Source: Prevotella sp. (GTDB taxonomy: Bacteria; Bacteroidota; Bacteroidia; Bacteroidales; Bacteroidaceae). Taken from it: a stretch of DNA of 32,758 nucleotides. The DNA lies in NCBI GenBank assembly GCA_017557405.1, contig JAFYYV010000014.1, forward strand, positions 1-32,758, given 5' to 3'. A program made the position numbers and the translations under genes. Below are positions 1 to 32,758 of this stretch, in pieces (positions within the stretch are counted from its first letter, which is position 1; every line of letters starts with the position of its first letter). The notes beneath the pieces are model-generated. The model ran no database searches, was not told the DNA's origin, and saw nothing but the letters and a program-made list of their open reading frames with translations.

Positions 1-261
1 AGGTTGCTGAAGCTGCAGAAGAAGCTGTTGCCGATGCTGTTGAAGCTACAGAAGAAGTTGCTACTGAGGCTATAGAAGCTACAGAGGAAACAGTTGCAGA
101 GGCTGTGGAAACAACAGAACAGGCTGCTGAAGAGGTTGCTGAAGCTGCAGAAGAAGCTGTTGCCGATGCTGTTGAAGCTACAGAAGAAGTTGCTACTGAG
201 GCTATAGAAGCTACAGAGGAAACAGTTGCAGAGGCTGTGGAAACAACAGAAGAGGCTGCTG
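1..261 (+). repeat. 132-bp direct tandem repeat inside the DUF349 gene
   Basis: Bases 1-119 are identical to 133-251. The first difference is at 120 (C, against G at 252), which changes Gln to Glu. Similarity then ends near 261. The 132-bp period equals 44 codons, or four 11-residue units, so copy number can change without a frameshift. The array may continue to the left of the window. Repeats like this often collapse or expand in assemblies. Confidence 0.95.
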
Positions 262-2087
262 CTGAGGTTGTAGAAGCCGCTGAAGAAGTCGTTGACAATG
301 CCGAAGAAATAGCTGAAGAAGTCGCTACTGACGTTGAAGAAGCTACAGAAGAAGCTGCTCCGAAAGTTTACAAGACGAAGGCAGAGATTCTGGAGCGCGT
401 TAGAGAAATTGCCCACGATGAAGAAGAAAACGTGGACAAGGGCGAGATTGACATGCTGAAAACCCTCTTCTACAAGCTGCACATTGCTGAGCGTGAAGCC
501 CAGTTGAAAGAATACCTCGATGCTGGCGGTGATCCTGATTCCTATCAGGTGAGACCCGATGACGAGGAAGAAGCTTTCAAGGCTGAGATGAACGTGATCA
601 AGGAGAAGAGAGCGAAGATATTCCAAGCACAAGAGTCGGAAAAGCAAGCCAACCTGAAACGCAAGCTCGAGATCATCGAAAAAATCAAGGGTATGGCCAC
701 ATCGCCCGATGAAGCCAACAAGAGCTTCCAGCAGTTCAAGGAATTGCAGCAGCAATGGCGCGAAATCAAAGCCGTTCCTGCTGAGCGTGCCAACGAGCTG
801 TGGCGCAACTACCAACTCTACGTGGAGCAGTTCTACGACTTGCTGAAACTGAACAGCGAAGCACGTGAATACGATTTCAAGAAAAACCTTGAAATGAAGA
901 CCCGTCTTTGTGAGGCTGCCGAGAAGTTGGCTGATGAGCCCGACGTTATTAGCGCCTTCCATCAGTTGCAAGAGTTGCATCAGCAATACCGCGAGATAGG
1001 TCCTGTAGCCAAAGACCTGCGTGAGCAGACTTGGGCTCGATTCAAGGCTGCAAGCACCGTAATCAACAAGCGCCATCAGCAGCATTTCGAAGGTCTACGA
1101 GCCAAAGAAGAAGAGAACTTGGCTCGTAAGACAGAACTCTGCGAACGCGTGGAAGCCATCTCGAAAGAAGAGAACAAAGGTGCTGGTGATTGGGAGAAGC
1201 ATACCAAGCAGATCATCGAGATACAGAACGAGTGGAAGACAATTGGATTCGCTCCCCAGAAGATGAACGTTAAGATCTTCGAACGCTTCCGTGCTGCATG
1301 CGATGATTTCTTCGGACGCAAAGCTGAGTATTTCAAAGGCATGAAACAGCGTTTCGCTGAGAATGCAGAGAAGAAACGTGCGCTTGTTGAAAAGGCACAA
1401 GCCTTGCAAGACTCCACCGAATGGAAGTCAACGAGCGACAAGCTCATCGCTCTGCAGAAAGAATGGAAGACGATTGGTATGGTTCCCAAGAAATTAGGTG
1501 ATCAACTGTGGAACGACTTCCTTGCTGCCTGCAACAAGTTCTTCGAGGCTCGCAATGCAGCAAATGCAGGAGCACGAAGCGAAGAGCGCAACAACTTGGA
1601 ACAAAAGCGTGGCATCATTCAGCAACTCAAGGAGTTGGCTGAAGGAGGCGTAGAAGACATCCAAGAGAAAGTGCAGAAACTTGTCGACGAATACCAGCAA
1701 GTGGGACACGTGCCCTTCAAAGAGAAGGACAAGCTTTACAAAGAATACCACGAGGTGCTCGACAAACTGTACAAGGACCTCAATATCTCTACCGCCCGCC
1801 GTCGCCTCGACAACTTCCGCACGAACCTGAAGAACGTGGCCAAGCGCGGTGAAGACGCCCTCGATAACGAGCGCGGACGACTGATGAGACGCTACGAACA
1901 ACTGAAACAGGAAATCCAAACCTACGAAAACAACCTCGGTTTCCTGAATGTCAGTTCGAAGAAGGGCAACAGTCTCATTGACGAGATGAACAAGAAAGTG
2001 CAGAAGCTGAAAGACGATTTGCAACTTACCCGCGACAAGATCAAGGCAATTGATGCCGAGAATGCTGCTTCTGAAGAAGAAGCATAA
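1..2087 (+). CDS. DUF349 domain protein, 5' end outside window
   Basis: The reading frame (codons starting at base 3) is open to the left edge, so the true start lies outside the window; a GTG at 105 is an internal codon. Residues encoded by about 3-365 are almost only Ala, Glu, Val, Thr and Asp, arranged in 11-residue units such as AVEATEEVATE. The rest is Lys/Glu-rich and helical, with five DUF349-type units. Each has a W/Y-x-x-[IV]-[GK]-x-[VA]-[PA] core followed by an aromatic helix, for example QQWREIKAVPA, NEWKTIGFAP, KEWKTIGMVP and DEYQQVGHVP. It ends in a coiled-coil-like acidic tail. DUF349 proteins are common in Bacteroidota, and no biochemical role is established that I can state with confidence. 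No signal peptide can be judged because the N-terminus is missing. It is followed by a strong terminator. Confidence 0.85.
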   Translation, partial: VAEAAEEAVADAVEATEEVATEAIEATEETVAEAVETTEQAAEEVAEAAEEAVADAVEATEEVATEAIEATEETVAEAVETTEEAAAEVVEAAEEVVDNAEEIAEEVATDVEEATEEAAPKVYKTKAEILERVREIAHDEEENVDKGEIDMLKTLFYKLHIAEREAQLKEYLDAGGDPDSYQVRPDDEEEAFKAEMNVIKEKRAKIFQAQESEKQANLKRKLEIIEKIKGMATSPDEANKSFQQFKELQQQWREIKAVPAERANELWRNYQLYVEQFYDLLKLNSEAREYDFKKNLEMKTRLCEAAEKLADEPDVISAFHQLQELHQQYREIGPVAKDLREQTWARFKAASTVINKRHQQHFEGLRAKEEENLARKTELCERVEAISKEENKGAGDWEKHTKQIIEIQNEWKTIGFAPQKMNVKIFERFRAACDDFFGRKAEYFKGMKQRFAENAEKKRALVEKAQALQDSTEWKSTSDKLIALQKEWKTIGMVPKKLGDQLWNDFLAACNKFFEARNAANAGARSEERNNLEQKRGIIQQLKELAEGGVEDIQEKVQKLVDEYQQVGHVPFKEKDKLYKEYHEVLDKLYKDLNISTARRRLDNFRTNLKNVAKRGEDALDNERGRLMRRYEQLKQEIQTYENNLGFLNVSSKKGNSLIDEMNKKVQKLKDDLQLTRDKIKAIDAENAASEEEA

Positions 2088-2131
2088 TCACGGGATGGTT
2101 GTTTGATTCAGAAGCAACATCATTCATATAA

Positions 2132-2169
2132 ACAAAGAAGCCTGTCTCGATTGAGACAGGCTTCTTTGT
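2132..2169. terminator. Bidirectional hairpin terminator
   Basis: A perfect 17-bp stem pairs 2132-2148 with 2153-2169 around the loop GATT. The stem is A-rich on its left flank and T-rich on its right, and it lies between the convergent DUF349 and GH31 genes, so it can end transcripts from both sides. Confidence 0.9.
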
Positions 2170-2170
2170 A

Positions 2171-4555
2171 TTAGAACGTTACTTCTTGTTGTTGACCGTT
2201 GTATTCGATATTCTGTTGACGTCCGTCGGGAAGAACAACGTTGAAACGTCGCTGAGAGAGCATACCAGGGAACGAGCCTTTTCGTTGATTGATGACTAGC
2301 TTCCGTTGACGGTCGTTCCATTGGAAGGTGATTGTGGAGTAAGCTCCTTTCTCATAATTGTAAGAGTCGCCCTCATCCTCGTAAAGAACGAATGTGGCGT
2401 CAGCACCGGGATAGACTCGTATTTCGAGACCGTCCCATTGTTTCTCACCCACATACTGCATCTCAGGACCGAGAGGAAGAATACTACCTGCACGGACAAA
2501 CATCGGAACCTTCTGCAGCGAGGTCACCAGCTTCACATCCTGGCCGCCCTTATAGCGCTGGCCAGTCCAGAAGTCGTACCAATCAGTACCCTTCGGCAAG
2601 TATTTCGTGGCTGTCTTCGATTCCATCCAATCGACACCTCCGACCGCTTTCTGATCACCACTTGCCTCTTTTCTGTCCCAACCTGTCATCTCATTCGTAC
2701 GAACAATCTTCTCCTCAGTATATTGCGGATTGACGATGGGACAAGCAAGAATACTATGACCGAACATGAACTCATCTGTCATATCCCACACCTTCTTGTC
2801 AGCGGCAAAATCGCTGAACAACGGCCGCATATAACTGTCGTTGTTAGAGGTCACCTGCCAAGCAGTACTATATAAATAAGGTATCAAGCGATAGCGCAGA
2901 CGGATAGTGCTCTCAATAGCATCATAAATGGGTTCACCCTTCTTTCCAAACTGCCAAATCTCACGAGGTGCATCTGCACCGTGACTGCGGAATACAGGGC
3001 AGAACAGACCATATTGCATCCAACGCACATAGAGTTCCTGGAACTGCGGATTTCGGGGAGCCGAACCACCACCCCGCGTGTTGTAGGAACCGCAGAAGAA
3101 GCCACCGATGTCGGTGTTGAAGTTGGGATTGCCTGTCAGCGTGAAACTCAATCCTGCAGGCACCTGTTTGCGCAGCATATCCCACGAGGAGTTAACATCA
3201 CCGCTCCACATATTCGAACCATAGTGCTGCTGACCGGCAAAACTGCTTCTGGTCATGATAAAGACGCGCTTCGGAGAATTGGGATAGTCCTTTCGCTGCG
3301 ACTGATAAATACCACGAACGGTCTCCAAAGGGAAGGCATTACGTTGTGAACGCCAAGTACCACCATAAACCTTATGATCGTAATCGCTCTCACGCGGATT
3401 GAAGAAATCGGGGTCAGTCGAGTCCATCCACCACGCATCAGTACCGTAGTCGTATAGTGTCTTCAGATACTTCCAATAAATGTCGCGGGCCACTGGGCTG
3501 AAAGCATCGTAGACCTTCACACCCGAAGGATAGTCTCTCATCGGCGGCCATACATGCGAGATTCCACTCTGCGGCCAAGTCTCAAAAGGCATCAACAGAC
3601 CTTTCTCATCAAGCTCGCGGAACTGCTTGGTCTGTGGTCCAAAACTCGCCCAAATGGAAATCATGAAGTGGGCGTGTTTCTTGTGCACATTCTGTATCAT
3701 TTGCTTGCCGTTCGAGAAATCTTCAGCCAGGAAATCCATCGCATTCCACAAGTAGTTCGAGCCCCAATACTGCCAATCTTGGATAATACCATCGAGTGGC
3801 ACTTGCAACTCACGATATTTGTCGACAATGCTCTCGGTCTCTGCGGCTGTCTTGTAGCGCTCCTTCGACTGCCAGAAGCCGAAAGTCCACAAAGGGAACA
3901 TTGGAACATCGCCTGTCAGATGGCGCATCTGCGCAATCACTCCATCGGCCGAACCGCCATACATGAAGTAATAATCGACAGCCTCACCCACCTCAGAAGT
4001 GAACGACATACCCGAAGCATCATCATCGAAATCCGTGGGCGAATAATTGTCCCAATAGACTCCCCAGCCTTTGATGCTCTGCAAGACATTCTGGAAATCC
4101 TCCAAGTTCGACTGCTCCATGCGTTTGTGCTCGCCGCGACGGTTCATCTTGCCGTTCTGAATGGTTCCCAATCCATAAATAGCCTCATCCTTGTCGAGTG
4201 TGAAAGTCTGGCGAACCTTCCATTTACCAGCATCGCCACCCAATGTGAGCGGCTCGAACGAATGGTTTTTCTCGCGTAGAAGAACCTTTCCCTTAGGCGT
4301 CAGGAACGTCACACATCCCGTCCGTTCATCGAGTTTCACACTCAATTCACCACTCGAAACAATGCCCCCACGCCTCTGAAGCGCCACATCCTCCTGTTTC
4401 GCCGTGACCACCAGGCTTTTCTTTCCTGCGTAGTCGTCGGACTGACTCTTCACAATGCGGACAATACGGGGCGTGAAGAACTCCACCTTCACACGCTGAG
4501 CAAAGCCTGAAACAGCCATCAGGCACGCCAACAAAGCCAAATAAAAACGTTTCAT
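2171..4555 (-). CDS. Secreted glycoside hydrolase family 31 (alpha-glucosidase/alpha-xylosidase type)
   Basis: A 794-residue protein predicted to hydrolyse alpha-linked sugars in the periplasm or at the cell surface. The start at 4555 is chosen because it opens with a signal peptide (MKRFYLALLACLMAVSGFAQ); an in-frame upstream ATG at 4600 would add 15 residues before it. The N-terminal beta domain is followed by the GH31 barrel: PLWTFGFWQSKERY (about 221-234), DGIIQDWQYWG (255-265), then the nucleophile segment WWMDSTDPD with Asp378, and WSGDVNSSW with Asp453 as likely acid/base. C-terminal beta domains follow (YLPKGTDWYDFWTG). Both catalytic aspartates are present. The nucleophile context differs from the common W-x-D-x-x-E-P form. 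Substrate cannot be fixed from sequence. It is a single gene with its own promoter and no SusC/D genes nearby. Confidence 0.9.
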   Translation of the reverse strand: MKRFYLALLACLMAVSGFAQRVKVEFFTPRIVRIVKSQSDDYAGKKSLVVTAKQEDVALQRRGGIVSSGELSVKLDERTGCVTFLTPKGKVLLREKNHSFEPLTLGGDAGKWKVRQTFTLDKDEAIYGLGTIQNGKMNRRGEHKRMEQSNLEDFQNVLQSIKGWGVYWDNYSPTDFDDDASGMSFTSEVGEAVDYYFMYGGSADGVIAQMRHLTGDVPMFPLWTFGFWQSKERYKTAAETESIVDKYRELQVPLDGIIQDWQYWGSNYLWNAMDFLAEDFSNGKQMIQNVHKKHAHFMISIWASFGPQTKQFRELDEKGLLMPFETWPQSGISHVWPPMRDYPSGVKVYDAFSPVARDIYWKYLKTLYDYGTDAWWMDSTDPDFFNPRESDYDHKVYGGTWRSQRNAFPLETVRGIYQSQRKDYPNSPKRVFIMTRSSFAGQQHYGSNMWSGDVNSSWDMLRKQVPAGLSFTLTGNPNFNTDIGGFFCGSYNTRGGGSAPRNPQFQELYVRWMQYGLFCPVFRSHGADAPREIWQFGKKGEPIYDAIESTIRLRYRLIPYLYSTAWQVTSNNDSYMRPLFSDFAADKKVWDMTDEFMFGHSILACPIVNPQYTEEKIVRTNEMTGWDRKEASGDQKAVGGVDWMESKTATKYLPKGTDWYDFWTGQRYKGGQDVKLVTSLQKVPMFVRAGSILPLGPEMQYVGEKQWDGLEIRVYPGADATFVLYEDEGDSYNYEKGAYSTITFQWNDRQRKLVINQRKGSFPGMLSQRRFNVVLPDGRQQNIEYNGQQQEVTF

Positions 4556-4637
4556 TTTCTTCTGTTTTAATATCATGAAGCAAGGACAACCTCGTTTCAT
4601 AAAATGGATTATGTTTTCTATCTAGTTCATTTCTCTG

Positions 4638-4645
4638 CAAAGATA
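4638..4645 (-). promoter_or_regulatory. Likely -7 element for the GH31 gene
   Basis: Read on the minus strand this is TATCTTTG, a match to Bacteroidota TAnnTTTG. It would give a leader of roughly 75 nt before the GH31 start at 4555. No clear -33 TTG was identified. Confidence 0.55.
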
Positions 4646-4726
4646 ATAAAAAAAAACGAGATAAATCGAAAAAAGAACAAAAACCTTTGGGCATGAATTG
4701 CAAAAGACGGCAAATGACAAAATGAC

Positions 4727-4809
4727 AGCTATGCTTTGAGCTTGTCAAAGCATAGCTTTAAGGCGGTCAAAGCTATGCAATGAGACGGTCAAAGCATAGC
4801 TATGGGAAA
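4727..4809. repeat. 22-bp tandem repeat element, copy A, with palindrome
   Basis: GTCAAAG occurs at 4744, 4766 and 4788, an exact 22-bp period. The first unit forms a perfect inverted repeat with 13-bp arms (4727-4739 and 4745-4757) around GCTTG. Bases 4761-4794 are the exact reverse complement of 34 bases in copy B (11675-11708). There are no spacers and no coding frame. It fills the space between the GH31 promoter and the tRNA-Gln region. The remainder of 4810-4971 holds nothing I can identify. Confidence 0.85.
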
Positions 4810-4971
4810 ATCAGACGATAAGTAAAAAGATTCAACAAAACGGTTATTTAAATCGCCCTTTTGCCTTGCATTTTGTCAGCAAAATGCCGTTTTCGCTGAC
4901 ATTCTGATTTTCGGCTTTCAGCAGACCACCCTCCCACTCCATCAGCAAGGAAGGTCCAGCCGATTGGAAAC

Positions 4972-5007
4972 AAAAAAATCGCCAACAGCCTCGTGGCCAT
5001 CGGCGAT
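4972..5007 (-). terminator. Terminator downstream of tRNA-Gln
   Basis: On the minus strand ATCGCC pairs with GGCGAT (5002-5007 with 4978-4983). Additional inner GGCC/GGC pairing is possible, and a T-run follows (4972-4978 on the plus strand is A-rich). It lies directly after the tRNA in transcription order. Confidence 0.75.
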
Positions 5008-5015
5008 ACAGGAAG

Positions 5016-5086
5016 TTGGGGTACCCGGACTCGAACCAGGAAAGGCAGGACCAGAATCTGCAGTGTTACCATTACACCATACCCCA
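5016..5086 (-). tRNA. tRNA-Gln (anticodon CUG)
   Basis: The minus strand folds as a full cloverleaf of 71 nt without encoded CCA. The acceptor TGGGGTA pairs with TACCCCA, with discriminator A. The D arm is GTGT/ACAC, the anticodon loop is TTCTGGT with anticodon CTG, and the T arm is CCTGG/CCGGG with loop TTCGAGT. The variable loop is four bases. The loop-proximal pair of the anticodon stem is A31-C39, which is non-canonical in the gene sequence. It decodes CAG. Confidence 0.93.
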
Positions 5087-5124
5087 ATGCCTTTAATTTT
5101 GCCATCATTTCTGATTTGCGGTTG

Positions 5125-5153
5125 CAAAGGTAGCGATTTTTTTTTAACTACAA
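5125..5153 (-). promoter_or_regulatory. Promoter of tRNA-Gln
   Basis: The minus strand carries TTG (5151-5153), an 18-bp spacer and TACCTTTG (5125-5132), close to the Bacteroidota -33/-7 arrangement. It is about 40 bases before the mature tRNA 5' end. Confidence 0.65.
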
Positions 5154-5225
5154 GCATTTTCAAAAAGAATTTTGCAAAAAAAATCAAATTCGACTTGTTT
5201 TTTCACGTTTTTCGAATATTTAGCG

Positions 5226-5233
5226 TACCTTTG
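5226..5233 (+). promoter_or_regulatory. Likely -7 element for rsfS
   Basis: TACCTTTG matches TAnnTTTG. It is about 38 bases before the rsfS ATG and probably starts the rsfS-ftsH-cdsA transcript. It is divergent from the tRNA promoter. Confidence 0.6.
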
Positions 5234-5271
5234 TAGCAATAAACGCATCACATCAACAAAAGCATTTCTGA

Positions 5272-5631
5272 ATGGAGCAAACAACAAGATTGGTGGAAGC
5301 CATCACCAAGGGTATACAAGAAAAAAAAGGGCAAGACATCGTAGTGGCCGACCTTAGCGGCATTGACGGCTCGATAGCCAACTACTTCATCATTTGTCAA
5401 GGCAACACGCCGACGCAAGTGGAAGCCATCACCGAATCGGTGGACGAAGTGGCTCGCACGGAAGCCGACGAGAAGCCGATGGGCGTTGTAGGGCTGGGTC
5501 TCTCGCGCTGGGTCGCTATGGATTACGGAGACGTGTTGGTGCACATATTCGTGCCAGATGCCCGCGAATTCTACGATTTGGAAAACCTGTGGGAGGATGC
5601 TCGTCTGACCCGCATTCCCAATCTGGATTGA
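5272..5631 (+). CDS. rsfS: Ribosome silencing factor RsfS
   Basis: A 119-residue cytoplasmic protein of normal length for the family. RsfS binds ribosomal protein uL14 on the 50S subunit and blocks joining to 30S, lowering translation when nutrients are limiting. Family hallmarks visible are the GQDIVVADLSGID strand, NYFIICQGN, and the C-terminal WVAMDYGDVLVHIF followed by REFYDLENLWEDA. The start is the first ATG after the promoter. It sits 51 bp before ftsH in the same direction, the conserved Bacteroidota arrangement. Confidence 0.95.
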   Translation: MEQTTRLVEAITKGIQEKKGQDIVVADLSGIDGSIANYFIICQGNTPTQVEAITESVDEVARTEADEKPMGVVGLGLSRWVAMDYGDVLVHIFVPDAREFYDLENLWEDARLTRIPNLD

Positions 5632-5682
5632 AGTCTGCCCAACTAACCATAAATCTTTATTATTTAGGAACAATCAAACAAT

Positions 5683-7770
5683 ATGGATAAAAATAGGAAC
5701 AACCAATTTGGCAAAGGGAACAATCAACCGAAGATGCCCCGGTTCAACATGAACTGGATTTACATCCTCATCATTGTTTCGCTCGCCCTTTTCTTCCTTT
5801 CGGATGGTGGAAACTCGTTGGCTTCTGCCTCGGGTAACTCCATAAAACAAGAGGCCACCTACACCAAGTTCAAGGAGTATGTGGAGAAAGGATTCGCTGA
5901 CAAGGTGGAGGTGAACACTTCGGACAAGACGCTGAAGATGTTCGTTACGGCCAAGCATGTCCGCGATGTGTTCAACAAGTCGTTGGAACAGACAGGTGCC
6001 AAGCCATACGTGAGCGTAGAGTTCGGTTCGATTGATGAACTGGAGAAATACCTGACTGAACAGCAGCAGAAAGGAAAATTGAAGGATTTCGACTACGACA
6101 ACAAGAAGAGCAGCGGCCTCTGGGACCTCCTCATCAGCTTCGGACCCCTCATCTTCATCATCCTGCTGTGGTTCCTCATCATGAACCGCATGGGAAGCGG
6201 TGGCGGTGGAGGCGGCGGCGTCTTCAGCGTTGGCAAGTCGAAGGCGAAGATGTACGAGAAAGGAAACGACCTTGGAATCACCTTCAAGGACGTGGCTGGA
6301 CAGGCAGGCGCCAAACAAGAGGTGCAGGAGATTGTGGAGTTCCTGAAGAATCCGAAGAAATACACCGACCTGGGTGGTAAGATTCCCAAGGGCGCTCTGC
6401 TCGTGGGACCTCCGGGAACAGGTAAGACGTTGCTGGCAAAGGCAGTTGCTGGCGAGGCTGGAGTGCCTTTCTTCTCGATGTCGGGTTCCGACTTCGTGGA
6501 GATGTTTGTCGGTGTGGGAGCCAGCCGTGTGCGCGACTTGTTCCGCCAAGCTAAGGAAAAATCGCCCTGTATTATCTTCATCGATGAGATTGACGCTGTC
6601 GGACGTGCTCGTTCGAAGAACCCCGCTATGGGTGGAAACGACGAACGTGAGAATACGTTGAACGCCCTGCTGACTGAGATGGATGGATTCGGCACTAATA
6701 GCGGAGTCATTATTCTGGCCGCTACCAACCGAGTGGACATGCTCGACAAGGCTTTGTTGCGTGCTGGTCGTTTCGACCGTGAAATCCACGTTGACCTGCC
6801 CGACCTCACCGAGCGCAAGGAAATCTTCCAAGTGCACTTGAAGCCTTTGAAGACTGATTCCACGCTCGACATCGACTTCCTGGCTCGACAAACACCTGGA
6901 TTCTCGGGCGCTGACATCGCCAATGTATGCAACGAAGCTGCCCTGATTGCCGCCCGACATGATGCTGCCACCGTCAGCAAACAGGATTTCCTTGATGCCG
7001 TGGACCGTATTATCGGCGGATTGGAGAAGAAGACCAAAGTGATGACTGCCGCCGAGAAACGCTCTATTGCCCTGCACGAGGCTGGCCACGCCACCGTTTC
7101 TTGGTTCTGCGAACATGCAAATCCACTCGTGAAAGTATCGATTGTGCCACGTGGACAAGCATTGGGAGCCGCTTGGTATCTGCCCGAAGAGCGACAAATC
7201 ACCACCAAAGAGCAGATGCTCGACGAAATGTGCGCTCTCTTGGGTGGACGTGCTGCTGAAGAGCTCTTTACTGGCCACATCTCAACAGGTGCGATGAACG
7301 ATCTTGAACGCGCCACGAAGAGTGCATACGGAATGATTGCCTACGCTGGTATGAGCGACCGATTGCCCAATATCTGCTATTACAACAACCAGGAATACCA
7401 GTTCCAGCGCCCCTATTCGGAGACTACCGCAAAGGTCATCGACGATGAAGTGCTGAAGATGATCAACGAACAATACGACCGCGCCAAAGAGTTGCTGACC
7501 AAATACAAGGAGGGACACAACGAACTGGCTGAACTGCTCATCAAGCGCGAGGTGATATTCGCCGAAGACGTAGAACGTATTTTCGGCCCTCGTCCGTGGA
7601 TTAGCCGCTCTCAGGAGATCATCAAAGAGAATGAAGCGCTCGCTCAAGCCAATGCGCCGAAACTGGAAGACATGCCTGAAGAAGTGCGCAAAGCCCAGGA
7701 GGAATTCGAGAAAGGAAACAAAAGCGAAGAACCGAAGGCTGAAGCAGACAACCAAGAGTCGGAAGCATAG
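5683..7770 (+). CDS. ftsH: ATP-dependent zinc metalloprotease FtsH
   Basis: A 695-residue inner-membrane AAA+ protease that degrades misfolded membrane proteins and regulatory substrates. There are two membrane segments (about 25-40 and 147-168) flanking a periplasmic domain, then a Gly-rich linker (171-179). Walker A is GPPGTGKT (242-249), Walker B IIFIDEID (297-304), followed by the second region of homology with arginine fingers (ATNRVD, RAGRFDR). The zinc site is HEAGH (465-469). The C-terminal tail is acidic and Lys/Glu-rich. All catalytic motifs are intact. It is co-directional with rsfS upstream and cdsA downstream (33 bp), and a shared transcript is likely. Confidence 0.98.
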   Translation: MDKNRNNQFGKGNNQPKMPRFNMNWIYILIIVSLALFFLSDGGNSLASASGNSIKQEATYTKFKEYVEKGFADKVEVNTSDKTLKMFVTAKHVRDVFNKSLEQTGAKPYVSVEFGSIDELEKYLTEQQQKGKLKDFDYDNKKSSGLWDLLISFGPLIFIILLWFLIMNRMGSGGGGGGGVFSVGKSKAKMYEKGNDLGITFKDVAGQAGAKQEVQEIVEFLKNPKKYTDLGGKIPKGALLVGPPGTGKTLLAKAVAGEAGVPFFSMSGSDFVEMFVGVGASRVRDLFRQAKEKSPCIIFIDEIDAVGRARSKNPAMGGNDERENTLNALLTEMDGFGTNSGVIILAATNRVDMLDKALLRAGRFDREIHVDLPDLTERKEIFQVHLKPLKTDSTLDIDFLARQTPGFSGADIANVCNEAALIAARHDAATVSKQDFLDAVDRIIGGLEKKTKVMTAAEKRSIALHEAGHATVSWFCEHANPLVKVSIVPRGQALGAAWYLPEERQITTKEQMLDEMCALLGGRAAEELFTGHISTGAMNDLERATKSAYGMIAYAGMSDRLPNICYYNNQEYQFQRPYSETTAKVIDDEVLKMINEQYDRAKELLTKYKEGHNELAELLIKREVIFAEDVERIFGPRPWISRSQEIIKENEALAQANAPKLEDMPEEVRKAQEEFEKGNKSEEPKAEADNQESEA

Positions 7771-7803
7771 CTTTTGATTGATAAATGCCAAATAACAAGG
7801 ATT

Positions 7804-8667
7804 ATGAGCGACAAACTTAAAAACTTCATCACACGCACCATCACGGGAGTCCTTTTCGTGGCGGTAATGGTGGTGGGCATCTGTTTCCGAGGCGATGCTA
7901 TGATTCTGTTGTTCGCCCTCATTACAGGACTCACGTTGTGGGAATACACGGGGCTGGTGAACCAAATAGAAGGTGTGACCATCAACCGCTTCATCTCAAC
8001 AGCGGCTGGTGTCTATCTGTTCCTCGCTTTTGCGGGGTATTGTGCGAACATCGTACCTTCAGCAGCCTTCATTCCTTACCTGTTGACGGTAGTTTATCTC
8101 TTCGTTAGCGAACTCTACACCAAGAACGAAAACGCCATTCACGACTGGGCTTACACGATGCTTGGTCAGATGTATATCGCTCTACCTTTCTCTATGATTA
8201 ACGTGCTGGCCTTCCAAGCCAACCCTACCGATGGGAGTGTAGGCTACATTTGGCTGTTGCCCATGAGCATTTTCGTGTTCCTTTGGGTGAACGATACGGG
8301 CGCTTATTGCACAGGTTCGTTGCTGGGACGCCATAAGTTGTTCCCCAGAATATCTCCGGGAAAGTCGTGGGAAGGTTCCATTGGAGGAGGTTTGTTGGTG
8401 CTTATTGTTGCGGCACTCATCGGCTGGTATGAGAATCGGACAGGCACAGGCATCATGAGCATCATCGAATGGATGGGACTCGGACTTGTTGTTGTATTCT
8501 TCGGTACGTGGGGAGACCTTGTTGAATCGCTTTTCAAACGCACGCTCGGCATCAAAGACAGCGGAGACATACTGCCTGGACACGGCGGTATGCTCGATCG
8601 TTTTGACTCTTCGCTCATGGCCATTCCTGCCGCTGTGGTTTACATCTACGCCCTCTCGCTGTTCTGA
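7804..8667 (+). CDS. cdsA: Phosphatidate cytidylyltransferase CdsA
   Basis: A 287-residue integral membrane enzyme that makes CDP-diacylglycerol from phosphatidate and CTP, the precursor of phosphatidylethanolamine and phosphatidylglycerol. About seven or eight hydrophobic segments are visible. The family signature spans about 242-268, with SLFKRTLGIKDSGD and then PGHGGMLDRFDS. The ATG at 7804 is chosen over an upstream TTG at 7774 because AAGGA lies just before it and the protein then begins at the expected N-terminus. It follows ftsH closely. The next gene, a GH5 enzyme, starts 60 bp downstream without an obvious terminator in between. Confidence 0.96.
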   Translation: MSDKLKNFITRTITGVLFVAVMVVGICFRGDAMILLFALITGLTLWEYTGLVNQIEGVTINRFISTAAGVYLFLAFAGYCANIVPSAAFIPYLLTVVYLFVSELYTKNENAIHDWAYTMLGQMYIALPFSMINVLAFQANPTDGSVGYIWLLPMSIFVFLWVNDTGAYCTGSLLGRHKLFPRISPGKSWEGSIGGGLLVLIVAALIGWYENRTGTGIMSIIEWMGLGLVVVFFGTWGDLVESLFKRTLGIKDSGDILPGHGGMLDRFDSSLMAIPAAVVYIYALSLF

Positions 8668-8727
8668 AATTGAAGGGGAAAACAACCTTTACGGAGTAAC
8701 TGAAAGAAAAAACAACCAATACGAAAT

Positions 8728-9690
8728 ATGAAACGACTGCTCTTAACTTTATCCGTTTGCGCATTCTGCTTCACACTCTCATTGGCACAAACCAAACCCG
8801 TGAAGCAATGGGGACAATTGCAAGTGCGCGGTGCACAACTCTGCGACCAACAAGGAAATCCCGTCGTCTTGCGCGGTGTAAGCTTCGGATGGCACAACAT
8901 CTGGCCACGTTTCTACAACAAAAAAGCCGTACGCACATTGCATCGTGATTGGAACGCCACTGTCGTGAGAGCGGCAATGGGAGTGACTACGGTGGAAGAC
9001 AACTATCTTGAAAACCCGACATTCGCCCTGCAATGTGTGGAGCCTGTCATCAAGGCCGCCATCAAGGAAGGCATTTATGTCATCATCGACTGGCACGCTC
9101 ACGAGATGCACACGCAGAAAGCAAAGGAGTTCTTCTCCAAGATGGCTCAGAAATACGGCCGCTATCCCAACATCATCTACGAACTCTACAACGAACCCGT
9201 TGAAGACTCTTGGGAAAGCCTGAAACAATATGCCTCGGAAATCATCACAGAGATTCGCCGTTATGACCCTGACAACATCATCCTGATGGGTTGCCCGCAT
9301 TGGGACCAAGACATCCATCTGGTGGCCGAGAGTCCACTCACTGGCGTCTACAACGTGATGTACACCCTCCATTTCTACGCCTCCACCCACAAGGAATATC
9401 TTCGCGACCGCATGGAGGAAGCTGCAAAGAAAGGTTTGCCAATATTCGTGTCGGAAAGTGGAGTGACTGAAGCATCTGGAAATGGCAAGATTGATCCCGA
9501 GTCGCAGCAACTATGGCTCGACCGTATGGAGAAACTGAAAATCAGTTGGGTTTGTTGGAGCCTCAGCGACAAAGACGAGTCGTGCTCTATGCTACTGCCA
9601 CGAGCCACAGCCACAGGTCCGTGGGCTGACGACGTCATCAAACGCTCGGGCAAACTGACAAAAGGATACCTGTTGAAATACAACAAATAA
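8728..9690 (+). CDS. Secreted GH5 glucanase (cellulase family)
   Basis: A 320-residue protein with a signal peptide (cleavage likely after LSLAQ, residue 21). The rest is a single GH5 barrel: VVLRGVSFGWHN (46-57), YVIIDWHAH (117-125), IYELYNEPVEDSW with acid/base Glu156, YTLHFYAST with His215, PIFVSESG with nucleophile Glu243, and a late CWSLSDKDES. The order resembles bacterial endo-beta-1,4-glucanases of subfamily 2, although subfamily is an inference. No carbohydrate-binding module is present. It lies 60 bp after cdsA and ends at a strong terminator. Either readthrough from the housekeeping operon or an unrecognised promoter drives it. Confidence 0.92.
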   Translation: MKRLLLTLSVCAFCFTLSLAQTKPVKQWGQLQVRGAQLCDQQGNPVVLRGVSFGWHNIWPRFYNKKAVRTLHRDWNATVVRAAMGVTTVEDNYLENPTFALQCVEPVIKAAIKEGIYVIIDWHAHEMHTQKAKEFFSKMAQKYGRYPNIIYELYNEPVEDSWESLKQYASEIITEIRRYDPDNIILMGCPHWDQDIHLVAESPLTGVYNVMYTLHFYASTHKEYLRDRMEEAAKKGLPIFVSESGVTEASGNGKIDPESQQLWLDRMEKLKISWVCWSLSDKDESCSMLLPRATATGPWADDVIKRSGKLTKGYLLKYNK

Positions 9691-9691
9691 A

Positions 9692-9727
9692 ACAAAGGCC
9701 GCACCCTCGATTGGATGCGGCCTTCCT
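9692..9727. terminator. Terminator between GH5 and vWA genes
   Basis: AAGGCCGCA (9695-9703) pairs with TGCGGCCTT (9715-9723), with an 11-base loop and T-rich sequence following. The two flanking genes converge, so it likely serves both. Confidence 0.8.
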
Positions 9728-9746
9728 ATTTTGTCAAGCGTTCTCT

Positions 9747-10376
9747 TTATTTATCGTCATCCTCAAAGAATCTACCCACTGTTCTTTTCTTGCAACAGTA
9801 AACATCCTCGTTGTATCTCATTCGAGCCTTTCGTTCACGAGCGAACATGGCCGCTGTGCCCACTGCGTCCTGTTTGAATTCCAGATGTTCGTCGATACAC
9901 ATGGAATGAGCCATACCCTCCACATCCAGATTGTCGGTGCCAATCAACGTGAACGTCCATTTCTGCTCCTTCAGTTTCTCAATCAGATTGCGTACCATCT
10001 TCAACGTCCACTCTTCCGAGCTGTTCTCAAAGCCGTCGGTAATAATGGTCACCAGCACATTGTCGTCTTTGTCCACCTGCGCGTTGAGTTTGGAAACTGT
10101 TTTGCCAATGGCGTCATACAGAGGAGTAGCTGCACAAGGATTATATGCCTCCCATTTCAAGTCAAGTGCGTCCTTTGCCAAAGCATCGTTGTAATGCCAT
10201 TTCATATGATCGCTGTCAAAGGTGACTAATGTGACATGTTGTTCTGTGTCGGGGAACTTCTCCTGCATCGTTCTCACGGTACTCAAAGTCTCGTTCATAC
10301 CAGAGAAAGCCTGCTTGCGGATAACAGACATCGATCCGCTCTCATCTACGATAATCAAATTAAATACTTTTTTCAT
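9747..10376 (-). CDS. von Willebrand factor A domain protein
   Basis: A 209-residue protein that is essentially one vWA domain. It has no signal peptide or membrane segment, so it is cytoplasmic. The metal-ion-dependent adhesion site is complete: DESGS (Asp11, Ser13, Ser15), Thr84 in ATPLYDA and Asp114 in ITDGFENSS. The C-terminus is basic and then acidic (RFFEDDDK). Stand-alone cytoplasmic vWA proteins typically act in Mg-dependent protein-protein assembly and include the TerY family of stress-response operons. I cannot assign it to TerY on sequence alone. It is transcribed divergently from the sigma/macro fusion gene with 125 bp between the two starts, which suggests common regulation. Confidence 0.85.
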   Translation of the reverse strand: MKKVFNLIIVDESGSMSVIRKQAFSGMNETLSTVRTMQEKFPDTEQHVTLVTFDSDHMKWHYNDALAKDALDLKWEAYNPCAATPLYDAIGKTVSKLNAQVDKDDNVLVTIITDGFENSSEEWTLKMVRNLIEKLKEQKWTFTLIGTDNLDVEGMAHSMCIDEHLEFKQDAVGTAAMFARERKARMRYNEDVYCCKKRTVGRFFEDDDK

Positions 10377-10419
10377 AGTCTTGCATTTTTAAGTGAATAA
10401 TTGTTTTGCTGACCTCTTT

Positions 10420-10440
10420 ATTATCTTTAAAGACGATAAT
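10420..10440. promoter_or_regulatory. Inverted repeat in divergent intergenic region
   Basis: ATTATC (10420-10425) and GATAAT (10435-10440) flank nine A/T-rich bases. It sits between the divergent vWA and sigma/macro genes and could be an operator. The arms are short and A/T-rich, so chance is possible. Confidence 0.3.
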
Positions 10441-10474
10441 GAAAAAAAATTAAGGCAATGAGAAAAATTTTTTT

Positions 10475-10482
10475 TATCTTTG
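10475..10482 (+). promoter_or_regulatory. -7 element for sigma/macro fusion gene
   Basis: TATCTTTG matches TAnnTTTG, 19 bases before the ATG at 10502, giving a very short leader. No good -33 TTG was seen; the upstream stretch is A-rich. Confidence 0.6.
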
Positions 10483-10501
10483 CAATCAAAACCTACTAAC
10501 C

Positions 10502-11611
10502 ATGCTCAGCGACAACGAAATAATAGAAGGATTCCGTAGAGGAGACAGCTACATTTTCAAGCGGTATTTCTATGAATACTGCCAGGTGGCCTATTACATG
10601 TTCGACCAGAAATACGGGCTTAGCAAGAAGGAGAACCTCGATTTTATGTCGTTGGCTCATCAATATGCACTATACTTGATGGAGCATGACTGGGAACCGT
10701 TGGAAGACCGTGCACCCACAGTTTCACTTCGAACATGGATGGTAAACGGTTTCCGTTTTATCGTATTGGATGCTTTGAAATGGTACAAACGCGAATATGG
10801 TTCGTTGACCTACGAGGATTATCTCAAATCGTTCGACACGAGTCAAGACCTTCGATTGAATTTCAACAAACTCATCCTTGAGATTTGCGATTCCATGCCC
10901 CTTGAAAGGAATTCAAGAGAAATCCTCATCATGCTTCTTGTCAACGGATTCAAGACCAAAGAGATAGCGGCACAGATGGGCATCTCATCCGCTGCTGTGT
11001 CACAACGATACAACACCTTGAAGAAAAACTACATCATCCCTTATTTCAAAAAGAATTTCGATATGGACTTCGATATGCCTGAGGTGATGGAACCAGAAGC
11101 CGTTGTGTTCGAAGAGGCCAAATCCATGTCAGATATGTCAATGCCTGCGCCAGATTATTCAGAAATACGGCGTTCCCACCTTCCCAATATCTTTGGAAAG
11201 ATGGCCAAGAAAAGAAAACAAACAAAAGAAATCAATATGGAAAAGAAAAGAACTACGCCAGCATTTATACAAGAGCTGGCTCCAGGAGAGATTTTCGTGT
11301 TTGGCAGCAACCTACGAGGTATGCACGGCGGCGGTGCTGCTTACATTGCCTACCGTAAGTTCGGTGCAGTAATGGGACAAGGAGTGGGATTGCAAGGCCA
11401 AAGCTACGCCATCCCGACCATGCAAGGCGGTGTGGAAACCATCAAACCGTATGTGGATGAGTTCATCGCATTTGCCAAGCAGAACCCAGAACTGACATTC
11501 TTAGTCACAAGAATCGGATGCGGCATTGCTGGCTTCTCCAATAGTGAGATATCCCCACTTTTTGAAGCCGCGCACGATGTTGAAAACATCATTCTTCCCG
11601 AAGGATGGTGA
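10502..11611 (+). CDS. Sigma-70-like/HTH domain fused to macro-like A1S_2505-type domain
   Basis: A 369-residue two-part protein. Residues 1-190 resemble an extracytoplasmic-function-type sigma factor. There is a helical sigma2-like region (GFRRGDSYIFKRYF, then LRTWMVNGFRFIVLDALKW), and a sigma4-like helix-turn-helix at about 140-176 (KTKEIAAQMGISSAAVSQRY). Residues 191-245 are an acidic then basic linker. Residues 246-369 match the small macro-like phage-associated family called A1S_2505: FVFGSNLRGMHGGGAA, GLQGQSYAIPT, VTRIGCGIAGF and a final LPEGW. Such Gly-rich motifs suggest a nucleotide or ADP-ribose pocket, by inference. Met246 could serve as an internal start for the macro-like part alone. 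Function is unknown. It is divergent from the vWA gene. Confidence 0.8.
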   Translation: MLSDNEIIEGFRRGDSYIFKRYFYEYCQVAYYMFDQKYGLSKKENLDFMSLAHQYALYLMEHDWEPLEDRAPTVSLRTWMVNGFRFIVLDALKWYKREYGSLTYEDYLKSFDTSQDLRLNFNKLILEICDSMPLERNSREILIMLLVNGFKTKEIAAQMGISSAAVSQRYNTLKKNYIIPYFKKNFDMDFDMPEVMEPEAVVFEEAKSMSDMSMPAPDYSEIRRSHLPNIFGKMAKKRKQTKEINMEKKRTTPAFIQELAPGEIFVFGSNLRGMHGGGAAYIAYRKFGAVMGQGVGLQGQSYAIPTMQGGVETIKPYVDEFIAFAKQNPELTFLVTRIGCGIAGFSNSEISPLFEAAHDVENIILPEGW

Positions 11612-11652
11612 ATCTATTGCACTCAATTATGTAAGCATTTTGAGGTTGGGAA

Positions 11653-11762
11653 AAGTAGTGTTGTCATTGATGGTCTTTGACCGTCTCATTGCATAGCTTT
11701 GACCGCCTCATTGATAGTCTTTGACAACGTCATTTGTGGTCTTTGACAAAACTGAAACATTT
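11653..11762. repeat. 22-bp tandem repeat element, copy B
   Basis: CTTTGAC begins at 11675, 11697, 11719 and 11741, exactly every 22 bp. A weaker unit begins at 11653. Bases 11675-11708 equal the reverse complement of 4761-4794. Units decay to the right. The stretch 11612-11883 carries no gene; it holds this array and the terminator at 11793-11827. Confidence 0.85.
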
Positions 11763-11792
11763 CAATGAGAAAATAGTGTATTATCACCAAAA

Positions 11793-11827
11793 AAGTGGCG
11801 CTTTATATCAAGTATAAAACGCCACTT
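11793..11827. terminator. Bidirectional terminator
   Basis: AAGTGGCG (11793-11800) pairs with CGCCACTT (11820-11827), extended inward by TTTATA/TATAAA. The stem is flanked by A-runs on the left and a T-containing right side, and it lies between convergent genes. Confidence 0.75.
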
Positions 11828-11883
11828 CTATCATAAAAAACACATCCGATGCTTTTGAACAACAAAAGCAATCTTTCATGCGT

Positions 11884-12186
11884 TTATTTCATTTCAAATA
11901 GGTTGGTGAATCCTGTGATGTCGAACACTTTCTTCAAATCTTGGTTCAAACCTGTGATAAAGACATGACTCTTCTTCAAGGTTGCAGCCTTCAACACCCC
12001 GAGGAAAATTCGCAAACCACTGGATGAGATGTATTGGAGTTGCGTGCAATCGAGGATGATATCACGCCCTTCACAATCGTAAAGAGGTTTGATTTCCTGT
12101 TCGGTCTTCACCGCAGCAGCTGTGTCAAGTCGTCCTTGCAGCAATGCAACGATATTGTCGTTTTCGTATTGGATGATAGTCTCCAT
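11884..12186 (-). CDS. STAS-domain anti-sigma-factor antagonist (RsbV/SpoIIAA-like)
   Basis: A 100-residue single STAS domain, the usual size for RsbV/SpoIIAA proteins. In partner switching the unphosphorylated form binds the HATPase anti-sigma kinase and releases its partner. Phosphorylation blocks this. The phosphorylation loop is YISSSGLRIFL; Ser56, just before Gly57, aligns with the phosphorylated serine of SpoIIAA. The beta strand IILDCTQLQ and helix LKKVFDITGF fit the fold. It has no membrane segment. It is divergent from the ABC transporter gene. The PP2C-HATPase gene at 16381-18864 encodes the likely phosphatase and kinase for it. Confidence 0.9.
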   Translation of the reverse strand: METIIQYENDNIVALLQGRLDTAAAVKTEQEIKPLYDCEGRDIILDCTQLQYISSSGLRIFLGVLKAATLKKSHVFITGLNQDLKKVFDITGFTNLFEMK

Positions 12187-12234
12187 TCGCTTCGCTTTAT
12201 AAAAAATGATAAATGCCTATTATTTTTAACGGGA

Positions 12235-12242
12235 CAAAGTTA
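12235..12242 (-). promoter_or_regulatory. -7 element for the STAS gene
   Basis: TAACTTTG on the minus strand matches TAnnTTTG and gives a leader of about 45 nt. Confidence 0.55.
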
Positions 12243-12328
12243 GGAAAAAAGGGAAAACGTTGCCTGATTGTTTACTAAAAATTAGTGATTTTTAACTCAT
12301 GCGTCAACCTGCAATCAGTTTTATTTCG

Positions 12329-12336
12329 TAAATTTG
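12329..12336 (+). promoter_or_regulatory. -7 element for the ABC transporter gene
   Basis: TAAATTTG matches TAnnTTTG. The leader to the ATG at 12432 would be about 90 nt. No clear -33 box was seen. Confidence 0.55.
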
Positions 12337-12431
12337 CACGATAAAGAAGACCATTCACAATTAAAAACCATCAAATTCTGTAACAAGACAAAGTATAGAA
12401 AAGACCAACTGACAATCGAGATTAAGGAGAG

Positions 12432-15410
12432 ATGACTGACATTATACTTTCGAGCTTCCTTAGTTTGTTTGCCCTATTCGGCAAGGAGGAAGGTGTTGAT
12501 GAGTCACGAGCACGAAGGATGCTTGTGAGTTATCTTCGTCATCACTTCGGAATCAGGAATACGAGTGGTTATGTGGATTTCTATAGCGATATGCGAAGCG
12601 CCTATGAGTTGAGGGACGACCTTGACGACAACGCTGTTGTTGCATCAATTTGCGACAATCTGCATGGAAAAATCCGCAAGGAAGAAGGTTGGATGTTGCT
12701 GTTGCGCATCATGGAGTTTTGCGGCACGAACACACGCCACCCGATGTTCAAGACAATGGCTGAGAAGTTCGAGGTTTCAGAGAGGTTGTTCGACGACTTT
12801 GTTGACTATGTGGATGGGAAAGAATCGGAGCACGTGATGGTTTTGCATCCTGATGGTTTCGGGGGTGAGTTGAAGACGCTGCTGATTACAGATGAGGATG
12901 CTAATGATAAAGAGATAAGCGGCAGAAAACTGGTTTTCACTTATAATGGTGATGACAAGGTTCTACTGAACGACGTACCAGTGCTGGCTGGTGCCTATCA
13001 AGTGTGGTTGCAGAGCAGTGTCTTGAAGGGTGTCAGCGGCAAACCGCTCTACTATTCGTCAATCCTATCTGAATACAACCGAAGAGAAGAGAAAGGAGAA
13101 AAGAACGAAGAAAGCCGCGTGGTGTTCTGCGGACGGGATATAGAATTCCGCTTTCCCGGTAGTGATAATGGCGTGCACGGCTTGAGCTTCACGTTGCATG
13201 GTGGCGAATTGACGGCTATCATGGGCGGTTCAGGGGCAGGAAAGTCAACGCTATTATCGATTTTGAATGGAAGTTTGATTCCTGATGAGGGTAACTTGAC
13301 GATAAACGGCACTCCCCTGCTGTCTTCTGAAGGTGAGATGACGGATGAGAGAGTGAAGAACCTGATAGGCTATGTGCCGCAAGACGATTTGCTGATTGAG
13401 GAGCTGACGGTTTTCCAAAACCTCTATTATACAGCAAAACTTTGTTTCGCTTCCCTGACCGAGGATGAGATTGAGGAACGCGTGCTGAGAACGTTGAGAG
13501 ACTTGGATCTCGAGGGTGCGAAAGATTTGAAAGTGGGTTCGGCTATCAACAAATACATCAGCGGTGGTCAGCGCAAACGCTTGAATATCGCATTGGAACT
13601 GATTCGCGAACCATTGGTGCTGTTCCTTGATGAACCAACGTCGGGTTTGTCATCATCAGACACGGAGCGATTGATGAACTTGCTGAAAGAACAGACCTAC
13701 AAGGGGCGGCTGATCGTGTTAACCATCCACCAGCCATCGAGCGATGTATATAAGCTATTCGACCGTTTGTGGTTGCTTGACAAGGGAGGATATCCTGTCT
13801 TTGACGGCAATCCAATCGATGCTATCACCTATTTCAAAGAGGCTGCGGGATATGCTGATGCAGAAACGAGTGCATGTCCGACATGTGGGAATGTGAATCC
13901 TGAAATCATGTTGAACATCATCGAAGAGAGAGCCATCAGCAGTGGTGGTGAGACATCGGATGAAAGAAAGATGTCGCCTCAAGAGTGGCATGAACTCTAT
14001 CTGAATCAAAGGATGAAGAATGAAAGCCTGTCGGCTTTGTCTTCATCAAAAGCAGATTCGTCTTCTTCCGCCAATCTTCCTTCATCCCAGTTGAAGAAAC
14101 CAGGAAAACTAGAGCAGTTCATCATCTTCCTAAAGCGCAATTTGAAAACGAAGATCACGAATGTCCAGTATCTGTGTATCGCCTTGTTAGAGGCTCCTGT
14201 GCTGGCGGTGATTTGTGCTCTGCTGACTCGCTATGCTCCAAAGGAGGGCTACAGCGTGATGGAAAACAAAAACTTGGTGAGCTATCTTTTCATGTCGGTG
14301 ATTGTAGCGACATTCATTGGCATGAGCGGCAGCGCGGAAGAAATCATCAAGGATCGCGCCTTGCTGAAGAGAGAGAAATTCCTGCATCTGTCATATGGCA
14401 GCTATATATGGTCGAAGATTGTCTTCATGGCAGGCGTGTCGCTAATACAGACATTCCTGTTCATCGTGATTGGCAATAGCATTATGGGCCTGCATGGATT
14501 GTTTGGCACTTGGTGGCTGATATTGTTTGTCACAGCATTCCTTGCCAATCTGACTGGGTTGTTGTTGTCGCAATGTCTGAATTCGATTGTGGCCATCTAC
14601 ATCAGCATTCCTCTTCTGCTGATTCCGCAGATTCTGCTTTGCGGATTGGTGGTCAATTTCTCTGACTTGACACCAAAGAGCACGACGGGAAATGTACCCT
14701 TGATTGGCGACCTGATTCCTTCAAGATGGAGCTATGAGGCTTTGGCGGTCACGTCTTATACGGACAATGCTTATGAAAAGCCTTTCTTTGAGATGGACAA
14801 GGCTCGTCAGGAGAATCAGTTCTACAATGTTGGATTCTTGAAGGAACTCCAGTCACAACTTGAGACGATGAAGGATGAGGAACAACGTGGGAAGCCAGTT
14901 GACCCGACTCATTTGAGGGTGATACGCACGAATCTGCCCGTTCTGTCCGAATTCTGCGAGATGGCACCATATACGGGAGGCGAGGACTACGAGAGCCTGC
15001 ATGAATACATGAATGAGGCAGAGAAGATATTGTCGAAACGTGGCAACCAATGGACGCTCAAGAAGGACACCCTTGTGACAGCTTTTGTGAAGGAGAATGG
15101 TAAGGAGGGATTTCTCGAATTAAAGAGAAACAACTATAATATTAAACTCGAAGAGTTTGTCACAGGTGCAACAGAGAGGCGGCTATATGACGTCATTGAT
15201 GACCATATTGTGCCACGTAGTGGCATAATATATCTTCAACCATACAACAAAATGGGACGTGCTCCGTTTTATAGTAGTGAGAAGATATTGGGTAGCTGGC
15301 ATATCAAGACACTCTGGTTCAACATCGGTGTGCTCTTGCTGATGTCGGTCATTGCTGTGATTCTGCTATTAACCGACTATCCAGGCAGATACATGAGAAA
15401 AAACAATTGA
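12432..15410 (+). CDS. ABCG-type ABC transporter with extra N-terminal helical (TerB-like) domain
   Basis: A 992-residue fused ATPase-permease. Residues 1-130 are helical and acidic (FALFGKEEGVDESRARRML, KFEVSERLFDDFVDYVDG) and resemble TerB-type domains; this is my inference. Residues 135-230 form a beta-rich segment of unknown type. The ATPase has Walker A GGSGAGKST (265-273), signature ISGGQRKR (376-383), Walker B LVLFLDEP (395-402) and H-loop His433. A CPTCG motif (482-486) follows. The membrane part begins near 580 with five or six segments, a long hydrophilic loop before the last helix (about 960-985), and a short basic tail. The fusion order ATPase then permease is that of ABCG/ABC-2 half transporters. 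The substrate is unknown. The downstream lipoprotein gene, 51 bp away, may be cotranscribed. Confidence 0.88.
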   Translation: MTDIILSSFLSLFALFGKEEGVDESRARRMLVSYLRHHFGIRNTSGYVDFYSDMRSAYELRDDLDDNAVVASICDNLHGKIRKEEGWMLLLRIMEFCGTNTRHPMFKTMAEKFEVSERLFDDFVDYVDGKESEHVMVLHPDGFGGELKTLLITDEDANDKEISGRKLVFTYNGDDKVLLNDVPVLAGAYQVWLQSSVLKGVSGKPLYYSSILSEYNRREEKGEKNEESRVVFCGRDIEFRFPGSDNGVHGLSFTLHGGELTAIMGGSGAGKSTLLSILNGSLIPDEGNLTINGTPLLSSEGEMTDERVKNLIGYVPQDDLLIEELTVFQNLYYTAKLCFASLTEDEIEERVLRTLRDLDLEGAKDLKVGSAINKYISGGQRKRLNIALELIREPLVLFLDEPTSGLSSSDTERLMNLLKEQTYKGRLIVLTIHQPSSDVYKLFDRLWLLDKGGYPVFDGNPIDAITYFKEAAGYADAETSACPTCGNVNPEIMLNIIEERAISSGGETSDERKMSPQEWHELYLNQRMKNESLSALSSSKADSSSSANLPSSQLKKPGKLEQFIIFLKRNLKTKITNVQYLCIALLEAPVLAVICALLTRYAPKEGYSVMENKNLVSYLFMSVIVATFIGMSGSAEEIIKDRALLKREKFLHLSYGSYIWSKIVFMAGVSLIQTFLFIVIGNSIMGLHGLFGTWWLILFVTAFLANLTGLLLSQCLNSIVAIYISIPLLLIPQILLCGLVVNFSDLTPKSTTGNVPLIGDLIPSRWSYEALAVTSYTDNAYEKPFFEMDKARQENQFYNVGFLKELQSQLETMKDEEQRGKPVDPTHLRVIRTNLPVLSEFCEMAPYTGGEDYESLHEYMNEAEKILSKRGNQWTLKKDTLVTAFVKENGKEGFLELKRNNYNIKLEEFVTGATERRLYDVIDDHIVPRSGIIYLQPYNKMGRAPFYSSEKILGSWHIKTLWFNIGVLLLMSVIAVILLLTDYPGRYMRKNN

Positions 15411-15461
15411 CAACAAATAATATATATTCAATAATTAATTCACAACAAAAACCAAAACAAA

Positions 15462-16259
15462 ATGAAGAAACTATCGATTTTCGCTGTCGCATTAGCAGCA
15501 ATGGCTTTCACTGCATGTGGAGGCAACAAGAGTGCAAAAACCGAAGAGGCTGCTCCTGAAAAAAGCTTTGAGCAAGAGCAGGTTGAAGCCAAGATCAAGA
15601 TGGAACTCGACAGTCTCGCTGCCGAGCTTGGCAAGTTGAAGGATCTCCCCATCGTGAAAGAGGATGATGGTGTGAAACTGACTGACCAGGAGAAGCAGGT
15701 GAAGCCTGACTATCTGCTGAGCGCCGCTGTGGCTGAGAACGCTGCCACACTGGCTGAGAAGTATCGCATGATTAGTGCATTGAGCGTGGACAAGACCATC
15801 GCAGCCATGTACGACATGCCTACGGATGAATATCAAGCAGCTGTAGCAAAACTGATTGCTGACGTTGACGATCCCTCGTTCAAGGACATCAATGACACAG
15901 CTTCCATCTTCAAAACAGGACAGGAGCTCTACACAGCAATGGAACAGAACGGCCGCATCAACAACTATTGGCAGATGGTAGCTGCTTCACTGGTGGAAGA
16001 GATCTATGTGATGTCGCAGAACTCTGAGAAGTTCCTCAAGGCCTTCGATGACGACGCTGCTGCTAACGTCACATACCGCATCGTCCTCTTGTCTGACGCC
16101 GTTTCTCGTCTGCAGGAGTATGATCCTGAAATTGAGCCTATTGCCAAAGCTATTGAGGCTCTTAAGCCACTGAATGCCGTCTCGGTTGATCAGCTGAAGA
16201 CTCAGTTGGCAGAAACAAAGGACAAGATTGTTGAGGCCCGCAACAGTCTCATCAAATAA
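15462..16259 (+). CDS. Lipoprotein of unknown function
   Basis: A 265-residue protein with a lipoprotein signal (MKKLSIFAVALAAMAFTACGG; lipobox TAC with Cys19). The mature part is acidic and almost entirely helical, with regular Leu/Ala heptads (about 40-60, 90-130, 190-260), so a helical bundle is likely. I do not recognise a family. It lies 51 bp after the transporter gene in the same direction, and an exported helical partner of the transporter is a reasonable but untested idea. A strong terminator follows. Confidence 0.85.
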   Translation: MKKLSIFAVALAAMAFTACGGNKSAKTEEAAPEKSFEQEQVEAKIKMELDSLAAELGKLKDLPIVKEDDGVKLTDQEKQVKPDYLLSAAVAENAATLAEKYRMISALSVDKTIAAMYDMPTDEYQAAVAKLIADVDDPSFKDINDTASIFKTGQELYTAMEQNGRINNYWQMVAASLVEEIYVMSQNSEKFLKAFDDDAAANVTYRIVLLSDAVSRLQEYDPEIEPIAKAIEALKPLNAVSVDQLKTQLAETKDKIVEARNSLIK

Positions 16260-16323
16260 TGACTGTCCTTTTCCAATTCGCAATTTAGCAAACTAACGGA
16301 GATCAACTCCATCATTCATAACG

Positions 16324-16356
16324 AAAGGGTCCGTACAGCATTTGTACGGACCCTTT
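16324..16356. terminator. Terminator between lipoprotein and PP2C genes
   Basis: A perfect 14-bp stem pairs 16324-16337 with 16343-16356 around GCATT. It has A-rich and T-rich flanks and separates convergent genes. Confidence 0.9.
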
Positions 16357-16380
16357 TGTATATTATCAATGGAGACAATC

Positions 16381-18864
16381 TCATGCTTCATCCTGTTCAG
16401 CTTCAGGCTTTTTCTTCAGTCTTTTGCGCAATGTGAAGATATTCTGACCATTGATGCGTTCATAATTGATACTGTCCATGATACGCCTCACCAAATAGAT
16501 GCCGAGACCACCAATACCACGTTCGTCAGCAGAGAGCGTAGTATCCACCTCACCGCGTGTTGTAGGGTCAAAAGGCATACCGTCATCGCTGATGATAATC
16601 TTCAGGCGTGCTTCATTCGCCACAGCATTGATACGCACATCCCCCTGTACATCAGAAGGATAAGCGTATTCCATCACATTCACCACAGCCTCCTCGATGG
16701 CAAGGTTCATTTGCATCGTTGTGGACATGTCAAAGCCGACAGCCTCGCACACTTCATCGACAAAGGTCGCCAATTGAGGAACTTCTTGAATGTCATTGTG
16801 CAATGTGATGCTGCGATTCAGGATTTCAGCCAACCTCTTTGCAGTATATTGAATGGCCAACATTGTCAAATCGTCGCTCTGCTCCGTTCCGTTCACAAAC
16901 TGATGCACATCGTCCAACACTGAGGTTATCATCTCTTGTGGATTGTCAGGTGCATTTCCAGCCGTGTGCAAAATTCTCTCCATGCCAAATTGTTCATGAC
17001 TTGCATTTTCGGCTTCAGTCAATCCATCGGTAAACAGGAAAATGGTGGTTCCTGGATCTATGACTGTTTCCTGATCTATATAGTTCCAACTAGGCATAAC
17101 TCCCAGAGGCAGGTTTGGTTTCACATCCAGTATCTCGCATTTTCCGCCAATAGTCGCCTCCACTTCATCATCCATTGTGCCTTCTATAAGAATTGGCGCA
17201 TCATGACCCGCATTGCAGTAACGCAATCGACCTGTAGGCAAATCGAGCACACCAAGGAACAAAGTGACGAACATGTGCGTTTCATTACCCTCGCACAACG
17301 ATTCATTCAATGCCATGACTATATGATCCGGTTTCGCTGTGTGGGCAGAGATATTACGGAACAGCGAACGAGTGACAGCCATCACCAACGAAGCCGGTAC
17401 TCCCTTTCCTGAAACGTCACCAATGCAGAAGAACAACTTCTCATCGCGAATATAGAAATCATACAGGTCACCGCCCACTGCCCTTGCAGGGATCAGTTGA
17501 CCATACAGGTCGATATCTATACGGTCGGGGAAAGGTGGGAAAGTCTTCGGCAACATGCTCATCTGAATATTGTGGGCAATATGCAACTCCTTCTCCATCG
17601 ACGCCTTCATTGTGGTTGTCTCCTTCAATTCCTCCACATACTGCGACAGCGAATGTTGCATCGTTTCGAATGAATCACGCAATTGCATGATTTCATCGTT
17701 GTGCTTGATCTGCGGAAGAGGTGTTTTGAAGTTTCCCTGCGCCACCTGTTCAGCCGATGTAGAGAGGAAGCGCAACGGTTTCGTAGCACGCCAAATGGTG
17801 TAGTGTGTCGTAAAGAAAACTATCAATCCTGCAAAAATCATGACCAGCAGGATAATAACACTGATGGCAATACCCCAGCCAAACACCAAGAGCCAATGCT
17901 GCACTACGGCCATCGTCCAACCCGTGTCGCCCATCTTTTTGTAGCTGATAAAATATCTCTCGTTATCCAGCCGTATCTTCTCTAACATGCCGAAATCGCC
18001 TGCCAACATCTTTCGACACACCGCGTCATCCAACGTGTCGGGCGTGGCCTCAACAATATCCTTGATATTTCCATGCAGCACCTTCATCTTGTTGGGATGC
18101 ACGATAAACTGGCCTTTGCTTCCAATCAGGAAACTATAAAAAAGCAAATAATCGACTTCATCAGAATTCACCTCTATAAACCGGCTATTACCTCTCTTTT
18201 CCTCCTCGCGAATCAATCTGCTCAGCCAATCCAACGGAATGTCAATGCCGAACACACCGACCTTCTTGCCATCCTTGTCGTGAATGGGCAGAATATAACT
18301 ACACAGCATCGCCCTTGCACCATCCACATCGAAATACGGATCCGACCAGTAACCATGCCTGTCGTCCTCCACATTGAGTCCTTTCGCATACCACTCGCGT
18401 TTGAAATAGTCATGCGCTGAAGAACCCATCTGAGCCCGTTCTATATGCACACTGTCACGACACACCACATAGGGTTCGAACCATTTTCCCTGACTCTTAT
18501 AGTAGTTGGGTTCGAAAGCTGCAAAACAACCAAAATAGGTCTTGTTCAGCTTCAACTCTTTCTCCAACACATCGAATACCTTTTCCGGACTTTCCAGATG
18601 CTCCTCCAATTCAGCCACATTGTTCGTAGCAGATACTTCCACAGATGTCAGCATCTTATCCAATTCGCCACCTATCACATTGATCATGTCAAGCGAACGT
18701 TGCTGACTTTGTATTGCCGAACTAACAATGACAAGAAACACCACTGCGCCAATCACAAACAGATGGATTAACGACAATATGAAGATTATGCGCCACGTCA
18801 GACGACGCGCAAATGAACGATGTTTCTTCTTTTTCGTTTTTTGCGATACATTCACCTGTCCCAT
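16381..18864 (-). CDS. Cache-HAMP-SpoIIE phosphatase-HATPase regulator (RsbU-RsbW fusion)
   Basis: An 827-residue membrane regulator. TM1 is at about 25-50, a periplasmic dCache-like sensor at 55-320 (PYFDVDGARAMLCSYILPI, GVFGIDIPLDWLS), TM2 at 327-352, and HAMP at 355-410. The SpoIIE/PP2C phosphatase is at about 450-675 with metal-binding Asp466 (GGDLYD), Asp483 (GDVSGKG), Asp613 (TDGLTE) and Asp664/665 (SDDLT). A C-terminal HATPase of the RsbW/SpoIIAB kind spans about 685-815, with N-box AIEEAVVNV, SDDGMPFDP and GIGGLGIYLV. Both enzymatic centres look intact. It probably dephosphorylates and/or phosphorylates a STAS protein such as the one at 11884-12186 in response to a periplasmic ligand. 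It has its own promoter and converges on the lipoprotein gene. Confidence 0.92.
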   Translation of the reverse strand: MGQVNVSQKTKKKKHRSFARRLTWRIIFILSLIHLFVIGAVVFLVIVSSAIQSQQRSLDMINVIGGELDKMLTSVEVSATNNVAELEEHLESPEKVFDVLEKELKLNKTYFGCFAAFEPNYYKSQGKWFEPYVVCRDSVHIERAQMGSSAHDYFKREWYAKGLNVEDDRHGYWSDPYFDVDGARAMLCSYILPIHDKDGKKVGVFGIDIPLDWLSRLIREEEKRGNSRFIEVNSDEVDYLLFYSFLIGSKGQFIVHPNKMKVLHGNIKDIVEATPDTLDDAVCRKMLAGDFGMLEKIRLDNERYFISYKKMGDTGWTMAVVQHWLLVFGWGIAISVIILLVMIFAGLIVFFTTHYTIWRATKPLRFLSTSAEQVAQGNFKTPLPQIKHNDEIMQLRDSFETMQHSLSQYVEELKETTTMKASMEKELHIAHNIQMSMLPKTFPPFPDRIDIDLYGQLIPARAVGGDLYDFYIRDEKLFFCIGDVSGKGVPASLVMAVTRSLFRNISAHTAKPDHIVMALNESLCEGNETHMFVTLFLGVLDLPTGRLRYCNAGHDAPILIEGTMDDEVEATIGGKCEILDVKPNLPLGVMPSWNYIDQETVIDPGTTIFLFTDGLTEAENASHEQFGMERILHTAGNAPDNPQEMITSVLDDVHQFVNGTEQSDDLTMLAIQYTAKRLAEILNRSITLHNDIQEVPQLATFVDEVCEAVGFDMSTTMQMNLAIEEAVVNVMEYAYPSDVQGDVRINAVANEARLKIIISDDGMPFDPTTRGEVDTTLSADERGIGGLGIYLVRRIMDSINYERINGQNIFTLRKRLKKKPEAEQDEA

Positions 18865-18918
18865 TGTAAATGCCTATTTTGGTTAGTCATTGTAGGTTCT
18901 CATTTCCAGTCTCCGATG

Positions 18919-18926
18919 CAAAGATA
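18919..18926 (-). promoter_or_regulatory. -7 element for the PP2C-HATPase gene
   Basis: TATCTTTG on the minus strand, with a leader of about 50 nt to the start at 18864. Confidence 0.55.
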
Positions 18927-19050
18927 CATCTTTTTCACAAAATAACCTCATCTTGTTGTTTAAAAAAGCGAAGTGACCCTTTCTATCCACTAAAGTGGCG
19001 CTCTATATGGACATAAATGACGATATTCCATCAAAAAGTTGCATCCGCGA

Positions 19051-19081
19051 TTGGTTCATTCCATGTTTTTATGTATCTTTG
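19051..19081 (+). promoter_or_regulatory. Promoter of the carboxylesterase gene
   Basis: TTGG at 19051-19054, a 19-bp spacer, then TATCTTTG at 19074-19081: a good Bacteroidota -33/-7 pair. It lies downstream of an in-frame ATG at 19017, so that codon cannot be the normal start. Confidence 0.7.
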
Positions 19082-19109
19082 CACCAAAACCTATTACACT
19101 ATCTATTCA

Positions 19110-20723
19110 ATGAATATGAAAATACGAACCATCGTTTTATCGACTTTGCTCATCATCGGTTTTTCAACAACCGACAACCGAATTTGCTCGGCTGCTACAC
19201 ACCAATCCTCAACACCTGTCGTAAGCACACGGCAAGGACGCGTGGAGGGCATCATGCAAGAAGGGACAATGGGATTCCTTGGCATTCCGTATGCCAAGAT
19301 TGAACGCTTCCAACCACCAATGCCTGTTGACAGATGGCAGGGTGTCCGACCTTGCAAGAAATGGGGCCCTCAAGCCATGCAACCCGTCAACGGCCGCGAA
19401 CTGTCCGATGATGAGATGTCTGAACTTCGCTCGTGCGTGCTCAACGTGTGGACCACCGACCTCAAGGTCCATCGTCCAGTGATGGTATGGCTTCATGGTG
19501 GAGGTTTTGACTCAGGCACCTCCGCATGGAATCCAGGCATGCAGTTGGCAAAGAAAGACGTTGTTGTCGTCAGCATCAACCATCGACTCAACATCCTTGG
19601 ATTCCTCGACCTCTCGGCGGTTTCCGAGAAATACAAGTATTCGGGCAACGTGGGAATGCTTGATATTGTGCAGGCATTGCAATGGGTTCGCGACAACATT
19701 GCAAAGTTTGGTGGCGATCCCAGCAACGTCACTATCTTCGGCGAATCGGGAGGTGGCGGAAAGGTTGGCACATTGCTCTGCATGCCTTCTGCCAAAGGAC
19801 TTTTCCATAAGGCCATCATCATGAGTGGTACTATTCTCAACGTCAACAACCGTGAGATGACACGCGAACTGGGCAAGGCGGTGCTGAAAGAACTTGGTAT
19901 CGACAACGAACATATCGACCGCATCAAAGATGTTTCCTATCAGGAACTCTACCAGGCTGGACAGCGGGCCATGGCAGCCAGCATCGGCACTCGACGCCCT
20001 GGCACACCTATGATGTGGGGATTTGGTCCCACTCCTGATGGCGAGACATTGCTCCAACAACCCTTCCAACCCGACTTCCCCACCCTTTCCGACAACATCC
20101 CTATCTTGATTGGTACCACCTTCAACGAGTTGCAGCGATTGCGTTACAACCGCGAGATGACTTTCGACGAAGCACGCGTTGAACTCGAAAGAACCTTCGC
20201 CGAGGAAACCGATTCCTATATCCGTGCCTTCAAAAAGGCATGGCCCGATTGTACTCCGCAAGACCTGTTGAGCATCGACTGGTTGTTCCGACCGAAAACA
20301 TTGATTACAGCCGATGCCATCACTTCCACCGAACCAGGAAACCGAGGAGCCACACGCAAGGCACCCACCTATATGTATATGTTCACATGCCGCTCTCCCA
20401 AATCCAAAGGTTCGGTGCATGGCTACGAGTTGAACTATTGTTTCAACACCCTCAATCTGGCGCGTCAGGATTTGCCTATTGTACCCGAAGAAGACCAACA
20501 TCTCGCCGACGTGATGAGCAATGTATGGGCTCAATTCGCACATACGGGAAATCCCAACATCAATGGATTGCCTGCATGGAATCCCTATACGCCAAAAAAC
20601 GGAGAATTGATGGTCTTCGACCACAAATGCTACATTCTCAACAATCCTGATCGCGAATTACAACAAATCATCGACCGTCATTGCTTCAAGCAATTGGACG
20701 AATTCAGAAAGAATCATCAATAA
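19110..20723 (+). CDS. Secreted type-B carboxylesterase
   Basis: A 537-residue alpha/beta hydrolase of the carboxylesterase type B family, predicted exported (hydrophobic segment IRTIVLSTLLIIGF near the N-terminus). The catalytic triad is visible: Ser213 in GESGG, Glu340 in TTFNE, and His437 in GSVHGYELNYCF. The oxyanion segment is WLHGGGFDSG. The start at 19110 is preferred because the promoter at 19074-19081 sits inside the longer frame beginning at 19017. An alternative ATG at 19116 gives two residues fewer. Substrates of this family are small carboxylic esters, and nothing here fixes the substrate. The PreA-like gene follows after 9 bp, so the two are probably cotranscribed. Confidence 0.9.
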   Translation: MNMKIRTIVLSTLLIIGFSTTDNRICSAATHQSSTPVVSTRQGRVEGIMQEGTMGFLGIPYAKIERFQPPMPVDRWQGVRPCKKWGPQAMQPVNGRELSDDEMSELRSCVLNVWTTDLKVHRPVMVWLHGGGFDSGTSAWNPGMQLAKKDVVVVSINHRLNILGFLDLSAVSEKYKYSGNVGMLDIVQALQWVRDNIAKFGGDPSNVTIFGESGGGGKVGTLLCMPSAKGLFHKAIIMSGTILNVNNREMTRELGKAVLKELGIDNEHIDRIKDVSYQELYQAGQRAMAASIGTRRPGTPMMWGFGPTPDGETLLQQPFQPDFPTLSDNIPILIGTTFNELQRLRYNREMTFDEARVELERTFAEETDSYIRAFKKAWPDCTPQDLLSIDWLFRPKTLITADAITSTEPGNRGATRKAPTYMYMFTCRSPKSKGSVHGYELNYCFNTLNLARQDLPIVPEEDQHLADVMSNVWAQFAHTGNPNINGLPAWNPYTPKNGELMVFDHKCYILNNPDRELQQIIDRHCFKQLDEFRKNHQ

Positions 20724-20732
20724 ACAACACCC

Positions 20733-22208
20733 ATGAGACTAAACACGCAAATCAAAGAAGAGGCTGCAAAATGCTTATTATGTATAGATGCACCCTGCAG
20801 CAAAGTATGTAAAAACGGAGACCCGGCACGCGCCATCAGAGCCATCCGCTTCGGTAATGAGAAATATGCTGGACAATGGGTCGCCAAGTGTACGGACGAG
20901 GAATTGGAAGCCGCCGAAAAAGCCTGCATCCACTTCAAACATCCCATCCACATCAAGGAAATGGTTCGCTCGATGGATACCACCGTTGATTCGGATGTGA
21001 AACCGAACTTGGCCATCACCTTCTGCGGCATTCCTTGCGAGAATCCTTTCTTCCTTGCATCTTCGGCTATCTGCACCAACTACGAGATGGTAGCACGGGC
21101 ATTCGATGCTGGTTGGGCAGGAGTCTTCTACAAAACCATCTGCCTGCAAGAAATCAAGGAAGTGTCACCACGCTTCGATGCTGTCAGCGAGGTTGGTACA
21201 TCCGATTTCTTCGGATTCCGCAACATGGAACAATTGAGCGAGAATCCCGTGGATGTGGACTTCGACATCCTAAGCCGGTTGAAACGTGACTATCCCACAA
21301 AAGTCGTCATCGCCTCCATCATGGGGCAGACGGAAGAGCAGTGGATTGAATTGGCGAAAAAAGCTGAACAGGCAGGTTTGGACGCAGTGGAGTTGAACTT
21401 CTCGTGCCCACAGATGCGACTGACCGGCATGGGAAGCGATGTTGGACAAGACTCGGAGTTGGTGTTGTTCTACACGGCATACGTAAAACACAACATCAAG
21501 ATTCCCGTCATACCGAAGATGACACCCAACATCACGCATATCAACCAACCTGCCATGGCTGCATATTTTGCCAGTGCCGATGCAGTCTCTGCTATCAACA
21601 CAATTAAGAGTGTTACTATGGACAACCGTGGCGCAGTATCAGGCAAGAAGACCATATCAGGTCTTTCTGGACGTGCCGTGAAGCCCATTGCCCTTAGGTA
21701 CATCTTGGAATTGGCAAAGAACCCCGTATTTAATGGTTCTCATGGCAAACCTCTGGAACTGAGCGGAATCGGTGGCATTGAAACATGGCGTGATGCATTG
21801 GAATTCATCCAATTGGGTTGCCGAAATGTGCAGGTATGCACTGCCGTCATGCAATATGGTTATCGCATCATCGACGACCTCATTCTCGGCCTTTCTTCCT
21901 ATCTTGAGGAACGAGGTCTTTCTTCCCTTGAAACTCTCGTAGGTGAGGAATTGCCAAACTTCGTCACACCTTCCAATCTCGACCGCGACACGATTGTCTA
22001 TCCAAAGATCGATCGTGACACATGCATCGGTTGCGGACGTTGCTACACCTCTTGTATGGACGGCGGTCATCAAGCCATTGCTTTCGACTATGAAACCCGA
22101 CAGCCACGCATTGTCGGCACCAAGTGCGTTGGCTGCCATCTCTGTCGCCTTGTCTGCCCAACGGGAGCCATTGGCATCACCAAGCGTATCAACAAAAAGG
22201 AAAAATAA
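20733..22208 (+). CDS. preA: PreA-like dihydropyrimidine dehydrogenase subunit with N-terminal Cys motif
   Basis: A 491-residue flavin and iron-sulfur oxidoreductase. Residues 1-80 carry a four-cysteine motif (Cys14, 17, 22, 26: CLLCIDAPCSKVC) like that in the N-terminus of GltD/PreT or full-length dihydropyrimidine dehydrogenase. Residues about 90-410 are a dihydroorotate-dehydrogenase-like FMN barrel (NFSCPQM 222-228, PKMTPNITHI, SAINTIKSV, LSGIGGIETW). The C-terminus holds two 4Fe-4S motifs, CIGCGRCYTSC and CVGCHLCRLVCP. PreA with PreT normally reduces uracil or thymine with NADH. No preT is in the window. The protein is longer than standard PreA by the N-terminal segment. The pyrimidine substrate is therefore an inference; see findings. 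Its stop lies 8 bp from the convergent nitroreductase stop. Confidence 0.85.
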   Translation: MRLNTQIKEEAAKCLLCIDAPCSKVCKNGDPARAIRAIRFGNEKYAGQWVAKCTDEELEAAEKACIHFKHPIHIKEMVRSMDTTVDSDVKPNLAITFCGIPCENPFFLASSAICTNYEMVARAFDAGWAGVFYKTICLQEIKEVSPRFDAVSEVGTSDFFGFRNMEQLSENPVDVDFDILSRLKRDYPTKVVIASIMGQTEEQWIELAKKAEQAGLDAVELNFSCPQMRLTGMGSDVGQDSELVLFYTAYVKHNIKIPVIPKMTPNITHINQPAMAAYFASADAVSAINTIKSVTMDNRGAVSGKKTISGLSGRAVKPIALRYILELAKNPVFNGSHGKPLELSGIGGIETWRDALEFIQLGCRNVQVCTAVMQYGYRIIDDLILGLSSYLEERGLSSLETLVGEELPNFVTPSNLDRDTIVYPKIDRDTCIGCGRCYTSCMDGGHQAIAFDYETRQPRIVGTKCVGCHLCRLVCPTGAIGITKRINKKEK

Positions 22209-22216
22209 ACTATCGT

Positions 22217-22714
22217 TTAGAACCAAACGTCACCCGTTTCCTTGCGTTTCTTCTCCTTCACCTCATCGGCAGGATAACCGATGGGGATGAGCACTGTTGG
22301 TTCTTCGTTTTCCGGAATGGAGAACAGTTGTTTGCAACGTTCCACATCGAAATTGCATACCCAGCAAGTGCCCAGACCTTGTTCAGCAGCAGCCAGACAC
22401 AAGTGCTCCACTGCAATTGCCACATCGATATCGCCATGATGTTTTCCGTCACTACGCACCCATTCCTCATCGTGAAGCACAGAGGCAATGACATAAAGAG
22501 GGGCGGTCAGGAACCATTCGCGATGATAACACTCTGAAAGCTTCTTACGCTCCACTTCGTCAGCGACAATGCGGAATCTCCACGGTTGTTTGTTACATGC
22601 CGACGGAGCCAGACGAACACACTCCATGAGATAGTCCATCTTCTCCTGCTCCACAGCCCTCGACTCGTAGTCGCGGCAGCTGTATCTGTTCCTTGCAAGT
22701 TCTATGAAATCCAT
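22217..22714 (-). CDS. Nitroreductase family protein
   Basis: A 165-residue FMN-dependent oxidoreductase of the nitroreductase fold. The N-terminal phosphate-binding RYSCRDY and the RLAPSACNKQPWRF segment are typical, as is AVEHLCLAAAEQGLGTCWV with IPIGYP near the C-terminus. No signal peptide is present, so it is cytoplasmic. The short form with this spacing is common in anaerobes; the physiological substrate is unknown. It has its own promoter with a leader that resembles that of the DUF3267 gene. Confidence 0.9.
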   Translation of the reverse strand: MDFIELARNRYSCRDYESRAVEQEKMDYLMECVRLAPSACNKQPWRFRIVADEVERKKLSECYHREWFLTAPLYVIASVLHDEEWVRSDGKHHGDIDVAIAVEHLCLAAAEQGLGTCWVCNFDVERCKQLFSIPENEEPTVLIPIGYPADEVKEKKRKETGDVWF

Positions 22715-22733
22715 ATTTTATTGTTTTTAGTCA

Positions 22734-22761
22734 ATGCCTCTCACTCCCCTTTATACCCTTT
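22734..22761 (-). repeat. 28-bp leader repeat, copy 1
   Basis: On the minus strand it reads AAAGGGTATAAAGGGGAG then TGAGAGGCAT. It matches 24714-24741 (plus) at 27 of 28 positions. It lies in the nitroreductase leader, sense to the transcript. Confidence 0.85.
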
Positions 22762-22782
22762 AGGCTTTATATAACCCGAGTG

Positions 22783-22814
22783 CAAATATACAGAAAAAAA
22801 ACACGAAAAACAAA
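22783..22814 (-). promoter_or_regulatory. Promoter of the nitroreductase gene
   Basis: The minus strand has TTTG (22811-22814), 20 bp, then TATATTTG (22783-22790), a good -33/-7 pair. The leader to 22714 is about 60 nt. Confidence 0.65.
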
Positions 22815-22837
22815 TGAGCAAAGAAACTTTAACGTTG

Positions 22838-22881
22838 CACCCCCTCCAACAGGGAGGTTTTCCCCCTGAAGGTTTAGGGAT
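22838..22881. repeat. G/C-rich intergenic repeat
   Basis: A short C-rich/G-rich segment (CCCCCTCC, AGGGAGG, CCCCCTG) of the same class as those at 24747-24784 and 32368-32575. A small CCTCC/GGAGG hairpin is possible. The rest of 22815-23001 holds no gene I can support. Confidence 0.5.
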
Positions 22882-23001
22882 TTTCACCTTCACGTTTAGG
22901 ATAAATCCTTTTCACAGGTGGCAAAAATTCCATTATTTTGCCGTTGTAAACAAGAAAGAAGAAACAAGATGTTTAACATTTAAAGAAGAGGAGATTAGAT
23001 T

Positions 23002-23664
23002 ATGAAGAAGATGATGTTCATGGCAATGATGATGGTGATGACCGTCTCGGCCAACGCAATGAGCTACAACGCAGCTAAGTACGAAGCTCTTTTCCTCAGC
23101 GACAAGATGGCTTACGAACTGAACTTGACGAATGCTCAATATAATGCAGTCTACGAGATCAATCTGGACTATCTGATGAGTGTTAACGGTCGCCACGACG
23201 TGTTCGGCATCTGGTGGGATCGCCGCAATACCGACCTCAAGTACGTCTTGACTGCCTGGCAGTATGAGAAGTACATGGATAAGACCTACTTCTATCGCCC
23301 ATTGACTTGGACAAATGGTAGCTGGACATTCACCGTTTACAGCCACTATTCTAACAAGAACCACTTCTACAAGGCTCATCCCAAGGCTTTCAAGAGCTAC
23401 TTGGGTGGGAACAACCGCAAGGCCGATCGCTTCTATGCTGACATGAAGGTGAACAAGCCAACCACTGCACCAAATGTGAAGACGGGTGGCGGCAAGCCGA
23501 ACGGCAATCCTGGAAAGACTTTTGGGAACGGCTCTAATGGGAAGAATACTTTCGGGAAGAACAATAAAGGCAACGTGAATCCTGCCAACAATGGCAACAA
23601 CAAGCAAGTTGCTCTTAACACCAACAAGAGCAATTCGGCTGGCCACTTTGGAGGTCGCAAATAG
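23002..23664 (+). CDS. Small secreted protein with Gly/Asn/Lys-rich tail, unknown
   Basis: A 220-residue protein with a Met-rich signal peptide (MKKMMFMAMMMVMTVSANA). Residues 20-130 form a compact aromatic-rich domain (IWWDRRNTDLKYVLTAWQY, KTYFYRPLTW). Residues about 150-220 are a low-complexity tail of Gly, Asn and Lys (GGGKPNGNPGKTFG, NNKGNVNPANNGNN). The start has one of the best Shine-Dalgarno sequences in the window (AGAGGAGA, 22987-22994), unusual for this phylum and consistent with high expression. I do not recognise a family. The positively charged, flexible tail could bind polyanions or cell-wall material, by inference. It ends at a clear terminator. Confidence 0.85.
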   Translation: MKKMMFMAMMMVMTVSANAMSYNAAKYEALFLSDKMAYELNLTNAQYNAVYEINLDYLMSVNGRHDVFGIWWDRRNTDLKYVLTAWQYEKYMDKTYFYRPLTWTNGSWTFTVYSHYSNKNHFYKAHPKAFKSYLGGNNRKADRFYADMKVNKPTTAPNVKTGGGKPNGNPGKTFGNGSNGKNTFGKNNKGNVNPANNGNNKQVALNTNKSNSAGHFGGRK

Positions 23665-23706
23665 GATGTATACTTGCCTCTATATATGCCTCTTCCAGAG
23701 GACTCG

Positions 23707-23737
23707 GGGGAATCTCAGCAATGGGATTCCCTTTTTT
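23707..23737 (+). terminator. Terminator of the secreted-protein gene
   Basis: GGGAATC (23708-23714) pairs with GATTCCC (23725-23731), followed directly by TTTTTT. Confidence 0.85.
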
Positions 23738-23743
23738 CGTGCT

Positions 23744-24595
23744 CTATTTGTTGGCAATGAATCCCTTTGCCGTCAGCCACTGAATCATCTGGCGGCTCCA
23801 CGATTCGGTGGTCGTGGCACCCGTTTCGGGCATCAGCTCGTAAGGACCTCTGCCATCGCCATACATGTGCAACTCGGCATTTGCCCCAGCCTTCTTCCAT
23901 TCCATGAACAGGGCGACAAGTCCAGCAGCCACATTCGGATGGTCGGCACGCGTCATGATGAGCAAGGGAGGAGCATCGGCAGTCACCGTGACGGGCATCA
24001 ACGAAGGTCCGTAGCAGGTGCAAAGAAAGTCGGGACGCTCAATGGCTTCAGCCGACATCGTGGCGGCAATAGCCACCCCACCACCAGCCGAGAAGCCCAG
24101 ATAGCCAATCTTGTCCTTGCTGATGTTCCACTCACCTGCGTGCTCCCTCACCATACGTATGGCAGCATTCGCGTCCTTCGCAGCCAGTCGGATGATGGAA
24201 TCGCCGTGAGCATTGTGCATCGGGTTGGCGTCAGCCTGCGGGAACCGCTCAGGATGTGTCACGTCAACCATTGGAGGCATTTGTGCACCTTGTGGCATTC
24301 CTCCTCCACCACCCTTGTTCAGATGGTAGCGCAGACCGATGGCTGCAATACCCCGCTCGTTGAGGAACGAGGCCATACGCACCACATCGTTCTCCCACGA
24401 CAGCCACCTCATGGCACCACCTGGGCACAACACGATGGCACAACCATTTGCCGACTCCTTCTTGGGCAAATACACTTCGATGAGTGGTCTTTCCTTCTCG
24501 TCCATCGAGCCGTCGCCCGTAGGAAGGAAATACTGCTTCTGGGCCGATACCGACATCGACACGAACAGCATACAGAACAATACGACTTTCTTCAT
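23744..24595 (-). CDS. Secreted alpha/beta hydrolase, catalytic His apparently replaced
   Basis: A 283-residue exported protein (MKKVVLFCMLFVSMSVSAQ signal) of the esterase/acetylxylan-esterase-like alpha/beta hydrolase group. Visible are the oxyanion segment VLCPGGAM, nucleophile elbow GFSAGGG (Ser169) and acid Asp218 (TRADHP). The place of the catalytic histidine, GGHG in relatives after an ELHIY strand, reads ELHMYGDGRGPY here: Arg249, codon AGA. The start at 24595 is chosen because TAGGAGA lies just upstream and the promoter at 24636-24643 falls inside a longer frame from 24658; 24613 is a possible alternative. A Gly-rich, Met/Pro-rich insert lies at 94-110. Activity is uncertain. Confidence 0.85.
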   Translation of the reverse strand: MKKVVLFCMLFVSMSVSAQKQYFLPTGDGSMDEKERPLIEVYLPKKESANGCAIVLCPGGAMRWLSWENDVVRMASFLNERGIAAIGLRYHLNKGGGGGMPQGAQMPPMVDVTHPERFPQADANPMHNAHGDSIIRLAAKDANAAIRMVREHAGEWNISKDKIGYLGFSAGGGVAIAATMSAEAIERPDFLCTCYGPSLMPVTVTADAPPLLIMTRADHPNVAAGLVALFMEWKKAGANAELHMYGDGRGPYELMPETGATTTESWSRQMIQWLTAKGFIANK

Positions 24596-24635
24596 AGAAT
24601 CTCCTAAATTCATAAAGTATCTCAAAAACTTGCCA

Positions 24636-24643
24636 CAAATATA
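24636..24643 (-). promoter_or_regulatory. -7 element for the alpha/beta hydrolase gene
   Basis: TATATTTG on the minus strand, with a leader of about 40 nt to the 24595 start. Confidence 0.6.
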
Positions 24644-24665
24644 GTGAAAATTCCGCATTTTTGCG

Positions 24666-24673
24666 TATATTTG
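24666..24673 (+). promoter_or_regulatory. -7 element for the DUF3267 gene
   Basis: TATATTTG on the plus strand, divergent from the hydrolase promoter 22 bp away. It would create a leader of about 285 nt before the ATG at 24962. Confidence 0.5.
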
Positions 24674-24961
24674 TGCTCGGATTTATAAAAATTCAACTTT
24701 CAAGTTGAAGCATAAAGGGTATAAAGGGAAGTGAGAGGCATAAAGGGAAAGCCTCACCCCCGGCCCCTCCCCCAAAGGGAGGGGAGGAAGAAACAGCCCA
24801 AATTGGGACTCGCTACGCGCTTTTACAAAGCGAAGCGACTAAAAGAAATCAATAGTAAATTGTCAATCGGCAAATTGTAAATTATATACGCTCCTTCACT
24901 CCTCTTTAAGCTCTTTAAGCCCTTGAAGTGGAGCTTGCGGAACAAACCTAAACAACCCACT
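24674..24961 (+). other. Long leader with palindrome, repeats and GC-rich hairpin
   Basis: No gene is visible in these 288 bases. The stretch holds an 18-bp palindrome (TTCAACTT-TC-AAGTTGAA, 24692-24709), the 28-bp leader repeat copy 2 (24714-24741), and a G/C-rich repeat (24747-24784) whose CCCCTCCC (24764-24771) pairs with GGGAGGGG (24777-24784). An AT-rich segment with CTCTTTAAG twice lies near 24900-24920. Confidence 0.75.
24714..24741 (+). repeat. 28-bp leader repeat, copy 2
   Basis: It matches the minus strand of 22734-22761 at 27 of 28 positions and is again sense to the predicted transcript. Confidence 0.85.
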
Positions 24962-25555
24962 ATGGAAGAAAACAAGGAAATAGGAAGAAAAGTGTCCATC
25001 GACATTGTGAAAGCAAATGGAGTCGCCGTCATCATCATGATTGTGGCGATTGTAGTGTTCTTGTTCCCGTTCTTTTTGATTTGGAGCGGACCGCAATCCA
25101 TGAGCGAACGGTTCTCCATCAGTTGGGGTTGGTTCCTACTCGCTGTCTTTGTCGGCATCATCGTCCACGAGCTGATACACGGCCTCACGTGGTCGTTCTA
25201 TGCCAAACGTGGGTGGCGCAGCATCAGTTTCGGCGTCATGTGGAAACTGCTCACTCCCTATTGCCACTGCAGCGAACCTCTGCCCATCCGAGGCTATATG
25301 GCAGGTGCCCTCATGCCTTTCATCGTCATGGGATTGATACCAGCCATCGTCGCACTCTTCATCGGCAGCCTTCCCCTGCTCACGTGGGGCATCATCTTCA
25401 TCGCTACGGCAGCTGGCGACCTCTGGATGGCTTGGCTGCTCACCAAGGAGCGCCCCGACTGCATGGTGCTCGACCATCCTTCCGAGGCCGGATACTACAT
25501 CATCGATGAAAAAGAGATGGAAGAATCCGCAAACGACGTGTTGAAGGAAAAGTAG
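24962..25555 (+). CDS. DUF3267 membrane protein with HEXXH motif
   Basis: A 197-residue integral membrane protein with four or so hydrophobic segments (21-42, 56-68, 110-150). HELIHG (His69, Glu70, His73) lies in the second segment, as in intramembrane zinc peptidases, and a conserved-looking Asp in ATAAGDLWMAW could be the third ligand. DUF3267 proteins share this pattern, but their activity is not established. The C-terminus is a cytoplasmic acidic tail. The ATG at 24962 is chosen over an upstream TTG at 24923. Its stop is 4 bp from the stop of the convergent small gene. Confidence 0.85.
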   Translation: MEENKEIGRKVSIDIVKANGVAVIIMIVAIVVFLFPFFLIWSGPQSMSERFSISWGWFLLAVFVGIIVHELIHGLTWSFYAKRGWRSISFGVMWKLLTPYCHCSEPLPIRGYMAGALMPFIVMGLIPAIVALFIGSLPLLTWGIIFIATAAGDLWMAWLLTKERPDCMVLDHPSEAGYYIIDEKEMEESANDVLKEK

Positions 25556-25559
25556 TGTT

Positions 25560-25901
25560 TCATCCCATGCGGGCATCAATCAACGGATGCTCCCAGTCGA
25601 TGCTTCCGTTTGCTTCGGCGGCCAACTCGTCGGCAATGGAACGAAGTTCGTCCAACAGCTCCTTTTCCCTCTTCTTCGACCTTCTGCCCGATGCCTCGTA
25701 AACCACCTTGCTCAGGTAGGCATCGTAAGAAATGGCAAAGTCGTCCTCCTCACGATGAGGGAAGAAGTTCACCGCCACCTCATATCTGATGGTTCCACAC
25801 TCTGAATCGGAAATCAGCAATACCGAGGCAGCATGCCGCTCCACACCGTTGAAGATGCAGTCAGCCAAGAAATACTGCTCGTACACATTAATTGTTGCCA
25901 T
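25560..25901 (-). CDS. Small cytoplasmic protein, unknown
   Basis: A 113-residue acidic protein without signal or membrane segments. It begins MATINVYEQYFLADCIFNG, has a beta-rich first half (VLLISDSECGTIRYEVAVNFFPH) and a helical, charged second half (RRSKKREKELLDELRSIADELA). I do not recognise a family. The start at 25901 is preferred because the likely promoter at 25933-25940 lies inside the longer frame that opens at 25961. The codon use looks like that of its neighbours. Confidence 0.75.
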   Translation of the reverse strand: MATINVYEQYFLADCIFNGVERHAASVLLISDSECGTIRYEVAVNFFPHREEDDFAISYDAYLSKVVYEASGRRSKKREKELLDELRSIADELAAEANGSIDWEHPLIDARMG

Positions 25902-25932
25902 TGTTGTCGTCAGTTTAAAATCAATTCTGATG

Positions 25933-25940
25933 CAAATATA
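25933..25940 (-). promoter_or_regulatory. -7 element for the small unknown gene
   Basis: TATATTTG on the minus strand, about 32 bases before the start at 25901. Confidence 0.6.
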
Positions 25941-26013
25941 CGTTTTTTCTCCCAAAACCATGAAAAAAACACAAAAAACAAGGACAACACCTCCGAAATT
26001 GAATTTTAAACAT

Positions 26014-26021
26014 TATCTTTG
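26014..26021 (+). promoter_or_regulatory. -7 element for the GH5 lipoprotein gene
   Basis: TATCTTTG on the plus strand. The leader to 26152 is about 125 nt and contains the repeats listed next. No well-spaced -33 TTG was found. Confidence 0.55.
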
Positions 26022-26027
26022 TATCGT

Positions 26028-26130
26028 CTGACGCTGACCTAAATGACTGACGCTACGCTAAATGACAAGCGCTACGCTAAACGAAAAATGATAAATGACA
26101 AATGATAAATGATAATTGCGTACAGAAGGA
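26028..26130 (+). repeat. 19-bp tandem repeat and AT-rich repeats in GH5 leader
   Basis: CTGACGCT recurs at 26028 and 26047, and CGCTACGCTA at 26051 and 26070, giving a 19-bp period over about three units. It is followed by AAATGAYAAATGA-type repeats to about 26130. Confidence 0.75.
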
Positions 26131-26151
26131 AACACTTTAAAATGAAACGAT

Positions 26152-27300
26152 ATGAAAAAAGTAATTCTGTTTTTGGTAGCAGTCGTGTCTGCCACCATGA
26201 TTCTTAGTTCCTGCGCTGACAAAGCAGGAAAAGTGAACGATTTCCGCATCAAGCGAGGTACCAACCTGAGCCACTGGCTGTCGCAGTCGGAGGAACGTGG
26301 CGAGGCTCGGCAGCTGCACATCCAGGAAGACGACATGGAGCGCCTGGAGCAGTTGGGATTCGACTTCGTGCGCATTCCCATTGACGAGGTGCAGTTCTGG
26401 GACGAGGAAGGCAACAAGCTTCCCGAGGCTTGGGACCTGCTCACCAACGCCCTCGACCTCTGTGTGAAGCACCATCTGCGTGCTATTGTCGACCTCCACA
26501 TCATCCGCTCTCACTATTTCAATGCCGTGAACGAGGGAGGTAGCAACGCCAATACGCTCTTCACGTCCGAAGAAGCCCAGCAAGATCTCATCAACATGTG
26601 GTATCAGCTATCGGATGTTCTGAAAGGCTACAGCAACGACTCTGTGGCTTATGAGTTCATGAACGAGCCTGTTGCCGAAGACCACGAGCAGTGGAACCAG
26701 CTCATCGCGAAAGTCCACAAGGCCCTGCGTGAGCGCGAGCCCCAGCGCACCCTTGTCATCGGCTCCAACATGTGGCAGAGCTACGGAACCATCAAGTATC
26801 TGAAGGTGCCCGAAGGCGACAAGAACATCATCCTCTCCTTCCACTACTACAACCCCATGATTCTCACCCACTACGGTGCATGGTGGACGCCCATCGGCAA
26901 GTACACGGGCAAGGTGAACTATCCTGGCGTGCTCGTCTCGAAGGAAGACTATGAGGCAGCAAGCGACTCAGTCAAGGCTGTCATCGACGAGAACAAATTC
27001 ACCACCGAAGAGTGGAACATCGACCGCATCCGCAGCGACTTCAAAGACGCTATCGAGGCAGCCAAGAAATACGATCTGCAACTCTTCTGCGGCGAGTGGG
27101 GAGTCTATGAGCCCGTTGACCGCGAACTGGCCTACAAGTGGTACAAGGACATGCTGACCGTGTTCGACGAATTCAACATTGCATGGACCACATGGTGCTA
27201 CGACGCCGATTTCGGCTTCTGGGATCAGCAGAAGAACGACTACAAGGACAAGCCGCTCGTTGACATCCTCGTTTCCGGAAAGAAGCTCGAAGACAAATAA
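26152..27300 (+). CDS. GH5 family lipoprotein (glucanase type)
   Basis: A 382-residue lipoprotein: the signal ends in LSSC with Cys21, so it is membrane-anchored and possibly surface exposed. The GH5 barrel begins FRIKRGTNLSHWLSQ. It carries DFVRIPIDEVQFW (71-83), AIVDLHIIRSHYF, YEFMNEPVAED with acid/base Glu172, LSFHYYNPM with His231, LFCGEWG with nucleophile Glu315, and a final AWTTWCYDADFG. Both catalytic glutamates are present. It differs from the 8728-9690 enzyme by its lipid anchor and longer barrel loops, so they are not recent duplicates. Substrate is probably a beta-glucan or beta-mannan (inference). A terminator follows. Confidence 0.9.
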   Translation: MKKVILFLVAVVSATMILSSCADKAGKVNDFRIKRGTNLSHWLSQSEERGEARQLHIQEDDMERLEQLGFDFVRIPIDEVQFWDEEGNKLPEAWDLLTNALDLCVKHHLRAIVDLHIIRSHYFNAVNEGGSNANTLFTSEEAQQDLINMWYQLSDVLKGYSNDSVAYEFMNEPVAEDHEQWNQLIAKVHKALREREPQRTLVIGSNMWQSYGTIKYLKVPEGDKNIILSFHYYNPMILTHYGAWWTPIGKYTGKVNYPGVLVSKEDYEAASDSVKAVIDENKFTTEEWNIDRIRSDFKDAIEAAKKYDLQLFCGEWGVYEPVDRELAYKWYKDMLTVFDEFNIAWTTWCYDADFGFWDQQKNDYKDKPLVDILVSGKKLEDK

Positions 27301-27331
27301 CACGAAGCCGTCAGAGACTTCCACCGACCAC

Positions 27332-27371
27332 AGCGCCCCCCTCATGCTATCACGAGGAGGGCGTTGTTTTT
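27332..27371. terminator. Terminator between GH5 and outer-membrane barrel genes
   Basis: A G/C-rich arm starting at AGCGCCCCC (27333) pairs with GAGGAGGGCGTT (27354-27365), with TGTTTTT following. It separates convergent genes. Confidence 0.8.
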
Positions 27372-27392
27372 ATCCGTTCCATACTTGACCGC

Positions 27393-28745
27393 CTACCACC
27401 TTGTCGTGAACAACCGAGGCGTGATGATCAGCGAGAACCATCCCCACCTCAGGCTGCTGTTTTCATCGGCAAGCTTCAGCTTCTGCATGGTCTCCGTACC
27501 CGTCATATACGAGAATCCAAACGACAGACGGGCATCTTTCATGATTTGGTACGACGCCTCGATATCCATGTCATGACCCAGTGTCCTTTTGTAGTCTTTG
27601 AGTTCTGTGGCAGTAGCCAGATAGTGATATGTCATCTTCAGATTCAGGGCTTTCACGGGACTATACGTCATTCCCGCATACAGGTTCTGCAGACCGGGCG
27701 AGAATTCGTCGAGATAGGTCTTCACATAGAAGAAGTCCATCATGCCATAGAACTTGTGGTGGGAGCCATAGACAGACGAGAAAGCCTTGAAGATCTCATG
27801 TCGAGGAGTTCCAACCGTGCTCTTTGCACGCATAGAAAGGTAGTCATCGCCACTCAGATAGTCATATCCCACCACGACACCCAACTGCCTATTGACCTGC
27901 AGTTGTGCTTTCGCGCTGGCCATCCACGCTTTAATCTTTCCATTGTTCTCGTTGCGACCCATCTGGCGATAGTAGGAAGCCTCAACCTTCAGATTTTTAG
28001 GACTGTACGACCAATAAGTACCCAACAACTGTTGATACCTGTCGTGTGGTCCATTTTCACCATCTTTGCCCAACTCTCCACCCTGCATACCGATGTTCAT
28101 GAACAGCAGTGAAGCACCTATCGGTGTCTGCGGAATATCATAATGATACCACGTCGTCAGCATGGTCTTGTACACTTGCGAACCATCCTTATAATAGGTA
28201 CCGCCATATGTATTCTCGGCATTCTGGTTGAAGCCCAAGATGAGGTGGGCCTTGTGGCCATGACCTTCATAACCAGTCCTGATCACGTCGTGCGAACTCG
28301 CAGCCATCGCCCAGTCGTTGACGCCAATGATACGCTCGTCGTCGTACGACAAAGCCTGCCGACCGATTTGGGCGAACAAACCATTCTTCGTACTCAATTT
28401 TGCCCAGGCCTCATAGAGGTTGAACGACCCCTGGCCCTTCTGTCCCCAGATGCCCTGATGCTGCGCCACCACCTTCGTCTCCAGTCCTGTGCGTTGGTAG
28501 TCCACCGTGAGGCGCGAGCGTTCCATCATGAAATACGCTTTGTCTTCCACTTCGCCCTCTTCCGTCGACGACGCATCCAATCCTCCCATACGCATCTCGC
28601 CATGGCTCAGCATCTGAAGATTCACGTTCAGCACATTGTCGCCCTTCTCGGGGCTCGCCTCGCCAGCCTCGTTCTGAGCCATCAAGGTCGTGGCAGGAAG
28701 CAGCAGAAGCAACAGGCTTCCGAGTATTTTTAGTTTATGATTCAT
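27393..28745 (-). CDS. Outer-membrane beta-barrel of the alginate-export type
   Basis: A 450-residue exported protein (signal LLLLLLPATTLMAQ). The mature part is rich in alternating aromatic/polar strands (LTVDYQRTGLETKVVAQHQ, KVEASYYRQMGRN, LKMTYHYLATATEL). It ends in an aromatic-terminated strand (LIITPRLFTTRW), a feature of barrel proteins. GLFAQIGRQALSYDDERIIG (about 127-146) is typical of the alginate-export domain family, whose members carry anionic or other solutes across the outer membrane or are of unknown function in Bacteroidota. No alginate genes are present, so the substrate is open. The start at 28745 is the last ATG before the signal peptide; an in-frame ATG at 28766 exists. 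It is probably in an operon behind the DUF2271 gene (112 bp gap). Confidence 0.85.
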   Translation of the reverse strand: MNHKLKILGSLLLLLLPATTLMAQNEAGEASPEKGDNVLNVNLQMLSHGEMRMGGLDASSTEEGEVEDKAYFMMERSRLTVDYQRTGLETKVVAQHQGIWGQKGQGSFNLYEAWAKLSTKNGLFAQIGRQALSYDDERIIGVNDWAMAASSHDVIRTGYEGHGHKAHLILGFNQNAENTYGGTYYKDGSQVYKTMLTTWYHYDIPQTPIGASLLFMNIGMQGGELGKDGENGPHDRYQQLLGTYWSYSPKNLKVEASYYRQMGRNENNGKIKAWMASAKAQLQVNRQLGVVVGYDYLSGDDYLSMRAKSTVGTPRHEIFKAFSSVYGSHHKFYGMMDFFYVKTYLDEFSPGLQNLYAGMTYSPVKALNLKMTYHYLATATELKDYKRTLGHDMDIEASYQIMKDARLSFGFSYMTGTETMQKLKLADENSSLRWGWFSLIITPRLFTTRW

Positions 28746-28857
28746 TATATTGGTTGTTTCGGTCATTATCAGATTCGTTTTTCGAAGTCACGTCCACGTG
28801 CCGACACCAATCTGCGGAATCTCAAGATTGTTGTTCAACCTCATCATCATCCCCCCC

Positions 28858-29457
28858 TTATTTCAGCACGGCTTTCACGTTGGTCACCATGTCCTTGTGC
28901 TGCTCGTCGGCTTTTGTGAGCTCCGAGGTAAGGGCGATGTCTCCAGGCTTGTCCTGTGTGGAGAAGGTGCCTGTGTAGATGATGTCGCTGTCGAAGAACA
29001 GCGTGGCCTCCACCTTCATCTTGTAGGTACCCTTCGCTACGGCTTTTCCATTCTCATCGGTGAAGTCCCACGTGAATGTCTGAACGCCGCCCACCTGGGG
29101 TGTGGCTCCCGTGACAGCATCCAACTGCTGGTCGGTCTTCTCCTCGGCCTTCGATGTTTTCACCCATGTGGGCACACAGGTCGGACGAACAATATAGCCA
29201 CGTTTGGGTTGCTCAGCACCGCGTGCACGACCTTTCGTGGTGTAGGCGGTGACAAAGAGGGTCTTCACAAACTCGCCCTTCTCGTTCTCAATCCATACGG
29301 CATACTGGTTGGAGCCAGGTCCTGCCTGCTTCTGATAGTTGAACGACACCTCGAGGTTGTTGGCCTTTGCCACCTTCCCCTTCTTGCTCTGAGCCATCGC
29401 GAAGATTGACAACAGCATGGCGGCGAGAATCACGGTAATAGTCTTTTTCTGTCTCAT
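28858..29457 (-). CDS. DUF2271 exported protein with flavinylation-like motif
   Basis: A 199-residue exported protein (signal ending AMLLSIFAMAQ). The mature domain matches DUF2271: NLEVSFNYQKQ, NQYAVWIENEKGEFVKTLFVTAY, RPTCVPTWVK and TFTWDFTDENGKAVAKGTY. DAVTGAT (residues 113-119, bases 29101-29121) fits the D-x-x-[ST]-G-A-[ST] signature that ApbE flavin transferases modify, with Thr119 as the candidate FMN attachment residue. The domain is otherwise a beta-sandwich-like fold in the periplasm. It is the first gene of a likely two-gene unit with the outer-membrane barrel. No apbE is in the window. Flavin attachment is an inference. Confidence 0.85.
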   Translation of the reverse strand: MRQKKTITVILAAMLLSIFAMAQSKKGKVAKANNLEVSFNYQKQAGPGSNQYAVWIENEKGEFVKTLFVTAYTTKGRARGAEQPKRGYIVRPTCVPTWVKTSKAEEKTDQQLDAVTGATPQVGGVQTFTWDFTDENGKAVAKGTYKMKVEATLFFDSDIIYTGTFSTQDKPGDIALTSELTKADEQHKDMVTNVKAVLK

Positions 29458-29506
29458 AAATGCAGTTTTTAGTTGGTTTTTAATCGATACATGGTAATTG
29501 TTGGTG

Positions 29507-29514
29507 CAAATATA
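29507..29514 (-). promoter_or_regulatory. -7 element for the DUF2271 gene
   Basis: TATATTTG on the minus strand, about 50 bases before the start. Confidence 0.6.
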
Positions 29515-29536
29515 ATGAAAAGTCGTGTATTATTCG

Positions 29537-29544
29537 TATTTTTG
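29537..29544 (+). promoter_or_regulatory. -7 element for carbonic anhydrase
   Basis: TATTTTTG on the plus strand, 35 bases before the ATG at 29580 and divergent from the DUF2271 promoter. Confidence 0.55.
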
Positions 29545-29579
29545 TGGTCAGAATTTTAATGAATTGATGTGTTTTGAAT

Positions 29580-30122
29580 ATGATTGACCAAATAATCGCC
29601 TTTAACAAGACATTCGTAGAACAAAAGGGCTACGAAAAGTATCTGACCGACAAGTATCCTGACAAGAAGTTGGCTGTCCTTTCATGCATGGACACAAGGT
29701 TGACCGAGCTGCTCCCTGCGGCGCTCGGCTTGAGGAATGGTGACGCCAAGATCATCAAGAACGCTGGAGGCCTGGTCATCTCGGCCTTCGATTCAGCCAT
29801 GCGAAGCCTCATTGTGGCCATCTACGAACTGGGAGTGAAGGAAATCATGGTGGTCGCCCACTCGCATTGTGGAGCCTGCCACATGAGCTACAGCCATTTC
29901 CACCACGAGATGATTGCACGTGGCGTGACCGATGAGACACTCGACACCATCCGTAAGTGCGGCATCGACCTGAACCAATGGTTGGAGGGTTTCAAGGACA
30001 CTCCCGAATCGGTCCGCAAGACGGTGGAGACCATCAAGACACATCCACTCGTTCCCAAGGACATCGTTGTCCGTGGCTTCATCATCGACTCCGAGACGGG
30101 CGCTTTGGATGAAATCGTGTAA
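29580..30122 (+). CDS. Beta-class carbonic anhydrase
   Basis: A 180-residue cytoplasmic zinc enzyme interconverting CO2 and bicarbonate. The beta-class ligands are present: Cys36, Asp38 and Arg40 in SCMDTR, and His94/Cys97 in AHSHCGACHM. NAGGLVISAFDSAMRSL is the typical active-site helix. The ATG at 29580 is chosen over a TTG two codons earlier. Bicarbonate supply matters for carboxylation reactions in these succinate-forming anaerobes (general knowledge). The GNAT gene starts 13 bases after its stop, so an operon is likely. Confidence 0.92.
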   Translation: MIDQIIAFNKTFVEQKGYEKYLTDKYPDKKLAVLSCMDTRLTELLPAALGLRNGDAKIIKNAGGLVISAFDSAMRSLIVAIYELGVKEIMVVAHSHCGACHMSYSHFHHEMIARGVTDETLDTIRKCGIDLNQWLEGFKDTPESVRKTVETIKTHPLVPKDIVVRGFIIDSETGALDEIV

Positions 30123-30135
30123 ATCAAAACCAGCC

Positions 30136-30609
30136 ATGCAATACTCCATCAGAGAGATTCGAGCGGAAGAGATCCCATTGTTGGACGACTTCCTCTACGA
30201 AGCCATCTACATCCCGCCTGGCACACCCGCTCCGCCGCGTTCCATCCTTCAGGAAGAAGCCTTGCAGGTCTATGTCCGAGACTTCGGTCAGAAGCCCGAC
30301 GACAAATGTCTTGTAGCCGAGGCCGACGGGACCGTCGTGGGGGCAGTGTGGACGCGAATCATGCACGACTACGGACATGTGGACGACCATACCCCCTCGC
30401 TGGCCATCGCCCTCTATCCCGACTATCGCGGCCAAGGAATCGGCACCGCCCTCATGACCCGCATGCTCGAGTGGCTGCGCCAGAGCGGCTACCAGCAAGT
30501 CTCGCTCTCCGTCCAGAAAGACAACCGCGCCGTCCTGCTTTACCAGCGAGTCGGCTTCCAGACCATCCTCGACCACGACTCCGAATACCTCATGATTTGC
30601 AGGGTGTAA
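30136..30609 (+). CDS. GNAT family N-acetyltransferase
   Basis: A 157-residue GNAT domain. The acetyl-CoA binding motif is LYPDYRGQGIGTALM (RGQGIGT at 98-104). It is followed by the VSLSVQKDNRAVLLYQRVGF strand-helix typical of the fold. A variable N-terminal helix pair (LLDDFLYEAIYIPPG) would form the substrate side, which I cannot assign. The ATG at 30136 is chosen because it gives the canonical MQYSIREI start and lies just after the carbonic anhydrase stop. No good terminator was found after it. Confidence 0.88.
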   Translation: MQYSIREIRAEEIPLLDDFLYEAIYIPPGTPAPPRSILQEEALQVYVRDFGQKPDDKCLVAEADGTVVGAVWTRIMHDYGHVDDHTPSLAIALYPDYRGQGIGTALMTRMLEWLRQSGYQQVSLSVQKDNRAVLLYQRVGFQTILDHDSEYLMICRV

Positions 30610-30630
30610 TGCACCCGAACAAGTACAGGA

Positions 30631-30766
30631 CAAGTTACCCCTCAAGTTACCCCTCAAGTACCCCACAAGCTTAACACTAAGAATCAGTACGTCAAAAGGA
30701 GAAGTTAGGCTATAGCCTCTGAAACTAGCAAATTCTTGCTAATTCTGCAAAAACTTGCAAGAATTG
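30631..30766. repeat. 12-bp tandem repeat and inverted repeat after GNAT gene
   Basis: CAAGTTACCCCT occurs at 30631 and 30643, with a degenerate third unit at 30655. Further on, AATTCTTGC (30731-30739) pairs with GCAAGAATT (30757-30765). There is no T-run after it, so terminator function is doubtful. The gap 30610-30902 otherwise contains only the Fic regulatory sequences. Confidence 0.7.
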
Positions 30767-30813
30767 GCAAGAAATAATAACCACATCCACAATGTTACTT
30801 TACACCCGTGAAG

Positions 30814-30863
30814 GTAAAATAATGCAAATTTTTATTTTATTTTCGGGCGAAAAAGTAAAATAA
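30814..30863. promoter_or_regulatory. Operator-like repeats upstream of the Fic gene
   Basis: GTAAAATAA occurs at 30814-30822 and 30855-30863. The inverted half TTATTTTA lies at 30832-30839, so 30832-30863 is an imperfect inverted repeat with a G/C-centred loop. It overlaps the expected -33 region of the promoter at 30878. Confidence 0.5.
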
Positions 30864-30877
30864 CAAATTATTTATTG

Positions 30878-30885
30878 TATCTTTG
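30878..30885 (+). promoter_or_regulatory. -7 element for the Fic gene
   Basis: TATCTTTG, 17 bases before the ATG at 30903, giving a very short leader. Confidence 0.6.
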
Positions 30886-30902
30886 CGACAAAAACAGGTA
30901 AT

Positions 30903-32057
30903 ATGATAGAAATCGAGAAATTTGAATCAGGGCACTACGAACAAAGTTATGGATACAAATACTTTGTTCCATCTGTCATCAACGATGAATGGACGTGGAA
31001 TGATCCTTCAATAAACCATTTGTTGGAAAAGGCTGCTATCAAATTAGGTGAACTCAATTCCTTTTCACGACTAGTACCTAATATAGACTTGTTTATAAAA
31101 CTTCATGTCATGAAAGAGGCTGTTGATTCCAGCCGAATAGAAGGAACTCAAACAAGGATAGACGAGGCTATTCTTCCTCAAAATGAAATTCTGCCTGAAA
31201 GGAGAGATGACTGGCAAGAAGTTCAGAATTATATAATTGCCATCAATCAGGCGATTGAGGAGTTAAAAAGGTTGCCAATATCGTCGCGACTCATTAGATC
31301 CACGCACAAGATTCTATTGAATAGTGTACGTGGAGAACACAAAATGCCTGGTGAGTTTCGAACGAGTCAGAATTGGATAGGAGGTGCATCGTTAGCAGAT
31401 GCCAGATATATACCTCCTCACCACCAATTACTCAATGACTTGATGAGTGATCTGGAGAAGTTCATGAACAATGATGAAATACATGTCCCAGCACTCATTC
31501 GTATTGCCATTGCCCACTATCAGTTTGAAACCATTCACCCCTTCCTCGACGGTAACGGGCGAATAGGCCGATTGCTTATCACATTGTTCTTGGTAAAAGA
31601 GAATATCCTGAACAAGCCTCTTCTGTATCTGTCTACGTTCTTTGAAAGGAGAAAAGACATCTATTATGATAATCTTAATAATATTCGTGTTAAGAACGAT
31701 ATGCTACACTGGATAAAATACTTCCTTGTAGGTATAGAACAGACTGCAACGATTGCCGTAGAAACCCTGTCACAGATAATTCAATTCAAGGACAAGATGG
31801 AGGAAGACATTCGTGAGAGATATGGAAGAAGGAGTACAACTGCTATTGTCTTGATGCATAAATTGCTGGAGAACCCTTACACGAATGTAGAAGAGGCTGC
31901 AAAGACATGTAGTGTAACATATAAGTCTGCCAATTCACTCATTAAAGATTTGTGCACAGACAGTTACCTCAAAGAACTGACAGGACAAAGCCGAAATCGC
32001 ATTTTTGTTTTCCAAAAATATATGGACATCTTTGAAAAAGATTATTACGCATCATGA
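30903..32057 (+). CDS. Fic family AMP-transferase-type protein with C-terminal winged helix
   Basis: A 384-residue protein. The Fic catalytic motif HPFLDGNGRIGR is complete (212-223, His212 catalytic). Fic enzymes usually transfer AMP from ATP to Ser, Thr or Tyr of target proteins. The N-terminal inhibitory helix carries SSRIEG (Ser76 to Gly81), matching (S/T)xxxE(G/N), so it is self-inhibited (class II type). The C-terminal part (about 300-384, VEEAAKTCSVTYKSANSLIKDL) looks like a winged helix-turn-helix. The gene is visibly AT-richer than its neighbours, and operator-like repeats precede it; both hint at transfer and autoregulation. No separate antitoxin gene is present. The start is the ATG after the promoter. 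Confidence 0.92.
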   Translation: MIEIEKFESGHYEQSYGYKYFVPSVINDEWTWNDPSINHLLEKAAIKLGELNSFSRLVPNIDLFIKLHVMKEAVDSSRIEGTQTRIDEAILPQNEILPERRDDWQEVQNYIIAINQAIEELKRLPISSRLIRSTHKILLNSVRGEHKMPGEFRTSQNWIGGASLADARYIPPHHQLLNDLMSDLEKFMNNDEIHVPALIRIAIAHYQFETIHPFLDGNGRIGRLLITLFLVKENILNKPLLYLSTFFERRKDIYYDNLNNIRVKNDMLHWIKYFLVGIEQTATIAVETLSQIIQFKDKMEEDIRERYGRRSTTAIVLMHKLLENPYTNVEEAAKTCSVTYKSANSLIKDLCTDSYLKELTGQSRNRIFVFQKYMDIFEKDYYAS

Positions 32058-32089
32058 CATACAGACAACAAGGACCACCAAACTCAGGA

Positions 32090-32124
32090 CATTGAACATT
32101 GAACATTGAATATTGAACATTGAA
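32090..32124 (+). repeat. 7-bp tandem repeat (CATTGAA x5)
   Basis: Five units of CATTGAA, the fourth TATTGAA, run from 32090 to 32124. Confidence 0.9.
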
Positions 32125-32126
32125 AA

Positions 32127-32165
32127 GCCACCAAACTCTCCCGAGTTCAGTGGCCCCCTTTTTAA
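32127..32165 (+). terminator. Terminator after the Fic gene
   Basis: GCCAC and AACTC (32127-32138) pair with GAGTT and GTGGC (32143-32153), allowing a small bulge. CCCC and TTTTT follow. Confidence 0.65.
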
Positions 32166-32172
32166 TTTATTA

Positions 32173-32231
32173 AATATCGTGCAAACCGAAGGCAATAAGC
32201 TTGCTTAAATTGCTGAGGTGCAGCCGATATT
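32173..32231. other. Nested stem-loop downstream of smalltalk gene
   Basis: AATATCG (32173-32179) pairs with CGATATT (32225-32231), continued by TGCA/TGCA. Inside, GCAAT (32192-32196) pairs with ATTGC (32209-32213) and AAGC with GCTT. It may be a structured 3' end or small RNA on the minus strand. Confidence 0.45.
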
Positions 32232-32250
32232 CAAACGTAGTTTAATTCCG

Positions 32251-32349
32251 CTAAGCCAAACAGCTAGCAACGCCTAGGCTGGTAGCGATAGCGGTCAAAA
32301 TCGCAATGACCGTCTGAATGATGAATTTCCATCGTTCTTTATTGTTCAT
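32251..32349 (-). CDS. Smalltalk protein (32 residues)
   Basis: The minus strand encodes a 32-residue peptide beginning MNNKERWKFIIQTVIAI and ending GVASCLA. This is the pattern of the Bacteroidota 'smalltalk' family: a short basic N-terminus, then a hydrophobic segment with repeated T-A-I-A and a near-terminal Cys. Function is unknown; a single membrane helix is likely. Family members are commonly encoded next to an HU-family DNA-binding gene, and here a partial HU gene lies upstream in the same direction. Confidence 0.8.
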   Translation of the reverse strand: MNNKERWKFIIQTVIAILTAIATSLGVASCLA

Positions 32350-32367
32350 AAGCATTAGTTTTTTCAG

Positions 32368-32575
32368 ACCCCCTCACTCCCCCTGTTTAGGGGGATGACT
32401 CTGCAAGAGAGCTTGGGAGTCGGTGGTTAATAGATTAGTTTAAGTTAGTCTCGCTCTTCGAGTAACCTCCCCCCTCGCCCTTTGGAGAGGGGTCGGGGGT
32501 GAGGCTTTTCTTTCCCTCCTGTTTCCTTGGGGTTTCGGTAGCCTCACCCTTTTGGGGGAGGTTTGGAGGGGGCTG
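32368..32575. repeat. Cluster of G/C-rich intergenic repeats
   Basis: Three C-rich/G-rich units lie here: 32370-32396, 32466-32508 and 32542-32575. The middle one on the minus strand matches 24749-24779 closely. Each can form a CCCCTC/GAGGGG-type hairpin. They occupy the space between the HU and smalltalk genes. Confidence 0.7.
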
Positions 32576-32578
32576 CTG

Positions 32579-32758
32579 TTACGGATTACTGGGCTCCTGC
32601 TCAGCATCCTCTTTGGGCAACAGGTCCTTCACATTGCGTACGGTGACGTTGTTCAGGAACTGACGGTTGCGCTTCTGGGTTGCCACGTCCACGGTGTACT
32701 CCGGCTGGAACAGCACGCGGCTGCCCACGATGTTCTTGGTGGCCGAGAAGTCCTCCTC
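32579..32758 (-). CDS. HU-family DNA-binding protein, C-terminal part
   Basis: The last 59 codons and stop of a gene that runs off the right edge. The sequence (DFSATKNIVGSRVLFQPE, then NRQFLNNVTVRNVKDLLPK) fits the C-terminal end of the Bacteroidota-specific HU-like/IHF-like proteins, which are longer than classical HU. The acidic tail EDAEQEPSNP is free of motifs. The family assignment rests on the fragment plus its neighbour, the smalltalk gene. Confidence 0.6.
   Translation of the reverse strand, partial: EEDFSATKNIVGSRVLFQPEYTVDVATQKRNRQFLNNVTVRNVKDLLPKEDAEQEPSNP

Follow-up and report, generated by a model that had tools for sequence, protein, structure and literature searches.

How might a sigma factor be controlled when the controlling domain appears to be part of the same polypeptide? 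This question is raised by a gene of Prevotella sp. (GenBank assembly GCA_017557405.1, contig JAFYYV010000014.1), where, within the window (the whole stretch of DNA analysed, 32,758 nucleotides in length), a single frame joins a sigma-factor-like half to a domain of the A1S_2505 family. Among the readings that we considered, the most likely one, which we hold tentatively, is that of an ECF sigma factor that carries its own regulatory domain; an ADP-ribose derivative or else an ADP-ribosylated protein would gate it, with help from a vWA protein.

Conservation of the fusion gene

10502..11611, + strand: fusion gene consisting of an ECF-type sigma half, a variable linker and an A1S_2505 domain (ATG start, 369 aa plus stop, open frame)

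As the initial annotation had described, one uninterrupted frame of 369 aa is open here, and we found the same arrangement in its relatives. A comparison with GTDB r220 contigs gave 202 relatives of the sigma half, of which the best 80 were retained, so that the counts are skewed toward close relatives, and these together with six loci from viral contigs make up a set of 86. Both halves lie in a single ORF in 85 of the 86 loci (best 80 of 202 relatives plus six viral-contig loci), and the concern that most homologues would prove to be two genes was thus not borne out. The best 80 of the 202 relatives are mostly rumen Prevotella MAGs, with some isolates among them (Prevotella ruminicola KHT3, Xylanibacter ruminicola Ga6B6, and X. 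brevis ATCC 19188), and at least two of the six viral-contig loci share isolate neighbourhoods already in the set (L151 with L115, and L153 with L126).

In the genus, 75 of 150 genomes match one half or the other, and a single stop-free stretch spanning residues 2-367 or more is present in 26 of the 150, own genome included. At the family level, the sigma half is matched (E 1e-20) in 27 of 399 genomes and 8 of 30 genera, all 27 matches lying inside an open frame of 350-484 codons; a motif check of nine of these loci found all nine fused and eight with a vWA motif close by. Across 393 genomes of the order, a sample poor in genomes of the same genus or family, the best match besides the own genome reached only E 2.3e-10 and fell on an open frame as long as that of an ECF. 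Moreover, when the window is compared with locus L071, the changes at codon positions one, two, and three amount to 34/10/96 in the sigma half (185 codons), 12/4/60 in the C-terminal domain (121 codons), and 24/20/27 in the linker (59 codons). Since position three is the most changed in both domains, both appear to be under selection.

The sigma-A1S_2505 fusion is real and not an artefact. That the frame might come from an assembly artefact or from a chance fusion in a single strain is a vanishingly small prospect, to which locus L107 (3359-5027) lends what it can as the sole relative of the 86 with its halves in different frames, be this a frameshift, an assembly error or a true split. Against it stand the 85 fused loci (best 80 of 202 plus six viral), the family survey, in which the sigma half of all 27 matching genomes (out of 399) lies in a frame no shorter than 350 codons, and the selection on both domains seen in the codon changes; on these frames, and on the stop-free frames of the genus survey, a sequencing fusion was rejected. 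While the fusion first reported for this locus therefore stands, its vWA partner, its conserved promoter block, and its split forms had been missed.

In the full-text papers that we searched, neither an ECF-A1S_2505 nor an ECF-macro fusion is described, in agreement with the initial statement that none was known. Where PMC8195603 deals with gene neighbourhoods that include an ECF sigma factor, the fused macro domains belong to another protein, and the arrangement differs from the one here. A known defence system was also considered and rejected, as PADLOC matched P0001 only weakly (E 0.0014 or worse, HTH region) and gave nothing for the vWA protein or for three relatives.

The N-terminal half

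10502..10795, + strand: probable sigma-2 region, divergent, residues 1-98 (hhalign via intermediate ECFs)
10901..11011, + strand: sigma-4 helix-turn-helix, residues 134-170 (Pfam PF08281)

Residues 134-170 of the window protein are recognised by Sigma70_r4_2 (PF08281) at 29.7 bits (cut-off 25.7), as are 56 of 64 fused homologues (Pfam, E 0.01), and so the sigma HMMs do not fail on this half. Pfam Sigma70_r2 was found neither in the window protein nor in any of the 64 fused homologues scanned (E 0.01). TIGR02937 (sigma70-ECF) covers residues 22-175 with an E-value of 2.3e-8, yet its 33.9 bits lie below the cut-off of 42.9; it is found in all 64 members at E 0.001, the cut-off scores being those of the first member alone.

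In profile-profile comparisons with hhalign, a profile of 18 sigma halves (A2) aligned over nearly its full length with one of 13 ECF proteins of the order (A4; 98.5%, E 3.2e-15), two of which were scanned and both carry clear Sigma70_r2 and r4_2, and it matched a divergent Bacteroidales ECF group of eight sequences (A5) at 99.1%. With the sigma-2 part alone, A2-A5 gave 98.5% and A5-A4 gave 96.9%, with 60.8% for A2-A4 directly, as against 0.1-1.4% in the controls (five mismatched pairings and two with reversed sequence). Matches of the A2 profile in the PDB are weak, with FliA mixed among MarR-type regulators and a best E-value of 0.0011. Among the residues that never vary in alignments A1 and A3 are W79 and D47 of the sigma-2 part. 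Of the sigma2/sigma4-like half initially proposed, sigma-4 is thus clear by its Pfam score, whereas sigma-2 is divergent, lacks a Pfam match, and is supported via intermediate profiles only; the missing Pfam match counts against the preferred reading. We conclude that the N-terminal half is an ECF-derived protein with a diverged sigma-2 and a putative role as a sigma factor.

The A1S_2505 domain

11291..11608, + strand: A1S_2505-family domain, residues 264-369 (NF049995, phrog_2072)

The NCBIfam model A1S_2505_Nterm (NF049995) matches residues 264-369 at 147.7 bits against a cut-off of 45 (E 1.3e-43), and phrog_2072 matches the domain at E 2.7e-34. In 64 of 64 homologues, this domain stands behind sigma-4 in the same protein, and the family as a whole is matched in 441 phage records. 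The three C-terminal motifs picked out at the outset are all present, namely FVFGSN (residues 265-270), GLQGQSYAIPT (296-306), and VTRIGCGIAGF (335-345).

The classification of this half as a macro domain was not upheld. An hhalign comparison of A1S_2505 with 18 PF01661 macro sequences returned a probability of 0.2%, a Pfam scan of 13 A1S_2505 members at E 5 named no macro family, and in the PDB profile search, macrodomain 5e3b came second of four hits at E 0.48, aligned mainly over the IGCG motif. Macro homology by sequence was not supported by the PF01661, PDB-profile, and Pfam comparisons, which counts against the preferred reading. These tests are insensitive, given few effective sequences and no secondary structure, and so a distant macro fold would be compatible with the negatives. 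The one locus with a weak PF01661 match (L256) proved unrelated.

The linker and Met246

11048..11236, + strand: fast-evolving linker, residues 183-245 (alignment A1, codon changes)
11237..11239, + strand: Met246 codon (ATG) at the border of the two domains, which may be an internal start or a relic of the fusion (Met conservation; pE2-28 annotation)

A border Met is found in 56 of the 61 parsed sequences, in 47 of them at an identical offset (three of the 64 were unparsed). That Met246 is kept although the linker is the fastest-changing part of the fusion fits an internal start, which might yield the C-terminal domain alone as had been suggested, or a relic of the fusion, and we regard it as a candidate for either. 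Stand-alone A1S_2505 proteins of 124 aa begin at the place equivalent to Met246.

On pE2-28 (NZ_CP091789.1; L266 9727-10101), the public gene table has just the C-terminal 124 aa from the internal Met. Here, a 371-codon fusion frame is open despite the 124-aa CDS in that table, which is known to be incomplete, and this example illustrates that the fusion can be hidden by public annotation. In the window, a -7-like TAnnTTTG box (TATCTTTG) also occurs ahead of Met246 at 11187-11194; as it is present in only one of 56 sequences, an internal promoter near 11187 was rejected and the box taken as chance.

The divergent vWA partner

9747..10376, - strand: divergent partner, vWA-domain protein of 209 aa (Pfam VWA, phrog_7371)

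The neighbouring gene passes the Pfam VWA cut-off (24.4 bits against 23.8) and matches phrog_7371 at E 4.5e-33, and a PDB search with its product gave no match at E 0.01. A vWA relative accompanies the fusion in 81 of the 86 loci (best 80 of 202 plus six viral), which counts in favour of the preferred reading. In the non-overlapping gene set, where a vWA gene is present in 79 loci, it lies upstream of the fusion in 78 of the 79 and on the + strand in none. The fusion and the divergently transcribed vWA gene would form a two-gene module. Counting against the preferred reading, five of the 86 loci (best 80 of 202 plus six viral) have no vWA gene within the stretch at hand; one of them, L135, meets its contig end after only some 300 upstream bases.

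This close association could also mean that the A1S_2505 domain senses no nucleotide and serves as a docking site for the vWA protein, which would then be an anti-sigma factor or chaperone sensing something else. In keeping with such a role, the two occur together in those 81 loci, and A1S_2505 is fused directly to vWA in the congeneric loci L063 and L070. Conversely, A1S_2505 exists without vWA, either standing alone or fused to ADP-ribose enzymes, and four loci lack vWA despite ample upstream sequence. We judge the docking alternative to be quite improbable, and retain as the preferred reading a sigma factor that the A1S_2505 domain would gate with vWA help.

The shared divergent promoter

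10377..10501, no strand: shared divergent promoter region (80 intergenic stretches compared)
10425..10454, + strand: conserved block CTTTAAAGA-N10-AAAAAATTAAG, candidate operator, TTAAG at the -33 position (conserved spacing)
10475..10482, + strand: TATCTTTG, match to the -7 box TAnnTTTG (TAnnTTYG spacing after TKAAG)

In Bacteroidota, the -7 box has the consensus TAnnTTTG. The distance from CTTTAAAGA to AAAAAATTAAG is identical in 70 of the 80 intergenic stretches, and TAnnTTYG follows 18-21 nt past TKAAG in 72 of the 76 stretches where the latter is recognised. The block of the window gave zero chance matches in 100 shuffles, and in the own genome, 10425-10454 is its only copy with 0 mismatches. 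The conserved block would fit autoregulation, and with its fixed spacing it counts for the preferred reading. With the strict pattern, the own genome has one 0-mismatch and three 3-mismatch copies against five in the reversed control, and with a looser pattern, eight matches against two. No wider regulon was found with these patterns; because the block is essentially unique in the own genome, none is visible, and this counts against the preferred reading. Related promoter elements were seen by eye in several divergent loci and not in L044. Upstream of the fusion in L023 and L024, the promoter element appears inverted, and no vWA gene was recognised beside these two fusions.

These features bear on another reading, in which the N-terminal half is no longer a sigma factor and has become a one-component autoregulatory DNA-binding protein. 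Its sigma-4 HTH would bind the palindromic CTTTAAAG block, and the housekeeping polymerase would use the TAnnTTTG box. A housekeeping-type -7 box does adjoin the conserved block, no second copy of the block free of mismatches exists in the own genome, and Sigma70_r2 is found in none of the 64 homologues. Set against this are the TIGR02937 match in 64 of 64 members (E 0.001), running from residue 22 to 175 in the window protein, the link of sigma-2 to ECFs through intermediates with clean controls, and the invariance of sigma-2 residues such as W79 and D47 (A1, A3). On balance, the loss of sigma function seems to us rather unlikely, and a gated sigma factor remains the preferred reading.

Split forms and RyR-domain partners

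In three of 398 genus genomes (G143, G621, and G761; split loci L044, L196, and L197), the sigma gene is separate and its end overlaps a second gene, which encodes a short N-terminal module (LPEELLCAYxxG...), a linker, and the A1S_2505 domain. In a midpoint-rooted concatenated tree, these loci group as a single clade with a support of 1.00. A divergent vWA gene is present in two of three split forms; none was seen in the 14 kb around the split locus of G143, which counts against the preferred reading.

A similar N-terminal module is found in RyR-domain partners beside divergent ECF genes (G117, G730, L047, and L048), and in a profile comparison, the split-form and RyR-partner modules match at 95.8% (E 8e-9); this match and the split arrangement itself count for the preferred reading. 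For zf-HC2, the split partner gave E 0.03 in L196, which is below the cut-off, and nothing in L197 or L044, and comparing the profile of the split-form module with four zf-HC2 stretches gave 0.4%. The position of the split-partner gene fits an anti-sigma factor. We consider the split-form module to be sigma-partner-like and a merely possible anti-sigma factor; that its anti-sigma nature finds so little backing in the zf-HC2 comparisons counts against the preferred reading. In L047, L048, L198, and L199, a divergent Bacteroidales ECF gene is followed by a gene with the N-terminal module and RyR, and three of the four have a C39-like match.

The ADP-ribose context

In hand-picked loci of congeners, A1S_2505 is fused to ADP_ribosyl_GH (L052), DUF1810 (L053 and L059), and PARG_cat_microb (L051), and in L042 a stand-alone A1S_2505 copy adjoins an ARG (ADP-ribosylglycohydrolase) gene. 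Within about 4 kb of the fusion, 10 of the 86 loci have an ARG gene where 0.22 would be expected, and 18 of the 86 have a Nudix gene where 0.78 would be expected (best 80 of 202 plus six viral in both cases). These expectations were derived from genus rates (about 131-133 Nudix matches) with an assumed genome size of 2.9 Mb, and the corresponding Poisson values (5e-14 for ARG and 9e-19 for Nudix) ignore shared ancestry. One or the other is near in 21 of the 86 loci (best 80 of 202 plus six viral), or in 12 of 62 clusters at 90% identity. Their positions vary from upstream to downstream of the fusion, and Pfam bears out both genes in L126 and the ARG gene in L155.

Two results count against the preferred reading. 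Neither gene is near in 65 of the 86 loci (best 80 of 202 plus six viral), and neither is found in the window or on its contig, the matches in the own genome all being on other contigs. The fusions to ADP-ribose enzymes, those to vWA in L063 and L070, and the ARG and Nudix enrichment count for that reading. The context of the module points to ADP-ribose chemistry. A Sir2 relative lies near three of the 86 loci (best 80 of 202 plus six viral; a count that has no background rate) and also on pE2-28. On this Prevotella megaplasmid (L266 6206-7609), Sir2 and C39-family genes lie just past the vWA gene, near a conjugative DNA-transfer gene.

An enzymatic role would draw on much of the same evidence. 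Here, A1S_2505 would remove or process ADP-ribose, and the sigma and vWA parts would target it or feed back on its expression, with no allosteric gating. The fusions to ADP_ribosyl_GH, PARG, and DUF1810, like the ARG and Nudix neighbours, speak for an enzyme no less than for a sensor, and the stand-alone copies, which can adjoin an ARG gene (L042), also agree with an enzymatic role. Yet sensors are typically placed as A1S_2505 is here, fused to a sigma factor and to a sigma-partner-like module, and catalysis by itself would need no fusion. We therefore view a purely enzymatic domain as unlikely, and return to the sensor-gated sigma factor as the preferred reading.

Proposed mechanism

In the preferred reading, the A1S_2505 domain would bind an ADP-ribose derivative or an ADP-ribosylated protein, aided by the vWA protein, and binding would alter its contact with the sigma half, such that sigma is either freed or locked. 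Once active, sigma would act first on the shared promoter (autoregulation) and possibly also on ADP-ribose clean-up genes. A likely trigger would be ADP-ribosylation or the breakdown of NAD+ in the course of a conflict, such as an attack by phages. We infer the ligand, the steps from sigma to gating, and the direction of control, and likewise can only infer that a nucleotide ligand would switch promoter choice, as the initial annotation had proposed. In a more specific version, an ADP-ribose derivative would gate sigma directly, meaning that a polymerase subunit carries the sensor and the vWA protein presents the modified target, the whole serving as an alarm at the level of transcription that signals ADP-ribosylation or the breakdown of NAD+, for example under phage attack; this version we consider possible, though doubtful.

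If true, a single protein would tie transcription initiation directly to ADP-ribose or NAD+ chemistry, dispensing with the membrane anti-sigma factor that is usual, and the conflict that phages and gut or rumen bacteria carry on through ADP-ribose would gain a regulatory arm. The split A1S_2505 forms and the RyR partners would then place the gated sigma factor as one branch within a larger Bacteroidales family of nucleotide sensors coupled to sigma factors. The fusion also offers a way into the A1S_2505 family, with its 441 phage records, because a sigma reporter would make the ligand measurable.

Comparison with known systems

According to section 3.5 of PMC8999054, C-terminal extensions of ECF sigma factors assume an anti-sigma factor role. 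The fusion resembles these proteins in that a C-terminal domain comes after an ECF-type half and may stand in for an anti-sigma factor, and the split loci are a parallel to an origin in which a partner gene became fused on. In contrast, the extension here is A1S_2505, a domain not named in the first part of section 3.5, and the strictly associated partner is a vWA gene.

Section 3.8 of PMC9503650 describes regulators that sense ADP-ribose in company with ARG, Nudix, vWA, and macro genes, and predicts these to be anti-viral systems that counter viral ADP-ribosylation. This parallel and that of the ECF extensions count for the preferred reading. Like these ARG-centred systems, the module has a regulator joined to an ADP-ribose-linked domain as well as a vWA gene, and some of its loci add ARG and Nudix genes. 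The regulators of that section are HTH proteins with a Nudix or WYL domain, whereas here it is a sigma factor with A1S_2505, and ARG, which is the core of the systems described there, is near 10 of the 86 loci (best 80 of 202 plus six viral) and absent from the window. The word 'sigma' does not occur in the text of PMC9503650.

Compared with the Bacteroidales ECF genes and their RyR partners (L047, L048, L198, and L199), the divergent ECF half is related and the partner module is the one that matches the split forms; the differences are an output domain that is RyR (4 of 4 partners scanned) rather than A1S_2505, and genes that are separate. The phage A1S_2505/phrog_2072 proteins belong to the same domain family and differ in that none of the 441 phage records covers 80% of the fusion in one stretch, the 79% match of H1 being cut by its own contig end. 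In the N4-like Escherichia phage PhAPEC5 (L259 595-975), the A1S_2505 gene lies in the early region, one gene from RNAP1.
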